DNA from: Polaribacter pacificus
GTDB taxonomy: Bacteria; Bacteroidota; Bacteroidia; Flavobacteriales; Flavobacteriaceae
Assembly (NCBI RefSeq): GCF_038024035.1
Contig: NZ_CP150664.1
Span: 558,001 to 622,000, forward strand
Direction: 5' to 3'
DNA length: 64,000 nucleotides
Part shown: positions 1 through 64,000 of the stretch, piece by piece
Numbering within the stretch: position 1 is the stretch's first letter
Layout: each line of letters starts with the position of its first letter
Translations under genes and position numbers: made by a program
The notes under the pieces: model-generated
The model's input: the letters and a program-made list of their open reading frames with translations, nothing else
Databases searched by the model: none
Told to the model about the DNA's origin: nothing

Positions 1-757
1 ACAATTGACGCCTGCTAATATCTATATGTCGTAGCTCCATGGCCAATAATTCACCAATGCGCAAGCCAGCAGAATAGAGCAAAGCCAATACGGTTCTATG
101 TTTCAAGTTTTTAGTAACCTGAAGTAACCTAATCACTTCATTTTGAGATAAAACCGTTGGTAAAATTCTTGATTTTTTTGGACGCTCTAACTGTACTGAT
201 TCGATATTGCACTGAGGATAAAAAGCAATAAACAATTTTAGTGCGCTTACAAACTGACGCTGTGAGCTAATGCTGTATTGTCTTGGCACAAACACATCTT
301 CAAAAAACAATTCTACATCTCTATTGCTAAGCGTTTCGATTGCTTTGGGTTGAACATAATTTACAAAATCAGCAATAAAAGTAACATAGGTTGCAACTGT
401 GCTATCACTATAGCGTTTGCCAGACAAATACTTTGCGTAATCATCCACTAGCCTAAGGTCTTCTCTTGTTAAATTTCGCTCGGTTTTTACACCACGCCTG
501 TACAAATTTTGTGTCAAAGAATCATGTAAAATCAGCACTGTCGTAGCTGCCAAAAGTTCTTGAACTTTAAGTAAGGTAGCCTCACTAAAAGGACTAACCC
601 AGCCTCTGTTGGTCCTACTGTAAGTAAACGTATGCAGGCTCTTAATTTGTTTGATAATGGTTTCGTTATACGCAAACAGCAATAACAAAACCACTTGTTT
701 TCTGTGCAATACCTTTTTAACCAAAACGGTATTGTCCTGATGAGTTTTTGTTTTCAT
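1..757 (-). CDS. Tyrosine recombinase/integrase, C-terminal part cut by the window edge
   Basis: An open frame of 252 codons runs from an ATG at 757 to the window edge without a stop. It has an extended basic N-terminal segment (residues 1-95), a SAM-like core-binding domain (about 100-190) and the beginning of the catalytic domain. The motif SAGLRIGELLAMELRHIDI near the edge holds the first catalytic Arg of the XerC/XerD/phage integrase family; the later His-x-x-Arg and Tyr motifs lie outside the window. Enzymes of this family cut and rejoin DNA at specific sites through a tyrosine-DNA intermediate. No attachment site or phage gene is visible beside it, so chromosomal (Xer-like) and element-encoded roles both remain possible. 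Confidence 0.85.
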   Translation of the reverse strand, partial: MKTKTHQDNTVLVKKVLHRKQVVLLLLFAYNETIIKQIKSLHTFTYSRTNRGWVSPFSEATLLKVQELLAATTVLILHDSLTQNLYRRGVKTERNLTREDLRLVDDYAKYLSGKRYSDSTVATYVTFIADFVNYVQPKAIETLSNRDVELFFEDVFVPRQYSISSQRQFVSALKLFIAFYPQCNIESVQLERPKKSRILPTVLSQNEVIRLLQVTKNLKHRTVLALLYSAGLRIGELLAMELRHIDISRRQL

Positions 758-802
758 AGCAATCCAAAGATAAGAAAACAAAAAACAGAAGACAACTAAA
801 AA

Positions 803-1387
803 TTAACGATATGCATCATGTAAACCTTTGCCTTCTAGTATCATAGGGATTATTTTCGCCAATCGTAGCTCTTTTGTTGATATTCTTTTTGCTTCAGAAA
901 TATAGTCGGCAAACTCACGTTGTTTTGACAAACTAAAACCAGAAAATTGATTGCCTAGATCCTTATCTTTCTTCAAAGCTGCTGCCAATAATTCAGGAAT
1001 TATCACTGGTTTTAAATTCTTTTTTGGAAGGATAACCTTGCCGTTTACTTGATTGTCAATCGCTTCTTTTACATAGGATACAATCATTTCGACATCTAGG
1101 GTTTCTTTGGATGAAAATCGCCACTGACGCATTGCGGAGGTTTTTCCTTCTTGCGCATTGATAAGCTTTTTCTGAGCATCTACCAAAGTAGCACCCTGAA
1201 AAAACCAAAGACCCACATAGCTTTTAAAAGCAGCAAGGCCCACGATGTTCTTGCCTTTATTTGTATACACTGGACTCCCCCATTTAATAGTTTCCTCTAG
1301 CTCTAGGTTGGTCAACAAATTACGTAACAAGATTAAAAGTTCTCGCCACTCTTTTTTCTTTTCTATATAAAGATCTACCTCTTTCAT
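803..1387 (-). CDS. YdeI/OmdA-family protein with DUF1801-like domain
   Basis: 194 residues. The N-terminal half has the DUF1801 pattern (ETIKWGSPVYT, then GLAAFKSYVGLWFF), and the C-terminal half has the YdeI/OmdA 'bacteriocin-protection' signature of short helices (PELLAAALKKDKD, FSLSKQREFADYISEAK). No signal peptide is present, so it is cytosolic. The family is widespread in Bacteroidota; the biochemical role is not established. It ends one base before the trmH stop side, so the two genes probably form a short operon on this strand (trmH first). The assignment is by recognition of the motif pattern; the function is left open. Confidence 0.8.
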   Translation of the reverse strand: MKEVDLYIEKKKEWRELLILLRNLLTNLELEETIKWGSPVYTNKGKNIVGLAAFKSYVGLWFFQGATLVDAQKKLINAQEGKTSAMRQWRFSSKETLDVEMIVSYVKEAIDNQVNGKVILPKKNLKPVIIPELLAAALKKDKDLGNQFSGFSLSKQREFADYISEAKRISTKELRLAKIIPMILEGKGLHDAYR

Positions 1388-1388
1388 T

Positions 1389-2087
1389 TTATGATTTCAC
1401 AGACTCGTTATAATGTTCTTTTATCTTTTTGATGCTTTTGATTGATTTCTGAATCCAATCAGCATATAACAAACTTCGCTCCTGCTCTGACAATGCCCAA
1501 GGGATTTCTGAAGCTCTTAATTTTGAGGTAAGATCTTGCAAGATAATAGCTGCAGCAACCGAGATATTTAAACTTTCTGTAAAACCAACCATCGGGATTT
1601 TTAAATAGCCATCAGCCTGGCTCATGGTGTACTCAGATACCCCATCCTTTTCTACCCCAAAGACAAAAGCAGATTTTTTACTAATATCAAACTCAGAGAG
1701 TACACAAGAATCATTGTGGGGTGTGGTGGCAATAATCTGATAACCAGAAGCACGCAGATCATCCAAACAATCTTGGGTATTATGAGCGCTGCTGTTGTAT
1801 TTGTTAATGTCAAGCCACTTTTGAGAACCTTTAGCTACGTGCTTTGAGACCCTGCTCGAGTATTTGTTCTGAATAATATGCACATCTTGGATGCCAAAAA
1901 TATCACAACTTCTAATAACTGCACTTGAATTATGAGGTTGATAAATATCCTCTAGAACTACCGTAAAGTGTCGGGTTCTTGCATCCAAAACACGGTTAAA
2001 AGTAGCTTTTCGCTGGTCGCTTACAAAATCTTCTAAATAGCTAATTAGGGCTTCATCAATCATATCATGGGTTTCTATCACAAACAT
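1389..2087 (-). CDS. trmH: TrmH-family tRNA (guanosine-2'-O-)-methyltransferase
   Basis: 232 residues with the three SPOUT/SpoU motifs: motif 1 NSSAVIRSCDIFG (about 53-65), motif 2 FGVEKDGVSE (about 142-151) and motif 3 IPMVGFTESLNISVAAAI (about 164-181). This class uses S-adenosylmethionine and a trefoil-knot fold to methylate the 2'-OH of G18 in the tRNA D-loop. Length and the C-terminal basic tail fit TrmH rather than the longer RlmB type, which has an extra N-terminal L30e-like domain. It reads divergently from the sirtuin gene, with only 38 bp between the starts, so promoters must overlap. It probably leads the operon with the YdeI-like gene. Confidence 0.88.
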   Translation of the reverse strand: MFVIETHDMIDEALISYLEDFVSDQRKATFNRVLDARTRHFTVVLEDIYQPHNSSAVIRSCDIFGIQDVHIIQNKYSSRVSKHVAKGSQKWLDINKYNSSAHNTQDCLDDLRASGYQIIATTPHNDSCVLSEFDISKKSAFVFGVEKDGVSEYTMSQADGYLKIPMVGFTESLNISVAAAIILQDLTSKLRASEIPWALSEQERSLLYADWIQKSIKSIKKIKEHYNESVKS

Positions 2088-2125
2088 AACAAAAAATCAT
2101 ATTTTAGCAGTCAAAAACCTTTAGT

Positions 2126-2795
2126 ATGAAAAATTTAGTGGTTCTAACCGGTGCAGGAGTCAGTGCCGAAAGCGGCCTTAAGACTTTTAGAGATGCAAAC
2201 GGACTTTGGGAAGGTCATGACGTCTTAGAAGTGGCTTCTCCACAAGGTTTTGCTAAAAATCCAGAGTTGGTTTTAGACTTTTACAACCAACGCAGAAGAC
2301 AATTGCTACAAGTAAGTCCAAATAAGGCGCATTACAACCTTGCTGCCTTTGAAAATCATTTTCAGGTAGACATTATCACTCAAAACGTTGATGATTTGCA
2401 CGAAAGAGCTGGTAGCAAACAAGTGATGCATTTACACGGACAATTACTAAAGGTTCGTAGCACCAAATACCCACAAAACACCTATGATTGGAGTAAAAAT
2501 CTACTGCTAGGAGATTGTTGCCCTTCAGGAGCTCAACTAAGACCCGATATCGTCTGGTTTGGATAAAGATGTGCCGCTACTAGAGAAAGCCGCACAAAAA
2601 GTAGCTGCAGCAGCTATGTTGGTTATTATCGGAACCTCTATGCAAGTGTATCCGGCTGCAAACCTTATACAATATGTAAAAAACGGCATTCCCATTTATT
2701 TTGTTGATCCAAAACCTGCCATTTCTAAAAATTATTGTAAAATTTTAACTAAAAAAACATTAAATTCGATAAACATCTGTATTTCTGAGGTTTAA
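2126..2795 (+). pseudogene. cobB: SIR2-family NAD-dependent deacylase, frameshifted
   Basis: Two frames together encode one sirtuin of about 223 residues. Frame 1 (2126-2566) carries the NAD-binding motif TGAGVSAESGLKTFRD, the TQNVDDLHERAG motif and the catalytic HLHG, and stops right after RPDIVWFG. The second frame (2559-2795) resumes with KDVPLLEKAA and carries IIGTSMQVYPAA and the PIYFVDPKPA end motif. Removing one base within ggataaagat (2561-2570) would restore VWFGKDVP, as expected for CobB. The last 22 residues look unlike usual CobB tails and are AT-rich. Sirtuins remove acyl groups from lysines using NAD. As read, the product is truncated before the second half of the Rossmann fold and should be inactive, unless the shift is a sequencing error or is bypassed. 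Confidence 0.85.
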
Positions 2796-2942
2796 AATTG
2801 ATTTAATACCCATTTTTAAATTAAGAACAAAGATGTGGAAAAACAAATTTTATTAGGATTTAATAATATATTAATTTAAAAATATTTGGTTAACATATAA
2901 ATAAATATTATTTTTATTTAAAATTTTTAACTAACTAAAAAC

Positions 2943-4133
2943 ATGAAAAAGAAAGAAAAAAAGAAAAACATTGTAATATTGCTTATATTTTTTATCATAA
3001 TAACTGCTTGCAATAAGAAAGAATCTGACGATATTATTGTTACTAATTTTGAAAAACATTTTGTTGATGAAGATTTAGCAACAAAAATAGCTGAAAACGC
3101 TCCTTTAAATAATTCAAAGAAAACATATGCCAAAGGTGTTTCAAAACGAAAAATAAAAAACCTAAAAGCCTTTAAGAATAAAAAAGGGAACAATGTTTTT
3201 TATATAACAAATTATGAAGAAGGTGGTTTTATGGTTTTATCTGCAGATAAAAGAACATTACCTATTTTAGCACAATCAAATACTAATATATTTTCGAATG
3301 AAATAGATAGTTTACCTCCTGGTGTTAAAGGCTGGCTTAGTGAGGTGTCTAATACAATTACAAAAATTCAAGAATCAACATTAACTCCAAGTGCTAAATT
3401 TGAATCCGCTTGGTATTCAATTGAAAAAAACATTAATCAAAGGAAAATAATTGATCCAGAACCTGATTGTGAACCAATTGTAGAAGAAATCGTTGGACCT
3501 TTATTATCTACACTTTGGGAACAGCGTGACGGATTTAACGCTTCCTTACATACGATACCATGCAGTGGTAGTGATTTTCAAGTATACGCAGGTTGTGTTG
3601 CAATCGCTATGGCACAAATCATGAAATATCATGAATATCCTACTTCGTATTCATGGGCAAGTATGCCAAATACAACAGCCACAACAGCAACTGCAGATTT
3701 AATTCTTGATATAAATGGAGGTATTAATAATGCTTACAGTGAATATCCTACATATAGTTGCATTGGAACTGGTGTTCATAATAGTAAAGATATTGGTGTT
3801 GTTTTAAAAAATAGATTTAACTACACATCTGCTATTTTTGCAAATTATAACCACTCAAATGTAGTTAATGATCTTGATAATAATAGACCTGTTTTATTAG
3901 CTGGTTACGAGCCACCTAATGTTCCTGGTGGACATATGTGGGTTTGCGACGGTTATAAAAGAGTTTGGTACTATCAACCTGATTGCACTGGCTATGCATA
4001 TCTCTATCTTCACATGAACTGGGGGTGGGGAAATAATTATGGAGCTAATGGATATTTTGCTTTTGACGACTGGTCTCCATTAACTAACAATTTTAATTTT
4101 AATAAAAAAATGTTTTACAATATAATTCCTTAA
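2943..4133 (+). CDS. Peptidase C10 (streptopain-like) lipoprotein with propeptide
   Basis: 396 residues. A lipoprotein signal ends in IIITAC (lipidated Cys about residue 23), followed by NKKESDD, which resembles the charged surface-export signal of Bacteroidota lipoproteins. Residues 50-150 match the C10/Spi propeptide pattern (GGFMVLSADKRTLPILA). The mature protease has catalytic C218 in YAGCVAIAMAQIMKYH, His331 in GGHMWVCDGY and the family motif MNWGWGNNYGANGYF. C10 enzymes are secreted cysteine proteases (SpeB, interpain, Bacteroides Bfp). The next gene is a small lipoprotein 26 bp downstream, probably in the same transcript. The gene is visibly more AT-rich than its neighbours and follows the broken sirtuin, which suggests recent acquisition. 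No T9SS domain is present. Confidence 0.9.
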   Translation: MKKKEKKKNIVILLIFFIIITACNKKESDDIIVTNFEKHFVDEDLATKIAENAPLNNSKKTYAKGVSKRKIKNLKAFKNKKGNNVFYITNYEEGGFMVLSADKRTLPILAQSNTNIFSNEIDSLPPGVKGWLSEVSNTITKIQESTLTPSAKFESAWYSIEKNINQRKIIDPEPDCEPIVEEIVGPLLSTLWEQRDGFNASLHTIPCSGSDFQVYAGCVAIAMAQIMKYHEYPTSYSWASMPNTTATTATADLILDINGGINNAYSEYPTYSCIGTGVHNSKDIGVVLKNRFNYTSAIFANYNHSNVVNDLDNNRPVLLAGYEPPNVPGGHMWVCDGYKRVWYYQPDCTGYAYLYLHMNWGWGNNYGANGYFAFDDWSPLTNNFNFNKKMFYNIIP

Positions 4134-4159
4134 AATAAAAACCCCTTAAAATTATAATT

Positions 4160-4639
4160 ATGAAAAAAATGTATGTTTTAATATTTTGCTTAGCATTATT
4201 TAGCTGTATCGAAGAAGAAGATTACGGGCTAACTTCCGCCTATTTTAGCAGCAACCTAAGCCTCCATATTGTCAATCAAGATGGAGATGATCTTTTAGAT
4301 AGTTCGACACCAAATAGTATTGATGTTAATTCAATTAGTTTAACCTTTGTTATTAACGGAAAAGAAGTTAATTATTATAAAAGTAATTTAGATAACCCTA
4401 AAGGTATAGGTTTAACTAAAATTTCAAATGGATTGAATAGCTTATCAGTATTACTGAATTATGAATACCCAAATGCGAATAATATTACTTATATAAACTG
4501 GGGTGATGGTACTAGAGATAAAATTGAATCTTTTTTGTATAATGAAGGAGCCACATTTGATGTCAGAAAAGTTTGGGTAAATGATCAATTCTTCTGGGAG
4601 TTTCCAGATGATAAAAAAATAAAGACTATTATTAAGTAA
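4160..4639 (+). CDS. Small lipoprotein of unknown family beside the C10 protease; possible cognate inhibitor
   Basis: 159 residues. The lipobox is in LALFSC (Cys about 16), followed by IEEED, again an acidic surface-export-like signal. The rest is predicted all-beta, with a NWGDGT turn of PKD-like appearance near residue 112. I do not recognise a named family. It follows the C10 protease closely and shares its terminator at 4641-4665. In Streptococcus (SpeB/Spi) and Bacteroides fragilis (Bfp/Bfi) a small inhibitor gene accompanies the C10 protease, so an inhibitor or partner role is reasonable by position only; no sequence similarity to the protease propeptide is evident to me. Confidence 0.7.
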   Translation: MKKMYVLIFCLALFSCIEEEDYGLTSAYFSSNLSLHIVNQDGDDLLDSSTPNSIDVNSISLTFVINGKEVNYYKSNLDNPKGIGLTKISNGLNSLSVLLNYEYPNANNITYINWGDGTRDKIESFLYNEGATFDVRKVWVNDQFFWEFPDDKKIKTIIK

Positions 4640-4640
4640 A

Positions 4641-4667
4641 AAAGACCGCTCATAGAGCGGTCTTTTT
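4641..4667 (+). terminator. Rho-independent terminator after the C10 protease pair
   Basis: A perfect 11-bp stem (AAAGACCGCTC at 4641-4651 pairs with 4655-4665), a 3-nt loop and a T run follow the lipoprotein stop codon directly. Confidence 0.9.
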
Positions 4668-4708
4668 ATAATGTTAAAATACAGACTGTAGACTTAATCA
4701 ACCAAAGA

Positions 4709-4730
4709 CAAACAACAACAACAACAACAA
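4709..4730. repeat. Short (AAC)n microsatellite in a non-coding gap
   Basis: About six to seven AAC units lie between the terminator and the convergent DUF6495 gene. The same triplet forms the coding tract near 43.7 kb. No reading frame uses it here. Confidence 0.8.
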
Positions 4731-4819
4731 AGGTTTTTAATATAAATAATAGAATTACTATAAATTAGTTCAACAATTAAATATGATTTTTAAACTAAGG
4801 AACGTATAAAATATTGGAA

Positions 4820-5290
4820 TTAACACCCGATTAATTGATGAAAATAATCATACAGTTCACCTTTAGAAATGGCAGCTCCTTTCTCTATCAAATCAAAAAT
4901 CTCTAGGTTGCGTTCTCCTGTATAAGCTTTGGTACCGGTATAAAGCTCAACACTTTCATCAGTAGGGTGTTGTAACAACCATTCAAAGCCCTCTTGCTCT
5001 AAAAGGTCAATGTCTTTATGTACCTTTACAAAGATGCGGTGAATTTGTGTTTCTTCACATTTAAAAAAATTGACACTTTGCTTTGAGAAATGCTCTACAT
5101 AAGTGGTCTTACTCAGCACATCCTCCCACACCAAATCAGAAAAAATAGCCATTTCTTCATCAGCCACAGTTGGTTTTTCTTCTTTTAAGGCCTTCCACTC
5201 TTTAGCATCAATCTTTTGGCTAGCCAAAAACAATGCAAATTCTTCGTGTAAGGCCTCAAATTGTTCTTTGGTCAATGATCTATATTTCAT
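4820..5290 (-). CDS. DUF6495-type flavobacterial protein downstream of rplI
   Basis: 156 residues, mostly helical and acidic, starting MKYRSLTKEQFEALHEEFA and ending with a Cys. No signal peptide or catalytic motif is seen. It resembles the conserved Flavobacteriia family annotated DUF6495, which is usually found just downstream of the L9 gene, as here (79 bp after rplI, same strand). The conserved linkage suggests co-transcription with the ribosomal protein operon, but no function is known. The family name is from memory of the pattern and could be wrong; the gene itself is certain. Confidence 0.75.
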   Translation of the reverse strand: MKYRSLTKEQFEALHEEFALFLASQKIDAKEWKALKEEKPTVADEEMAIFSDLVWEDVLSKTTYVEHFSKQSVNFFKCEETQIHRIFVKVHKDIDLLEQEGFEWLLQHPTDESVELYTGTKAYTGERNLEIFDLIEKGAAISKGELYDYFHQLIGC

Positions 5291-5369
5291 TACAACGTAT
5301 TTAATGATTAAAAATAAAAAAACCTACCAAATAAATTTGATAGGCTTTATGATATACTATTGAGAGTGC

Positions 5370-5816
5370 TTATTCAGCAACTACATCAAATGTAATTTCA
5401 GTAACTACTGCTCTGTGCAAACGCACAGTTGCATTGTACTTCCCTAATCGTTTTACACTTCCACCAGCTACTTTGATATATTTCTTATCAATTTCTGTAC
5501 CTAGTTTTGCGATCGCTTCAGCAACATCAGCATTGTTTACAGATCCAAATAATTTGTCTCCAGAACCTACCTTAGAGGTAATTTTAAGCTCCATTCCTTT
5601 TACTGCGTCAGCAATCTTAGTTGCATCCTCAACAATCTTAGCCTCTTTAAAAGCACGTTGCTTTAAATTTTCAGCCAATACTTTTTTTGCAGAAGAAGTT
5701 GCCAATACTGCATATCCTTGTGGGATTAAAAAATTTCTACCATATCCGTTTTTCACAGATACAACATCATCTTTAAAGCCTACGTTTTCTACGTCTTGTT
5801 TTAATATTAATTCCAT
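5370..5816 (-). CDS. rplI: 50S ribosomal protein L9
   Basis: 148 residues, the usual length. The N-terminal signature MELILKQDVENVGFKDD and NGYGRNFLIPQGYA are diagnostic. The C-terminal domain has the expected LFGSVNNADVAEAI segment. L9 binds domain V of 23S rRNA at the base of the L1 stalk. It is third in the order rpsF-rpsR-rplI, with 16 bp after rpsR, as in most Bacteroidota. Confidence 0.97.
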   Translation of the reverse strand: MELILKQDVENVGFKDDVVSVKNGYGRNFLIPQGYAVLATSSAKKVLAENLKQRAFKEAKIVEDATKIADAVKGMELKITSKVGSGDKLFGSVNNADVAEAIAKLGTEIDKKYIKVAGGSVKRLGKYNATVRLHRAVVTEITFDVVAE

Positions 5817-5832
5817 AATGCTTCTTCTTTTA

Positions 5833-6129
5833 TTATTTTAACATATCTCCAACATATGGCATCAAAGCTAAATGACGAGAACGTTTGATAGCTTGTGCAA
5901 CTTTACGTTGGTATTTTAAAGATGTTCCTGTTAAACGTCTTGGTAAAATTTTACCTTGTTCGTTTACTAAATACATTAAGAAGTCAGCATCTTTGTAATC
6001 GATATACTTCATGCCGTTTTTCTTAAAACGACAGTATTTTGACTCTTTTTTAGTTTCAATGTCAAGCGGAGTTAAGTATCTTACTTCTCCCTGCTTGTTT
6101 CCTTTTGCTTGTTGGTCTATAGATGACAT
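5833..6129 (-). CDS. rpsR: 30S ribosomal protein S18
   Basis: 98 residues. [15 protein letters not shown] and the C-terminal [26 protein letters not shown] match S18. It has a flavobacterial N-terminal extension of about 20 residues ([13 protein letters not shown]). It binds next to S6 on the 30S platform. It lies six bases after rpsF and is transcribed with it. Confidence 0.96.
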
Positions 6130-6135
6130 AGCTTC

Positions 6136-6477
6136 TTATTTTTTAGCAGATTGAACACGCCCTCTTCGCTTTTCAGCCCAAGCAGCAGCATGCTTATCCA
6201 ATTTAACAGTTAAATAACGCATAACGCTATCATCTCTTCTAAATTCAAGTTCAAAGTTCGCAATGGCTTCACCAGCTACTTTATACTCAAACAAGTGATA
6301 AAAACCACTTTTTTTCTTTTGGATTGGATACGCTAATTTTTTTAAGCCCCAATCTTCCTTTGAAATCATTTCGGCACCTTTAGAAACCAAATAGTCATTA
6401 AACTTTTGTACTGTTTCCTTTATCTGAGATTCAGATAAAACGGGATTCAAAATGAAAACAGTTTCGTAATGATTCAT
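6136..6477 (-). CDS. rpsF: 30S ribosomal protein S6
   Basis: 113 residues from the ATG at 6477 (MNHYETVFILNPVLSESQ). An in-frame upstream ATG at 6531 would add 18 residues, but it lies upstream of the -7 box at 6509-6516 and outside the normal S6 start, so I reject it. ETVFILNP and the YLTVKLDKHA C-terminus are S6 signatures. It is the first gene of the rpsF-rpsR-rplI operon. The product pairs with S18 on the 30S platform. Confidence 0.95.
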   Translation of the reverse strand: MNHYETVFILNPVLSESQIKETVQKFNDYLVSKGAEMISKEDWGLKKLAYPIQKKKSGFYHLFEYKVAGEAIANFELEFRRDDSVMRYLTVKLDKHAAAWAEKRRGRVQSAKK

Positions 6478-6508
6478 AAGTAATTGTTTAAAATTATTTT
6501 TAAGTCTG

Positions 6509-6538
6509 CAAATGTACGGGTTTTTATTCATATCTCAA
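6509..6538 (-). promoter_or_regulatory. Promoter of the rpsF operon
   Basis: On the minus strand TTG (6538-6536), 19 bp, then TACATTTG (6516-6509). This is a full match to the Bacteroidota -33/-7 consensus. Predicted transcription start is near 6505, giving a leader of about 28 nt before rpsF. Confidence 0.8.
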
Positions 6539-6572
6539 GAGCTATTTTAAATTAATTTTAGACAGCTTTTCG

Positions 6573-6712
6573 CCCATCACCCATCACCCATCACCCATCA
6601 CCCATCACCCATCACCCATCACCCATCACCCATCACCCATCACCCATCACCCATCACCCATCACCCATCACCCATCACCCATCACCCATCACCCATCACC
6701 CATCACCCATCA
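6573..6712. repeat. Heptamer tandem repeat, 20 perfect copies of CCCATCA
   Basis: Twenty uninterrupted, identical 7-bp units occupy the space between two divergent promoters. The right edge is 6 bp from the -33 element of the fatty-acid-hydroxylase promoter. A perfect array of this length should be prone to slippage. It has no spacer structure and is not a CRISPR. Confidence 0.97.
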
Positions 6713-6718
6713 CTCCTT

Positions 6719-6749
6719 TTGCTCCTTTCCAACTTTGTAACTATATTTG
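6719..6749 (+). promoter_or_regulatory. Promoter of the fatty-acid-hydroxylase gene
   Basis: TTG (6719-6721), 20 bp, TATATTTG (6742-6749). The box overlaps a possible upstream TTG start at 6747 and so supports the ATG at 6768 as the true start. Confidence 0.75.
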
Positions 6750-6767
6750 TCTAAAGCCAAAATACAA

Positions 6768-7661
6768 ATGAACACCCCAGAGTTACCCAACCTCATTCAC
6801 TACGCAATTCCCTTCTTTATCGCAACGGTCATCATTGAGGTACTACTTACTGCAAAGTTAAAAACCGAAGATTATGACTATAAAGATGCTGCAAGCTCTA
6901 TTGCAATGGGCTTGGGCAATGTGGCTATTGGCTTGGTAAGCAAGGCACTTGTTTTGGGTGCCTTTTATGTTGTTTACAACACTGTTCACCTCTTCGAAAT
7001 CCCCTTTGTTTGGTGGGCTTGGCTACTTGTTTTTTTTGCTGATGATTTTGCTTATTACTGGTTTCATAGAATTAGTCACGAGAGTCGATTTTTTTGGGCA
7101 AGTCATGTGGTGCACCATTCATCACAGCACTATAACTTGAGTACTGCCTTAAGACAGACCTGGTCTGGTAGTTTTTATTCTTTTATTTTTTGGTTGCCTT
7201 TGGTTTTTATCGGATTTCATCCACTGATGATTTTAACCCAAATGTCAATCAGCTTATTATATCAATATTGGATCCACACAGAACTTATTGGCAAAATGCC
7301 AAAGTGGTTTGAGGCCGTTTTTAACACACCTAGTCATCACAGAGTGCACCATGCTACCAATCCACAATATTTAGACAGAAATCACGCAGGCATCTTAATT
7401 ATTTGGGACAAATTTTTCGGCACTTTTGAACCCGAAGTAGAACAACCTGTCTATGGTTTGGTTAGCAATATAGACACGCACAATCCTATTAAAATTGCCT
7501 TACATGAATGGATTTCTATGTTTAAAGATGTGGGAAACGCCAAAACCAGCCTAGGCAATAAATTAAAATACCTCATCAAACCTCCTGGTTGGAAACATGA
7601 CGGAACCGGAATTCTCTCTACAAAACTTAGAGAAGACTGGAAGAACAGCAAACAGAACTAA
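6768..7661 (+). CDS. Sterol desaturase / fatty acid hydroxylase superfamily membrane protein
   Basis: 297 residues from ATG 6768. The di-iron His clusters of PF04116 are present in order: HRISHE (about 104), HVVHHSSQHYN (about 115-125) and HRVHHATNPQYLDRNHAG (about 193-210). Four or more hydrophobic segments (residues 10-30, 50-75, 82-100, 140-170) place it in the inner membrane. Members hydroxylate or desaturate lipid acyl chains or carotenoid/sterol rings using O2; the substrate cannot be read from sequence. The gene stands alone, between its own promoter and a bidirectional terminator. Its promoter abuts the heptamer repeat, which may influence expression. Confidence 0.88.
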   Translation: MNTPELPNLIHYAIPFFIATVIIEVLLTAKLKTEDYDYKDAASSIAMGLGNVAIGLVSKALVLGAFYVVYNTVHLFEIPFVWWAWLLVFFADDFAYYWFHRISHESRFFWASHVVHHSSQHYNLSTALRQTWSGSFYSFIFWLPLVFIGFHPLMILTQMSISLLYQYWIHTELIGKMPKWFEAVFNTPSHHRVHHATNPQYLDRNHAGILIIWDKFFGTFEPEVEQPVYGLVSNIDTHNPIKIALHEWISMFKDVGNAKTSLGNKLKYLIKPPGWKHDGTGILSTKLREDWKNSKQN

Positions 7662-7690
7662 GCCTCAGTTGGCATTCTAAATTGCATGAA

Positions 7691-7721
7691 AAAAGCGAAG
7701 TCTACAACTTCGCTTTTTTTT
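7691..7721. terminator. Bidirectional terminator
   Basis: An 11-bp stem, AAAAGCGAAGT (7691-7701) with 7707-7717, is flanked by A and T runs, so it can serve both the hydroxylase gene (+) and the convergent outer-membrane protein gene (-). Confidence 0.88.
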
Positions 7722-7739
7722 AAAAGATATGGGCTTGGT

Positions 7740-8870
7740 TTAATTAAAATCAAAACGGATTCCCATAGAAAAGTTTCGAGTTTCCGTATCCTTAAACAAA
7801 GGATTTAAATCATACTTGGCATACAACCCAAAAGACTTCCACGCCAAATAAGAACTCACTCCGTAGTTTAAAACATTGGTATTAAAGTCATCTTTTTGAA
7901 CCTCTTCTACCTTAGTACCAGTGACATCTCTATACTCTAAGTATTGACGAGTCCCTAGCTTAAATCCAAAGAAAGCTCCAATACCGAAACGAACAGAATT
8001 ATTGGTTCGATCTCTAAAAGTACCATCAGAAAACTCATCATTTCTAGAGAAATCCCATTCAAAATGGACTGGAAAAGTCATTTGAACATGACGTAATCTA
8101 CTCTCTGTCAATTCTTGAGGGTGGACAACCAAATCAGTAACATCCCCATTAACAACGTGCATTTTATTATCTAAAGCTCTTAAGTTGTTCCATAAAAATG
8201 AAACTCCATATTTGATATATAATTTTGATGCTTCTCTAGACATGCGTGTTTTCCAAGTCCATCCTAGCTCATAGAAATGAGATTGCCAAAATTTGTACAC
8301 AGAGTTGTCTAAACTAGACAATTGACCATCAACCAACACATTATTAACTCCCATTGCAAAAACAAATTGAGTTGTGGTACCTCTGTTGCGCTTTCCTCTT
8401 CGCTCCCAACGGGTGGTTCTTGAAGAGTTCCAATCAGAATCCCAATCAGTAGCATCATCGGTGTTTTTTATCCGAATATTAAAAGTCTTAGATCCAATTC
8501 TAAATGAGCCATCATCATCATACTCTTTATATTTGATTTCTTTTTCATCTAAATCGGCAATTTTCCCATTGGTTTTGTCTTGCACCAGTTGCTGTAACTT
8601 TTTCTCTTCTAAGCCTACCAAAATTTCTATTTGTTTGGCGTGGTAACTAGCTGCTTCGTTTTTTAAAGCGGTAGCCGTTTTTGCATCAATCTCTTTTTTA
8701 TCCAATCGCTTGTTAATAGCTTCTACCTTGGTTTTTAAAGAATCTTTTTGAGATTTGGTAATCAGCTCTATATTTTTAGATATTTTTTTAACTTCACTCT
8801 CAAAAGTTTTCTCTTGAGAAAAGGCATGCACAGTGCATAACAATACGAATACTACTAGTATATGTTTCAT
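7740..8870 (-). CDS. Outer-membrane beta-barrel protein with periplasmic coiled coil
   Basis: 376 residues. A signal peptide (MKHILVVFVLLCTVHAFSQ) is followed by a charged, helical, coiled-coil-like region (20-120, rich in Lys/Glu) and then a beta-barrel (about 165-376) of alternating aromatic strands (LYIKYGVSFLWNNL, FGIGAFFGFKLG, SFGLYAKYDLNPLF), ending in FSMGIRFDFN with a terminal aromatic-containing strand typical of outer-membrane insertion. No named family is recognised. It follows the ECF sigma and anti-sigma genes on the same strand (38 bp after the anti-sigma stop) and is probably a target or member of that operon. Confidence 0.8.
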   Translation of the reverse strand: MKHILVVFVLLCTVHAFSQEKTFESEVKKISKNIELITKSQKDSLKTKVEAINKRLDKKEIDAKTATALKNEAASYHAKQIEILVGLEEKKLQQLVQDKTNGKIADLDEKEIKYKEYDDDGSFRIGSKTFNIRIKNTDDATDWDSDWNSSRTTRWERRGKRNRGTTTQFVFAMGVNNVLVDGQLSSLDNSVYKFWQSHFYELGWTWKTRMSREASKLYIKYGVSFLWNNLRALDNKMHVVNGDVTDLVVHPQELTESRLRHVQMTFPVHFEWDFSRNDEFSDGTFRDRTNNSVRFGIGAFFGFKLGTRQYLEYRDVTGTKVEEVQKDDFNTNVLNYGVSSYLAWKSFGLYAKYDLNPLFKDTETRNFSMGIRFDFN

Positions 8871-8908
8871 CTTTTTAAAATATTATAAGTGGGTGATTTT
8901 TTCTTTTT

Positions 8909-9682
8909 TTAATTATTTCGGTTAGAAAAAGCTGTTGCTAAGCCCGTTATTTTTCCTTTGACGGTTTGCATAAAGCTCTTTTTAAAGGTTTCTTCATCGA
9001 TAGTTCTCTCTACTTCTGCCAAAACCGTTTGCGCATCAATTTTTAAGGATGTTTTTTGCAATTCTTTTTCGATACTTTTTAAGACCTCATCTCTGTTTAC
9101 ATTATACTTAGCATAATAGGCCTTAACTTCTTTTGGACTGTTGGTTACGGCAAAAAGCAAGTCTGCACTGTTTACCCGAATTCTCGTAGACTGTTTAACA
9201 GGCTCTTGTTTAGTGCTATCAGATTTAGCTGTATTTTTTACAGGCTCTTTTTGAGTTTCCTTGTCTAAGCTTGCAATAACAGCTGTCTTCTTTTGCACCT
9301 GCTTAGGCGTATTTAAAGTGCTTTTTGATTTTTTCTTTTCTTTTGATAGTACTTCTGGCTCAGGAACCGAAACGATTACCTCTTCTACAGGCACCGTGTT
9401 CTTAAACGTAGGCTTTACAAAATTAGTGGTGTCTATAACAGGTTGTACCACTACATTATTTGGAAGCACTGGCTCAATCTTATCGCTAGGCACTAAGAAA
9501 TACCCTACAGAAATTAAAATCGCAATACTCGCGGCGTATCTCCAAAATACGCGTTTCTTTTTTGGAGCAGCTTCTTGAGTATCTAGAGCATCTGATAAGC
9601 GATCCCATGCAGATGCAGAAGGTGCTATGCTTCTTTCTTTTAAAGCAGCTCGCAGTAATTTGTCTATATTATTAGTCTCCAT
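8909..9682 (-). CDS. Single-pass membrane protein, putative anti-sigma factor
   Basis: 257 residues. A cytosolic N-terminal helix-rich stretch (DKLLRAALKERSIAPSASAW, residues 6-26) precedes one transmembrane helix (about 48-64) and a long Lys/Pro/Thr-rich periplasmic tail. The start overlaps the end of the ECF sigma gene by 11 bp, the standard arrangement for a sigma/anti-sigma pair, and this is the main evidence for its role. I do not see a zinc-binding (ZAS) motif, so it would belong to the divergent Bacteroidota type of anti-sigma protein. Confidence 0.72.
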   Translation of the reverse strand: METNNIDKLLRAALKERSIAPSASAWDRLSDALDTQEAAPKKKRVFWRYAASIAILISVGYFLVPSDKIEPVLPNNVVVQPVIDTTNFVKPTFKNTVPVEEVIVSVPEPEVLSKEKKKSKSTLNTPKQVQKKTAVIASLDKETQKEPVKNTAKSDSTKQEPVKQSTRIRVNSADLLFAVTNSPKEVKAYYAKYNVNRDEVLKSIEKELQKTSLKIDAQTVLAEVERTIDEETFKKSFMQTVKGKITGLATAFSNRNN

Positions 9683-10232
9683 GTACTATTGTTGTGTTTA
9701 TCCGTTCATAAGCAGTTTGCAACCATTTTCTCGCTTTAAATAACTGCGATTTTGAGGTGCTCTCTGTAATGTTTAACTCTTGAGCAATTTCTGAGTGCTT
9801 ATACCCTTCTATTGCATACAAATTAAACACCAACTTATAGCCTATCGGCAATTCATCAATTAATTTCTGAAGATCTTCTACAGCGGTGCTTTCTAAATTA
9901 GGCGTTGCCTGATCGTTAAAAACAAAATCTTCATCAACCAATTGTACTGGATTCTTTTTTCGCAAATGCGAGATACAGGTATTCACCATAATTCTTCGAA
10001 TCCATCCTTCAAAACTTCCCTCGTGTTTAAAATTAGCTAAATGATTAAACACTTTTAAGAAGCCTGTAAGCATTAAATCTTCTGCATGATGAACATCTTT
10101 TACATACTGTCTACACACCCCAAGCATCTTAGGGCTATATAGATTGAACAATTGTTGTTGAGCCGCTCTTTTTTGCTGTACAGCCTCTTCAATCAAACGT
10201 TGTTCTTTAGTATGCAATGTTCTAATTTTCAA
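9672..10232 (-). CDS. ECF-family RNA polymerase sigma factor
   Basis: 186 residues. Region 2 (about 25-95) includes YVKDVHHAEDLMLTGFLKVF and EGWIRRIMVNTCISHLRK. Region 4 (about 125-180) includes LPIGYKLVFNLYAIEGYKHSEIAQEL and the HTH TESTSKSQLFKARKWL. The start codon is TTG at 10232; no in-frame ATG exists before region 2. It overlaps the anti-sigma gene. A TATATTTG -7 box lies 28 bp upstream. Such factors redirect polymerase to a small regulon, often cell-envelope genes, consistent with the outer-membrane protein gene downstream. Confidence 0.9.
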   Translation of the reverse strand: MKIRTLHTKEQRLIEEAVQQKRAAQQQLFNLYSPKMLGVCRQYVKDVHHAEDLMLTGFLKVFNHLANFKHEGSFEGWIRRIMVNTCISHLRKKNPVQLVDEDFVFNDQATPNLESTAVEDLQKLIDELPIGYKLVFNLYAIEGYKHSEIAQELNITESTSKSQLFKARKWLQTAYERINTTIVHGD

Positions 10233-10259
10233 TCCGGATGCTTTGGTTTTAATGCCTTA

Positions 10260-10267
10260 CAAATATA
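10260..10267 (-). promoter_or_regulatory. -7 box upstream of the ECF sigma gene
   Basis: TATATTTG on the minus strand matches the housekeeping -7 consensus, about 28 bp before the TTG start. No clear TTG element is seen at the right -33 spacing. Confidence 0.5.
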
Positions 10268-10404
10268 TAGACTACAAATGTTTTAAAAGGGTTGCCTGAT
10301 GTATTAAAAAAAATAGTTTTTTTTAAAAAAAAGCACTGGTAAGAACCACAATCAGTCATTTTAACGCCAAAAGAAACCCCAAAAAACAAAGCACCAACAG
10401 AATG

Positions 10405-10508
10405 CTCTCTTCTCTCTTCTCTCTTCTCTCTTCTCTCTTCTCTCTTCTCTCTTCTCTCTTCTCTCTTCTCTCTTCTCTCTTCTCCCTTTTCTCTTTTCTC
10501 TTTTCTCT
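10405..10508. repeat. Heptamer tandem repeat, about 10 perfect TCTCTCT units plus four variants
   Basis: Ten identical 7-bp units (10411-10480) are followed by TCTCCCT and three TTTCTCT units, ending 5 bp before the priA stop codon. The unit length equals that of the CCCATCA array at 6.6 kb although the sequence differs. A long open frame through this tract is only a consequence of the repeat. Confidence 0.93.
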
Positions 10509-10513
10509 CAAAA

Positions 10514-12934
10514 CTACTGCGCATCCACATCAATAATCAATCTGATAGGTCTAAAGGCAGCAACTGAAAAAAAGGTGTTCTGAATTTTTTCTATTTGTTG
10601 TTTGGTCGCTTTTAAAGATTGATTGGGCTTAATCTTAAGAGTAAGCTGTTTGATAAACTGGTTTCGAACTCTAGACACCACTGGTGCTGTTGGTCCTAAA
10701 ACCTGATCACCATACACAGCTTCTAAGGCCTTAGCCAACCATTGAACACCCATATCTACCTTTTGATAATCCTTGTGCTTTAAGGTAAATTTAATCAAGC
10801 GATGGTAAGGCGGATACTGATACTGCCAACGCTCTTGCAATTGCTCTTTATACATGGCAGTATAATCTGTGGTGGTTACCTGCTGTAATATTTGATGGTA
10901 CGGATTAAAAGTTTGTATGGCTACGTTTCCTTGTTTTTTAGACCTCCCAGCACGTCCAGCTACCTGAACCAGCATTTGATAACTGCGTTCATGGGCTCTA
11001 AAATCAGGGAAGTTAAGCAGGGTGTCGGCATTCAAAATACCCACCAAAGACACATTGTCAAAATCCAATCCTTTAGAAAGCATCTGAGTCCCTACTAAAA
11101 TATCAATTTCTCTACTTTCAAATGCACTGATGATTTTTTGATAACCGTGCTTCCCTCGCGTGGTATCTAAATCCATTCTACCTATTTGATGATCTGGATA
11201 CAAGGCTTTTAGTTCTAACTCTAATTGCTCAGTACCAAAACCTTTGGTATCTAAACTATTGCTTCCACAAGCGGCGCAATTATGCGGCATGGCACGTTGG
11301 TAATTGCAATAATGACAACGCAGTTCATTCTTAAATTTATGATAGGTTAGACTCACGTCGCAATTTGGACATTGAGGAGCCACACCACAGGTAGTACACT
11401 CCACTACTGGAGAAAAACCTCTTCGGTTCTGAAACAAGATCACCTGCTCTTTTGCCTCCAATGCTTCTGTAATCAAAGCCAATAACCGATCAGAAAAATG
11501 ACCTTTCATTTGTTTTTTCCGATGCTTCTCTTTAATGTCGATCAGCTCCATCTTAGGCAACTGAACATTTCCAAAACGCCTGTTGAGACTCACCAAACCG
11601 TATTTTTGCTGCTCGGTATTATAAAAACTTTCTAATGAAGGAGTGGCAGATCCCAGCACGGTTTTTGCCTGATGCAAATGTGCCAATACCATGGCAGTAT
11701 CTCTAGCGTGGTATCTGGGAGCAGGTTCAAACTGCTTGTAAGAAGTCTCGTGTTCTTCATCAACAACAATCAATCCTAAATTTGAAAAGGGCAAGAGCAC
11801 TGATGAACGGGCTCCTAAAATAATTTGTGCCTTCGGTTTTTGCTGCAATACATTCATCCATACCTCTACCCGCTCGTTCATTGAGTACTTAGAGTGAAAG
11901 ACAGAAATTTTATCGCCAAAATACCTTTCTAAACGGCTTATAATCTGAGTGGTCAAGGCAATTTCTGGAAGCAAAAACAAGACCTGCTTGCCAGTTTCCA
12001 ATACCTTTTCTATTAATTTGGTATAGACTTCTGTTTTTCCAGAACTCGTAATCCCGTGTAATAAAACAATCTCTTTTTCTTTAAATGAAGCTTCAATCTC
12101 TTCTAAGGCAACTTCTTGATATGAGTTAAGCTCCTTAAGTGCTTGCGTGCTCCCGTCAAACTGAATGCGGTCGGTTTGAATTTCATACAATTCAAAAACA
12201 CCTTTTTCTACTAGCGCCTTTATCACTGCCGATGACACTCCTGCACTTTCTTCAAGTGCTTTTACTTTGATAGGTTTTTTAGTACTCGCCAACTGAAAAT
12301 AACCCAAAACGGCTTCTCGTTGTTTTTGCGCTCTACTCAAACTTACCAAAAGAGCTTCCAATCCTGTATCTGATGCATATTGCTGCTGAATACGAAGGTA
12401 TTTTACCATCTTAGGCACATACTGTTCGTAGATTTCTTCTTTTACAATCAGCACTTCTTTTTGAAGCATTTCAGAAATGACAGGCAGCACCTTTTTCTTA
12501 CCTAAGATATCAGCAACTTGATGTATGGTTAACTGTGATTGATGCTGTAAGGCCTCGTAAATTAAAAACTCTTCATCGGTCAAGACACTTTCATCTGCAA
12601 AAGCTGCATTGGCATACACCACTGTTTCACTTTCTAATAAAAATGCAGAAGGCAGTGCAGCGCGATACACATCGCCCAGCGCACACATATAATAGTTTGA
12701 GATCCACTCCCAATGCGCTAACTGTCGCTCGGTAACAATTGGAGTTTCATCTAAAATTTGATTGATCTCTTTGGCTTCGTACAAGCTAGGCGCCTCTTGA
12801 TGTATGGCGTAAACCAAGGCAGTGTACATCTTGGTTTTCCCAAAAGAAACAGCCACGCGCATTCCTCTCTTTATAAAAGCAGCTTCTGCCTCCGTTACCG
12901 CATAGGTAAAGGTTTGCTTAATCGGAATGGGCAA
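10514..12934 (-). CDS. priA: Primosomal protein N' (replication restart helicase PriA)
   Basis: About 806 residues. The order is the N-terminal 3'-binding domain (IPIKQTFTYAV), winged helix, Walker A GITSSGKTEVY (about 293-303), DEEH box (about 388), the Cys-rich zinc module CTTCG/CPNC/CHYC/CAAC (about 513-556), helicase C-terminal motifs (GTQMLSKGLDF, VAGRAGR) and the C-terminal IIDVDAQ. PriA reloads the replisome at stalled forks. The start is odd: the conserved FIDVILP lies in frame upstream of the TTG at 12934, but no ATG, GTG or TTG precedes it; the only near-start codon is ATT at 12955, before a stop at 12970-12968. Confidence 0.95.
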   Translation of the reverse strand: MPIPIKQTFTYAVTEAEAAFIKRGMRVAVSFGKTKMYTALVYAIHQEAPSLYEAKEINQILDETPIVTERQLAHWEWISNYYMCALGDVYRAALPSAFLLESETVVYANAAFADESVLTDEEFLIYEALQHQSQLTIHQVADILGKKKVLPVISEMLQKEVLIVKEEIYEQYVPKMVKYLRIQQQYASDTGLEALLVSLSRAQKQREAVLGYFQLASTKKPIKVKALEESAGVSSAVIKALVEKGVFELYEIQTDRIQFDGSTQALKELNSYQEVALEEIEASFKEKEIVLLHGITSSGKTEVYTKLIEKVLETGKQVLFLLPEIALTTQIISRLERYFGDKISVFHSKYSMNERVEVWMNVLQQKPKAQIILGARSSVLLPFSNLGLIVVDEEHETSYKQFEPAPRYHARDTAMVLAHLHQAKTVLGSATPSLESFYNTEQQKYGLVSLNRRFGNVQLPKMELIDIKEKHRKKQMKGHFSDRLLALITEALEAKEQVILFQNRRGFSPVVECTTCGVAPQCPNCDVSLTYHKFKNELRCHYCNYQRAMPHNCAACGSNSLDTKGFGTEQLELELKALYPDHQIGRMDLDTTRGKHGYQKIISAFESREIDILVGTQMLSKGLDFDNVSLVGILNADTLLNFPDFRAHERSYQMLVQVAGRAGRSKKQGNVAIQTFNPYHQILQQVTTTDYTAMYKEQLQERWQYQYPPYHRLIKFTLKHKDYQKVDMGVQWLAKALEAVYGDQVLGPTAPVVSRVRNQFIKQLTLKIKPNQSLKATKQQIEKIQNTFFSVAAFRPIRLIIDVDAQ

Positions 12935-12978
12935 TATGACGTCTATAAAATGAATAAGGCTTTTGTTTTAATGTAAAT

Positions 12979-13057
12979 TGTCATGTTGAGTATTACCAAA
13001 AATCTCATTGTTTTAAGAGATCTCTCAATCTTTTTATAAACTCATTTCTAAATGACA
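12979..13057. repeat. Palindromic intergenic repeat (REP-like) with TGTCAT ends
   Basis: A 79-bp segment begins TGTCATG and ends ATGACA, and carries inner inverted pieces (AATCTCA / GAGATCTCTC). It resembles the short TGTCATT...AATGACA palindromic repeats scattered in flavobacterial intergenic regions. Only one copy is in this window, so repetition cannot be shown here. Confidence 0.45.
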
Positions 13058-13166
13058 TCTTGATTTCAAAACTACACAAATTTACCTACATAAGAAACAG
13101 AATTCAGAAGAAGAATTTAACAGCAATCGCTTGGTGTAACTTTTTAAAAAAGTGTTTATTTGTAAG

Positions 13167-13574
13167 ATGAAAGAAATTGTTTCTGACTATCAACAAGAAA
13201 TAGAAAGCAAGGAATACAAGGCTTGTTCTTATAAAATTAATGGGATCAAAATCATTGAAAGAACCGCTAAAAGGACTCCCAAAAAAATTGGACAGTTTGT
13301 AACTTGCTGGAAGCGAAACAAAAACGGCATTACAGAGCCTCACAAACAAACTGATGATTTTGAGTTCTTTATCATCAAAGCTATCACTAAAAATAACCGC
13401 GGCTTTTTTAAATTCCCAAAAGAGGTTTTAATCAATAAAGGCATAGTATCCACAGAAAAGAAAGACGGGAAAAGAGGTTTTAGAGTCTACCCTGCTTGGG
13501 ACAAACCAACCAGCAAACAAGCGCAAAAAACGCAAGCATGGCAATTAACTTATTTTACAGATGAATCGAACTAA
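13167..13574 (+). CDS. MepB-family protein
   Basis: 135 residues from ATG 13167; a GTG at 13152 would add five residues. The pattern IGQFVTCWKRNKNGITEPH, DFEFFIIKA and GFFKFPKEVLINKGIVS is that of MepB (PF08877), named after the third gene of the staphylococcal mepRAB operon. It has no signal peptide or transmembrane segment. The biochemical role of the family is unknown. The stop overlaps the next gene by 14 bp, so the two are co-translated. Confidence 0.85.
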   Translation: MKEIVSDYQQEIESKEYKACSYKINGIKIIERTAKRTPKKIGQFVTCWKRNKNGITEPHKQTDDFEFFIIKAITKNNRGFFKFPKEVLINKGIVSTEKKDGKRGFRVYPAWDKPTSKQAQKTQAWQLTYFTDESN

Positions 13575-14193
13575 AAAAATTAGAGGACACAAACGCATAT
13601 GGAAAGCCATTGATAATTGGGTGCAAAATAGCAAGCAGTTAGATCTGGAGTATGTAAAAAGTAACCAAAGAGATTATGTAAAAGTCTGGATACAACCTTA
13701 TGGCAACATCCCTGTTTTAAATAGTGTTTTTGCGCCACCCAAAGGAAAAACGAGAAAGAAAATAATTGCTGGCCTGTTAGCGATTCACGATCATTGGAAA
13801 CAACAATTAGATAAGCTTAATGAACCTTATTATTTACGCATCTGGTTTTATGACAATGATGTCTCAAATTCTCAAGTAGTCTGCGCTTTAGGATCCTGTT
13901 TAGATTTTTATGAAACCACCTTTCATAAGCCCAAAGAAAACAAACCCTTTCCATCTGATGCTCTGGGATTGCAATGGGAATACCGTTATAATGAAAACCA
14001 CTACACCCTTGATGATATTGGAGACCCTGATGAGTTCTATTCATTTCAAGACTATGTTGACAATAAAAAAATGATTGAAAAAATCATGAAAGATCCAAAA
14101 ACACGGATTTCAAAATTTACCGACAACAATGGTAAAACTACCACCTATTATTCAGAAAAACATGCCGATGTTTGGCTTGGTGCTGCTAACTAA
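13561..14193 (+). CDS. Unrecognised 210-residue cytosolic protein overlapping mepB
   Basis: I do not recognise a family. The protein is rich in Trp, Tyr and Lys, with motifs GHKRIWKAIDNWVQ (8-21), a central YYLRIWFYDND and ALGSCLDFYETTF, and an acidic segment before the C-terminal HADVWLGAAN. There is no signal peptide, membrane helix or nucleotide-binding motif. It starts inside the end of the MepB-like gene in another frame (14-bp overlap), and its 3' end overlaps the convergent recG stop by 8 bp. The tight coupling to MepB suggests a shared function. Confidence 0.75.
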   Translation: MNRTKKIRGHKRIWKAIDNWVQNSKQLDLEYVKSNQRDYVKVWIQPYGNIPVLNSVFAPPKGKTRKKIIAGLLAIHDHWKQQLDKLNEPYYLRIWFYDNDVSNSQVVCALGSCLDFYETTFHKPKENKPFPSDALGLQWEYRYNENHYTLDDIGDPDEFYSFQDYVDNKKMIEKIMKDPKTRISKFTDNNGKTTTYYSEKHADVWLGAAN

Positions 14194-16297
14194 TATTTGC
14201 CCACAAGCCCTGTCTTTTTTGCAGCTCAGTATAGGTTTTCTTTAGCAAAGAATTTTCTGGTTTCGAAAGGTCTGCGTCGTCTTGTAAAATAGCCATCGCC
14301 ATGTTACGTGCTTTGGTTAATATGGCAGTATCTTTTACCAAATCAGCAATTTTTAGGTTTACTACGCCACTCTGCTGAGTGCCCATTAAGTTCCCTGGTC
14401 CTCTTAATTTTAAATCCACTTCGGCAATCTGAAAACCATCCGAGGTATCCACCATGGTTTTTAAACGTATTTTGGCATCATCAGATAGTTTAAAGTCAGT
14501 CATTAGAATACAAAAACTTTGATCGGCTCCACGACCAACCCGACCACGCAACTGATGCAATTGACTCAATCCAAAACGCTCTGAACTCTCTACCACCATT
14601 ACCGAGGCATTGGGTACATTAACTCCAACTTCTATTACGGTTGTCGCTACCATAATGTGGGTCTCCCCTTTTACAAAGCGTTGCATTTCATACTCCTTGT
14701 CTTCGGGTTTCATTTTTCCGTGAACGATGCTAATTTGATACTGTGGTTGTGGAAAATCTCTTGAGATACTTTCATAACCGTCCATCAAATCTTTATAATC
14801 CATGGCAGCAGATTCTTGAATAAGCGGATACACCACATAGACTTGCCTTCCCTTGGCTATTTCGTCTTTTAAAAACTTAAATACAGCCAATCGATTGCTG
14901 TCATAGCGATGTACTGTTTTAACTTCTTTTCTACCTGGAGGCAATTCATCAATCACAGAAATATCCAAATCACCATACAAAGACATCGCCAAGGTTCTTG
15001 GAATCGGTGTTGCGGTCATCACCAAAATATGTGGCGGTAATTTTAAAGCTACGTTTCCTTTTTGCCACATTTTAGAACGTTGTGCCACCCCAAATCGGTG
15101 CTGTTCATCAATAATAGCGATTCCTAAATTCTGAAACTGAACTTTGTCTTCTAGCAAGGCATGAGTTCCTACTAATATATGCAAGCTTCCTTCTTCTAGC
15201 TGTTGATGGATAATACGTCTTTGTTTTGCTTTTACAGACCCTGTTAATAAAGAAATAGACAAACCCAAGGGTGTCACCATTTCTGCTAGGGCATTGTAAT
15301 GCTGAGTTGCCAATATCTCTGTAGGAGCAATCAATGCTGCCTGAAAACCGTTGTCTATCGCCAAAAGCATGCTTAGCAAGGCTACGATAGTCTTTCCGGA
15401 GCCAACATCTCCTTGTAACAAGCGATTCATATGTACTCCTGAGGCCACATCTTTTCTGATTTCTTTTAAAACTCTTTTCTGAGCATTGGTCAAATCAAAA
15501 GGCAAATGCTCCTTGTAAAAATTATTAAAATGTGTTCCTACATTTTCAAAAACAAAGCCCTTAAACTTGGATTGACGAATCAGTTTTTTGCGAAGCAATT
15601 GCAGTTGAATAAAAAACAACTCTTCAAACTTTAAACGGGTATGTGCTTTGGCCAACAGCTCCTGACTTTTTGGGAAATGAATATTGAGCATGGCCTCTCT
15701 TTTAGAAATCAATTGTTCTGATTGCAAAAGTGAGTTAGGCAGTGTTTCTTCAAAACGCCCGTTTATTTGCACAAATAGGTTTTGCATGAGTGTTCTATAC
15801 ACCTTATTGCTAAAGCCTTTATTGGTTAAGGTCTCTGTGGATGGATACACAGGCTGCATGCTCGAGTGGATTTTCTTTTGATGGGCGGTCAGCAATTCCA
15901 TCTCTGGATGCGCAATTGAAAAACTGTTGTTATAGCTGTTCAATTTTCCGTACACCACATAGGGCGTGTTTATTTTTAAGGAATCTTTAATCCACTTTAC
16001 TCCTTTAAACCAAACCAGTTCCATGGTTCCAGTTTCATCGATAAAAGTAGCCACCAATCGACTTCCTCGTTGCTGTTTTACCGTTTTTATTTGAGTAATT
16101 TTGCCGATCACCTGAACTTCAGCCTGACTGTTTTGCAGCTGATTTATTTTATAAAAAGTTGTTTTGTCTATATATCGAAATGGGAACAAATGCAGAAAAT
16201 CATTACAGGTTCTTACACCCAATTCTTGCAACAACAAAGAAGCTCTGTTGGTGGTCATTCCTGTAATGTATGAAACTGGGTGCTGTAAGTTGTTCAC
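14186..16297 (-). CDS. recG: ATP-dependent DNA helicase RecG
   Basis: 703 residues, normal length. The N-terminal wedge/OB domain includes RYIDKTTFYKI and VQVIGKITQI. Superfamily 2 motifs follow: Walker A GDVGSGKTIVA (about 294-304), DEQHRFGVAQR (about 396), TATPIPRT, IEVGVNVPNA and LHQLRGRVGRG. RecG regresses stalled replication forks and branch-migrates Holliday junctions. It starts at GTG 16297, with an in-frame stop three codons upstream and no ATG, so the GTG is well supported. It is convergent with the MepB pair, overlapping it by 8 bp. Confidence 0.96.
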   Translation of the reverse strand: MNNLQHPVSYITGMTTNRASLLLQELGVRTCNDFLHLFPFRYIDKTTFYKINQLQNSQAEVQVIGKITQIKTVKQQRGSRLVATFIDETGTMELVWFKGVKWIKDSLKINTPYVVYGKLNSYNNSFSIAHPEMELLTAHQKKIHSSMQPVYPSTETLTNKGFSNKVYRTLMQNLFVQINGRFEETLPNSLLQSEQLISKREAMLNIHFPKSQELLAKAHTRLKFEELFFIQLQLLRKKLIRQSKFKGFVFENVGTHFNNFYKEHLPFDLTNAQKRVLKEIRKDVASGVHMNRLLQGDVGSGKTIVALLSMLLAIDNGFQAALIAPTEILATQHYNALAEMVTPLGLSISLLTGSVKAKQRRIIHQQLEEGSLHILVGTHALLEDKVQFQNLGIAIIDEQHRFGVAQRSKMWQKGNVALKLPPHILVMTATPIPRTLAMSLYGDLDISVIDELPPGRKEVKTVHRYDSNRLAVFKFLKDEIAKGRQVYVVYPLIQESAAMDYKDLMDGYESISRDFPQPQYQISIVHGKMKPEDKEYEMQRFVKGETHIMVATTVIEVGVNVPNASVMVVESSERFGLSQLHQLRGRVGRGADQSFCILMTDFKLSDDAKIRLKTMVDTSDGFQIAEVDLKLRGPGNLMGTQQSGVVNLKIADLVKDTAILTKARNMAMAILQDDADLSKPENSLLKKTYTELQKRQGLWANIS

Positions 16298-16398
16298 GGG
16301 TATTTATCTGCTAGGAACCACGAAAATACATAATTTGCTCGAAAAAAAGAGCCGTGAATAAAAAATCAAAAAGTAAATTATAGCTGTAGGTTTATTCT

Positions 16399-16406
16399 TA
16401 CCTTTG
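16399..16406 (+). promoter_or_regulatory. -7 box for the rRNA methyltransferase gene
   Basis: TACCTTTG matches TAnnTTTG, 24 bp before the ATG at 16431. The box lies inside a possible upstream extension of the frame and so favours the ATG. Confidence 0.55.
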
Positions 16407-16430
16407 CACACGAATAAAATTAATAAAGAA

Positions 16431-17642
16431 ATGAGGTTACACAGAAACTTAACATATGCAGTCATAGACAGCATTCGCGATGTTTTTAATGAGGGAGAAT
16501 ATGCAGGAAAAGCAGTAGAAAAAGCTTTAAAAAGAGATAAACGTTGGGGAAGCAGAGACCGTAAATTTGTGGCCGAAACCATTTATGAAATTATTCGTTG
16601 GAAACGTCTCTATGCAGAGATTGCAGAGGTTAAAGAGCCTTTTGACAGACCTAATTTATGGCGAATCTTTTCGGTTTGGTGTGTTTTAAAAGGAATTCCA
16701 TTACCTGATTGGAACCAAATAGAGCCAACTCCTGCTCGAAGAATCAAAGGACGTTTTGATGAACTGTCTAAAATCAGAAAATTTAAAGAGTCTATTCCAG
16801 ATTGGATGGATGAATTGTGTGCCAAAGAATTGGGCGAAGCCCTTTGGACCAAAGAGCTGCATGCTCTAAACATTCCTGCGGAAGTCATTTTAAGAGTAAA
16901 CACCTTAACCAACACCAAAGAACAATTACAAGCAGAATTAGCTAAGGACAATATAGAAACGGTAACCCTACCTAACCACCCTGATGCTATAAAATTAGTA
17001 GAACGCGCCAACGTGTTTCAAACAGATGCCTTTAAAAATGGTCATTTTGAAGTACAAGATGCCTCTTCACAATTGGTGGCAGCCTATTTGGATGTAGAAC
17101 CAGGGATGAAAGTAGTTGACACCTGTGCAGGTGCTGGTGGAAAAACCTTACACTTGTCTGCTTTGATGCAAAACAAAGGTCAAATTATTGCCATGGACAT
17201 TTACGAAAGTAAATTGAGAAAATTAAAAGTTAGAGCCAAGAGAAACAAAGCTCATAACATAGACATGCGTGTGATTGACTCTACCAAGGCCATAAAAAAA
17301 TTACACGGAAAAGCAGATCGCGTGCTTATAGATGCACCTTGTTCTGGTTTAGGAGTTTTAAGAAGAAACCCTGATTCTAAATGGAAATTACAACCAGAAT
17401 TTATAGACCGAATTAAAGAAACACAACAAGAGATTTTACAGAGCTACTCTAAAATGTTAAAAGTTGGTGGAAAAATGGTCTATGCAACCTGTTCTGTATT
17501 GCCTTCAGAAAACCAAGAGCAAGTAGCTTTATTTTTAGCTTCTGAGGCAGGAAAAGGATTTAAGCTGGTTAAAGATCAAAAAAAACTAGCTTCAGTTTCT
17601 GGTTATGATGGATTCTATATGGCTTTGCTTGAAAAAAACTAA
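16431..17642 (+). CDS. RsmB/NOP-type 16S rRNA m5C methyltransferase
   Basis: 403 residues from ATG 16431 (MRLHRNLTYAVIDSI). An N-terminal NusB-like helical domain (1-130) is followed by a Rossmann methyltransferase domain with the SAM motif DTCAGAGGKTLHLSA (about 225-239), IAMDIYESKL, the motif IV Cys in DAPCSGLGVLRRNPD and the motif VI catalytic Cys in YATCSVLPSENQ. This two-Cys arrangement defines rRNA cytosine-5 methyltransferases. RsmB and RsmF cannot be separated with certainty; the NusB-like domain favours RsmB. Eleven bases separate it from the secreted nuclease gene. Confidence 0.88.
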   Translation: MRLHRNLTYAVIDSIRDVFNEGEYAGKAVEKALKRDKRWGSRDRKFVAETIYEIIRWKRLYAEIAEVKEPFDRPNLWRIFSVWCVLKGIPLPDWNQIEPTPARRIKGRFDELSKIRKFKESIPDWMDELCAKELGEALWTKELHALNIPAEVILRVNTLTNTKEQLQAELAKDNIETVTLPNHPDAIKLVERANVFQTDAFKNGHFEVQDASSQLVAAYLDVEPGMKVVDTCAGAGGKTLHLSALMQNKGQIIAMDIYESKLRKLKVRAKRNKAHNIDMRVIDSTKAIKKLHGKADRVLIDAPCSGLGVLRRNPDSKWKLQPEFIDRIKETQQEILQSYSKMLKVGGKMVYATCSVLPSENQEQVALFLASEAGKGFKLVKDQKKLASVSGYDGFYMALLEKN

Positions 17643-17652
17643 ACCTAAATTG

Positions 17653-18741
17653 ATGCTTAAGAAACTGTTTTTTGGATATTTTCTTATCTGGGGAATAGCC
17701 CTTATTAATGCTCAACAAGCTTATTATAAAGATGTAGATTTAACAGCCTCTGGCCTTGCACTAAAGCAAGCTTTGGCTGTAAAAATCATCTCGACACACA
17801 CCCATACGCTAAGGTACACTCCAGGAGTCTGGGAAGCTTCTAAAGCTACCGATTTGTACCCTTCTATACCCAATAACGTAACACTTATCTACGGATGGGA
17901 GAACGGAACTGATTTGGAAATTACCAATGATCTATCAAGAGACAAAGGCTTTAGAGATAGCGGAAACAATCAGTTGTTTGTTTGGAATCGCGAGCATGTC
18001 TTTCCAAAATCACTAGCCAGCCCAAAACTTTCTACTAGCCAACCTGGGGCAGGAACTGATGCACACAATCTAAGACCTGCAGACAAACAGCGCAACGCAG
18101 AAAGAAGCAATGCTGTATTTGCTCCAGGATCTGGAACAGCCTCAAAAGCTGTTACTAATGGCTGGTTCCCAGGAGATCAATGGAAAGGTGATGTGGCCAG
18201 GATTATCATGTATATGTACCTGCGGTATGGAGATCAATGTTTGCCAACGGCAGTTGGTTTTGGAAGCTCAAGCAACACCCCTGATGCCATGCTTGATTTG
18301 TTTCTACAATGGAATGCAGAAGACCCTGTTTCTGAGCTCGAAAAAACCCGCAACGACTATCATCAAAACACCAGCAATACCTACGCTCAAGGAAATAGAA
18401 ATCCTTTTATTGACAATCCATATTTGGCTACCAGAATATGGGGAGGGCCTGCTGCTCAAGATGTTTGGGGGCTGTATACTGCCTTAAGAGTATCGACAGA
18501 AAAGCTCGTTCAATTTAGTGTGTATCCCAATCCACTTAGAGGAAATAATCTACACTTACAACAATCAAAACAAGGGAAACTTACCAAAATAGAGATTTAC
18601 TCAATGAGCTCAAAACTTGTTAGAACCATAGAAAATCCGACAAGAACTATTGATTTGGGTGTTTTACCCTCTGGGGTCTATCTGCTTAAAATTATTTCTA
18701 CCAATGCAATAACACATGAAAAATTGATTAAAAACAACTAG
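17653..18741 (+). CDS. Secreted endonuclease I family protein with T9SS sorting domain
   Basis: 362 residues from ATG 17653. The signal peptide ends near INAQ. The EndA/NucM core spans about 25-270, with the beta-beta-alpha-metal motif region WNREHVFPKS (catalytic His) and DAHNLRPADKQRNAERSN, followed by GDVARIIMYMYLRYG. The C-terminal 75 residues form a type A T9SS domain (VYPNPLRGNNLHL ... VLPSGVYLLKI). Non-specific DNA/RNA cleavage outside the cell is the family role, useful for nutrient scavenging. The upstream in-frame start at 17605 overlaps the methyltransferase and lacks a signal peptide, so ATG 17653 is chosen. Confidence 0.93.
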   Translation: MLKKLFFGYFLIWGIALINAQQAYYKDVDLTASGLALKQALAVKIISTHTHTLRYTPGVWEASKATDLYPSIPNNVTLIYGWENGTDLEITNDLSRDKGFRDSGNNQLFVWNREHVFPKSLASPKLSTSQPGAGTDAHNLRPADKQRNAERSNAVFAPGSGTASKAVTNGWFPGDQWKGDVARIIMYMYLRYGDQCLPTAVGFGSSSNTPDAMLDLFLQWNAEDPVSELEKTRNDYHQNTSNTYAQGNRNPFIDNPYLATRIWGGPAAQDVWGLYTALRVSTEKLVQFSVYPNPLRGNNLHLQQSKQGKLTKIEIYSMSSKLVRTIENPTRTIDLGVLPSGVYLLKIISTNAITHEKLIKNN

Positions 18742-18792
18742 ATTTTTAAAATTTTGCGCTTCTTTTAGTCGATATAATTCAATAGAAAAAAG

Positions 18793-18800
18793 TAAATTTG
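18793..18800 (+). promoter_or_regulatory. -7 box for purL
   Basis: TAAATTTG lies 32 bp before the purL ATG. A -33 TTG at proper spacing is not evident. No riboswitch fold is visible in the short leader. Confidence 0.5.
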
Positions 18801-18832
18801 CATTTTCAACACAACATACAAACTCAGAATAA

Positions 18833-21800
18833 ATGATTCATTTCTTTGGAAACCAAAACAGCAAAGTTTTTGCAGTTCAAACAGTAAAAGAATTATCGGC
18901 TACAGATATCAGCAAATTAAACTGGTTATTTGGCAATCAATCTAAACTAACTACGGCGTCACTTGACGCTTTTTTTATTGGACCTCGTGCCGCAATGATT
19001 ACTCCTTGGAGTACCAATGCCGTAGAAATCACTCAGAATATGGGTATAGAAGGCATCTTGCGGATCGAAGAATTTAGAAGCTGTTTAGCAGATTTTACCG
19101 ATTTTGATCCTATGATTGATCAAAAATTTAATCAGCTAAATCAAGAAATGTTTAAGGTAGATGTTAAGCCAGAAGCTGTTTTAGAGATTGATGACATCGC
19201 TGCCTATAATCTTCAAGAAGGTTTGTCTTTAAGTGATGAAGAAGTTGACTACTTAGAAAACCTAGCAAAAAAAATAGATAGAAAATTAACCGATTCTGAA
19301 GTATTTGGTTTTAGCCAAGTAAACTCAGAACACTGTCGTCATAAAATATTTAACGGAACCTTTGTTATTGATGGAGATGAAAAGCCTGTTTCTTTATTTA
19401 AATTAATTAGAAACACTTCTGAAGCACATCCAAATGACATCGTTTCTGCTTACAAAGACAATGTAGCCTTTGTAAAAGGACCTAAAGTGCAGCAGTTTGC
19501 TCCTAAAACAGCAGACAAACCTGATTTTTACGAGATTAAAGATTACCAATCAGTCATCTCTTTAAAAGCAGAAACGCACAACTTCCCTACTACTGTAGAG
19601 CCATTTAACGGAGCTGCAACAGGTTCTGGAGGTGAGATAAGAGATCGTTTGGCTGGAGGAAAAGGTTCTTTGCCGCTGGCTGGAACAGCAGTATACATGA
19701 CCTCTTACTCGCGTTTAAACGAACAAAGACCTTGGGAAAACGCCATGGATGAAAGAGCTTGGTTATACCAAACTCCTATGGATATTTTAATCAAAGCATC
19801 CAATGGTGCTTCTGATTTTGGAAACAAGTTTGGTCAACCTTTAATTTGTGGTTCTGTCCTTACTTTTGAACACGAAGAACACGCCAGAAAGCTCGGTTTT
19901 GATAAAGTAATCATGCAAGCTGGTGGTATCGGTTATGGAAAGGCTGATCAAGCATTAAAAGACACGCCTCAGAAAGGTGATAAAATTGTCATCCTAGGTG
20001 GAGACAATTATAGAATCGGTATGGGTGGAGCTGCAGTTTCATCTGCAGATACTGGAGCCTTTGCTTCGGGAATAGAACTCAACGCCATCCAACGATCGAA
20101 TCCAGAAATGCAAAAACGTGCTGCCAATGCCATTAGAGGTATGATAGAAAGCGAGCAAAACACCATCGTTTCTATTCATGATCACGGTGCTGGCGGACAT
20201 TTAAACTGTCTATCAGAGTTGGTTGAAGAAACTGGAGGTCTAATTGATTTAGACGCTTTACCTGTTGGAGATCCAACCCTGTCAGCAAAAGAAATTATCG
20301 GAAACGAATCTCAAGAACGTATGGGCTTGGTCATTGGTAAAGAAAACGTAGATACACTGCAAAAAATTGCAGAAAGAGAACGCTCTCCAATGTACACCGT
20401 TGGTGAAGTAACCAACGATCATCGCTTTACTTTTAAATCTAAAACCACTGGAGAGAAACCAATGGATTTAGACCTAAATGATATGTTTGGAAGCTCTCCA
20501 AAAACCATCATTACAGACAAAAGCGTTAAAAGAACCTATGAAGATGTTGCTTATAACAGCGCTGAGTTTGAAAGCTACCTAAAACAAGTGTTACAGTTAG
20601 AAGCTGTGGCTTGTAAAGACTGGCTTACCAACAAAGTAGACCGTTGTGTAGGTGGTAAGGTTGCCAAACAACAATGTGTTGGAGCCTTGCAAATCCCTTT
20701 AAATAATGTAGGTGTGATGGCTCTTGATTATCAAGGAAAAGAAGGAATTGCAACCTCTATTGGTCACTCTCCTATCTCTGGTTTGATCAACCCTACTGCA
20801 GGATCTAAAAATTCTATAGCAGAAGCCTTAACCAATCTTATTTGGGCACCCTTAAAAGACAATTTAAAAGGTGTTTCACTTTCTGCAAACTGGATGTGGC
20901 CTTGTAAAAATGAAGGTGAAGATGCTCGTTTGTATGAAGCAGTACAAGCCATTTCAGAATTTGCTATTGATTTAGAAATCAATGTCCCAACAGGGAAAGA
21001 TTCTTTATCAATGAAACAAAAATACAAAGACCAAGAAGTACTTTCTCCTGGAACTGTCATCATTTCTGCGGTAGCAAATTGTACGGATATTAAAAAGGTA
21101 GTAGAACCTGTCTTAAAACCTCAAGGTGGCGCTATCTATTATATTAATTTTTCTCAAGACAGCTATCAATTAGGCGGTAGTTCTTTTGCACAAATCCTCA
21201 ATAAAGTGGGTACAGATGCTCCAAGCATCACCAACAATCAATTGTTTAAAACAGCCTTTGATACTGTTCAAAAACTCATCAAGTCGAATGCCATTATTGC
21301 TGGACATGATGTCGCTTCTGGTGGTTTAATCACCACCTTATTAGAACTGTGTTTTGCAGAAAACAACTTAGGTGCAAGCTATGATTTATCTGAGCTTCAA
21401 GAAGCAGACAGCATAAAACTATTGTTTGCAGAAAATGCAGGAATTGTTTTTCAAGCTGTTGATGCATCGGTAGAGACTGTATTAAAACAAGCAGGCGTAC
21501 CTTTTGCTAAAATTGGAGAAGCCAATATCTCTGGAATGGTTACTATTAAAAACGGTGCTGCTAATTTTAAGTTGTCTGTAGCAGCGTTAAGAGCACACTG
21601 GTACGAAACCTCTTACCTATTAGATCAAAAACAAACCGCAAATGGCTTGGCCAAAGAACGTAGAGATACTTTTGCAGATCAGCCTTTGCAATATACTTTC
21701 CCAACACATTTTACTGGGAAACTTCCAATACATCAAGGAAAAAGACCACTTGCTGCCATCATTCGTGAAAAAGGAAGTAATTCTGAGCGCGAAATGGCCA

Positions 21801-22492
21801 ATGCAATGCATTTGGCTGGCTTTGATGTAAAAGATGTACACATGACCGATTTAATTTCTGGAAGAGAAACCCTAGAAGACATTCAATTTATTGGAGCTGT
21901 GGGTGGTTTTTCTAACTCAGATGTTTTAGGTTCTGCCAAAGGATGGGCAGGTGCCTTTTTATACAATGAAAAAGCCAATACCGCCTTAAAGAACTTCTTT
22001 AAGAGAGATGATACCTTATCGGTTGGAATCTGTAATGGTTGTCAATTGTGGATGGAGTTAGAACTCATCAATCCTGAGCACGAAACTCATGGTAAGATGT
22101 TGCACAATGATTCTAAAAAACACGAAAGTGCTTTTACCTCGGTAAAAATTCAAGAAAACAACTCTGTAATGCTCTCTAGCCTTGCAGGAAACACTTTAGG
22201 TGTGTGGATTTCTCATGGTGAGGGTAAATTTAATTTACCAATGCCAGAAGATCAGTACAATATCGTGGCAAAATACGGTTATGAGGCCTACCCTTCTAAC
22301 CCAAATGGATCTGATTACAACACCGCAATGATGTGTGATGCAACAGGTCGTCATTTGGTAATGATGCCACATATAGAGCGTTCTACTTTTCAATGGAACT
22401 GGGCAAACTACCCTGATGGAAGAAACGATGAAGTTTCTCCTTGGTTAGAAGCCTTTGTCAATGCTAAAAATTGGATCGTAAACAAAAAATAA
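18833..22492 (+). CDS. purL: Phosphoribosylformylglycinamidine synthase, large single-chain form
   Basis: 1219 residues, the fused proteobacterial-type PurL. Domains: N-terminal PurS-like segment (1-140), linker with FSQVNSEHCRHKIFNG (about 163), two AIRS-like ATPase halves (about 215-960, with KAETHNFPTTVEPFNGAATGSGG and HDHGAGGHLNCLSELVEE) and a C-terminal class I glutamine amidotransferase (about 985-1219) with Cys in GICNGCQLW (about 1067) and His/Glu in HIERSTFQW (about 1180). It converts FGAR, ATP and glutamine to FGAM in step four of purine synthesis. It is monocistronic, with its own -7 box and a strong terminator. Confidence 0.97.
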   Translation: MIHFFGNQNSKVFAVQTVKELSATDISKLNWLFGNQSKLTTASLDAFFIGPRAAMITPWSTNAVEITQNMGIEGILRIEEFRSCLADFTDFDPMIDQKFNQLNQEMFKVDVKPEAVLEIDDIAAYNLQEGLSLSDEEVDYLENLAKKIDRKLTDSEVFGFSQVNSEHCRHKIFNGTFVIDGDEKPVSLFKLIRNTSEAHPNDIVSAYKDNVAFVKGPKVQQFAPKTADKPDFYEIKDYQSVISLKAETHNFPTTVEPFNGAATGSGGEIRDRLAGGKGSLPLAGTAVYMTSYSRLNEQRPWENAMDERAWLYQTPMDILIKASNGASDFGNKFGQPLICGSVLTFEHEEHARKLGFDKVIMQAGGIGYGKADQALKDTPQKGDKIVILGGDNYRIGMGGAAVSSADTGAFASGIELNAIQRSNPEMQKRAANAIRGMIESEQNTIVSIHDHGAGGHLNCLSELVEETGGLIDLDALPVGDPTLSAKEIIGNESQERMGLVIGKENVDTLQKIAERERSPMYTVGEVTNDHRFTFKSKTTGEKPMDLDLNDMFGSSPKTIITDKSVKRTYEDVAYNSAEFESYLKQVLQLEAVACKDWLTNKVDRCVGGKVAKQQCVGALQIPLNNVGVMALDYQGKEGIATSIGHSPISGLINPTAGSKNSIAEALTNLIWAPLKDNLKGVSLSANWMWPCKNEGEDARLYEAVQAISEFAIDLEINVPTGKDSLSMKQKYKDQEVLSPGTVIISAVANCTDIKKVVEPVLKPQGGAIYYINFSQDSYQLGGSSFAQILNKVGTDAPSITNNQLFKTAFDTVQKLIKSNAIIAGHDVASGGLITTLLELCFAENNLGASYDLSELQEADSIKLLFAENAGIVFQAVDASVETVLKQAGVPFAKIGEANISGMVTIKNGAANFKLSVAALRAHWYETSYLLDQKQTANGLAKERRDTFADQPLQYTFPTHFTGKLPIHQGKRPLAAIIREKGSNSEREMANAMHLAGFDVKDVHMTDLISGRETLEDIQFIGAVGGFSNSDVLGSAKGWAGAFLYNEKANTALKNFFKRDDTLSVGICNGCQLWMELELINPEHETHGKMLHNDSKKHESAFTSVKIQENNSVMLSSLAGNTLGVWISHGEGKFNLPMPEDQYNIVAKYGYEAYPSNPNGSDYNTAMMCDATGRHLVMMPHIERSTFQWNWANYPDGRNDEVSPWLEAFVNAKNWIVNKK

Positions 22493-22518
22493 GGTTCAAA
22501 TTTAAATTTCGTTTATAA

Positions 22519-22556
22519 AAAAACAGCTTTTGAATTACTTCAAAAGCTGTTTTTAT
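22519..22556. terminator. Strong terminator between purL and the convergent exporter operon
   Basis: A 15-bp stem (22519-22533 with 22540-22554), a 6-nt loop, and A and T flanks on both sides, so it is usable in both directions. Confidence 0.92.
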
Positions 22557-22572
22557 TTTACGACTCTAAGGC

Positions 22573-24987
22573 TTATTCAAATTTTAAATATTTGATCAAA
22601 TTTATTTTTGTGGCCTTATACGCTTTTAGACCCACTACAACAAAAACCAACAGAATTAAAATCAATGGAGTAATTATAAAAGGTATAATTGGCAACCCAA
22701 TTCTGTACACAAAATTATCCAACCAATTTTGCATAAAATAATAAGATATCGGAATTAGAATTACAGAAGCTATAAGGGTCACCTTTAAAAAACTTTTAAT
22801 CAATTGATACATGATTTCGTTTACCGAAGCACCTAAGGTTTTTCGGATGGCAACCTCCTTTAGACGCTGTTGTATCGTTAAACTGGCCAATGCAAATAAC
22901 CCTAAAAGGGACATAATAATAACGATGCTGGTCAATATAAAAAATAGGGTTTGTTGTTTTTGATACTTTACATACGTACTAGCAAAGCGTTTATTTAAAA
23001 ACTGAGCATCAAAAGGATAGCCTTGTTCTATATTTTCTTTCCAATAACTTTCTATATACTTTAGAGTTTCTTGAACATTGTTCGGTTTAATTTTGAATTG
23101 AACTTTCCAAAAATTTTGCTTCATCCAATCAAAGCTGTTCCAATGCATAAATGCAGTAGGCGGAATCTTAGTATCCAAACCTAAAGTATTGTAATCTTTT
23201 ACCATTCCAATTATGACCAAGTTTTTACCATCATTGTCTTTATCTCCAAAACCAGCATTCAATTTTTTTCCGATTGGATCGTCATAAATACCCAAGTTTT
23301 TAGCAAGTGTCTCATTGATTAGTATGTTCTTGATGGTGTCAGAAGCAAAATCTTCATTTAGGCCTCTACCCTTAAGAATCTTAATTTTCATTACATCAAG
23401 ATAATTGTAATCAATGGCATTGGCATTTGTTTGAATTGATAGCTCTTTATAATTAAAATTTGTAGAATTTGAACTTCCTCCACCTATAGTAAATGAATTG
23501 CTCGTGATGGCCTCAATATTAGGGTGCTGTATCAATACTTTTTTTGCCAATTCATATTTTTTATATCGATTATCATATTGATTCATAGAAACCATAACAA
23601 TTTGATCTCCTTCAAAACCTAGATCTTTATGAATCATATAATTAACTTGGTTATTAATAATGATAGAGCCCGTCAAGAAAAAACCAGAAATCAAAAACTG
23701 AAACCCCAACATGATATTTCGAGCTAAAATTCCTTTTTTACTTCTAGAAATATTTCCTTTTAATACTTCTACAGATTTAAAATTTGAAAGATAGACTCCT
23801 GCAATCACACCAATTAAAAGCGAAACAACGATGGCTACAATGGCATTTTTACTCAACAATGTCATGTTTAAAATATCAATATCCTTTTTCATAAAATCAT
23901 TAAAGGAAGGCAAGATAAACTCAACGAGTATTAACGAAAAAATAAAGGCAATCACTCCTTGAAAAACAATTTCTAAGGAATACTCTTTTGTAAGGGTTCC
24001 TTTAGACATTCCCAAGGTTTTCTTTACGCCTACTTCTTTAGCTCTTTGCGTTGCAGAGGCTATGGATAAATTGATGAAATTTACACAAGAAATAATGATT
24101 AATAAAACAGACAGAGACATCATAATAATAATCAATTGATAGTTTCCTTTACCCTCTGGCCCTGCATCGTCTGTAATTGTTTTTAGGCGTACCTCTGTTA
24201 ATGGTTCAAAAACCGGGGTTGTTCCGTGTTTTTCTATAAACTGTTCTGGAGTAATCCCATCAGCTTTTGCACCAGGTAATACAGCGTATTTATACCACAC
24301 AGCTAATCCTTTTGTCTTTAGCGTCTCTGAAGTGGTGTTCTTATTTGTTTTTACAAATAAAATTTTTGAGAAATTTCCCCAGTGCCCTTCTGGTTCTTTA
24401 TCATACTGAATAATGATAGATGGCATAAAATAATGCTTGCCTTCAATCTTATAGACAGTTGTTATTATATGAGATCTTCCATTAAAAGTAATCGTTTTAC
24501 CAATAGCTGGTTCATTTCCAAATAAAATAACCGCTTGTTTTTCTGAAATGGCTGCATGATTTTTCGCTTTTTTAAAAGCTTCAGAGCTTCCATTGGTGAT
24601 CTGAAAAGGGAAAAAATCAAAAAAATTATTAGCCCCTCTCAAAATGTCAGTTACATATAACTCCTTAGATCCTGTTTTTACGACAAAATCACCATACCAA
24701 CCATCGTTTAAATACACGTCTGTTACCTCTGGGATCTCTTCTTTGTACTTAGTACCCTCAACGTCTGTGCTACTAGACCAAACATCACCATCAGAAAGTT
24801 GATGGATTACCCTAAACACCTTATCAGCATGTTGGTTTGTCTGGTTATAACTTTGTTCATCATTTAAATACAACATCACCATTAACAAACCAGCAAAACC
24901 AAGGGTTAGCCCCACTATATTAATGACCACATTGAGCCAGTTTTTTTTGCTATTTCTATAAAATATTTTTAACCAAGTTTGTAGCAT
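22573..24987 (-). CDS. FtsX/MacB-type ABC transporter permease
   Basis: 804 residues with duplicated architecture. The first helix is at about 20-42; a periplasmic MacB-type domain follows (45-280), then three helices of the first FtsX core (about 283-405). A second periplasmic region (430-670) precedes the final FtsX core (about 680-790), ending in YKATKINLIKYLKFE. The motif RAKEVGVKKTLGMSKG and its repeat RLKEVAIRKTLGASVNE are the coupling-helix signatures. Such permeases work with an ATPase and a periplasmic adaptor to export peptides, lipids or antibiotics rather than pumping across the inner membrane. It is third in the operon, 39 bp after the ATPase gene. Confidence 0.92.
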   Translation of the reverse strand: MLQTWLKIFYRNSKKNWLNVVINIVGLTLGFAGLLMVMLYLNDEQSYNQTNQHADKVFRVIHQLSDGDVWSSSTDVEGTKYKEEIPEVTDVYLNDGWYGDFVVKTGSKELYVTDILRGANNFFDFFPFQITNGSSEAFKKAKNHAAISEKQAVILFGNEPAIGKTITFNGRSHIITTVYKIEGKHYFMPSIIIQYDKEPEGHWGNFSKILFVKTNKNTTSETLKTKGLAVWYKYAVLPGAKADGITPEQFIEKHGTTPVFEPLTEVRLKTITDDAGPEGKGNYQLIIIMMSLSVLLIIISCVNFINLSIASATQRAKEVGVKKTLGMSKGTLTKEYSLEIVFQGVIAFIFSLILVEFILPSFNDFMKKDIDILNMTLLSKNAIVAIVVSLLIGVIAGVYLSNFKSVEVLKGNISRSKKGILARNIMLGFQFLISGFFLTGSIIINNQVNYMIHKDLGFEGDQIVMVSMNQYDNRYKKYELAKKVLIQHPNIEAITSNSFTIGGGSSNSTNFNYKELSIQTNANAIDYNYLDVMKIKILKGRGLNEDFASDTIKNILINETLAKNLGIYDDPIGKKLNAGFGDKDNDGKNLVIIGMVKDYNTLGLDTKIPPTAFMHWNSFDWMKQNFWKVQFKIKPNNVQETLKYIESYWKENIEQGYPFDAQFLNKRFASTYVKYQKQQTLFFILTSIVIIMSLLGLFALASLTIQQRLKEVAIRKTLGASVNEIMYQLIKSFLKVTLIASVILIPISYYFMQNWLDNFVYRIGLPIIPFIITPLILILLVFVVVGLKAYKATKINLIKYLKFE

Positions 24988-25026
24988 TCTCTTGTGTTTT
25001 TTTGTGTGTTTAATTTCTTCTTAAAA

Positions 25027-25728
25027 CTATTGAACCAAAATGTCCATCTTGTTTTCATTGCTGTGTTCTGAGATAATTTCACCATCTTTTAAGGTGACCA
25101 CTCTACTTGAAAATTGGGCGTCGTATGACGAGTGTGTAACCATGATAATAGTAGCTCCTGATTGATGCAATTCTGTAAGTAGCTCCATTACTTCATTCCC
25201 ACTTTTACTATCAAGGTTTCCGGTAGGCTCATCGGCCAATATTAATTTTGGATTTGTAACCAAAGCCCTTGCTACAGCAACTCTTTGTTGTTGACCACCT
25301 GAAAGTTGTAACGGAAAATGTTTTGCACGATGTGCGATTCCGATCCGTTCTAAAATGAGCTTCACACGCTCTTTGCGCTCTTTAGAAGGAACCTTATTGT
25401 AAATAAGCGGTAGCTCAACATTTTCATACACATTAAGTTCATCAATCAAATTAAAATTCTGAAAAACAAAACCAATATTGGCTTTGCGCAAACCCGAACG
25501 TTCTTTCTCAGTATACTTTGCAACTTCTTCTCCATCAAACTGATAACTTCCAGAGTTTGGTGCATCCAACAATCCAATAATATTTAACAAGGTTGATTTA
25601 CCACAACCAGAGGCTCCCATGATAGAAACAAATTCTCCTTTTTGAACCTCTAAACTCAATGAATTGAGAGCAGTCGTTTCTACTTCTTCGGTTCTATACG
25701 TTTTTACTAAATCTTTAATTACAATCAT
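25027..25728 (-). CDS. ABC transporter ATP-binding protein (MacB/LolD type)
   Basis: 233 residues. Walker A GASGCGKSTLLN (38-49), Q-loop QNFNLIDEL, signature LSGGQQQRVAVARAL (about 142-156), Walker B LILADEPTGNLDSKSG and switch His in VTHSSY are all intact. It is the energising subunit for the FtsX-like permease that follows and lies 13 bp after the adaptor gene, so the three are one operon (adaptor, ATPase, permease). Confidence 0.95.
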   Translation of the reverse strand: MIVIKDLVKTYRTEEVETTALNSLSLEVQKGEFVSIMGASGCGKSTLLNIIGLLDAPNSGSYQFDGEEVAKYTEKERSGLRKANIGFVFQNFNLIDELNVYENVELPLIYNKVPSKERKERVKLILERIGIAHRAKHFPLQLSGGQQQRVAVARALVTNPKLILADEPTGNLDSKSGNEVMELLTELHQSGATIIMVTHSSYDAQFSSRVVTLKDGEIISEHSNENKMDILVQ

Positions 25729-25741
25729 CTTTATATATTTT

Positions 25742-26986
25742 TTATTGAATATTTATTTCTTCTATTTCATCAAAATCATCATAGCTTGAGGTAATTACTC
25801 GGTCACCAGCTTGTAAGCCCTCCAGTACTTCATAATAAAATGGGTTCTCTCTACCAATTCTTACGGTTCTCTTTACTGCGTGATTATCGCTGTCAAGCAC
25901 AAAGACCCATTTTCCATTAGTACTTTGATAAAACAAACCCTTAGGCAATAACAAAGCTTTGCTATTATTAGATAAGAACAGTTTGGCTCTTAAAGACATC
26001 CCTCGTTTTACTTCTGTTAAATCATCTGGATTACTAAAAGACAACTCGATTTCAAATTGCCCATTAACCACCTCAGAAAATATTTTTGTCAACTGTATTT
26101 TATGATCTACACCATTTACCGAAGCAGTTCCTTCTATACCTTCTTCTAAAGTAGAAATATAGTATTCATCAATTTTAGCCAGTAGTTTATACCCATCTAG
26201 CACATCTATCTTTCCAATATTTTGACCTTGAGTATAGGTACTTCCTAGTTGTGGATTAAATGAAGACAGGAATCCGTCAATTGGTGCTTTTACGGTAAAA
26301 TTGTCTTTATTACTCCTTAACAAACCAAGACTCTTTTGCATGTTTTTTAAAGAGACATTTAAGCTGTTTAATTGTACATAACTATCTGCTTTTTCAAGTG
26401 CAGCACTTTTTTTAATGACCTCATTGCGCTCCTTTTGAAAATGGTATTCTTGTTTTGAGATATCGTAATCATTTCTTGCTATCACTCCTTTAGAATACAA
26501 CGTTGAATCTAGCACGTATTTGCGTTTGGCATTTTTAAAAGAATTATCAATACTCAATAATTGTTCATCCAAATTGAGTTGTTGATTTTTAATTGAAACT
26601 CTAATACTGTTCAAATTGTTAATTTGTTCTATCATGGCTGTTTCTTGTGTCAGGTAGTTTAACTCTGCATTAGGGTTATAAACTTTTAGCAAGGGAGTAC
26701 CTTTTTTTACAAGGCGACCACTTTCTACAAAAACTTCTGCTACAGAGCCCCCTTGTATAACATTGACCAATACAGAAGTTTTTGGCGCTACTTTGCTATT
26801 GATTAAAACCACATCTTCAAAATCTCCAGACACAACTTCTTTAATTGCTAACTCATCTACGGGTAAGTTTACCTGTTTAGTTCTGCTAAAATTGAGAATT
26901 ATAAAAATTAAGACAACTCCTATCAAAAGGAAGATCAATGCCTTTTTTGTATATTTATTTTTTTGATTTGTAATTTGTTTATCCAT
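25742..26986 (-). CDS. HlyD/RND-type periplasmic adaptor of the ABC exporter
   Basis: 414 residues. One N-terminal membrane helix (about 15-30), a biotinyl-lipoyl half motif (GGSVAEVFVESGRLVKKGTPLL, here about 85-106), a long coiled-coil hairpin (about 110-215), the second lipoyl half (FTVKAPIDGFLSS) and beta-barrel/membrane-proximal domains to the C-terminus. It bridges the inner-membrane permease to an outer-membrane factor; no TolC-like gene is present here. It is the first gene of the operon, and a candidate sigma-54 promoter lies directly upstream. Confidence 0.92.
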   Translation of the reverse strand: MDKQITNQKNKYTKKALIFLLIGVVLIFIILNFSRTKQVNLPVDELAIKEVVSGDFEDVVLINSKVAPKTSVLVNVIQGGSVAEVFVESGRLVKKGTPLLKVYNPNAELNYLTQETAMIEQINNLNSIRVSIKNQQLNLDEQLLSIDNSFKNAKRKYVLDSTLYSKGVIARNDYDISKQEYHFQKERNEVIKKSAALEKADSYVQLNSLNVSLKNMQKSLGLLRSNKDNFTVKAPIDGFLSSFNPQLGSTYTQGQNIGKIDVLDGYKLLAKIDEYYISTLEEGIEGTASVNGVDHKIQLTKIFSEVVNGQFEIELSFSNPDDLTEVKRGMSLRAKLFLSNNSKALLLPKGLFYQSTNGKWVFVLDSDNHAVKRTVRIGRENPFYYEVLEGLQAGDRVITSSYDDFDEIEEINIQ

Positions 26987-27016
26987 GAATCAATTTCAAT
27001 TGTTTGATTAGCTAGA

Positions 27017-27032
27017 TACCATAAATATGCCA
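27017..27032 (-). promoter_or_regulatory. Candidate sigma-54 (-24/-12) promoter for the exporter operon
   Basis: On the minus strand TGGCAT (27032-27027), 6 bp, then GGTA (27020-27017). The -24 half is a strong match to TGGCAY, and the GG to -12 spacing of 10 bp is exactly right. The -12 half reads TGGT instead of TTGC, so it is imperfect. It lies about 31 bp before the adaptor start. Confidence 0.55.
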
Positions 27033-27094
27033 GCTAAAAAAAAATTATAATTCATTAATTATCAGGTGATTAAAATAATTATATAAAAATAAAG

Positions 27095-27110
27095 TGTTCG
27101 TTATCGGACA
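27095..27110. promoter_or_regulatory. Candidate enhancer dyad for the NtrC-type regulator
   Basis: TGTTCGTTATCGGACA is a near-perfect inverted repeat (TGTtCG-N4-CGgACA, one mismatch). It lies about 95 bp upstream of the predicted exporter transcription start, the normal distance for a sigma-54 activator site, and about 35 bp upstream of the regulator's own start. Confidence 0.55.
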
Positions 27111-27143
27111 ATCTCTTGTTCAGAATCAAACATCTATGTACTT

Positions 27144-28520
27144 ATGCATATGAGAAAAAAGGAAGCCACCATATTATTAGTTGACGATGATGATGATATT
27201 TTGTTTTCTGCTAGGTTGAGCCTAAAAAAACATTTTACAAAATTTATCACCACAAACAACCCTAAGACTATACTAAACCTGATCGCTTCAGAAACGGTTG
27301 ATGTTGCTTTGTTGGATATGAATTACCACAGAGGCTTTGAAGATGGTAAAGAAGGACTCTATTGGCTAAAACAGATTAAAGAAATAAGCCCAGAAACAAC
27401 CATTTTACTAATGACTGCTTTTGGAAGCGTTAATCTGGCTGTAGAAGCAATTAAACAAGGTGCTTCTGATTTTGTTTTAAAACCTTGGGATACAGAAAAG
27501 CTGTATGCTTCTGTATTGGCTGGTGTTGAACTTGCCAGATCAAAAAGAAAAAACACACAATTAGAAGCGATTCAGAATAATAAGAACAAAGATTTTCTTC
27601 AAAAAACAGAGCATCTTATAGGTAAGTCTCCTGCCATGACCAAGGCCATCTCTATGCTACAAAAAGTAGCTCCAACAGATGCAAATATTTTAATACTTGG
27701 AGAAAACGGAACTGGAAAATACGTTTTTGCAAAAGAGATTCATTTGCAATCTCATAGAAAGAATCAACCTTTTATCCATGTCGATTTAGGCGCATTAAAT
27801 GAAAACTTATTTGAAAGCGAGTTGTTTGGGTATGCCAAAGGAGCTTTTACCGATGCAAACAAAGACAGCATAGGAAGGTTTGAGCTAGCCAAGGGAGGCA
27901 CTATTTTTTTAGATGAAATTGGCAATCTACCCCTGCATTTACAATCTAAACTACTTACTGTTATTCAAAACAGAAAAGTAACACGTTTGGGAGAAGCCAT
28001 AGAAAGAGCCATTGATGTTCGGATTATCTGTGCGACCAATGCCGATATCCATAAAATGGTAGAGGATCAAAATTTTAGACAAGATTTACTCTACAGAATT
28101 AACACCATTGAGTTAAATTTACCAGCACTCCGAGATCGCAAAGAAGACATATTGTTATTAGCCATGCATTTTTTAAAGCAAATGTCTGCGAAATACCGGA
28201 AAACGATTCAGGGGTTCACTAAAGAAGTTATTCAGCGTTTAGAAGCCTATCACTGGCCAGGAAACATAAGAGAATTAGAGCATATGGTAGAGCGGGCAGT
28301 CATTATTACAGAAGGACAAGAATTAGGTACCGATGATTTTTATTTTTCTACCGATAAGTCTACACCTATCGCTACAGACAATTTAAACCTTGAAGCAACA
28401 GAAAAAGCTTTAATACAAAGCGCTTTAGACAAACACCAAGGCAATATGAGTAGGGCTGCCAAAGATTTAGGCATCACCAGAACTGCCTTGTATAGAAGGC
28501 TAGACAAACATCAATTATAA
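27144..28520 (+). CDS. NtrC-family sigma-54-dependent response regulator
   Basis: 458 residues. The receiver domain (about 8-125) has an acidic pocket DDDDD, phospho-acceptor Asp in ALLDMNYHRG (about 58), Thr in LLMTAFGS and Lys in VLKPWDT. The AAA+ domain (about 155-385) has Walker A GENGTGKYVFAK, the sigma-54 contact motif GAFTDA and Walker B GGTIFLDEIG. The C-terminal Fis-type HTH is QGNMSRAAKDLGITRTALYRRLDK. Two Met codons (27144, 27150) are possible starts. It is divergent from the exporter operon and 2 bp ahead of its kinase gene; it very probably activates the exporter promoter. Confidence 0.95.
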   Translation: MHMRKKEATILLVDDDDDILFSARLSLKKHFTKFITTNNPKTILNLIASETVDVALLDMNYHRGFEDGKEGLYWLKQIKEISPETTILLMTAFGSVNLAVEAIKQGASDFVLKPWDTEKLYASVLAGVELARSKRKNTQLEAIQNNKNKDFLQKTEHLIGKSPAMTKAISMLQKVAPTDANILILGENGTGKYVFAKEIHLQSHRKNQPFIHVDLGALNENLFESELFGYAKGAFTDANKDSIGRFELAKGGTIFLDEIGNLPLHLQSKLLTVIQNRKVTRLGEAIERAIDVRIICATNADIHKMVEDQNFRQDLLYRINTIELNLPALRDRKEDILLLAMHFLKQMSAKYRKTIQGFTKEVIQRLEAYHWPGNIRELEHMVERAVIITEGQELGTDDFYFSTDKSTPIATDNLNLEATEKALIQSALDKHQGNMSRAAKDLGITRTALYRRLDKHQL

Positions 28521-28522
28521 AC

Positions 28523-29851
28523 TTGAAGAATAAAAAGTACATCCGATTTTTTATACTAATGTCATTGCTAATCGCAACGAGCATATTAATCTACCTTAGT
28601 TTTACGGCCCACTATACCATAACTCCAATAGTATTAATACTCTTTTTATTTTTTCTGATTTATTTGCTTTTTGAGTGGCAAAACAAACAACTATATGAGT
28701 TTGAAAAAAACCTAGATTGCTTGTTAGTAGATGACTTTTCTCTAAGCCTACCTGCAGATAAACAAAAAAGTGAACTCCAAAAAAAAATGGCCTTGCTTTT
28801 AGAAAAATCAAAGCGTCGTGCTTTTGCTCAAGCTTCAGAAAGCATCGTGTTTACCACCATTATAGAAAGCTTTACAACTGGGATACTTATTTTACGTCGA
28901 GATCAGCAAAAAGTCATCGAAGTATATCAAATGAATACTGCATTTACCAATTTTTTACAGATTCCTAGATACTATCACTGGGATTTGCTAAAAAATAAAA
29001 TTAAACCCTTGGTTGATATTATCCAACCTCAAGATTGGCAAACCTTAAAGCATGTTATTAGTTTGCGTATAGACGGACAAGAAGAAACCTTTTATCTAAA
29101 AACGGCAATTACCAAAACCAAAGAGTTTGATTATTATATTATTTCTTTAGAAACACTGCAACAGCTCATTGATAAAAAAGAAAAAGAATCCTGGTATCGA
29201 TTGCTCAATGTCATGTCGCATGAAATTATCAATACCATTACCCCGATAAGCAGTTTGGCAAGCAATTTAGGTGGTTTATTAAGCGATGATGAACCAGATG
29301 CTGAGAGCTTAGAAGAACTTTCAAAAGGCTTAGAAATTATCAAAAAACGATCCATACACTTAACCGATTTTGTTAGCACATATAGAAAATTAGCAGAACT
29401 CCCTTTACCCATCAAAAACACAGTTGATATTGTACTTTTAGCCAACAACACCCTCCTTCTTTTTAAGGATGAATTTAAAAAACAACAGATCATAACAAAT
29501 CTAATAGCACCAGATTCATTATTCCTTAACATCGATCAAAATCAGATTGAACAGGTTTTTATAAATCTGATTTCTAACTGTCTGTATGCCTTACAAAATA
29601 CAGACAACCCAAGCATAACAATTACCATGACTCAAAACAACAGCAGAGTCCATATTACTTTTACAGACAACGGCATAGGTGTTTCAAACGAAATTAAAAA
29701 CAACCTTTTTGTGCCTTATTTTACCACCAGAAAAGAAGGCTCTGGAATCGGCTTAACTCTTTCTAAAAACATTATGGAAGCCCACCAAGGAAGCATCTCT
29801 TTTGCTAGCAAAGACCAACAGACCTCTTTTGTTTTAACCTTTTTAACCTAA
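28523..29851 (+). CDS. Sensor histidine kinase partner of the NtrC-type regulator
   Basis: 442 residues. Two adjacent membrane helices (about 9-27 and 32-50) with almost no periplasmic loop suggest sensing in or at the membrane. A PAS-like region (about 90-210) follows. The H-box is LLNVMSHEIINTITPISSLA, and the HATPase has FINLISNCLYAL (N box), FTDNGIGV (G1) and GSGIGLTLSKNIM (G2). It is co-transcribed with the regulator (2-bp gap). In Bacteroidota this pair commonly sits beside adaptor-ABC-FtsX operons and is thought to respond to envelope stress; the exact signal is unknown. Confidence 0.93.
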   Translation: MKNKKYIRFFILMSLLIATSILIYLSFTAHYTITPIVLILFLFFLIYLLFEWQNKQLYEFEKNLDCLLVDDFSLSLPADKQKSELQKKMALLLEKSKRRAFAQASESIVFTTIIESFTTGILILRRDQQKVIEVYQMNTAFTNFLQIPRYYHWDLLKNKIKPLVDIIQPQDWQTLKHVISLRIDGQEETFYLKTAITKTKEFDYYIISLETLQQLIDKKEKESWYRLLNVMSHEIINTITPISSLASNLGGLLSDDEPDAESLEELSKGLEIIKKRSIHLTDFVSTYRKLAELPLPIKNTVDIVLLANNTLLLFKDEFKKQQIITNLIAPDSLFLNIDQNQIEQVFINLISNCLYALQNTDNPSITITMTQNNSRVHITFTDNGIGVSNEIKNNLFVPYFTTRKEGSGIGLTLSKNIMEAHQGSISFASKDQQTSFVLTFLT

Positions 29852-29905
29852 TCAGTGTCACATTTTAAAACCCAGCAAGTCTTTAAAGTATAAAAAACAA
29901 ATACC

Positions 29906-30613
29906 ATGAAAAAAATTAGCCTTGTCTTAAGCCTTGTTCTTTTGTTTGCATGCATCCAATTACAAGCACAGAAAAAAATACATGCATCTGATATCATGCA
30001 CGATATCAAAAACGGAAAAAACATTGTCTATAAAAATGCAACCATTGTTGGAGTTTTAGATTTTACTTTTATGGAAGAAGCCTTAACCAAGTTGCCTAAA
30101 AGAAGAACAGGTTGGTTTAGCAGCGGGAGTAACAATACAGTTAAAAATAGAATCACCAATAAAATTCGTTTTGAAAACTGTGTTTTTCAAGATCCTGTTT
30201 TTGCCTATATTCACGATGAAGATAGTGGCTACACATTTACAGCCAATTTTACAGAAAACGTAGCATTTACCGATTGTACCTTTAATGAAATGGCACTTTT
30301 TAAGTACTCAACTTTTTATAGTCAAACAGACTTTAGCAATACAAAGTTTAGAAGCGCTAATACATTTAAATATGCAGTTTTTAAACATAAGGCAGATTTT
30401 ACAAAAGCAGAATTTAATGAATCTGCAAATTTTAAATATGCAAAATTTAATAAGGGGCTTTCATTTAAAAACACACGATTTAAAGATGATTTAAACATAA
30501 AATACAGTACCGTATCAGGAAAGTTTGAAATTAGCGGAATGGATGTCGCCTATGGTATTGACAGCAAATACACCCGTATCAATGGCGAAAAATTTAGGTA
30601 CAATAAAAAATAA
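29906..30613 (+). CDS. Exported pentapeptide-repeat protein
   Basis: 235 residues. The signal peptide ends near LQAQ. The central and C-terminal parts carry tandem five-residue steps with a central Phe (ANFTE NVAFT DCTFN; ADFTK AEFNE SANFK YAKFN), predicted to form a right-handed quadrilateral helix. An N-terminal segment (25-95) is not repetitive. Pentapeptide proteins are usually cytosolic; this one is directed to the periplasm or outside. It is 54 bp after the kinase gene and before a terminator, so it may belong to the same transcript and be an output or accessory of that system. Function unknown. Confidence 0.85.
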   Translation: MKKISLVLSLVLLFACIQLQAQKKIHASDIMHDIKNGKNIVYKNATIVGVLDFTFMEEALTKLPKRRTGWFSSGSNNTVKNRITNKIRFENCVFQDPVFAYIHDEDSGYTFTANFTENVAFTDCTFNEMALFKYSTFYSQTDFSNTKFRSANTFKYAVFKHKADFTKAEFNESANFKYAKFNKGLSFKNTRFKDDLNIKYSTVSGKFEISGMDVAYGIDSKYTRINGEKFRYNKK

Positions 30614-30636
30614 GCTTCCATACATAAAACTTACAC

Positions 30637-30668
30637 AAAGCGTTACTTCTAAAAAAGTAACGCTTTTT
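30637..30668 (+). terminator. Terminator after the pentapeptide-repeat gene
   Basis: A 12-bp stem (AAAGCGTTACTT at 30637-30648 with 30655-30666) is followed by a T run. Confidence 0.9.
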
Positions 30669-30702
30669 TTAGTATATTCGGATATCAATTAGCTTCTTAT
30701 TT

Positions 30703-32463
30703 ATGACAAAACCTACCCGATTGTTTGATTTTCCATATCATCAATTAGCACAGTATCCTCAAGAAAATTGCTTGGTTTCTAAAAAAAATAATCAATGGTC
30801 TGCTATTTCTACTCAGCAGTATCTAGACCGTGCCAATGAGATCAGTCGCGCTTTGCTACACTTGGGAGTTCAACCCAACGATAAAATCGCAATCATAACA
30901 ACCAACAATGATCCAAAATGGCATATGTTGGATATTGGTATTTTGCAAATCGGAGCACAAAATGTTCCACTCTATCCGACCTTTTCAGAACAGGATTACG
31001 AGTATATCTTAAACCATTCTGATGCTGTTTATTGTTTTGTTTCGGATGCTGTTTTGTATGATAAAGTACAGAAAGTAATCGACAAAACTCAAATTAAAGC
31101 CCTTTACACCTTTCAAGAAATAGAAGAATCTCATGGATGGAATACTTTTTTAGATTTAGGCAGTGATATGGGCTTACAAACCCAAGTTGACCAACTAAAA
31201 AGCCAAGTTAAAGGAGAAGATTTAGCAACCATTATATACACCTCTGGTACCACAGGGACTCCTAAAGGAGTGCTTTTAACTCATCACAACATCGTGCACA
31301 ATGTCTTTGCCACAGGCAACAAGTTAGATTTGCATACAAACAAAAAAAGGGTCGTAAGCTACCTACCTGTTTGTCATATTTTTGAAAGAGCTGCCTCTTA
31401 TTACTGTCAATATATGGGCTTTGAAATCCATTTTGCAGAAAGCATAGACAAATTGGGTGAAAACCTAAAAGAAATTAAACCCAATTTTATGGCTGTTGTT
31501 CCTCGATTGCTAGAAAAAGTATTCGATAAAATCGTAGACAAAGGCAGTGATTTAAACGGCATTAAAAAGAATCTTTTTTTCTGGGCTTTAGCCTTAGGAG
31601 AGCGTTATAAACCCTACAAAAAAAATGGCTTTTGGTATGAGTCACAATTACAGATCGCCAACAAGATTATCTTTAGCAAGTGGCGAGATGCGCTTGGAGG
31701 ACAATTAGAGTTTATGCTGGCTGGTAGCGCCCCTATGCAAGATAGGCTGGTTAGAGTGTTTACAGCGGCACAAATTCCTGTTTTTGAGGGCTATGGAATG
31801 ACAGAGACCTCTCCGGCTGTCTCTGTTGCTGATATGAGAAACAACGGTTTTAAAATAGGAACGGTTGGAAAAGTAATTGATGATGTTGAGGTTAAAATTG
31901 CTGAGGATGGAGAAATATTAGTCAAAGGACCTAATATAATGAAAGGCTATTATAAAGACGATGCATTAACCCATCAAACCATCGTAGATGGTTATTTACA
32001 TACGGGTGATATTGGTGAATTAGATAAAGATGGTTTCTTAAAAATCACTGACAGAAAAAAAGAAATGTTTAAGACCTCAGGCGGCAAGTACATTGCTCCT
32101 GCATATCTAGAAGCTAATTTTAAAAAATCTCGTTTTATAGAGCAGATTATGGTGATTGGAGAAGGGCAAAAAATGCCAGCAGCACTGATTCAACCTAATA
32201 TGGAGTTTCTTCAAGAATGGGCTAGACGTCATGACTATCAAATAGAAAACCTGGTGTCTGATACTCGGGTCATCGCTCGAATACAAAAAGAGATTGACCA
32301 CTTTAATCAACAGTTTGGGCGTTGGGAGCAAATTAAGAAATTTGAGATCACTCCAGACCTTTGGACCATCGAAGCAGGACATCTAACACCTACTTTAAAA
32401 ATGAGAAGGAAAGCAATTACAAAAATGTACCAACATTTGATTGATAAAATCTATACTTCCTAA
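30703..32463 (+). CDS. Long-chain acyl-CoA synthetase (AMP-forming), copy 1
   Basis: 586 residues. ANL-superfamily motifs: A3 IIYTSGTTGTPKGVLL (about 176-191), A5 GYGMTETSP (about 365), A7 YLHTGDIG, A8 DRKKEMFKTSGGKYIAP. It activates fatty acids to acyl-CoA through an acyl-adenylate, for uptake, degradation or lipid remodelling. Strong similarity to the next gene, over the whole length and with nearly identical motif contexts, shows a tandem duplication. Copy 1 is more diverged at the N-terminus. No membrane anchor is visible. Confidence 0.93.
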   Translation: MTKPTRLFDFPYHQLAQYPQENCLVSKKNNQWSAISTQQYLDRANEISRALLHLGVQPNDKIAIITTNNDPKWHMLDIGILQIGAQNVPLYPTFSEQDYEYILNHSDAVYCFVSDAVLYDKVQKVIDKTQIKALYTFQEIEESHGWNTFLDLGSDMGLQTQVDQLKSQVKGEDLATIIYTSGTTGTPKGVLLTHHNIVHNVFATGNKLDLHTNKKRVVSYLPVCHIFERAASYYCQYMGFEIHFAESIDKLGENLKEIKPNFMAVVPRLLEKVFDKIVDKGSDLNGIKKNLFFWALALGERYKPYKKNGFWYESQLQIANKIIFSKWRDALGGQLEFMLAGSAPMQDRLVRVFTAAQIPVFEGYGMTETSPAVSVADMRNNGFKIGTVGKVIDDVEVKIAEDGEILVKGPNIMKGYYKDDALTHQTIVDGYLHTGDIGELDKDGFLKITDRKKEMFKTSGGKYIAPAYLEANFKKSRFIEQIMVIGEGQKMPAALIQPNMEFLQEWARRHDYQIENLVSDTRVIARIQKEIDHFNQQFGRWEQIKKFEITPDLWTIEAGHLTPTLKMRRKAITKMYQHLIDKIYTS

Positions 32464-32535
32464 AAAGGCTGACATTTACTCTTGTAAAAGTGTTTGAATT
32501 TCCCTACTTTGCAATACTTCAAATTTTACGAATAT

Positions 32536-34311
32536 ATGCAGCATGAAATACGACGCCTATTTGATTTTCCGTATCATCAATTAGACACCTACAAATTAAC
32601 AAAAGCTCTAAACACTAAATACAACGGTGTATGGCAATCTATAAGTACACAAGAGTACATCAATCAAGCCAATGCAATTAGCAGGGGTTTACTGCGTTTG
32701 GGCGTAAAACCCAATGACAAAATCGCAGTCATTTCTACAACCAATAGAACTGAGTGGAATGTATGTGATATAGGAATCCTTCAATTAGGGGCTCAAAATG
32801 TGCCTATCTACCCTACTATTTCTAAAGAAGATTACGAGTACATCTTAAATCATTCTGAAGCAAGCTATTGTTTTGTTTCTGATGTTAGTGTTCTAGAAAA
32901 ACTAAACCAAATAAAAGACAAAACGTCTTTAAAAGGAGTCTTTACTTTTGATGAGATTTCTGGCGAAAAAAATTGGTCTGAAATCTTAAAATTAGGAGAA
33001 GATACTAGCAACCAAGCAGATGTAGAAGCACACAAAGATGCCGTTACAGAAGATGATCTAGCAACCTTAATATACACCTCTGGTACCACCGGAAGACCTA
33101 AAGGAGTTATGTTGTCTCATAAGAATATCGTCTCAAATGTCATCGCTAGTGAGCAAAGAGTTCCTCTAGATTATGGAAAAGCAGTTGGTCTAAGTTTTTT
33201 ACCGATTTGCCACATCTTTGAGCGCATGATCTTGTATTTATATCAGTATTGTGGTGTTAGTATTTATTTTGCTGAGAGTATAGAAAAAATGAGTGATAAC
33301 CTTAAAGAGGTACAGCCTAACGTAATGACAGCAGTGCCTAGACTGTATGAAAAGGTATTTGATAAAATCTACGCTAAGGGTTCTGAGTTATCTGGAGTTA
33401 AACAAAAATTGTTTTACTGGGCTATCGAGATTGGCCTTTCTTACGAGCCTTATGGCGCCAATGGTTGGTGGTATGAAAAAAAATTAGCCATTGCAAGAAA
33501 GCTTATTTTCTCTAAAATGAAAGAAGGTATGGGTGGTAATTTAGACCTCATGGTTTCTGGTAGTGCTGCCTTGCAACCAAGACTTACACGTTTTTTTGCA
33601 GCTGCTGACATGCCTATCATGGAAGGTTACGGTTTAACAGAGACCTCTCCTGTGATTTCTGTCAACTGCCATAAAGATGGTGGATTCCGTATCGGAACTG
33701 TAGGTAGAATCATTAACAATGTTGAAGTTAAAATTGCAGAAGATGGTGAGATCTTAGCCAAAGGTCCAAATATTATGCTGGGCTATTTTAAAGACCCAGA
33801 AAAAACCAAAGAAGTAATGACTGGTGATTATTTCCATACGGGTGATATAGGTGAGGTTTCTGAAGATGGATTTTTAAAGATAACTGATCGTAAAAAAGAA
33901 ATGTTTAAAACATCAGGTGGTAAATATGTTGCCCCTGCCCTTTTAGAAGGTCGATTAAAAGAATCGAGATTTATAGAGCAAATTATGGTGATTGGTGAAG
34001 GTGAGAAAATGCCTGCAGCATTGATTCAGCTAAATTTTGATTTTGTTAAAGAATGGATCAAAAGAAAAAACCTATCGATAAACTTGACTAATAAAGACAT
34101 TGTAAATTCTGACCTAGTTCGCGCTAGAATCCAAGAAGAGATTGATGAATGCAATTCACATTTTGGAAAATGGGAGCAAATTAAAAAGTTTGAACTTACG
34201 GAGGATGAATGGTCTATTGATGGAGGTCATTTAACACCTACCATGAAGATGAAACGAAAAGTGATAAAAGAAATTTATAAAAACTTATACGAAAGGATTT
34301 ATAGATTTTAA
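32536..34311 (+). CDS. Long-chain acyl-CoA synthetase (AMP-forming), copy 2
   Basis: 591 residues from ATG 32536 (MQHEIRRLFDFPYHQL). An upstream in-frame start at 32494 adds 14 residues without support. The motifs mirror copy 1: LIYTSGTTGRPKGVMLSHKN, GYGLTETSPVISVN, YFHTGDIGEVSEDGFLKI, DRKKEMFKTSGGKYVAP. It lies 72 bp after copy 1. The two probably differ in chain-length preference or regulation, which cannot be read from sequence. A strong terminator follows. Confidence 0.93.
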   Translation: MQHEIRRLFDFPYHQLDTYKLTKALNTKYNGVWQSISTQEYINQANAISRGLLRLGVKPNDKIAVISTTNRTEWNVCDIGILQLGAQNVPIYPTISKEDYEYILNHSEASYCFVSDVSVLEKLNQIKDKTSLKGVFTFDEISGEKNWSEILKLGEDTSNQADVEAHKDAVTEDDLATLIYTSGTTGRPKGVMLSHKNIVSNVIASEQRVPLDYGKAVGLSFLPICHIFERMILYLYQYCGVSIYFAESIEKMSDNLKEVQPNVMTAVPRLYEKVFDKIYAKGSELSGVKQKLFYWAIEIGLSYEPYGANGWWYEKKLAIARKLIFSKMKEGMGGNLDLMVSGSAALQPRLTRFFAAADMPIMEGYGLTETSPVISVNCHKDGGFRIGTVGRIINNVEVKIAEDGEILAKGPNIMLGYFKDPEKTKEVMTGDYFHTGDIGEVSEDGFLKITDRKKEMFKTSGGKYVAPALLEGRLKESRFIEQIMVIGEGEKMPAALIQLNFDFVKEWIKRKNLSINLTNKDIVNSDLVRARIQEEIDECNSHFGKWEQIKKFELTEDEWSIDGGHLTPTMKMKRKVIKEIYKNLYERIYRF

Positions 34312-34315
34312 TGAT

Positions 34316-34348
34316 AAAAAAAAGCACCCAATCGGGTGTTTTTTTTTT
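34316..34348. terminator. Bidirectional terminator between the acyl-CoA synthetase and msrA genes
   Basis: Stem AAAGCACCC / GGGTGTTTT around loop AATC (34330-34333), with a long T run on the plus strand and A run on the other side; both genes converge here. Confidence 0.88.
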
Positions 34349-34369
34349 ATCATATATGCTATAAAAAAC

Positions 34370-35026
34370 TTACTCTTTCAACTTTGCAGAAGCTTTTAAT
34401 AGCTCTGGAAACTTAGCTTTGAATTTATTTAAGCGAGGTATGGATACATTTTTTACATAGGGATCTTCTGGGTGCAATCGCTCATAGTTTTGATGATAGT
34501 CTTCTGCAGGGTAAAATTTTTGCAACTTGGTTACTTCTGTTGCAATATTCCCCTTATAAACACCTTTATTTAAAAACGCGATTTTAGCTTCAATAATAGC
34601 CTTTTGTGTAGTGTTTTGATAAAAAGCAATAGACCTGTATTGGGTTCCAAAATCTGGATATTGTCCATTTTTTGTAGTGGGATCATGTGATCCAAAAAAA
34701 ACGTTTACCAAAGTAGCATAACTTACTTTTTTAGGGTTGTAATAGACTGCCACAGCTTCTGCATGACCAGTACGTCCGGTGCCTATGGTTTGATAGGTTG
34801 GGTTTTTAGTAAAACCACCTGCATAGCCAGAAACAGCCTCTTCTACTCCTTCTACACTTTCAAAAATAGCTTCTACACACCAAAAACAGCCACTTGCAAA
34901 ATAGGCGATTTCTAATTTTTGTGAAATAACTGGTAGTGTCTTATTTGTTGTTTTCTGTGAAAACGATAAAAAAACAGTTAAAAAAATTACTACAATAAAC
35001 AGGCTTGCAATTTTATTAAACTTCAT
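34370..35026 (-). CDS. msrA: Exported peptide methionine sulfoxide reductase A
   Basis: 218 residues. A hydrophobic N-terminal signal (IASLFIVVIFLTVFLSFSQ) precedes the MsrA domain. The active-site motif is YFASGCFWCVEAIFE (catalytic Cys about residue 47), followed by GYAGGFTKNPTYQTIGTGRTGHAEAV and the YHQNYERLHPEDPY end. It reduces methionine-S-sulfoxide in proteins. The signal peptide points to repair in the periplasm or at the surface rather than in the cytosol. The resolving Cys usually found in the C-terminal tail is not evident. Confidence 0.93.
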   Translation of the reverse strand: MKFNKIASLFIVVIFLTVFLSFSQKTTNKTLPVISQKLEIAYFASGCFWCVEAIFESVEGVEEAVSGYAGGFTKNPTYQTIGTGRTGHAEAVAVYYNPKKVSYATLVNVFFGSHDPTTKNGQYPDFGTQYRSIAFYQNTTQKAIIEAKIAFLNKGVYKGNIATEVTKLQKFYPAEDYHQNYERLHPEDPYVKNVSIPRLNKFKAKFPELLKASAKLKE

Positions 35027-35114
35027 AGATCGATAGTTTTAGTTCATCCTTTGGTCGAGATAAAAAAAGAAATCATACAATTGTTAAAAACTTTGAGTTT
35101 CCCGCCAAAAGAAT

Positions 35115-35147
35115 CCTTGTAAAACAAGGATGAGTTACTTACATTTG
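35115..35147 (+). promoter_or_regulatory. dnaX promoter with an inverted repeat over the -33 element
   Basis: TTG (35117-35119), 20 bp, TACATTTG (35140-35147). A perfect dyad CCTTGTAAAACAAGG (35115-35129) covers the -33 element and could be an operator. Confidence 0.7.
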
Positions 35148-35172
35148 TTACTGTAAAAATAGCAAATTTGTA

Positions 35173-36864
35173 ATGGAACACTTTATTGTATCAGCTCGAA
35201 AATATCGTCCTCAAAATTTTGAAGATGTAATTGGGCAACAAGCCATTACCAATACCTTAGAAAACGCTATCAAAAGCGATCATTTAGCACAAGCTTTATT
35301 GTTTACTGGTCCTAGAGGAGTTGGAAAAACTTCCTGTGCTAGAATCTTAGCTAAACGCATCAATCAACAAGATGCAACCACAGCCGATGAAGATTTTGCA
35401 TTTAATATTTTTGAGTTGGATGCCGCTTCTAACAATTCTGTTGATGATATTAGAAATCTAACAGAACAAGTACGGATTCCACCACAAACAGGAAAATACA
35501 AAGTGTATATTATTGATGAGGTACATATGTTATCGGCATCAGCATTTAATGCCTTTTTAAAAACCTTAGAAGAGCCACCTGCACATGCTATTTTTATATT
35601 AGCTACCACAGAAAAGCACAAAATTATTCCAACCATTTTATCGCGTTGTCAAATTTTTGACTTTAAAAGAATTGGGGTATTAGATGCTAAGAACTATTTA
35701 AAAACCATTTGCCAAAAAGAGGGAATCACTGCAGATGACGATGCTTTACACATCATCGCACAGAAAGCAGATGGTGCCATGAGAGATGCCTTATCTATTT
35801 TTGATAGAGTGGTTAGTTTCTCTGGAAATAACCTAAGCAGAGAAGCCGTTTCAGAGAACTTAAACATCTTAGATTACGATACCTATTTTAACATGACTTC
35901 TCTGTTGTTAAACAACAACATACCAGAAGTTTTGTTGGCATTTAATTCTGTTTTGAGCAAAGGATTTGAAGGTCATCACTTTATTAGTGGATTGGCAAGT
36001 CATTTTAGAGATCTTTTAGTTGCCAAAGACAAAGCAACCATAGATTTGCTAGAAGTTGGAGATGTGGCTAAAAAAAATTATCTAGAACAGGCTACCAAAA
36101 CCAGCATTCCTTTTTTATTGGCTGCCATAGACAAGGCAAATGAATGTGATTTAAATTATAAAGTCAGTAAAAATCAACGACTGCTTGTAGAGTTAACTCT
36201 AATGCAAATTGCCTCTATCACTTTTGATGGAGAAAAAAAAAAGTCAGCTAAGTTCATAGTACCTTCTGCTTTTTTTACTAGCCTATCTAAACCAGCAACT
36301 CAAGTAGAAAAGCCTACTGTAAAAGCAGCAGTTCCGCCAATTGCAAAAATTAAAGAAGAAACGCTAACTCCAAAACCAACTGCACCTGCTTTAAAAAATG
36401 TACGCAGAAGAAGTTCTTCTTTGTCTCTAAAAAGTGTGCTTGAAAAAAAGGAAGAGCTCTCATCAGATACACTAGAAGAAAACTACGACAACCACCCAAG
36501 AACACCATTTACACAAGAGTTGCTAAATAAGTTTTGGAAAACCTATCATGCCAAGCTAATTTCAAAAGGGCAAAAGAGTGTTGCTTCGATTCTAATGGCA
36601 GACTCACCTAAATTATTAGACAATTTTGAAGTTTCTCTTACCCTGCCAAACAAATTAATGGCTGATCAATTAGAACGCAGTAAACCCAAATTGATTAAAT
36701 TTCTAAGAGAAGCCCTAAACAACTACGGGATTCAGCTTCAAATACATATAAATGAAGAAGTCACCAAAAAGTTTGCCTATACTCCTCAAGAAAAGTATGA
36801 AAAACTCTTAGAACTAAACCCAGCTTTGGCTGCTTTAAAAGAAGCCTTTAAATTAGACCTCTAA
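35173..36864 (+). CDS. dnaX: DNA polymerase III subunit gamma/tau
   Basis: 563 residues. The clamp-loader AAA+ domain (1-240) has Walker A GPRGVGKTSCAR (44-55), Walker B VYIIDEVHMLS, sensor 1 ILATTEKHK and SRC box SRCQIFDFKRI. Domain III (240-350) and a Lys/Pro-rich linker (380-440) follow, then a tau-like C-terminal domain (about 455-563). The four-Cys zinc module that normally follows Walker A is replaced by QQDATTADEDFAF, without cysteines. The start ATG is 26 bp after the predicted -7 box. The subunit organises the replisome and loads the sliding clamp. Confidence 0.95.
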   Translation: MEHFIVSARKYRPQNFEDVIGQQAITNTLENAIKSDHLAQALLFTGPRGVGKTSCARILAKRINQQDATTADEDFAFNIFELDAASNNSVDDIRNLTEQVRIPPQTGKYKVYIIDEVHMLSASAFNAFLKTLEEPPAHAIFILATTEKHKIIPTILSRCQIFDFKRIGVLDAKNYLKTICQKEGITADDDALHIIAQKADGAMRDALSIFDRVVSFSGNNLSREAVSENLNILDYDTYFNMTSLLLNNNIPEVLLAFNSVLSKGFEGHHFISGLASHFRDLLVAKDKATIDLLEVGDVAKKNYLEQATKTSIPFLLAAIDKANECDLNYKVSKNQRLLVELTLMQIASITFDGEKKKSAKFIVPSAFFTSLSKPATQVEKPTVKAAVPPIAKIKEETLTPKPTAPALKNVRRRSSSLSLKSVLEKKEELSSDTLEENYDNHPRTPFTQELLNKFWKTYHAKLISKGQKSVASILMADSPKLLDNFEVSLTLPNKLMADQLERSKPKLIKFLREALNNYGIQLQIHINEEVTKKFAYTPQEKYEKLLELNPALAALKEAFKLDL

Positions 36865-36924
36865 TATTCACTCTTTTTTTTATTTATATATTTAGCGTTC
36901 TTTAATTATTGTAACAAGATAAGT

Positions 36925-37761
36925 ATGAAACGTATTAATAGTATAATTCTTGGATTTCTTTTGGTTTTTTGCTTTGCCAATGATAAGGCTCCAACAAAAA
37001 AAATAACTCTAGAGCTACTAAATTCTCAAACTGACAATCAACAAAAATATCGCTATTCACTAAGAAAATATGCCCATGTAAAAGAGTTTTACAAAGGCAT
37101 TTCTATTAGAGCAACTCAAATTTGTTTAGAACACAACATCCCTCCTGCTTCTTTATTAGCTATAGCCGCATTAGAATCTGGCTGGAACAAAGGCTATATT
37201 GGGCAAATTACAGGTAATATACTTAGTTTAGGCACCAGAAGAGGTGATACAGAGCTTCCTGCTCTTAGACTGCCTCGTTTGCTTAAAAACAAACAAATTC
37301 TATTTGATTCTTTGCAGATAGCAAAATACACAGATAAAGAATTAAAATGGGAGAATCGTCCGGAGAGTTTAAAAAAGGATTACCGTCCAAAGCCTTGGGC
37401 AGGCACCCCATACAACTTGGCCTATTTTAAATACCACCCAAAAGAAAAGAAGGCTGCACACATAGCCAATATCACAGATTTTGTTACCGTGTTTATTGCT
37501 AGAAAAAGCAAGATTAAGGCCTATCGAGATGCACGTAAAAAAATGGACAGTTTGGTTGCTGTACACGGAAAAGAGATCTTATTAAAAGAAGAAACAGCTA
37601 TACAGTTTATTTATGAAATTGGTGGGAAAAAAAATTCGTACAATTTCAGAAAAACATGGCCTAAAAAAGTGGTGTATATTATTAAAAATGCCGGTCTAAC
37701 AGATTTGACAAGCAAGCTTTACAATAAAATAAGTTTTGAAAATGCCTGGAAAATTAACTAG
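36925..37761 (+). CDS. Exported glucosaminidase (FlgJ/GH73-like) domain protein
   Basis: 278 residues. A signal peptide (about 1-20) precedes a GH73-like domain: HNIPPASLLAIAALESGWNKG, with the probable catalytic Glu in ALESGW (about residue 84), then GNILSLGTRRGD. This fold cleaves the glycan chain of peptidoglycan. The C-terminal 80 residues are basic and unassigned. It converges with the antiporter gene, with a 4-bp overlap of stop codons. The exact cleavage specificity is not determined. Confidence 0.8.
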   Translation: MKRINSIILGFLLVFCFANDKAPTKKITLELLNSQTDNQQKYRYSLRKYAHVKEFYKGISIRATQICLEHNIPPASLLAIAALESGWNKGYIGQITGNILSLGTRRGDTELPALRLPRLLKNKQILFDSLQIAKYTDKELKWENRPESLKKDYRPKPWAGTPYNLAYFKYHPKEKKAAHIANITDFVTVFIARKSKIKAYRDARKKMDSLVAVHGKEILLKEETAIQFIYEIGGKKNSYNFRKTWPKKVVYIIKNAGLTDLTSKLYNKISFENAWKIN

Positions 37762-39590
37762 TTATTAATTACCGCCAAAGGTTTTCCTAGATACATCAAC
37801 ACATTGCCTTCTTCTACGTTTAACTCTTCTGAGTAGGATGGAATGATATGAATTACGCCGTCATTACTCTTTACAAAAACAGGTATAGAGTTAACTTCTT
37901 CATTTAGTTTTTCTATCAGCTCTAAATAGTGTTTCTTAGAACTTAAAACCAGTTCATTAATATCTGGATAATCCCTAACTACTTCGCTCAAGTTGATAAA
38001 GTCATCAGTATGTGAAAACAGACCAGCTGCTGGTGTTTCTGATGGGTTTTTCATCTCTTCGGTAGTAATTAAACGATAGGCTCCTTGTTCTCCAAAAATA
38101 TCAGAAAACTCATTTAAAGCAAATTTATTTACCACAGAACTCCCCGTTAAAGCCATCAAGAAGCCAATGTCATTCAACTCTATATTCTCTGTAAGATCTT
38201 CATCGTAAATATTAGTTTCAATAGCTTCTAAGCCCTCTTCTCTACACTTTTTAATATGGATTGAATTGCTGTCAATTAAAACCACTCTTCTACCGTTTTT
38301 CTTTAAATATGCGGCAATTAATCGCGATGGATCAGAAGCTCCGATAATTAAAATTCCGTTAGAAGTTTTTAAGAAAACCCCAACAACTTTAGCAAAAAGT
38401 CTTGCTGTGGTTGCGTTTAACAACACCGTTCCTAAAACGATCATAAAAACCAAAGGAGTAATATATTCTGCTCCTTCTACACCTTGTTTTAGTAATTTGC
38501 TTCCAAATAAAGAAGCGATCCCTGCAGCAACAATTCCTCTAGGACCAACCCAGCTAATAAAGAGCTTTTCATTGGTTTGCAACTTCGATTTATAGGTGCT
38601 TAAAAAGACTGCTACTGGTCTAATAACAAAAACAATCAGCGCAAACAAAATGGCAGTATTCCAATTGTAAAGCAACATCAAATCATCAATATTGATATTG
38701 GCCGCGAGTAAAATAAAGAGTATTGAAATTAAGAGTACACTTAAAGACTCTTTAAAGTAAAGCAACTCTTTAAGGTTTTTTAGTTTTCCGTTTCCAAGAA
38801 CCATCCCCATAACCACTACAGCCAAAAGACCAGATTCATGTGCAAATACTTCTGACTCAACAAAAACCAATAAGACAGTTGATAAAGACACCACGTTTAA
38901 TAAATAATGTGGCACTAATTTTTTATTGATAACAAAGGCCAAGGCATGGGCGAATGTAAACCCAAAGGTGGTTCCGAATAGTAAAATCTTTCCAAACTCA
39001 GTAAAGGCAGTTTTGGTAAAGCCACTATCACCTCCAACACTGATAAACTCAAAAACCAATACGGCAACCAAAGCTCCGATAGGATCAATAAGGATTCCCT
39101 CCCATTTAAGCACCGCAGAAACATCCTTTTTTAATGGGATATTTCTTAAGATAGGTGTGATTACAGTGGGCCCAGTTACAATGATTAAACCTGAGAATAA
39201 AAATGACAATTCCCAGCTTAAATCAAATAAATAATGTGCCAAAACACCAGCACCAAAAAAAGTAACGGCAGAACCTAAGGTAATCAGTTTGGTAATAACG
39301 GGTCCTACATTTTTTATTTCTTCTCTTTTTAAGGTAAGACCACCTTCAAAAAGGATAATACTAATAGCTAGTGAGACAAAATAATACAAGCCATCTCCAG
39401 GAAACAAACCTTTGGTTCCATCCCAAATTGGTTCTATCCATTTAGAGCCATCTTCTGTAATAAACTCTGCAGCAATAGGCCCTACTAAAAGACCAATTAA
39501 GATTAATGGTAAGATGGCTGGGATTTTAAATTTCCAAGCAACCCATTGTGCCAAGATCCCTAAGATGATAATTCCTGCTAATTCTAACAT
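37758..39590 (-). CDS. Cation:proton antiporter (CPA1/NhaP2-like) with TrkA-N domain
   Basis: 610 residues. Twelve or more membrane helices fill residues 1-395, including the transport motif LSFLFSGLIIVTGPTVITPIL and WEGILIDPIGALVAVLVFEF with the conserved Asp. A RCK/TrkA-N nucleotide-binding domain follows (about 400-520; GILIIGASDPSRLIAAYLKK, VVLIDSN), then a TrkA-C-like tail (about 530-610). It exchanges Na+ or K+ for H+ across the inner membrane, gated by a nucleotide. Which cation is moved cannot be read from the sequence. Confidence 0.9.
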   Translation of the reverse strand: MLELAGIIILGILAQWVAWKFKIPAILPLILIGLLVGPIAAEFITEDGSKWIEPIWDGTKGLFPGDGLYYFVSLAISIILFEGGLTLKREEIKNVGPVITKLITLGSAVTFFGAGVLAHYLFDLSWELSFLFSGLIIVTGPTVITPILRNIPLKKDVSAVLKWEGILIDPIGALVAVLVFEFISVGGDSGFTKTAFTEFGKILLFGTTFGFTFAHALAFVINKKLVPHYLLNVVSLSTVLLVFVESEVFAHESGLLAVVVMGMVLGNGKLKNLKELLYFKESLSVLLISILFILLAANINIDDLMLLYNWNTAILFALIVFVIRPVAVFLSTYKSKLQTNEKLFISWVGPRGIVAAGIASLFGSKLLKQGVEGAEYITPLVFMIVLGTVLLNATTARLFAKVVGVFLKTSNGILIIGASDPSRLIAAYLKKNGRRVVLIDSNSIHIKKCREEGLEAIETNIYDEDLTENIELNDIGFLMALTGSSVVNKFALNEFSDIFGEQGAYRLITTEEMKNPSETPAAGLFSHTDDFINLSEVVRDYPDINELVLSSKKHYLELIEKLNEEVNSIPVFVKSNDGVIHIIPSYSEELNVEEGNVLMYLGKPLAVINN

Positions 39591-39699
39591 TTTGACTCCT
39601 TATTGTTCGGTCGTGAAGTTATAAAAAAAACCATAAAACAGCCATATACTTCAATGATTTTATCCTTAATTTTGATTTTTCTATTTAGAGCCATTTATT

Positions 39700-40281
39700 A
39701 TGCTAGGATTACAATTTGAAACTGAGACCAATTGGGCCGATATCGCCAAAAATAATTTACAACAAATTCTTACAGATCACGCTTTTTTAGAGCAAAAAGC
39801 TGCTTCTAACGCAGTTTCTTTGATTATCAATTACTCAGAAGAAACGAAGCTTGTCGAAGCCATGAGTGCTATTGCCATAGAAGAAATGCAGCATTTTAAA
39901 ATGGTCCATGATTTTATGGTAAAACGGGGCATGGTACTAGGAAGAGAACAAAAAAACGATTATGCCATTCAGTTGCAAAAATTCTTTCCTAAAACCAAAG
40001 ACAGAAACGAAGCCCTAATTCAACGCTTGTTGGTTGCTGCCTTAATTGAAGCCAGAAGTTGCGAGCGATTTAAAGTCTTTTCAGAAAATATGGAAGACAC
40101 TGAACTGTCTAAGTTTTATAAGGATTTAATGATCTCAGAAGCCAATCATTATACTGTTTTTTTAGGTTTTGCTCGTGAGTATCAAGACCGTGAAATTGTC
40201 AATGAAAAATGGAATGCCCTACTGGCTTTTGAAGCAGAGATGATGAAAAGTAGAGGTTCTGAAGCAAAAATTCATGGATAA
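39700..40281 (+). CDS. miaE: tRNA-(ms2io6A)-hydroxylase MiaE
   Basis: 193 residues. The di-iron ferritin-like helices have the ligands in order: DHAFLEQKAASNA, AIEEMQHFKMVHDFM, LIEARSCERF and SEANHYTVF. MiaE hydroxylates the isopentenyl group of 2-methylthio-N6-isopentenyladenosine at position 37 of tRNAs reading U-initial codons, and needs O2. It is 16 bp ahead of the DUF4268 gene and probably co-transcribed. Confidence 0.93.
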   Translation: MLGLQFETETNWADIAKNNLQQILTDHAFLEQKAASNAVSLIINYSEETKLVEAMSAIAIEEMQHFKMVHDFMVKRGMVLGREQKNDYAIQLQKFFPKTKDRNEALIQRLLVAALIEARSCERFKVFSENMEDTELSKFYKDLMISEANHYTVFLGFAREYQDREIVNEKWNALLAFEAEMMKSRGSEAKIHG

Positions 40282-40297
40282 TTGATAATTGATCTTA

Positions 40298-40735
40298 ATG
40301 TTTACTAAAGAAGAAGCCGCTCAACTCCGCAAAGAATTTTGGACCAGTTTTGGGAAATCATTTCCCAGAAAATGGCTACTGTACAACACACAAATTAAAG
40401 GTTTTTCTTTTAAGTTTTTGGCCAACAAAAAACAGGCAGCGGTTTGTTTAGACATCGAACACTCTGATGAAATTACCAATGAACTTTTGTATGACCAACT
40501 GTTATCCTTAAGGTCCTTGTTAGAGCAAGATGTCCCAGAGGTCATTTTTGATGATACTTATGAGCTAGAGAACGGCAAAATCATCCACAGAATCTATATT
40601 CCGTTTGATCAGAAATTTAGCATCCACAACAAGAATACTTGGCAGGCTTGTTTTGAGTTTTTTGTAGAAAAAATGAATCTTTTTGAGTTTTTCTTTTATG
40701 AATATGAAGACCATATTAAACAGGCAATCCGTTAA
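40298..40735 (+). CDS. DUF4268 domain protein
   Basis: 145 residues from ATG 40298 (MFTKEEAAQLRKEFW). The pattern KEFWTSFGKSFPRKWLLYNTQIKGFSFKF and AAVCLDIEHSD matches the DUF4268 family, which elsewhere is found as a C-terminal domain of restriction-type or DNA-linked proteins; here it stands alone. No catalytic motif is obvious. A TTG at 40289 could extend the frame by three codons. The stop overlaps the convergent DUF4870 gene by 4 bp. Confidence 0.8.
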   Translation: MFTKEEAAQLRKEFWTSFGKSFPRKWLLYNTQIKGFSFKFLANKKQAAVCLDIEHSDEITNELLYDQLLSLRSLLEQDVPEVIFDDTYELENGKIIHRIYIPFDQKFSIHNKNTWQACFEFFVEKMNLFEFFFYEYEDHIKQAIR

Positions 40736-41067
40736 AAAATTTTAAAGCTAAACGGATAACTTGGTGGCTGATTGTTATTTGCTCTAATGGCATTTAATAT
40801 TGGAAAAACCAAGTAAAAAACACTTATAACTATCAATCCAGCGATTCCTAAACCACAGAATAGGATAAACGGAATACAAATTAAAATAAAGATAAACATC
40901 GTAACCCTAAAGTTTAAAATAGCTTTACCGTGCTCATCCATACCAACAACCTCATCCTTTTTTAAGAGCCACAAAATTAAAGGCACCACAAAGCCACCGA
41001 TTCCTGAAACAAAATCTAATAATTGACTTAAATGTGTGAGTACGAGTAATTGTTTGTTTTCTTTCAT
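40732..41067 (-). CDS. DUF4870 (Tic20-like) small membrane protein
   Basis: 111 residues from ATG 41067 (MKENKQLLVLTHLSQLLDF). Three membrane helices (about 11-30, 49-71 and 73-95) and the motif VVGMDEHGKAILNFRVT match DUF4870. The further upstream start at 41112 adds a poorly supported 15 residues. Function unknown; it is located in the inner membrane. Confidence 0.88.
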   Translation of the reverse strand: MKENKQLLVLTHLSQLLDFVSGIGGFVVPLILWLLKKDEVVGMDEHGKAILNFRVTMFIFILICIPFILFCGLGIAGLIVISVFYLVFPILNAIRANNNQPPSYPFSFKIF

Positions 41068-41136
41068 GGGTGTCGATTTTTTATAGTTACAATTATAAGA
41101 CAATAAAATCATGTATTTGTTACAAATAGTTTGTTT

Positions 41137-41164
41137 TTGTTCCTAATTTAACTCCGTATATTTG
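41137..41164 (+). promoter_or_regulatory. mnmE promoter, predicted to give a leaderless mRNA
   Basis: TTG (41137-41139), 17 bp, TATATTTG (41157-41164). The -7 box ends only 4 bp before the mnmE ATG at 41169, so the predicted transcription start falls at or next to the start codon. Confidence 0.7.
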
Positions 41165-41168
41165 CAGC

Positions 41169-42563
41169 ATGATTCAAAACGACACCATCATTGCTTTAGC
41201 CACACCTTCTGGTGTAGGAGCTATTGCTGTTATTCGTCTTTCAGGAGAAGATGCCATCAAATTAGTTGATGCAAATTTTAGTTCTGTACGTAAAAACAAG
41301 CGTTTATCTACTCAAAAATCACATAGTGTTCATTTAGGACATATTGTAAATAACGGGCTTGTTTTGGATGAAGTTTTGGTGACTGTTTTTAAAAACCCAA
41401 ACTCATATACCGGAGAAAATGTTGTAGAAATTTCTTGCCACGGTTCTTTGTTTATTCAGCAAGAGATTATTCAATTATTTTTGCAAAAAGGCTGTAGAAT
41501 GGCAGACAATGGTGAGTTTACCATGAGAGCCTTTTTAAATGGAAAAATGGACCTGAGCCAGGCCGAAGCCGTTGCAGATGTAATTGCATCAAATTCGGCT
41601 GCTAGCCATCAAATGGCCATCCAACAGATGCGCGGTGGGATTACCAATGAATTAAAAGAACTGCGTGCTCAACTGTTAGATTTTGCCGCGCTAATTGAAT
41701 TGGAACTAGATTTTTCTGGTGAGGATGTTGAGTTTGCCGATCGCACCAAATTTAAAGAGTTGGTTTCAAAAATCACTACAGTCTTAAAGCGCTTGATTGA
41801 TTCTTTTGCTTTTGGAAATGCTATGAAAAACGGTATTCCCGTTGCCATTATAGGTGAGCCAAATGTTGGGAAATCAACCTTATTAAACACACTTTTAAAC
41901 GAAGAAAAAGCCATTGTTTCTGATATTGCAGGTACTACTCGGGATGCCATTGAAGACGAAATTATTATAGAAGGTGTCGCTTTTCGCTTTATTGATACAG
42001 CTGGTATTAGAGATACCACAGATGTGGTAGAGAGCATCGGGATTAAAAAAACCTATGAAAAAGCAGCAAACGCGCAGTTGATTATTTACTTAATCGATGC
42101 TAATAAATTTTCAGAAGTAAGTGATATTATAATACAAGAAATTAACACCATTAAAGAGCGCTTTCCTAGCAAACGTTTACTGGTTATTGCCAATAAAGTT
42201 GACACACTCTCTTGTCATGATGCTGCTGTTTTAGAATCAGAAATAGAAGATGTAATTTTACTTTCTGCAAAACAAAAAACTGGTGTTGATGAATTAAAAT
42301 CAGCCTTAACCTCATTGGTAAACACTGGTGCATTAAGCAATAATGAAACCATCGTTACCAACTCTCGACATTTTGAAGCCTTAAACAATGCGCTGGTTGC
42401 CATAAGATCTGTACAAGAAGGTATTGATTTGGGTATTTCTACCGATTTGTTTTCTATCGATATTAGAGAATGTTTACGTCATCTCGGAAACATTACTGGT
42501 GAATACGACGTAGACAAAGACATCTTAGGTCATATATTCTCAAATTTTTGTATCGGTAAATAA
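41169..42563 (+). CDS. mnmE: tRNA modification GTPase MnmE
   Basis: 464 residues. The N-terminal tetrahydrofolate-binding domain (MIQNDTIIALATPSGVGAIAVIRLSG), helical domain and GTPase domain are in order: G1 GEPNVGKSTLLN (about 228-239), G2/G3 AGTTRDAIED and DTAGIRDT, G4 NKVD. The C-terminal CIGK motif (Cys about 461) is intact. With MnmG it forms the 5-carboxymethylaminomethyl group on U34 of certain tRNAs. The N-terminal residues fit the family exactly, so the start is secure despite the very short leader. Confidence 0.97.
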   Translation: MIQNDTIIALATPSGVGAIAVIRLSGEDAIKLVDANFSSVRKNKRLSTQKSHSVHLGHIVNNGLVLDEVLVTVFKNPNSYTGENVVEISCHGSLFIQQEIIQLFLQKGCRMADNGEFTMRAFLNGKMDLSQAEAVADVIASNSAASHQMAIQQMRGGITNELKELRAQLLDFAALIELELDFSGEDVEFADRTKFKELVSKITTVLKRLIDSFAFGNAMKNGIPVAIIGEPNVGKSTLLNTLLNEEKAIVSDIAGTTRDAIEDEIIIEGVAFRFIDTAGIRDTTDVVESIGIKKTYEKAANAQLIIYLIDANKFSEVSDIIIQEINTIKERFPSKRLLVIANKVDTLSCHDAAVLESEIEDVILLSAKQKTGVDELKSALTSLVNTGALSNNETIVTNSRHFEALNNALVAIRSVQEGIDLGISTDLFSIDIRECLRHLGNITGEYDVDKDILGHIFSNFCIGK

Positions 42564-42719
42564 GTATAGCTGTTTAACTCCTGTAAATAATTGTAACTCT
42601 TTAAAACAATTAATTAAAAACAAAAGAGAGTCTTTCTTTCATTAAATAAAGGGTTCCTTGAGAAAGTTATGCTTTAGCTTAAAGGTTGTGGAAGCTTAAA
42701 AAAATTTAATAAACAACTT

Positions 42720-42765
42720 TAAGGAAATTACCTATTGGCTACTTTGTAAAACAGGTCTACATTTA
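42720..42765 (+). promoter_or_regulatory. Degenerate copy of the dyad promoter (site 0)
   Basis: TAAGGAAATTACCTA (42720-42734) keeps the left half of the dyad and loses part of the right. TACATTTA (42758-42765) follows at exactly the same 38-bp offset as the three better copies. No C-rich unit or terminator follows directly; transcription would run into the first RNA unit. Confidence 0.45.
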
Positions 42766-42802
42766 CACAAGTAGATTATTAAGTATTTAGTTAACTACTA
42801 AT

Positions 42803-42848
42803 TAAGGAAATTGCTTATTATATTGTAAACCAATTAAATATACCTTTA
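42803..42848 (+). promoter_or_regulatory. Dyad promoter of RNA unit 1 (site 1)
   Basis: Dyad TAAGGA-AAT-TGCTTA (42803-42817, one arm mismatch), then TACCTTTA (42841-42848) 38 bp from dyad start to box start. The dyad centre is near -42 relative to the predicted transcription start, a class II activator position. Confidence 0.65.
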
Positions 42849-42851
42849 TAA

Positions 42852-42956
42852 AAAATTAATCCCCCTTTTAAATCATTTAATCCCCCTTAAATTATTTAAT
42901 CCATTTTATTTAACCAAAAGCTAAACTTCCCCCCAAGTTTAGCTTTTTGTTTTTTA
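42852..42956 (+). ncRNA. Candidate small RNA 1, C-rich with hairpin terminator
   Basis: Predicted transcript of about 105 nt. It has no open reading frame. The 5' part is A/U-rich with TTAATCCCCC (42856-42865), TTTAATCCCCC (42877-42887) and TTTAATCC, all predicted unpaired. The 3' end is a 13-bp hairpin (42916-42928 with 42935-42947) with a loop of six C, then a T-rich tail. A second, diverged copy follows 240 bp downstream, preserving promoter, C-rich elements and hairpin while the sequence between is different; this argues for selection at RNA level. No known RNA family is recognised. Confidence 0.6.
42916..42956 (+). terminator. Hairpin terminator of RNA unit 1
   Basis: A 13-bp perfect stem AAAAGCTAAACTT / AAGTTTAGCTTTT with a CCCCCC loop, followed by TGTTTTTT. 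The T-rich side is on the plus strand. Confidence 0.85.
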
Positions 42957-43042
42957 AGAAGTTCTGATAAAAAAATACCTTACATAAGTATTAGTATCCT
43001 ATACTTTTAAAAGTTGGGGTAGAAAGGATAAAAAAAACGAAT

Positions 43043-43088
43043 TAAGAATATTGCTTATTGTCTGGTTAACCAATTGGATATATCTTTA
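43043..43088 (+). promoter_or_regulatory. Dyad promoter of RNA unit 2 (site 2)
   Basis: Dyad TAAGAA-TAT-TGCTTA (43043-43057, one mismatch), TTG at 43058-43060, 20 bp, then TATCTTTA (43081-43088), 38 bp after dyad start. It shares ACCAATT between dyad and -7 box with site 1. Confidence 0.65.
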
Positions 43089-43091
43089 TAA

Positions 43092-43182
43092 AAAAATTAA
43101 TCCCCCAATAAACTTTTTAATCCCCTAAAGTATTTAATCAAAAGCTAAACTTCCCCCTAGGTTTAGCTTTTTGTTTTTTTAA
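43092..43182 (+). ncRNA. Candidate small RNA 2, diverged copy of RNA 1
   Basis: Predicted transcript of about 90 nt, non-coding. It repeats the plan of unit 1: TTAATCCCCCAAT (43098-43110), TTTTTAATCCCC, TTTAATC, then a hairpin (43140-43150 with 43161-43171) with a C5-containing loop and a T tail. Relative to unit 1, the C-rich boxes and the stem are kept, while the A/U spacers are changed and 15 bp shorter. It probably acts redundantly with unit 1. Confidence 0.6.
43140..43180 (+). terminator. Hairpin terminator of RNA unit 2
   Basis: Stem AAAAGCTAAAC / GTTTAGCTTTT with a 10-nt loop containing CCCCC, followed by TTGTTTTTTT. Confidence 0.83.
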
Positions 43183-43296
43183 GAAAAATATCTATATCAG
43201 ATTATTAAAATCACTAAAAGATAAGCGTTTTATAAAATGTTTTATCAGTAAGACAGGTAAATGAATTTTAGGAAGTTTCTATAACATAGATAGACT

Positions 43297-43339
43297 AAAA
43301 AAAGGAACGAAATACATTAAACAGTGGTGTTCTTTTTTT
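43297..43339 (-). terminator. Weak terminator-like hairpin after the receiver gene
   Basis: On the minus strand an A-run followed by GAAC pairs with GTTC and a T-run across a loop of about 18 nt. The GC content of the stem is low, so this is tentative. Confidence 0.35.
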
Positions 43340-43762
43340 TTAGCAAGGAGACAATGCAGAATTTAATTCAAAATTCTCAATAGTTTTCATTAACAAATCA
43401 AAATCTCTTGATTTGTCGAAAAAAGCACAAGCTCCATTTTTTAAACACAAATTTTTTAATTCTTTGTTTATTGAGAAAATCAGAATTCGAGAGTTGATAT
43501 TCTTTTCTCTGATCCATCGAAGTAGCTGGATGCCATTTCCATCAGGTAGGTTTAAATCCAAAACAATAATTTCTGAATAAACTTTTTCAATGACATCTGT
43601 AGCTTCCTTTAAGGTACTGGCCAAATGAATAGTTGAAACAGAAGGTATTTTCTTAATCCTAGAAAATAGTTTTTCACGGATTCTACTATCATCTTCTACA
43701 ATCAAAAGGTTGCTGATGATATTATTGTTGTTGTTGTTGTTGTTGTTGTTGTTTGTTTGCAA
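43340..43762 (-). CDS. Stand-alone receiver (CheY-like) protein with an N-terminal Asn run
   Basis: 140 residues. After MQT come 11 Asn, then a complete receiver domain (about 18-135): acidic pair in LLIVEDDSR, phospho-acceptor Asp in IIVLDLNLPDGNG, Ser in ILIFSINKE and Lys in CAFFDKSRD. No output domain follows. The only usable start in frame is TTG at 43762 (no ATG from the predicted transcription start onward). Its promoter has the same dyad and -7 layout as the two RNA units. A phosphate sink or connector role in the adjacent two-component system is inferred. Confidence 0.85.
   Translation of the reverse strand: MQTNNNNNNNNNNNIISNLLIVEDDSRIREKLFSRIKKIPSVSTIHLASTLKEATDVIEKVYSEIIVLDLNLPDGNGIQLLRWIREKNINSRILIFSINKELKNLCLKNGACAFFDKSRDFDLLMKTIENFELNSALSPC
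43727..43753 (-). repeat. (AAC)9 coding microsatellite at the start of the receiver gene
   Basis: Nine perfect AAC codons (then AAT AAT) lie four codons after the TTG start. Slippage would change Asn number without a frameshift. CA-rich unstructured sequence directly after a start codon is known to raise translation in bacteria, so length could tune expression. Confidence 0.95.
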
Positions 43763-43795
43763 AAAATTAAATTTTAAGCTGTTAAAATACTGAGG

Positions 43796-43841
43796 TAAAG
43801 CTAGGCAATAAGAATTGAGTAAAAAATAAGCAATATGCTTA
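43796..43841 (-). promoter_or_regulatory. Dyad promoter of the receiver gene (site 3)
   Basis: The best dyad of the set, a perfect TAAGCA-TAT-TGCTTA (43841-43827 on the minus strand), with TAGCTTTA (43803-43796) at the same 38-bp offset. The predicted leader is about 30 nt. The site is between the two response-regulator genes. Confidence 0.68.
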
Positions 43842-43878
43842 ATTGTTTAACTTATTTATCTGAAAATCAAACAAAAAA

Positions 43879-44535
43879 CTAAAAGTCTTCTAAGGATGTT
43901 AAGCCTTCACGAATGGCATACTTGGTTAACTCTGGAATGGTAAAAAGGTCTAGCTTTTTCATGATGTTGTTTCTGTGAACATCAACTGTCTTTGAACTTA
44001 AAAACAACAACTCCCCTATTTCTTTTGAAGATTTTCCTTCTGCAAGCAGTTGCAAAACTTCCGTCTCTCTAGAACTTAGATTTTTGTCATCCAAGCCATC
44101 TGATTCTTTTAATAAGGATAAAAATTCTTGATTGATGTTTTTGGACAAGTACTTTTTGTTTCGCATAACACTATCAATAGCTGTTATCAACTCACTAGCG
44201 TCACCATCTTTTAATAAATAACCATAGGCACCCGCATTAAACATGCTCTGGATATACTGTTTGTTGGCATGCATAGAAAGACCAATAATTTTAATTGAGG
44301 GGTGTGACTTGCAAATCTGTTTTGCAGATTCAATACCATTTAATCCAGACATTGCCACATCCATAACAACCACATCAGGGTTTAGTTTTACGCATTTTTT
44401 TATAGCTTCTCTACCATCAGAAGCCTCTCCAACTATATTTAAATGACTCTTCTGCTCAATAAGACTTCTTAGCCCATCGCGAAGCATTTGATGATCATCA
44501 ACTAATAATATTTTTATTTCTTTTCCAAAACTCAT
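43879..44535 (-). CDS. NarL/LuxR-family response regulator
   Basis: 218 residues. The receiver domain (about 6-125) has LLVDDHQMLRDGL, phospho-acceptor Asp in VVVMDVAMSGLNG (about 59), Ser in IIGLSMHAN and Lys in GYLLKDGDAS. The LuxR-type HTH (about 148-205) reads LSSRETEVLQLLAEGKSSKEIGELL then SSKTVDVHRNNIMKKL. Its start overlaps the kinase stop as TAATG (when the kinase is read in the restored frame), showing translational coupling. It is the obvious candidate to bind the nearby palindromic sites, by position and protein class. Confidence 0.95.
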   Translation of the reverse strand: MSFGKEIKILLVDDHQMLRDGLRSLIEQKSHLNIVGEASDGREAIKKCVKLNPDVVVMDVAMSGLNGIESAKQICKSHPSIKIIGLSMHANKQYIQSMFNAGAYGYLLKDGDASELITAIDSVMRNKKYLSKNINQEFLSLLKESDGLDDKNLSSRETEVLQLLAEGKSSKEIGELLFLSSKTVDVHRNNIMKKLDLFTIPELTKYAIREGLTSLEDF

Positions 44536-47496
44536 TAAGATAAAGGTACAAAAAAGTTTACAGTTGTCCCAACATTAATTTCTGATACAATGCTAAATTT
44601 ACCATTCATGTTCTGAATTCTTTCTTTTACTGCAAACAAACCAAATCCAGAATTGGTGTGATTGCTTGGGTTTTGCAGTTTTTTGGTTTCAAAGCCCCCC
44701 CCCATTGTCCATTATATTGATAGAAACACCAGTTTTATCTTTGTCAAAATCTATAGTAACCAAAGATGCATTTGCATATTTTATAGTGTTGGTTACCACC
44801 TCTTGTATACATCTAAAAATTAAAATTGCATTAATATCACTTAGTTTTATTGATGATACATTGCTGTGAAACTTAACTTTAATATTGTATTTTTCTTCAA
44901 TTTCATCAGTGTACCAATACAAGGTATCAATAATCCCTAACTGATACAATACAGGAGGCGAGAGCTCGTACGTAATTTTACGACTATTGTCAAGAGCCTC
45001 AGAAATATGGTTTTTTACAAATTCTAAATCTTGATGAATGCTTTCTAACCCTGGTCTTTTTTCTAATTCAGTTATTCTCATTTTCGAGATAACCAAAGAT
45101 TGACTTAGATGGTCGTGAATATTAGCTGCAATTTGTTTTTTCTGATTTTCTTCTATTAATGAAATTTCTGTCGTTAATTTTTGTAGTGACAGTTGGTAAT
45201 CTTCAATCACTTTTTTTGCTGACATCCATTGGCTAATATCTCTACTGGTTGTTGCAAAAGCAACCACAACGCCTTCTTTAAAAATAGGATTTCCTAAAGA
45301 CTCAAACCATATATAATTACCAGATTTATGTCTTACTCTATAACTCAGAGCACCTACTTTAGTGCCGTTTTTAACCATATCACCAAAAGCATCTACTAAA
45401 ATATGCAAGTCTTCTGGATGAACAACCACATCTATTTTTTTATCAATTAGATCAATTTGATCATAGCCCATCAAATAACTTAAGGATGGACTTAAATACC
45501 TAAATGAAGTATCTGGGTTGTGTAGACAAATTAAATCACTCGTATTGTCAGCCAACAATCGATACATATCCTCTGATTTTTGGGCCAGCTCTAGATTTGT
45601 TTTATGCTCTGTAATATCTTGTAGAACACCTCTTCTGCCAATAAACTCACCTTGATCATTGTAGATGGCTTTTCCCATGTTTCTAATCCACAATTTTTCA
45701 TTCTTTAAGTTGACTAGCTGCAATTCTAAATCATACGGAATTCCTTTTGTGATACAATCATGAGCAGCTTTACTTAGCCTCTCCATAGATTCTTCATCAA
45801 AAATAGTAAGTATGGTTTCTAAGTCTGGAGCACCATTTTCTGGTGTGGTTCCGTAGATTTGATAAACAACATCTGACCAAGTAACTTTGTCAGTGATTGC
45901 ATCGTGCTCCCAATAGCCAACTTTTGCCATTAATCCTGCCTGCCTTAATGAAAGTTCACTCTTCTCTAACAATTCTAAGGAAGCCTGGATATTCTTTTTA
46001 GAAATTTCTAGTTCAAATTGTGATTTTTTTAAGTTACTAATATCCTGCAACACACCTCTTCTACCAATAACGTTTTGCTCATTATTAAAAATTGGCTCAG
46101 CTATAATTCGAACCCACAGATGGTTTTTCTTAAAATTAATCAGCTCGAGTTCTAATTCAAACGGAATGCCTTTAGATACTAATTCAAAAGAAGCTTTATT
46201 CATTTTCTCTTTTGATTTTTCTGTTAAGAGCACCATCAACTCTTCTAAATTTGGAGCTTTTTGCCCATCATACCCAAGAATTTCAAACATTTGATCTGAC
46301 CAATACAATTTATTGGTTTCACCATTTAGTTCATAAGCACCAATCTTTGCTAGTTTACCAGCCTCTCTTAATAAAAACTCACTTCTTTGTACAGTCGTTA
46401 GATTAACCTCCAGTTCTTCTTTTGATTTTTTGAGCTCATTTTCAAACAATTTTAAATCTGTAATGTCTTGAACCACACCTCTCCTACCAATAATTTCTTT
46501 ATCATCATTATAGATGGGTATTGTCATTACTCGCACCCAGGTTGTAATTTCTTGGATCAATTCAAACTCAATATCAAATGGAACACCTTGCTTCATACAT
46601 TTTTCTGAAGCTTCTATTAATCTTTTATTGGTTTCTACAGTAATGATATTTGAGAGCTCTTTTAAAGGAGGTGGATTAGATTTGGGCAAACCGAAAATTT
46701 TATAAACCTGATCTGAGAAAAACCATTGATCACCATCATTTTGATATTCATAGGCCCCAATTTTAGAAATCTTACTAGCTTCGTTTAATAGAAACTCACT
46801 CATTTCTACCTTTTTCAAGGATTCTTTTAAAACTTTTTGAGAAAGTTTAAGTTCATCTTGAGAATTTTTTAATTGAGAAATATCTGTAAAAATAATACAT
46901 ACCCTAAATGGCTTGCTTTCTCCTGGTTTAAATTCTGGTATAGAATTTAAACTCAACCATGTATAGGTGTTTGTCTCTTGATTAAGCGCTCCCAAAATCC
47001 TATTATGTACAGGCTTACCAGTTTTAATTGCTTCAAATCCAGGATGATCTTCTGGTGAGAGACCAGAATTGTCTTCATAAACAGGTTTCCATTCATCCGA
47101 GTTAACAGAACTGCCAACCATCTCGGCTTCTGTAACACCTAAAATATTTAAAGAGGCTTGATTAACGGAAGTAATTATTCCTTCTGGATTTGCATAAGCT
47201 ATTCCATGAGACATATTATTAAACAAACTGTAATAACTGTTTTCATTCTCCTTGAGCTTTTTAAGCTGCTTTTCTACCAAAGAATCCCTTCGTTTTAAGA
47301 TAAAAAAAAGTGCTGTCGCTGTAATGAATACAAACCCAACTCCTATATAAGATTGAATTTCTTGCCACTGGGCTACTAAGATATTCTCTTGATAATAATA
47401 CTGTAAAATCCAATCAGAAATTACAATATACAAACAACTAATAATAAAATATCCAATGACAATAAACTTAGTGGACTTCTTTATATATTTTTTCAT
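44535..47496 (-). CDS. Multi-PAS membrane histidine kinase (NarX/HPK7 type), frame broken at a G9 tract
   Basis: Two N-terminal membrane helices (about 12-32, 48-67) and five PAS domains: PAS1 (about 95-215), three closely similar PAS/PAC units (about 235-350, 370-487, 505-622, each ending IGRRGV-QDI) and PAS5 (about 640-760). Then come a HisKA_3 dimerisation helix with His in AANIHDHLSQSLVISKMRI and a HATPase domain. As sequenced, translation ends at NGGGL (stop at 44689-44691), losing the G2 box. With one G fewer in the tract at 44695-44703, the frame continues through SGFGLFAVKERIQNMNGKF to VPLS and stops at 44535, sharing one base with the regulator ATG. The restored length is about 987 residues. 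Confidence 0.88.
44695..44703 (-). repeat. G9 homopolymer inside the kinase ATPase domain
   Basis: Nine G on the coding strand encode the G1 box NGGG. Eight G would keep the conserved frame. Tracts of this length are classical contingency-locus sites for slipped-strand on/off switching, and are also prone to sequencing error. Confidence 0.9.
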
Positions 47497-47635
47497 GCAA
47501 GGAGCTAAATGGGAATTTTAAAAATACAAAAAAAACAGAAGCTAACTGCCTTGTTTGTAAAATTATCCTAAACTATTGGTTTTAAACACCGTAGTTTTCT
47601 GATTAAAAAAAATATAAATTTAATCTTATTTACAC

Positions 47636-47666
47636 TTGCGCAGTTTAAATATTTTTCTTATATTTC
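47636..47666 (+). promoter_or_regulatory. Candidate promoter of the 76-residue protein gene
   Basis: TTG (47636-47638), 20 bp, TATATTTC (47659-47666), one mismatch in the last base. The leader would be about 84 nt and contains CTCCCTAATTC. Confidence 0.45.
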
Positions 47667-47753
47667 AAAATTAACACTTCTCCCTAATTCATAACAAGAG
47701 GAAGGTGTGGCTTACTGTTAAATAAGATTTGTTAATCTATAAAATTTGCTAAA

Positions 47754-47984
47754 ATGACAATCGGAGAATTAATTGAAGAAGCTCAAGAGCTTGAAAGAGA
47801 TTATAAAACCTTTAAAACCAGAAATGAAAAAATAATAGCCTCAAAGAAGGCCAAAGAAATTGTATTAGGAATCAATCAATTTTATAAAGAGACTAACGAC
47901 GCAGAGTTAATGGATTTAATGAAACGTATTTCTGCAATTAAAGTTAAACTAGAAAAAAGGCTAAAAGGAAGGTTAACTGCCTAA
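47754..47984 (+). CDS. Small helical protein of unknown function
   Basis: 76 residues, charged and helical (MTIGELIEEAQELERDYKTF ... LMKRISAIKVKLEKRLKGRL), with a coiled-coil-like heptad spacing of Leu/Ile in the last third. It has no signal, membrane helix or Cys. It stands alone between the kinase (divergent) and the first adhesin gene. I do not recognise a family. The frame is a convincing gene because its ATG follows a promoter-like region and its codon use looks normal for the window. Confidence 0.7.
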   Translation: MTIGELIEEAQELERDYKTFKTRNEKIIASKKAKEIVLGINQFYKETNDAELMDLMKRISAIKVKLEKRLKGRLTA

Positions 47985-48315
47985 GCAATTTATCTGTATT
48001 ATTTTATAACAATACACTTAAATTTACATTGTTATTTATCAATAATAAATAACGTATTGATTGTTAATAACCCCTGCTAAAATGCAAGTTTAAACCATTG
48101 GAAAAGCTTGCAAAAATCATTCTCCTCCAGAACAATAGTTTGCTTATTTTTATTGACACTAGGTCTTTTAACATACCTAAAACCAATAAAATAGGCTAAC
48201 TCCTTAATTAAATGCAGTTTATTTTTTTAATCTGCTGTAAATTGATTAATTTTGCAATATTATTCCCCAATGAAATTTTTAGTGTTACAATTTATTATTT
48301 TTAGAAAATTAGAAA
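47985..48315. other. 331-bp intergenic region with a nested AT-rich hairpin
   Basis: It contains a perfect 9-bp AT hairpin GTTATTTAT-CAATA-ATAAATAAC (48031-48053), bracketed by CAATAC (48010-48015) and GTATTG (48054-48059), which could pair to enclose it. There is no GC-rich terminator. The right end holds the first adhesin's leader. One half-site TTGCTTATT occurs at 48140-48148 without a partner. No gene is seen. Confidence 0.6.
48247..48268 (+). promoter_or_regulatory. -7 box and C-rich leader motif of the first adhesin gene
   Basis: TAATTTTG (48247-48254) matches TAnnTTTG; no -33 TTG is clear. Ten bases later the leader has ATTATTCCCCAATG (48260-48273), which resembles the ATTAATCCCCCAAT box at the same distance in small RNA 2. 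Confidence 0.45.
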
Positions 48316-51300
48316 ATGAGGAATATTACTTTTTTTACAACACCTTTGCGTTATGCTAAAGCATTTGTTTTAATTGCTTTTTTATCTTTAACGCAGGCAT
48401 ATAGCCAAACTACCTATGTAGAAGGTGCTGGGCTTACAGAACTAAAATCTCAATTAGAAGGACCAGGAATTACGATTAGTAACCTGCAGATTACATCTGG
48501 CGCCTCTAATCAAGTAGGAACTTTTGCAAAAGGAAAAGATTCTAACCTTCAAATTGATGGTGGTATCATCATGACTACAGGGACCGTTACAGAATCTTTT
48601 ACTAGCAATAGTTCTGGTAGTAGTTCACTTGGTCCAGGCACTACTTATGATGACAATGAGCTAAAGGCAATTTATGCTCAAGCAACTCGTGATGTGGTTA
48701 TTCTAGAATTTGATGTTAGCTTGGATGCTTTGGCAACTGTTTTAACTATTGACTATCAATTTATGTCAGAAGAGTACAATGAATATGTATGTTCTAGTTT
48801 TAATGATGTCTTTGGATATTTTGTAACTTCAGATACCACTGCTCCATATACAGGATATTCAAACATTGCAAAAGTTCCTGGTACCAACAATGGAGTATCT
48901 ATCAACTCTATTAATAATGGTACAAGAGGATCAAATGGTAACTCAAATAGTTGTATAGATTTAACACAGTCAGATCAGTTTATAACAAACAGCGGAGGTG
49001 CTGTGAATGTTGAATATGATGGAATGACTAAAAAAATTAGAGCATCTGCAACCAATTTGATCCCTGGAACTACCTACCATGTAAAATTAGCCATTGCGGA
49101 TTCTTCTGATGGTGGATATGATTCTGCTATTTTAATTAACTTAATTAGTGGGTTTCCTGATGATGATGATGATGGAATTGCCAACGATGCAGATTTAGAT
49201 GATGACAATGACGGAATCCTTGATTCTGTAGAAGATTTAAATACAGATGGTGACGATAACCCTTTAACTGACCCAACTGATACTGATGGTGATGGAATCC
49301 CAAATTTCTTAGATTTGGATTCTGATGGTGATGGAATCCCTGACAATGTTGAAGCGCAAAGCACCAATGGTTATATTGCCCCGGCAGCAACTTATACACT
49401 AGAAGGTGTAAACACCGCTTACGGAACAGGCTTAACACCTGTAGATACTGATGGTACTGGTGGTCCTGACTTTTTAGATACTGATTCTGATGGTGATGGT
49501 ACATCTGATACTGTAGAGGCCGGCCTAACACTTTCTGGTAACGGAGGTGGTAATGGTTTAGACAATGCCTATGAAAATGTTGATGATTATCTAGATGTAA
49601 ACGGAACATTAAACAACCCAAACACCCTACCAGATGCAGATAGTGATTTAGGTACTGGTGGCGATGTAGATTTTAGAGATGCAGTAACCCTTGGTGATAA
49701 TGATGGTGATGGTATTTTAGACGATGCAGATTTGGATGATGATAATGACGGAATTTTAGATGCTATTGAACAAAATTGTACAGTGACTAATACTACTATT
49801 TCTGGTAGTTCAAACAGTGCTGGCTTATTAACCTATAATAACAATGTAAATAGACCAGAAAGAATTTATACTCAAAACAACGATGGTGCAGAGTTTGATA
49901 ACATTAGTGATGTTTTAGTTGTCTCATTTGGAAATACAGTGCCAGTTGGAACAGTTATAACCATAAGAGCTTATAAAAACAACAATAATGATAAGACCTT
50001 ACAATTTGAGCAATCTAATGCCAATGGTACAGTAACATCAAATCCAGTTTCTACCGGTGACCTAAATGATGATAATGTTTGGAGAGACTTTTCATATACT
50101 ATAACTGGTACAGCAGCAACTCATATTAAAATTTCTATGTTGGTTGAAAGTGGAAATGGCCGAGCAGAAGTTGATTTTATTAGCTACTCATTTAATCAAG
50201 TTAGTTACTCAGGCTGTAATGCAACTTTAGACACGGATGGAGACGGAATCTACGATTACTTAGATTTAGACTCTGATGGTGATGGAGTTCCTGATAATGT
50301 AGAAGCGCAAACTACCTTAGGGTATATAGCTCCTGGTACCTTTACAGACGCTAATAATGATGGAGTAAATGATGTTTACGCTGGTGGACTAACCCCAGTA
50401 AATTCAGACGGTACAGATAAAGTTGATTATCTAGATTTAGACTCAGACAACGACGGCAATAGCGATACTTTAGAAGCAGGAATCACTTTAAACGGAAGCA
50501 TTGCAGACAATGGTTTAGACACTGCTGTACTCACCACCACAAACTACAGTGATGTAAACGGTATCTTTAACGATCCAGCCAACGAGTTACCAGATTCTGA
50601 TTCTGATAGAAACTCTGGTGGAGATGTTGATATGAGAGATGATACAGTAACTGTTACACTTGGTTCTGGAAACGTATTATGGTTAAGAGCAGATAAGGAC
50701 GCTGCCACCAACTTATGGCAAGATCAATCAGGTAGTGGTCATAATGCTACAGCTACTAATCAACCTTCAAAAAAAGACAATGGCTTAAACTTTAACCCAA
50801 CCTTTGAATTTAACGGAAGTAATGATTATATGGTCATTGATGGGGGTATCTTAGGTAATAATACGACCTACAACAATATTTGGGTCTATTCAGTTTCAAA
50901 AACAAATGAAAATAGATACACTTACAACATATCTCAAGGAAGTGGAGCTACAAGATTTTATTTCTTAACACCTAACCAATCATCAAAGGCTACCTTTAAA
51001 TTTGGTTCAGAAGGCGCTCTAGAGCCAGCTTGGGGAGCAGCTACGGGTCAATTTTACCTATGGAATGCAGGAAGTAGTACAGGAACCTCTACCCCTTCTG
51101 GTACTAAAAAAGCAATTTATAGAAACGGATTAAGAATAGGTACAGACAATAACGGTAGTAGCGTTTTAAGTAATGATGCTCAAGATTTCTTTATTGGCTC
51201 TTATGACGCAAGTACTAGCGGTAGGTTTATAAATGGAGAAATTGCAGAAATCATTGTGTTTGCAGATGTACCAACAGCTTTGGAACAACAAAAAACACAA

Positions 51301-53880
51301 AGTTATTTGGCTTTAAAATATGGATTTACCCTAGATAAGACTAACAATAATGGCTCTATAATAGAGGGAGATTATATCCTCTCTAATGGTATTACTAAGG
51401 TGTGGAATTACACAGCCAATAGCAGCTACCATAATGATGTAGCAGGTATTGGTAGAGATGATACGCAAAGTTTTGTGCAAAAACAATCAAAATCTAGCAA
51501 TCCAAATTCATTAGTCACCATTGGCTTGGGTACTATTGCAAGTAATAATGGTACTAATGCAAATAATTTTGCCACAGACAAGGACTTCTTAGTTTGGGGT
51601 AATAATGGCACTGCATTAGGAGCAACTTCTCAACCAGGAGTATTGTGTGCAACTGATTTACAATTAAACAGAAAATGGAAAATTGTTGAAACAGGAACTG
51701 TTGGTACAACTAAGCTAGCAGTAAGTAAATCAACTATTGACACTTATTTAAACAATGCTACTTTTAGTAAAGTTTTAAAAATTGCAGATGACGCTGCACT
51801 AACGACCAATGTACAATTTGTTCCATTGGCAGTAGAAACTGTTAATGGCGTTACAAGCTATACAGCAAGTTTTGATTTTGATGGAACCAAATACTTTACG
51901 TTTGCAGAAACAAGCGGTATTATTTGGAAAGGAAGTACTAGTTCTTGGTCTGGTGGTAATGGTCCAGGAGGAGCTCCATCAACAGATTTTGTAGACAACG
52001 GACAATTAATGATTATTGATGCAGAAGGGACTAACAACCACCCTACTCTTACAGCCAATGCAAAAGTAGGTTGTGTGTGGATTAGCACAGGGTCTAAATT
52101 AGCTGTGGGTGATCTTATAAATTTAGAAATAGCCAACCAATTAAAAATGGATGGAGAGCTTCGATTAATAGGCGGTGCTCAGCTAATTCAAACACATACT
52201 GGAGCCAGCACAGTAACAGGTTCTGGAAACTTATACATTGATAGAAAAGCATCTGCTCCTACCATGTATCAGTACAACTACTTTAGTTCTCCTGTATTAA
52301 CTCAAGGTAAAAGTAACTATACGGTTAAATCTGTAATGAAAGATGGTACTACGCCAACTTCATTAACGTCTAACCCTCCTACTATGAACTATACAGCAGC
52401 AAGTTATGATGCTGATGCTACTACCTCACCAATTACTATTGCAAACTATTGGATTTGGTCATACTTTAACAACATCACAGATGATGGATGGATTGAAAAG
52501 CTTGAAAGTTCAACTTTAAAACCAGCAGAAGGGTATTTATTTAAAGGTCCTTCTTACCAAAACTATACCTATGTAGGGAAACCAAATGATGGTACTATAA
52601 CAACTACGATCTCTCCTGGTCATATGAGTTTAATTGGAAATCCTTATCCATCGGCTATAGATGCTAACGGATTGTTTACTGGTGTAAATGATGGAATATT
52701 AAATACCGTCTTTTACTGGGAGCACATCTCTACTGCAGGAGCAGATAGTCACAATAGTGATGCTTATGTAGGTGGATACGCAACTTACAATCTAAGTGCA
52801 GCTGTAGCTGGAACAGCTCCTTCAGGAGATATTGACACTACAGACCCTGACACAGACGGTGACGGTGAAAAAAACTCAGTAGATATTGATGATGACAATG
52901 ATGGGATTCCTGATGAAGGTGAACCAGAAGGTGTCGATTTAGACGGTGATGGAATTACTGGTGAAGAAGCTGATGATGATGATGATGGTGATGGAATCTT
53001 AGATGTAGATGAAGAAGAAATAGAGTACACTGTGCCTCCAAGATACATTGCTATTGGTCAAGGATTCTTTGCAGAAGCAACTAATATACAAGGATCTAAT
53101 ACAGTTACTTTCAGTAATGCTATGAGAAAATATGTCCCAGAAGGGTCTCAATCACATTTTTATAGAGGAGCTTTTTCTAAAAATGCAAGTGATGCATTGC
53201 CGTTGATAAAATTTGGTCTTAAATACTACAACGACAAAAATGTAGTCTTTAAAAAACAAATTGCTATTTCATTTAAAAGTGGAAATTCAACCGGCTTAGA
53301 TGCTGGATATGACAGTTCTCCTTTTGAGGTTGAAGACACAGATATCTTCTTTAAATTTGAAAATGTTCGTGAGCTATTTGTTATAGCTGGTATTCAAGAA
53401 ATAACAGATGATTTGGAGTTCCCGATCGCAATCAAAATTAAGAAAAACGGTTCTATCAATCTTAAAGTTGATGAGAAAAACAATATTGATAGAAGCTTGT
53501 ACTTAACAGATAAACAAACCAGTCAGGTATATGACTTGTCTAACCCTGTTCACTTAGAATTAGATCCAGGAACTTATTTAGATCGTTTTTATGTGAGTTT
53601 TGGTAAATCTTTAGATGTTGATGATGAGTTGCTAACCAATAATGAGCTTCAAACGTATTTTGATGCAAGTTCTAAAGAGTTGGTTGTAAAAAACACGTCT
53701 ATTCATGCAACTAAAAAAATAAGCTTGTTCTCAGTGTTAGGAAAAGAAGTACAAACTTGGGTACAAAAAGACAATGTAAAAGAGACTAGAGTTCAGCTTA
53801 AAAAACTGCCAACATCAATATACATTGTTAAGGTAGAAACTGCAGCTGGTACGTACTCTAAGAAGATAATAGTACACTAG
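48316..53880 (+). CDS. Giant T9SS-secreted surface protein, choice-of-anchor L plus Ca-binding TSP3 repeats
   Basis: 1854 residues. Signal peptide 1-31 (ends AYSQ). A choice-of-anchor L type domain (about 35-275) is followed by Asp-rich thrombospondin type 3 repeats (about 277-480, DDDNDGILD type), a beta-sandwich segment (485-640) and more TSP3 repeats (641-785). Then come a LamG/concanavalin-like domain (about 795-1000), a region with YHNDVAGIGRDD (1000-1200), a conserved flavobacterial module with IGNPYPSAIDA (about 1250-1500), an inserted TSP3 block (about 1507-1571) and IAIGQGFF. A type A T9SS sorting domain ends the protein (about 1775-1854, LPTSIYIVKVETAAGTYSKK). It is probably a surface adhesin stabilised by calcium. 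A strong terminator follows. Confidence 0.92.
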   Translation: MRNITFFTTPLRYAKAFVLIAFLSLTQAYSQTTYVEGAGLTELKSQLEGPGITISNLQITSGASNQVGTFAKGKDSNLQIDGGIIMTTGTVTESFTSNSSGSSSLGPGTTYDDNELKAIYAQATRDVVILEFDVSLDALATVLTIDYQFMSEEYNEYVCSSFNDVFGYFVTSDTTAPYTGYSNIAKVPGTNNGVSINSINNGTRGSNGNSNSCIDLTQSDQFITNSGGAVNVEYDGMTKKIRASATNLIPGTTYHVKLAIADSSDGGYDSAILINLISGFPDDDDDGIANDADLDDDNDGILDSVEDLNTDGDDNPLTDPTDTDGDGIPNFLDLDSDGDGIPDNVEAQSTNGYIAPAATYTLEGVNTAYGTGLTPVDTDGTGGPDFLDTDSDGDGTSDTVEAGLTLSGNGGGNGLDNAYENVDDYLDVNGTLNNPNTLPDADSDLGTGGDVDFRDAVTLGDNDGDGILDDADLDDDNDGILDAIEQNCTVTNTTISGSSNSAGLLTYNNNVNRPERIYTQNNDGAEFDNISDVLVVSFGNTVPVGTVITIRAYKNNNNDKTLQFEQSNANGTVTSNPVSTGDLNDDNVWRDFSYTITGTAATHIKISMLVESGNGRAEVDFISYSFNQVSYSGCNATLDTDGDGIYDYLDLDSDGDGVPDNVEAQTTLGYIAPGTFTDANNDGVNDVYAGGLTPVNSDGTDKVDYLDLDSDNDGNSDTLEAGITLNGSIADNGLDTAVLTTTNYSDVNGIFNDPANELPDSDSDRNSGGDVDMRDDTVTVTLGSGNVLWLRADKDAATNLWQDQSGSGHNATATNQPSKKDNGLNFNPTFEFNGSNDYMVIDGGILGNNTTYNNIWVYSVSKTNENRYTYNISQGSGATRFYFLTPNQSSKATFKFGSEGALEPAWGAATGQFYLWNAGSSTGTSTPSGTKKAIYRNGLRIGTDNNGSSVLSNDAQDFFIGSYDASTSGRFINGEIAEIIVFADVPTALEQQKTQSYLALKYGFTLDKTNNNGSIIEGDYILSNGITKVWNYTANSSYHNDVAGIGRDDTQSFVQKQSKSSNPNSLVTIGLGTIASNNGTNANNFATDKDFLVWGNNGTALGATSQPGVLCATDLQLNRKWKIVETGTVGTTKLAVSKSTIDTYLNNATFSKVLKIADDAALTTNVQFVPLAVETVNGVTSYTASFDFDGTKYFTFAETSGIIWKGSTSSWSGGNGPGGAPSTDFVDNGQLMIIDAEGTNNHPTLTANAKVGCVWISTGSKLAVGDLINLEIANQLKMDGELRLIGGAQLIQTHTGASTVTGSGNLYIDRKASAPTMYQYNYFSSPVLTQGKSNYTVKSVMKDGTTPTSLTSNPPTMNYTAASYDADATTSPITIANYWIWSYFNNITDDGWIEKLESSTLKPAEGYLFKGPSYQNYTYVGKPNDGTITTTISPGHMSLIGNPYPSAIDANGLFTGVNDGILNTVFYWEHISTAGADSHNSDAYVGGYATYNLSAAVAGTAPSGDIDTTDPDTDGDGEKNSVDIDDDNDGIPDEGEPEGVDLDGDGITGEEADDDDDGDGILDVDEEEIEYTVPPRYIAIGQGFFAEATNIQGSNTVTFSNAMRKYVPEGSQSHFYRGAFSKNASDALPLIKFGLKYYNDKNVVFKKQIAISFKSGNSTGLDAGYDSSPFEVEDTDIFFKFENVRELFVIAGIQEITDDLEFPIAIKIKKNGSINLKVDEKNNIDRSLYLTDKQTSQVYDLSNPVHLELDPGTYLDRFYVSFGKSLDVDDELLTNNELQTYFDASSKELVVKNTSIHATKKISLFSVLGKEVQTWVQKDNVKETRVQLKKLPTSIYIVKVETAAGTYSKKIIVH

Positions 53881-53901
53881 TATAAAACTAAACATATTAA
53901 A

Positions 53902-53931
53902 AAAAGCACAACAAGTTTTGTTGTGCTTTTT
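53902..53931 (+). terminator. Terminator after the first adhesin gene
   Basis: A 13-bp stem AAAAGCACAACAA (53902-53914) / 53918-53930 with a T tail; it separates the two adhesin genes into different transcripts. Confidence 0.92.
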
Positions 53932-53988
53932 AATGTTAAAATTTTAAATAAATACCCTTAATCGATACAAAACATATGGTGATTTTTG

Positions 53989-54014
53989 TATCTTTATTAG
54001 TGATTATCCCCAAT
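53989..54014 (+). promoter_or_regulatory. -7-like box and C-rich leader motif of the second adhesin gene
   Basis: TATCTTTA (53989-53996), identical to the -7 box of RNA unit 2, then GATTATCCCCAATTAG starting at 54002. The dyad found at the other sites is absent 38 bp upstream. Confidence 0.4.
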
Positions 54015-54038
54015 TAGAAGATTAAACTTTTTATAATT

Positions 54039-57000
54039 ATGCCTTTAAATAGTTCAAATTTAAAACTGATTATACTAAACCTATTCTTATGCCTGCTTCT
54101 TTATAATGAAGCTAGCGGCCAAAGCTATTGTACTCCTTCTAATATGGGTGGAAATGCAGGATATAATATTACCAATGTCACTTTTGGTACTATTAACAAC
54201 TCCAGCAACAGCGGAGCTAATCAATACACCTATTATAACAATGCATCTACCTTTATTACACAAAAAGAGACACTTGCTCTTTCTATAACTTATCAAAACA
54301 CCAACTACAACAATGCAACGCTAAAAGTTTGGATAGATTATAATAGAGATGGTGATTTTGATGATGCTGGAGAAGAAATTATTACACCCGTTACCTATAA
54401 AAGTTCAAACAGTAGCTCTGGTGTTGTAAATACCTTTCAGATTGTCATTCCTGAAAGTGCCAGTGAAGGAGTTACTAGAATGAGAGTTGGAATCAACAGA
54501 AGTTCTGGTTTTACAGCTTGTAATTTTAGTTATCAAAATGGAGAAGCAGAAGATTATGTAATTACCATCAAACCTAAAGCAGAACCACCTGTAGTAAATT
54601 GTGTTGGTAGTTTGTCTGTACGTTTAGACATCTTAGGGAATGCTGTGATCACTGCTGATCAAATAGACAATGGATCAACGGATGCCTATGATGATAGCCA
54701 GGGGATTCCTTTAAATTATTCAATAGATAGAAGCACTTTTTCTTGTAGTGATTTAAACAATACGTTACCAGTAACCTTAACTGTGACAGACTCTGATGGA
54801 AAGAGCGCAAGCTGTATAACTAATGTAACAATTTTGCCTTATGACGGAACGTTTAATTCACCAGATTTAAATGATATTGAGGCCTACTGTGCTTATACTG
54901 CAGCAGCTCCAGAAATGAACTATCAATGTGGTCAGATAATTACCGCTACAACCACTGATCAGACAAGTTTTTCAACACCATCAACAGACCCTGACGGTTA
55001 TTTAATTACATGGACTTTTGATAACGGCACTACCTCTACTACAAGTACACAAAGAGTAAAAATTATTAATCCTATAGCTCCTACTTCGCTAGCCATTAGC
55101 AATGTTTCAGAAAATTCAGCAACACTTAGTTGGAGTTCTACGCAGTCTGGTGACTATAGAATTCGATACAGACCAGTTGGTACTTCCACTTGGACAGAAA
55201 TTACATCAACAACAAAAACCAAAAACATTACAGGATTAGATGATGGTATTCAATATGAGGTTCAGGTAAGTATAGATGCTAGTTGTACAGCGTATTCTTC
55301 TTCAATAACATTTACCACCATTGATGTTGCTTATTGTAATAGCCAAGTTTATTTAAGCAACAGTACCGATTATTACATCTCTAATGTAAGTATAGGGACC
55401 ATTAATAAAACGACGACATCTTCAGAACCCTTGTACAGCTATTACACAAGTCCAACCACCAACTTGGTGATTGGCGAAACTTTTTCTGGTACCATCACCT
55501 ATAAAAGAGATGACTACAATACCACTGGTTTAAAAGTTTGGCTTGATTTTAATAATGATGGGGATTTTGATGATGCGGGTGAAGAAATTTATAGCAAAAA
55601 AACATCAGGAAGCACTTCTACAACAATTGTAGAAACCCTTAGCAATATACAAGTCCCGCAAACCGCAACCTTGGGTAAAACCAGAATGCGTGTCGGTGTT
55701 AAACATACTGGAGTTCCCTCTTCTGCCTGTAATTTTAACAACCAAACAGGAGAAATTGAAGACTATGATGTCTATCTGGTAGCTGCAAACAACACGGCAT
55801 ATGAATCTGCAATGATTACACAGGTATATATGTATGGCTCAGAAAAATGGATTGAAATTACCAATACCAACTCAACGGTAACGATTCCGGCTAATACATT
55901 GCATTTGGGGTTCTTTAACAATACTTCTGCTTTTGACCAAACAGGGAATACACCAACAGCTAGCTATACAATCCCTAGTGCCTTAAGCCCAAAAGCATCC
56001 ATTTTAATAAAGAATTCTAGTTCTGTCTTAAACAATGTTCAAGGAACTGCAAACACAAGTAGTGCTCTGACGGCTTTTGATAGCTCAAATGACATTTTAA
56101 TTATTAGTAAAAAAAGCGATGCAACTGCTTGGGAAAACAGGTTTGATGTTTTTACGGGCTTTGCAAATAAAACATCCGTTGTTAGAAAAGACAATGCAAT
56201 TACTTACAATAAAAATTTCTCATCATCAGAGTGGGTTACCTTTGTAGATAATTTACTAGACCCTTATGCAGACACTCCAGAAAGACATCCACATGACCCA
56301 ACTGTATTAGATGTTTTAAACGCTAGCGCTAACAGCAATGTCCTTTTAGGTTATCATAGAACTAATGAGGCTATTAGAAGTGGAAACGCCTGGACAAATG
56401 GTGTGCCGGATAGATCAAGGACTGTTGTTATTAATGAGAACTATTCACAAAATTATAGCTTGTCTGCAAGAGAACTGGTTATTGAATCAGGAAACGCACT
56501 AACCTTGATTGATGCTCCCATCTTTGTAACAGATAAAATTAATATTAAATCTGGAGGATCAATAAGACTATCAGGTAATTCACAGCTAGTAATGACCCAT
56601 ACTGGGGCCTCTACCATAGGTACCGGTAGTGGTTTAATGTATATAGATCAAGATTCAGATATCGCCAGTGTCTACCGTTTTAATTATATGTCTTCTCCGG
56701 TAGTGACTAGCGGAACAAACACTTACAACTTACTTAGTGTTTTTAAGGATGGAACCATCCCTACCTCTACTACTTCGGTACCAAAAAACATTAATTTTAT
56801 TGGAGGCTATAACGGAAATTACAACAATTCTCCAAGCCAAGCGATTAGTTTGGCAGAACATTGGATTTACATCTATGACGAAAACGCAGCTGGAAGTGCT
56901 GATGAAAAATTTGTACAAGTTGGAAAATCAGGAACCATAAAACCTGGAAAAGGCTATTTGTTTAAAGGGCCGGGTCGTGAACAAAACTACACCTTTACCG

Positions 57001-58499
57001 GCAAACCAAACGATGGTGATTATACCTATACTTTACCTGGTTTAGTTGATGTCTTAGTGGGTAACCCATATCCTTCTGCTATGGATGCCAAAAAATTTAT
57101 TAGAGACAATCTCTCTTCAACCACAGGAACACTTTATTTTTGGCAACAAGCCGGAGAAAAAGAATCCTCTGGAGATGAAGGGCATTTTTCTGATGGATAT
57201 GTCGGCGGTTATGCAACGGTTAATTTATCAGCAGCTGTCCCTGCTAGTGGAGCAGAGCAAGAGGCTTTAAATATGTTTACCAATAAATTTGAAGCAGAAG
57301 ACGCTGAGCTTGGAGGTAATGCTAAAAAAGAACTAGGCGCAGTCGTTTTTAAAGCAGTTAATGACAGTTTAACCTTTGAACAAATTGGAATTAGCCAAGC
57401 TGTAGACACATTAAGAATTGAGTATAGTAGCCTGTTTAATGACAAGGGTATAGATATATACATCAACAATAGTTTAGCAAAAACGGTTACATTGCCTAAA
57501 ACTGTCGCCTATGATACTATTGATGTACTGGTAAATGTGCCTAAAAATTCAGATATTTTATTAAAATCTAAAGACACCGTAAAAACATCTTTTGATAAGA
57601 TTTTTGTTGATATTTATTTTTCTTATAATACACCTAAAGAATACATCGCTGTTGGACAAGGTTTCTTTATTGCCTCTGATGATGATGGCGGTACCCTTCG
57701 TTTTAAAAACAGTCAGCGTGAAAATGTAATTAAAGGAGACGAATCATTTTTCTTTAAAGGAAGCTCAAAAGCTATATCCGCAAAACAAGCCAAATCAAAT
57801 AGAGGCGCTCCCTTAAAAATATTAAAATTGGGCATGGATTATTTAACTGCTAACAATTTAAAATTCCATAGACAAATAGCCATCTCTTTTAAAAGCGGAA
57901 ATAGTTTTGCCCATGAAAATGGCTATGATAGTGAAATGTATGATCTAAGTACAACAGATATGTCTTGGAAGTTTCCTGAGAGCAACTTAAACTATGTGAT
58001 TGCTGGTGTTCAAGATGTAAGTTTAGATTTAGAAATACCTTTAGAGCTCACAACAGATGTTTTAAAAGACATTACTATTAAAATTGATGAACTTGAAAAC
58101 TTAGATTTTGATATTTATCTTAACGATAAACTCAGCAACACGCTTTATAACTTAAGTGAAGCTCCGGCTAAATTTCAATTGAATGCAGGCACCTTTACAG
58201 ATCGTTTTGTGATTACTTTTAAAAACAAAACACTTGACGTAGAAGATGTTTACTTAGAAAACAATACACAGGTATACTTTGATGGAATTAGCAAAGAGTT
58301 GGTCATCAAAAACAAAGGAAACACACAATTACAAAAGGTTGAACTCTATTCTATTTTAGGACAAAAAGTTAGTCAATGGGAACTTCAAGATGGAACTGAT
58401 GAACAGCGATTCAAAATTCAAAAGTTACCAACCAGTATTTACATTGTAAAATTACAGTCAAGCAATGGACAGTTTTCTAAAAAAATAGTCGTGTATTAA
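54039..58499 (+). CDS. T9SS-secreted surface protein with GEVED and fibronectin III domains
   Basis: 1486 residues. The signal peptide ends near ASGQ (28). GEVED domain 1 (about 60-180, WIDYNRDGDFDDAGEE), a Cys-containing HYR-like region (185-265), fibronectin III (about 345-430), GEVED domain 2 (about 435-585, WLDFNNDGDFDDAGEE), a lamin-tail-like domain (590-720) and a module shared with the preceding adhesin (about 830-1060, ending NPYPSAMDA). An inserted CBM6/35-like beta-domain beginning KFEAEDAELGG (about 1083-1195), IAVGQGFF and a type A T9SS domain (about 1410-1486, LPTSIYIVKLQSSNGQFSKK) follow. Likely a surface adhesin or glycan-binding protein. Confidence 0.92.
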   Translation: MPLNSSNLKLIILNLFLCLLLYNEASGQSYCTPSNMGGNAGYNITNVTFGTINNSSNSGANQYTYYNNASTFITQKETLALSITYQNTNYNNATLKVWIDYNRDGDFDDAGEEIITPVTYKSSNSSSGVVNTFQIVIPESASEGVTRMRVGINRSSGFTACNFSYQNGEAEDYVITIKPKAEPPVVNCVGSLSVRLDILGNAVITADQIDNGSTDAYDDSQGIPLNYSIDRSTFSCSDLNNTLPVTLTVTDSDGKSASCITNVTILPYDGTFNSPDLNDIEAYCAYTAAAPEMNYQCGQIITATTTDQTSFSTPSTDPDGYLITWTFDNGTTSTTSTQRVKIINPIAPTSLAISNVSENSATLSWSSTQSGDYRIRYRPVGTSTWTEITSTTKTKNITGLDDGIQYEVQVSIDASCTAYSSSITFTTIDVAYCNSQVYLSNSTDYYISNVSIGTINKTTTSSEPLYSYYTSPTTNLVIGETFSGTITYKRDDYNTTGLKVWLDFNNDGDFDDAGEEIYSKKTSGSTSTTIVETLSNIQVPQTATLGKTRMRVGVKHTGVPSSACNFNNQTGEIEDYDVYLVAANNTAYESAMITQVYMYGSEKWIEITNTNSTVTIPANTLHLGFFNNTSAFDQTGNTPTASYTIPSALSPKASILIKNSSSVLNNVQGTANTSSALTAFDSSNDILIISKKSDATAWENRFDVFTGFANKTSVVRKDNAITYNKNFSSSEWVTFVDNLLDPYADTPERHPHDPTVLDVLNASANSNVLLGYHRTNEAIRSGNAWTNGVPDRSRTVVINENYSQNYSLSARELVIESGNALTLIDAPIFVTDKINIKSGGSIRLSGNSQLVMTHTGASTIGTGSGLMYIDQDSDIASVYRFNYMSSPVVTSGTNTYNLLSVFKDGTIPTSTTSVPKNINFIGGYNGNYNNSPSQAISLAEHWIYIYDENAAGSADEKFVQVGKSGTIKPGKGYLFKGPGREQNYTFTGKPNDGDYTYTLPGLVDVLVGNPYPSAMDAKKFIRDNLSSTTGTLYFWQQAGEKESSGDEGHFSDGYVGGYATVNLSAAVPASGAEQEALNMFTNKFEAEDAELGGNAKKELGAVVFKAVNDSLTFEQIGISQAVDTLRIEYSSLFNDKGIDIYINNSLAKTVTLPKTVAYDTIDVLVNVPKNSDILLKSKDTVKTSFDKIFVDIYFSYNTPKEYIAVGQGFFIASDDDGGTLRFKNSQRENVIKGDESFFFKGSSKAISAKQAKSNRGAPLKILKLGMDYLTANNLKFHRQIAISFKSGNSFAHENGYDSEMYDLSTTDMSWKFPESNLNYVIAGVQDVSLDLEIPLELTTDVLKDITIKIDELENLDFDIYLNDKLSNTLYNLSEAPAKFQLNAGTFTDRFVITFKNKTLDVEDVYLENNTQVYFDGISKELVIKNKGNTQLQKVELYSILGQKVSQWELQDGTDEQRFKIQKLPTSIYIVKLQSSNGQFSKKIVVY

Positions 58500-58505
58500 T
58501 ACCCC

Positions 58506-59654
58506 TTATTTGTTTATTAAACGCTGTAAAGTAGCCACCAAATAATCTATTTCTTGTTTGGTGGTTAATTTGCTAAAAGAAAAACGAATAGAGGTGTTAT
58601 TTGCTTCTTCATTACTTAAAATTTCTGTGAGTACATGAGAGCCTAAACTACTTCCGCTTTGACAAGCACTACCTCCAGAAACAGCGATTCCTGCCAAATC
58701 TAATTGAAAAAGTAACATGCTATCAACCACAGGAAATTGAACGTTTAAGATGGTATAACTACTTTGGGTGAGATCTTCAGAATTACCATTAAATTGTACA
58801 GTAGGAAAGGCTTTTAAAAGTGATGCTATACAGTACTTTTTTACAGATTCAATAGCTTGTGCATCTGTATCTATATGTTTTATAGCAATTTCTAAGGCTT
58901 TTTCCATACCCAAAATACTATGTACGTTTTCTGTGCTAGATCGAACCCCTTTTTCTTGATCACCTCCATGTAGCATAGGAATAATCCCAACACCTCTTTT
59001 AAAATAGGCAAAACCAACTCCTTTAGGACCATGGAATTTATGTGCGCTCGCTGCAATAAAATCTATTGGAGTTTTTTTTAAATCTATTGGGTAATGTCCA
59101 ATAGCTTGTACGGTATCAGAATGCAAATACGCGTCATATTTATGACAGAGAGTAGTAATCTGATCTATGGCTAGTATATTCCCGATCTCATTATTAATAT
59201 ACATAAGACTCACCAAACAGGTATTTCCTTCTTCTTGTTGTGTGGCTAAAAGCTTTTCAAGTTGGGATGAGTTGGGATTGCCATTGGTATCTAGATCTAG
59301 ATACAAAACGTTAATTCCATAGGTCTTTTGTAGATGCGTTATTGTATGCAAGACCGCATGATGCTCAATTTTAGTGCTGATAATGGTTTTTACACCCAAA
59401 TTAAGAACAGCATTATAGAGTATTAAATTATCAGCTTCTGTTCCTCCAGCAGTAAAAATAATCTCTCCAGCGCCTATATTAAAATGTTTGGCAATAGACT
59501 TTCTAGCAGATTCTACAGCAGATTTAGCCAGTCTTCCTATATGGTGTGTAGAAGATGGGTTGCCATAATTTGCCTGCATGGATGCACAAATAGTCTCAAC
59601 TACTTCTGGAAGTATCGGTGTGGTTGCAGCATTGTCTAAATAGATCGATTTCAT
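58506..59654 (-). CDS. Cysteine desulfurase (NifS/IscS class V aminotransferase)
   Basis: 382 residues. The N-terminus IYLDNAATTPILPEV, the aldimine Lys in ASAHKFHGPKGVGFAYF (about 203) and the catalytic Cys loop SGGSACQSGSSLGSHVL (about 326) are diagnostic. It uses PLP to transfer sulfur from cysteine for Fe-S clusters or tRNA thiolation. No IscU or SufU partner is nearby, so the exact pathway is open. It is followed on the same strand, after a 21-bp gap, by nothing but its partner upstream (Smr gene first); the two are probably co-transcribed. Confidence 0.94.
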   Translation of the reverse strand: MKSIYLDNAATTPILPEVVETICASMQANYGNPSSTHHIGRLAKSAVESARKSIAKHFNIGAGEIIFTAGGTEADNLILYNAVLNLGVKTIISTKIEHHAVLHTITHLQKTYGINVLYLDLDTNGNPNSSQLEKLLATQQEEGNTCLVSLMYINNEIGNILAIDQITTLCHKYDAYLHSDTVQAIGHYPIDLKKTPIDFIAASAHKFHGPKGVGFAYFKRGVGIIPMLHGGDQEKGVRSSTENVHSILGMEKALEIAIKHIDTDAQAIESVKKYCIASLLKAFPTVQFNGNSEDLTQSSYTILNVQFPVVDSMLLFQLDLAGIAVSGGSACQSGSSLGSHVLTEILSNEEANNTSIRFSFSKLTTKQEIDYLVATLQRLINK

Positions 59655-59675
59655 AAGGCAAAAATAGTCAAAAGT

Positions 59676-60224
59676 TTAGTGTTTAGGGTTCTGAAAAACA
59701 TATACTTCTGTAGCACCCAAACCATACTTTTGATAAGATGCATCGTAAAACTTAACAGGGTATTTTTGAAATAAATACGTCAATTCTGTTTTTAAAACAC
59801 CTTCACCTACCCCGTGTATAAAAACAAGTTTAGAGATTTTTTTCTGTATGGCATACTCTAATTTTTGCTGAGCTGTATTAATTTGAAGATTGAGCATATC
59901 ATAATTATCCATCCCTTTGGTAGACTTAGTCAATTGATGAATATGAAGATCAACTTCTAAGATCACTTCTTTTTTTGTCGTCGTAAAAACCTGCTTTTTA
60001 GGTTTCTTATCATTAATTTTACTTTGCAGCAAATGATTGTTAATATCTGAGAATTTTGTTAGCTCATTCTGATCTTCAGAAATTTTCACCAATTCTTTGG
60101 CTAAATAACTAAAAACAAAGCCACTGCCGTCTCTTAAAACAACTTCTGTTGCTGTAACCTTTGTAACTACGCCTTTAATTACATCATCTAATACCGCTAC
60201 GCTATCTCCAATTTCAAAAGCCAT
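59676..60224 (-). CDS. Smr-domain protein (DUF2027/MutS2-like)
   Basis: 182 residues. The N-terminal SH3-like segment is FEIGDSVAVLDDVIKGVVTKV. The C-terminal Smr domain (about 88-180) has the LDLHIHQL-type motif (here VDLHIHQLTK) and the loop FIHGVGEGVLKTEL. The Smr domain cleaves branched or single-stranded nucleic acid in MutS2 and related proteins; free-standing forms in Bacteroidota are uncharacterised. It starts divergently from the phosphatase-like gene. Confidence 0.88.
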   Translation of the reverse strand: MAFEIGDSVAVLDDVIKGVVTKVTATEVVLRDGSGFVFSYLAKELVKISEDQNELTKFSDINNHLLQSKINDKKPKKQVFTTTKKEVILEVDLHIHQLTKSTKGMDNYDMLNLQINTAQQKLEYAIQKKISKLVFIHGVGEGVLKTELTYLFQKYPVKFYDASYQKYGLGATEVYVFQNPKH

Positions 60225-60286
60225 TCTTAATGTTTAATTAATAATTATAAGTCTGTTTTCATCTAAGTTTACACAAAAGTAATTAG

Positions 60287-60946
60287 ATGATTTTGTTTGG
60301 TACACAAAAAATAGAAATATTCTTTAAAAATGCAGTTGTAGATCATTGTATTTCAGAAGATCGAAAAAGTATGATAGTCAGAATGGCTAAAAGCATGTAC
60401 GAGATAGCAGCAGGTGATTTTGCGAATATCCAGCTTAATTTTATTTGCACTCACAACGCAACAAGCAGCCAATTCGCTCAAGTATGGGCCTATTATGCCG
60501 CCTATTATTTTGATCTTCCGATAAGTTCTTATTCTGGAGGCACTCGTGTAAGTTCTTTTCACAGAAACACTGTACGAGCGTTACAGTCAGCAGGTTTTCA
60601 GTTTAATATTTTGCATTTTGATCATCAAAACCCAACCTATGCAATCAATTTTAACAGGACCACTAGATCCTTATTGGGTTTTTCTAAACGTTATGACAAT
60701 CCTATCAATAAAGGAGCCTATTTTGCAATTACCACCTGTAATGATAATGAAACCGGTGAGCTTTATATTCCCAAGGCCATAGCGCATTTTCATTTAGAGT
60801 TTGATGACCCTACAAAATACAATCTTAAAGAAAGCAAAAAAGAAGCCTATTTAAAAACTTCTAAAAGCATCGCCGCCGAAGTATATCTACTCTTTGAAAC
60901 ACTGCAAGCGCTAAAAGAACGTGTACCCCAGAGGAGCATCGTTTAA
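60287..60946 (+). CDS. Low-molecular-weight protein-tyrosine-phosphatase-like protein lacking the active-site Arg
   Basis: 219 residues. The overall pattern follows flavobacterial LMW-PTP/arsenate-reductase-like proteins: LNFICTHNATSSQFAQVWAYYAAYYF, then YSGGTRVSSFHRNTVRALQSAGFQ and C-terminal EVYLLFETLQAL. The P-loop should be CX5R(S/T) (usually CTHNSRRS); here it reads CTHNATSS, keeping the Cys but with Ser in place of the Arg that binds the phosphate. The enzyme is therefore probably not an active phosphatase of the usual type. The stop overlaps the convergent PPK2 gene by 4 bp. Confidence 0.8.
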   Translation: MILFGTQKIEIFFKNAVVDHCISEDRKSMIVRMAKSMYEIAAGDFANIQLNFICTHNATSSQFAQVWAYYAAYYFDLPISSYSGGTRVSSFHRNTVRALQSAGFQFNILHFDHQNPTYAINFNRTTRSLLGFSKRYDNPINKGAYFAITTCNDNETGELYIPKAIAHFHLEFDDPTKYNLKESKKEAYLKTSKSIAAEVYLLFETLQALKERVPQRSIV

Positions 60947-61728
60947 ATCTCAATGTCTTTTTGATAAGGGATGCTTTTTAAAATGTGATTAATAGCGTTT
61001 ACCCTAGCTTCAGTTTTTTTGTTTGCTCTAATAATTTTCCAAGGAGAGTTTTCTGTATGCGTTTTTTCAAACATTAAATCCTTGTATTTGGTGTATTCAT
61101 CCCATAGTTCTTGAGCTTTCTCATCAACCTTGGTCATTTTCCATTGCTTTAAAGGATCTGTTTTAATTTCTTGAAAGCGTTTTGCTTGTTCTTTCTTAGA
61201 GATAGACATGTATATTTTTACCAAATGTATACCCGATTCTAAAATCATTCTTTCAAAGTCATTTACCTGGTTCATAAAAATATCATACTGCTTGGGAGTA
61301 CAAAAGCCATTTACTGGCTCCACTACTGCTCTATTGTACCAACTCCTATCAAAAAAAACCATTTCTCCAGCCTTAGGTAACTGCTCTACATAACGCTGAA
61401 AATACCATTGGGTCTGCTCATCATCACTGGGTTTTGGCAGTGCCACTATTCGCATAAAACGGGGATTGATTCGTTCAGTAATCCGTCTAATTGCTCCCCC
61501 TTTTCCAGCAGCATCTCTTCCTTGAAATACAACAATAATGCGTTCGTCATTCTTAATGACCCATTTTTGAAGCTTAATTAATTCAACCTGAAGTTTCTTT
61601 AATTTACGTTCGTAATCTATATATCTCACTGCGCGTTCTACATTGATTGGCTCTTTAGAAAAAAGAGCTTTTAAACCTTTTGTAGTATTCAGTTTATTCT
61701 CTGTTGCTTTTATCGTTTTCTCATCCAT
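60943..61728 (-). CDS. Polyphosphate kinase 2 family protein, copy B
   Basis: 261 residues. Walker A VVFQGRDAAGKGGAIRRITE (about 66-85), Walker B/lid FFDRSWYNRAVVEPVNGFC and the PPK2 ending (KTDPLKQWKMTKVDEKAQELWDEYTKYKD, FEKTHTENSPWKIIRANKK) are intact. PPK2 enzymes transfer phosphate between polyphosphate and nucleotides (GTP/GDP or ATP/ADP). It lies 3 bp after copy A and is clearly a paralogue. Which nucleotide is preferred cannot be assigned. Confidence 0.92.
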   Translation of the reverse strand: MDEKTIKATENKLNTTKGLKALFSKEPINVERAVRYIDYERKLKKLQVELIKLQKWVIKNDERIIVVFQGRDAAGKGGAIRRITERINPRFMRIVALPKPSDDEQTQWYFQRYVEQLPKAGEMVFFDRSWYNRAVVEPVNGFCTPKQYDIFMNQVNDFERMILESGIHLVKIYMSISKKEQAKRFQEIKTDPLKQWKMTKVDEKAQELWDEYTKYKDLMFEKTHTENSPWKIIRANKKTEARVNAINHILKSIPYQKDIEI

Positions 61729-61731
61729 GTC

Positions 61732-62589
61732 TTAATCCATTTGTTGTACTGATCTAAAATAACGCATTACGATATTTGGATCTGGTGAAATTGAGGTCGC
61801 TGCTTCTTCTTTTCCGGGGTAGTCAAACTTTGACAACACATATCGAATACACTCAAGTCTAGCAGTATTTTTATCGTTGGTTTTTACCACCATCCACGGA
61901 CTATAAGAGGTATGTGTTTTTGTAAACATTTCATCTTTATAGTAGGTATAAACATCCCAAAGCTCTTGTCCTTTCTTGTCTACAGGACTAAACTTCCATC
62001 TTTTTAGTGGGTTTTTCATTCGAGATTCAAACCTTCTAAGTTGTTCATCTTTAGAAATTGATAGCCAAAATTTAATAATCACAATACCGTCTTCATAGAG
62101 CATATGCTCAAATTCTGGTACCTGAACCAAAAAATCTTTGTATTGATCATTGTTACAAAAGCCCATTGCGGGTTCTACCACTGCCCGATTGTACCAGCTT
62201 CTATCAAAAAAAACAATCTCTCCAGGGTTGGGAAGTTCTTTTATATATCGTTGAAAATACCACTGTCCTTTCTCATTTTGAGTGGGCTTATTTAAGGCAA
62301 CCAATCGAGACGCACGAGGATTTAGATGCTCCATAAATCGTCTAATATTCCCTCCTTTACCTGCTGCATCTCTACCTTCAAAAATAACAGCAACCCTTTT
62401 GTTTGTCTCAGAAATCCAACGTTGTAGCTTTACAAGCTCTACCTGTAGAGATCTCAACTCTCTATTGTAAACCAGTTCTTTGTTTAGCTTTTCGTCATCA
62501 ATATTTTTATCTTTAATTAGCTTACTCAGCTCTTTTCTTGTCTTGATAGATGCCAAGTCATCAATTGTAATTCTTCCGCTTTTACTCAT
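61732..62589 (-). CDS. Polyphosphate kinase 2 family protein, copy A
   Basis: 285 residues. Walker A VIFEGRDAAGKGGNIRRFME (about 67-86), FFDRSWYNRAVVEPAMGFCN, and the PPK2 end motifs (MKNPLKRWKFSPVDKKGQELWD, FTKTHTSYSPWMVVKTNDKN). It has a longer, Ser/Pro-containing C-terminal tail than copy B. It is the first gene of a two-gene operon. Having two divergent PPK2 enzymes side by side suggests different nucleotide preferences or a hetero-oligomer; both are inference. Confidence 0.92.
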   Translation of the reverse strand: MSKSGRITIDDLASIKTRKELSKLIKDKNIDDEKLNKELVYNRELRSLQVELVKLQRWISETNKRVAVIFEGRDAAGKGGNIRRFMEHLNPRASRLVALNKPTQNEKGQWYFQRYIKELPNPGEIVFFDRSWYNRAVVEPAMGFCNNDQYKDFLVQVPEFEHMLYEDGIVIIKFWLSISKDEQLRRFESRMKNPLKRWKFSPVDKKGQELWDVYTYYKDEMFTKTHTSYSPWMVVKTNDKNTARLECIRYVLSKFDYPGKEEAATSISPDPNIVMRYFRSVQQMD

Positions 62590-62678
62590 TCTTATAGTAC
62601 ATCATTATTAAGGTCTCTAAAAATAATATTTTTTTTCAATTTTTAGTTGAATTCAACTTTATATTATATTACAAACAA

Positions 62679-62686
62679 TATATTTG
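62679..62686 (+). promoter_or_regulatory. -7 box of the lpxR-like gene
   Basis: TATATTTG ends 10 bp before the ATG at 62697, giving a very short leader. No -33 TTG is seen at the right spacing. Confidence 0.5.
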
Positions 62687-62696
62687 TTTAACTTTT

Positions 62697-63638
62697 ATGA
62701 AATACCTTGTTTTTATATTCTTATTGCTAAGTACTAGTTGGGTTTATTCTCAAAAAAACTACAGCAAATCAATCAGCCTAGTTACTGACAATGATTTGTA
62801 TACATCTACCTATCGGGATCGTTATTATTCTAATGGCTTATTTGTTAAGTTTCAATATTTAGGGACTACAGAAGCCAATCAGATCGAAAAAAAAATCCAC
62901 AGTTTTGAAATTGGTCACTTAATGTACACACCGTACAAATCAACCTTAATTTTTCCAAGCAGTCACGACAGACCTTTTGCAGGTGTTTTATTTGCCCAAT
63001 ATGGCAATCATCGCTATTATAAAAATGAACATATTTTTAGCAGTCAAGTACAGCTAGGAATCCTTGGACCAAGCAGCAAAGCTAAAGAACTGCAAAATTA
63101 CATACATTCTATCTATGGTTTTCCAGAAGCAGTGGGTTGGAAATATCAAATTAAAGAAGCACTGGTGCTAAATCTTAATCTAAGTTATGTGCATTTTTTA
63201 AGCAGAAATAGTGCTGGTAATTTTGATATAAGCTCTTATTCAAAGGCCAATCTAGGAACTTTGTTTACAGACATCTCTACAGGTCTTTATCTCCGATTTG
63301 GTTTTAAATCCTTGCAAAAAAACTACGAAACCATTGGCTTTCAATCAAATATTTCTAAACACAAGCAAAAAGTTAAAGAATCCTTTATTTTTGTAAAACC
63401 AATGCTAGGCTACTATGCCTATGATGCAACTGTGTCTGGTAGTTTTTTAAACGATGAGAGTCCTATTACTTTTAATACTGTGCCATTTCAATTTAGTCTA
63501 GCAATTGGTTATCGTTACGCTGCCAAGCGTTTTGATTACGGTTATACCTATCATTTATATACAAAAAAGGCAGACAATACTAAAATAGACCCTACCAACA
63601 ATTACGGTAGTATTTTTATTGGTTATAACTTTAATTAA
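62697..63638 (+). CDS. LpxR-family outer-membrane lipid A deacylase
   Basis: 313 residues. The signal peptide ends near VYSQ (19). The DUF2219/LpxR signature is VTDNDLYTSTYRDRYYSNGLFVKF, containing the catalytic-site Asn/Asp and the DRYYSNG calcium/substrate motif, followed by HDRPFAGVLFAQYG. The rest is a 12-stranded outer-membrane barrel ending GSIFIGYNFN. LpxR removes the 3'-acyloxyacyl chain of lipid A in Salmonella; in Bacteroidota the exact bond cut is unproven. The stop overlaps the convergent helicase gene by 4 bp. Confidence 0.87.
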   Translation: MKYLVFIFLLLSTSWVYSQKNYSKSISLVTDNDLYTSTYRDRYYSNGLFVKFQYLGTTEANQIEKKIHSFEIGHLMYTPYKSTLIFPSSHDRPFAGVLFAQYGNHRYYKNEHIFSSQVQLGILGPSSKAKELQNYIHSIYGFPEAVGWKYQIKEALVLNLNLSYVHFLSRNSAGNFDISSYSKANLGTLFTDISTGLYLRFGFKSLQKNYETIGFQSNISKHKQKVKESFIFVKPMLGYYAYDATVSGSFLNDESPITFNTVPFQFSLAIGYRYAAKRFDYGYTYHLYTKKADNTKIDPTNNYGSIFIGYNFN

Positions 63639-64000
63639 TCACTAAAGGCGTCGTCTTTAAAACCCAATAAATACAACTTGTCTTGTGCTCTTGTAACTGC
63701 TGTGTACAACCAACGCAAATAAGCTGTATTGATACCATCTACTAAATAAGGTTGCTCTATAAAGACTGTTTTCCATTGGCCCCCTTGAGATTTATGACAA
63801 GTCATGGCATAAGAAAACTTAATCTGGAGTGCATTAAAATACTTGTTGTTCTTTATTGCTAACAATTGCTTGTACTTAGAACTTTCATGAGCGTAATCTT
63901 CTTTTACCGCCTGATATAATTCATTTGATTGCTCATAGCTTAAAGAAGGTTGCTCACTTGTTAATGTATCTAACAGCAAAACGGTTTCAAAGGGTTGTTG
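63635..64000 (-). CDS. RecD-like/UvrD-family helicase, C-terminal end
   Basis: The last 121 codons of a gene that starts beyond the window. The UvrD_C_2 motif FSYAMTCHKSQGGQWKTVFIEQ is followed by LRWLYTAVTRAQDKLYLLGF, as in RecD/RecD2 and exonuclease V alpha-like ATP-dependent helicases. The frame is open to the window edge. The helicase core and any N-terminal domain are not visible, so the subtype is uncertain. Confidence 0.85.
   Translation of the reverse strand, partial: QQPFETVLLLDTLTSEQPSLSYEQSNELYQAVKEDYAHESSKYKQLLAIKNNKYFNALQIKFSYAMTCHKSQGGQWKTVFIEQPYLVDGINTAYLRWLYTAVTRAQDKLYLLGFKDDAFSD

Follow-up and report, generated by a model that had tools for sequence, protein, structure and literature searches.

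Polaribacter pacificus encodes a NarL-type response regulator next to a multi-PAS histidine kinase, and beside this pair the window (the whole stretch of 64,000 nucleotides that was analysed) contains two tandem C-rich units. Which genes belong to this two-component system, and could the C-rich units be small RNAs that work within its regulon? The proteins of the locus are encoded on the reverse strand:

43340..43762, reverse strand: stand-alone receiver-domain protein of 140 aa, read from a TTG start, with a poly-Asn tract (Pfam Response_reg, 57 bits)
43879..44535, reverse strand: NarL-type response regulator with receiver and GerE domains (Pfam), the predicted dyad binder, which co-occurs with the dyads
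44535..44705, reverse strand: the histidine kinase's C-terminal portion, in a different frame from the main one, with the split at nine consecutive C
44689..47496, reverse strand: multi-PAS histidine kinase, main frame (Pfam PAS, HisKA_3)

With a receiver and a GerE helix-turn-helix beside a HisKA_3 kinase, the Pfam assignments are those of a two-component system of the NarL/FixJ type. The regulator scored 168.9 bits with the UvrY/SirA/GacA model NF007018 (cut-off 280) and 197.5 bits with the MctR model, which is higher than with the GacA model but below the MctR cut-off of 300. Receiver-like genes were read by eye at the same place in several relatives.

The C-rich units and the receiver gene are preceded by dyads, each of which is followed by a -7 box:

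42720..42734, forward strand: dyad 1 (TAAGGAAATTACCTA), the upstream one of two tandem promoters for RNA 1, the commonest form in the regulon
42758..42765, forward strand: -7 box of promoter 1 (TACATTTA), 38 bp from the dyad start
42803..42817, forward strand: dyad 2 (TAAGGAAATTGCTTA), RNA 1 promoter
42841..42848, forward strand: -7 box of promoter 2 (TACCTTTA), box class TAnnTTTG
43043..43057, forward strand: dyad 3 (TAAGAATATTGCTTA), RNA 2 promoter
43081..43088, forward strand: -7 box of promoter 3 (TATCTTTA)
43827..43841, reverse strand: dyad 4 (TAAGCATATTGCTTA), receiver gene promoter
43796..43803, reverse strand: -7 box of the receiver promoter (TAGCTTTA)

Re-reading of the sequence gave the four dyads exactly where the earlier note had put them, on both strands, and with the spacing it had reported: the TANNTTTA box starts exactly 38 bp from the dyad start at four of four window promoters. 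Since the flavobacterial -7 box, of class TAnnTTTG, lies at -12 to -5 according to the cited part of PMC9723704, the dyads would span approximately -50 to -36, the position of an activator, with a centre predicted near -43 from the placement of the box. The dyad at 42720 had been called degenerate, which it is not: most regulon sites read TAAG-N7-CCTA (among 108 sites the variable position is C in 63% and T in 37%), and 42720 is, therefore, a good third promoter, in tandem with RNA 1's own.

The pattern TAAGNANNNYNCYTA-N23-TANNTTTR was searched for in whole genomes, with the reversed pattern as control. The genome of P. pacificus itself contained 5 sites (reversed pattern: 0). The search of related genomes that the earlier note had proposed revealed 87 sites in 78 Polaribacter genomes, spread over 27 of them, against 3 for the reversed pattern, an occurrence that is not random-like. 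Because part of the loci fetched for comparison had been picked by the dyad-box pattern (L091-L124; L116 and L124 by the dyad alone), the spacing was measured afresh in the window together with 33 loci for which the regulator had been the sole criterion of choice. In these 512 kb the dyad core occurred 116 times (15 times reversed), and the box started at 38 bp in 61 of the 116 dyads, while any other distance from 16 to 65 was found at most 5 times.

Genomes were counted as regulator-positive if they encoded a close relative of the window regulator (E up to 1e-60), which applied to 26 of the 78 Polaribacter genomes. The dyad-box was present in 25 of these 26 but in only 2 of the 52 regulator-negative genomes (Fisher p = 5e-17, uncorrected for phylogeny; since the 78 genomes are related, this value overstates their independence). 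Of the two regulator-negative genomes with a dyad-box, G088 is 76% complete and G078 has one atypical site. The link between regulator and dyads, which the earlier note had drawn, is borne out by this co-occurrence and by the activator position of the dyads, and a regulator-dyad regulon in Polaribacter is well supported by these comparisons. Further, more distantly related regulators of Confluentibacter and of one Bacteroidales genome also come with a dyad-box (one mismatch), which precedes, as read by eye, a receiver-like gene; the link of regulator, dyad and receiver thus looks older than the RNAs.

The C-rich units behind dyads 2 and 3 have the following predicted architecture:

42853..42955, forward strand: predicted C-rich small RNA 1 (5' end deduced from the position of the box; R1 match of 60.9 bits, with this RNA in the training set)
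42861..42865, forward strand: C-box 1 of RNA 1, unpaired
42882..42886, forward strand: C-box 2 of RNA 1, unpaired
42916..42947, forward strand: terminator hairpin of RNA 1, with the loop CCCCCC at 42929-42934
43093..43179, forward strand: predicted C-rich small RNA 2 (5' end inferred; R1 match of 69.8 bits, also in the training set)
43102-43106 and 43122-43125, forward strand: C-boxes of RNA 2, with a loop C-run at 43153-43157
43140..43171, forward strand: terminator hairpin of RNA 2

Both units align with each other as diverged duplicates, as had been claimed, and neither has an ORF of at least 20 aa of its own: the only such ORFs touching 42845-43185 encode 24 aa on the reverse strand and 25 aa from 43051, a start that lies before RNA 2's predicted 5' end. 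Their folds are far more stable than those of shuffled sequences (z of -7.5 and -4.2).

Behind dyad promoters, 34 C-rich RNAs were recovered across Polaribacter relatives, in arrays of up to four units (L092) or three (L091); this number is what was left of 46 hairpin rows after 12 had been removed by hand before counting. Two of the removed rows (L117 3571 and L118 2951) may be real RNAs. The 34 RNAs contain 65 runs of at least four C where 1.95 were expected, with a maximum of 6 in 200 composition-matched shuffles; C-runs are thus 33 times commoner than in the shuffles. Their mean unpaired probability is 0.96, compared with 0.40 elsewhere. A C-run lies 5' of the hairpin in 31 of the 34, at a distance of 12-16 nt in 25 of these 31, and within the hairpin in 27. 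The covariation of the hairpin and the conservation of the C-boxes, which the earlier note had named as a check, were analysed in an alignment of 30 RNAs: 97% of the cells are paired, compensatory double changes occur at 5 of 11 pairs and the C-boxes are kept. None of 500 shuffles reached the values for hairpin pairing, double changes or covariation score, and 1 of 500 reached the number of pair types.

The covariance model behind the R1 matches was built from 30 of the 34 RNAs, and hits in the genomes of these 30 are, therefore, there by construction. Matches of at least 49 bits were found in 19 of the 26 regulator-positive and in 0 of the 52 regulator-negative Polaribacter genomes; since the positives include training sequences, the informative part is the zero. 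The 49-bit line was drawn after the gap beneath it had been seen, and matches with E up to 0.01 occur in 49 of the 78 genomes. The 7 regulator genomes without a strong match count against a decoy function, and a single C-run, as in 8 of the 34 RNAs, is weak for multivalent titration. Outside Polaribacter, no match better than E = 1e-5 was found in 249 family genomes from 235 genera under strict filters, by which a diverged RNA could be missed; the model matched 39 of the 249, and the matches in 37 non-Polaribacter genomes, with E from 1e-4 to 1e-2, were taken as chance. The C-rich RNAs were found, hence, only in Polaribacter among the family genomes sampled, which is narrower than the new system of Flavobacteriaceae that the earlier note had announced. 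A nucleotide similarity search with the RNA in 59 genomes returned mostly AT-rich noise and a few matches beside the regulator. Rfam had no family at its curated score in 42500-43900; of three weak hits the best was NrrF, on the opposite strand, with 27 bits (60 required), and a CrcZ hit of 15.8 bits (cut-off 95) was rejected, as it lies on the AAC repeat of the receiver gene. Among the matches listed in searches of open-licence papers, no description of these RNAs was found. Rfp18 of Flavobacterium psychrophilum, likewise flavobacterial, is a trans-acting small RNA that was found by transcriptome mapping and affects protease mRNAs, and the cited part of PMC9723704 gives no regulator link for it; the word C-rich is absent from the main text of that paper.

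Dyad-box promoters also precede genes of several short protein families in the relatives: family X (about 170 aa, with QNNIEISLQQD and 36-48% identical to the member in the genome of P. pacificus), family Y (about 143 aa, with AQDLAMNT), family Z (71-87 aa, with stretches of hydrophobic residues and, in L093, present in eight tandem copies) and a fourth, lipoprotein-like family of about 180 aa. Judging from their hydrophobic starts these proteins are probably exported; for five of their members, neither Pfam nor NCBIfam gave a match above its cut-off. Genes of this kind behind a dyad-box have, in at least 11 of the 78 genomes, CCCC(C) 3-7 nt before the ATG, the site at which another phylum has its Shine-Dalgarno sequence. 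Of 38 ORFs lying at most 260 nt from a dyad-box, 17 have a run of at least four C that ends 2-9 nt before the ATG. The same holds for 6 of the 38 regulator genes, for none of the 8 receivers and for 8 of the other 420 ORFs (Fisher p = 6e-15 for 17 of 38 versus 8 of 420). These counts, like those for the last 25 nt below, draw on pattern-chosen and regulator-chosen loci together, and in any ORF an internal Met close to the start was allowed as the start when a C-run stood before it. Seven of the eight boxed other ORFs belong to family X, with upstream sites that do not have the exact pattern, and if these seven are set aside the box remains in 1 of 413 other ORFs of the fetched loci. When the last 25 nt were considered, 23 of 48 ORFs after dyad-boxes (seven L093 copies included) had a run of at least four C, 20 of them at 3-7 nt, while in the other three, all of family Y, it lay at 12-19 nt; in one gene of family X, CCTCC stands 4 nt from the ATG. 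The other 25 of the 48 have no four-C run in this stretch, which counts against a decoy function. Receivers and dubious ORFs make up part of those without a close C-run, but so do genes of family Y, in which a close box is mostly missing and the run is absent, at 12-19 nt or still more distant. In boxed ORFs the spacing between -7 box and ATG varies from 30 to 102 nt while the C-box stays near the ATG, which argues for a box placed for translation and not for transcription.

In P. pacificus itself C-box genes are found at 2130459 (family X) and at 1360611 (lipoprotein-like, 25% identical to the member in L110, E = 1e-15). Neither has an exact match to the promoter pattern, and no protein gene with both the exact dyad-box and the C-box was found in this genome. 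Genome-wide, CCCCC-N3-6-ATGARA occurred 104 times (control 61) in genomes with dyads and 165 times (control 100) in genomes without, and is, therefore, not specific to system genomes and gives no broad target set. Part of this count is artefactual and comes from reading a tRNA gene in the antisense direction. As a census of targets the count was dropped for both reasons.

How could such a regulon work? The box common to the RNAs and the mRNAs has the same sense in both, which points to competition for one binder and not to mutual pairing. The best explanation, in our view, is a two-component regulon with C-box decoy RNAs, to which we give about an even chance. The PAS kinase and the NarL-type regulator would act on the TAAG-N7-CYTA dyad centred near -43, presumably by direct binding of the regulator, which would thereby activate transcription of the stand-alone receiver gene, of one to four C-rich RNAs and of the C-box mRNAs of small proteins. 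A putative C-box factor, most likely a protein that blocks initiation, would restrain the boxed mRNAs, and the multi-box RNAs would soak it up when the kinase fires. More tentatively, and at somewhat under an even chance, we propose a separately evolved counterpart of Csr/Rsm: the RNAs would titrate a C-box-binding repressor, and transcription of the C-box mRNAs would depend on the very regulator that controls the RNAs, which would give an AND-like feed-forward switch for exported proteins.

Candidates for the C-box factor were searched for among known RNA-binding proteins. CsrA (PF02599, E up to 0.01) was found in 0 of 20 Polaribacter genomes, 16 of which have the system, and in 3 of 14 named control genomes. 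Hfq (PF17209, E up to 0.001) was found in 0 of 26 Polaribacter genomes (control 5 of 14), and RRM-1 (PF00076, E up to 0.001) in 0 of 26 (control 2 of 14, one of them a Bacteroides). As none of the three was found, the system is not Gac/Rsm itself. CrcZ is a decoy under a two-component system, CbrAB, and has CA motifs in common with its targets. The motif of CbrAB-CrcZ-Hfq/Crc, in which CrcZ regulates Hfq in catabolite repression (PMC4063720, cited part), differs from that of Polaribacter, in 26 genomes of which Hfq was not found. In Gac/Rsm of pseudomonads (GacA - RsmX/Y/Z - RsmA/CsrA), as far as the cited parts of PMC2375449 and PMC4005645 describe it, a palindromic upstream site precedes RNAs whose repeated unpaired motifs sequester a translational repressor; Polaribacter shares with it the two-component regulator, the palindromic upstream site and several RNAs with repeated unpaired motifs. 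The repeated motif, however, is GGA in Gac/Rsm but CCCC(C) in Polaribacter, CsrA was not found, the regulator stays below the GacA equivalog cut-off (169 bits versus 280), the RNAs were found only in Polaribacter and, unlike in Gac/Rsm, the boxed mRNAs have the same promoter as the RNAs. Membership in Gac/Rsm was, therefore, rejected. The occurrence of one motif in the RNAs and at initiation sites, as in Gac/Rsm, supports a system that works like it and not one that belongs to it. Thus, of the Gac/Rsm-like circuit read from the window by the earlier note, the logic gained weight, since mRNAs behind the same promoters in relatives have the C-box before the ATG, and the descent did not. If the model is right, the RNAs work like the decoys of Gac/Rsm or CrcZ, while the searches place the system in neither.

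The main rival to the decoy mechanism is antisense pairing: the C-rich boxes of the regulator-induced multicopy RNAs would pair with G-rich initiation sites and repress those mRNAs, and the C-box of the regulon would have some other role. We consider this unlikely. The nearest analogue is LhrC - LisRK of Listeria, described in the cited part of PMC4132741, which is likewise multicopy and LisRK-dependent, presents UCCC in loops and single strands and represses the mRNA of a surface protein; the C-boxes of the Polaribacter RNAs are equally unpaired. LhrC, however, pairs with its target mRNA (PMC4132741, same part), whereas the boxed leaders of Polaribacter have the same-sense box, which pairing does not predict. 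Nor are G-rich sites in excess genome-wide, since GGGGG within 25 nt before ATGARA occurred 258 times in regulator genomes (control 336) and 807 times in genomes without the regulator (control 824). The slight deficit of G-runs in regulator genomes compared with those without (p = 0.013) is left uninterpreted, and a few specific targets are possible. Further, F. psychrophilum is described in the cited part of PMC9723704 as without Shine-Dalgarno sequences, the usual G-rich target. RbpB - FopS of Bacteroides, also from the Bacteroidota and with multicopy RNAs that control the initiation region of outer-membrane genes, differs from Polaribacter in the same respect, since FopS pair with mRNAs (PMC11697453, cited part), and in its RRM protein.

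Distinctly less probable are decoys for the ribosome or a ribosomal protein. The C-box would then be an unusual ribosome recruitment element, and the RNAs, as mimics of an initiation site without ATG, would compete for the same contact. The box does stand 3-7 nt before the ATG in 20 ORFs and, as read by eye, is followed in the RNAs by AT-rich stretches like those after the mRNA boxes, but its rarity in the other ORFs (the 1 of 413 above, outside family X) argues against a general recruitment element.

Rho prefers C-rich RNA, and both the RNAs and the leaders have C-runs, so that the box could bind Rho or a third, G-rich RNA, which the RNAs would titrate in place of a dedicated protein; the placement of the box relative to the ATG, however, speaks for initiation and against termination, and we regard this as very improbable. 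Hardly credible is an ordinary regulon in which the RNAs are functionless by-products of promoter-leader duplication, since these tandem duplicates, although they differ between species, have kept C-runs, at the above excess over shuffles, and a hairpin with compensatory changes throughout their divergence.

In sum, the preferred reading is that of C-box decoy RNAs in a two-component regulon. The 38-bp rule of dyad and box is a ready means to read out this regulon in any Polaribacter genome, and the locus, in which sensor, regulator and RNAs lie compactly together and near which relatives have boxed mRNAs, offers a direct handle for finding a new RNA-binding factor in the Flavobacteriia, whose post-transcriptional control is little explored. 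Should the model hold, this would be a further origin of decoy RNAs, built on another motif, and an example of how initiation is controlled where Shine-Dalgarno pairing is absent.

Three further loci carry the dyad-box promoter (a dyad with a -7 box 38 bp from its start), the C-box (a run of four or five C) or both:

L093 3501-6851 (related genome, G009:C1:1018000-1028000): eight tandem copies of a gene for a 71-aa hydrophobic protein
G000:C1:2318349-2318394 (L115, own genome): second dyad-box locus, upstream of a short 69-aa ORF
G000:C1:2034460 (L231, own genome): exported-protein-like gene with CCCCC 5 nt upstream of its ATG

Each of the eight L093 copies has its own dyad-box promoter and a C-box before the ATG. 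The 69-aa ORF at L115 reads, from its sequence, like the beginning of a receiver domain. The gene at L231, which we take to be a putative GLPGLI-like exported protein, is not preceded by the dyad-box pattern. The receiver gene of the window itself has an AAC repeat at its beginning (about 43721-43756), a microsatellite next to the start that encodes a run of about 11 Asn.

Outside Polaribacter, a dyad-box was found downstream of relatives of the NarL-type regulator in Confluentibacter and Yeosuana (L152 7740 and L154 7731), and in both cases a short unit follows that contains a hairpin resembling a terminator (z of -2.9 and -2.1, respectively). C-runs are absent from these two short units, which are possibly another small RNA under the same regulator family.

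Of 11 related loci, 10 have an open kinase frame of 417 codons or more leading up to the start of the regulator gene, where it ends; in the window this frame is open for 58 codons. There, a run of nine C at 44695-44703 splits the histidine kinase frame (44535-47496, minus strand) near the C-terminal ATPase domain; the split could be due to phase variation, slippage or a sequencing error.

In the 78 Polaribacter genomes, GGGGG shortly upstream of ATGARA was slightly rarer than in the reversed control in genomes with the regulator (258 versus 336) but not in those without it (807 versus 824), and the deficit differed between the two groups with p = 0.013. At L058 and L059, in the leaders of genes for family Y, regulon proteins of about 143 aa, a minimal frame, ATG-TAT-ATG-TAA or ATG-TAA, lies between the C-box and the long ORF. 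CCCC also stands closely upstream of the ATG of the regulator gene itself in 6 of 38 cases (L050, L058, L059, L136, L137 and L138), a possible feedback of the small RNAs on their regulator.
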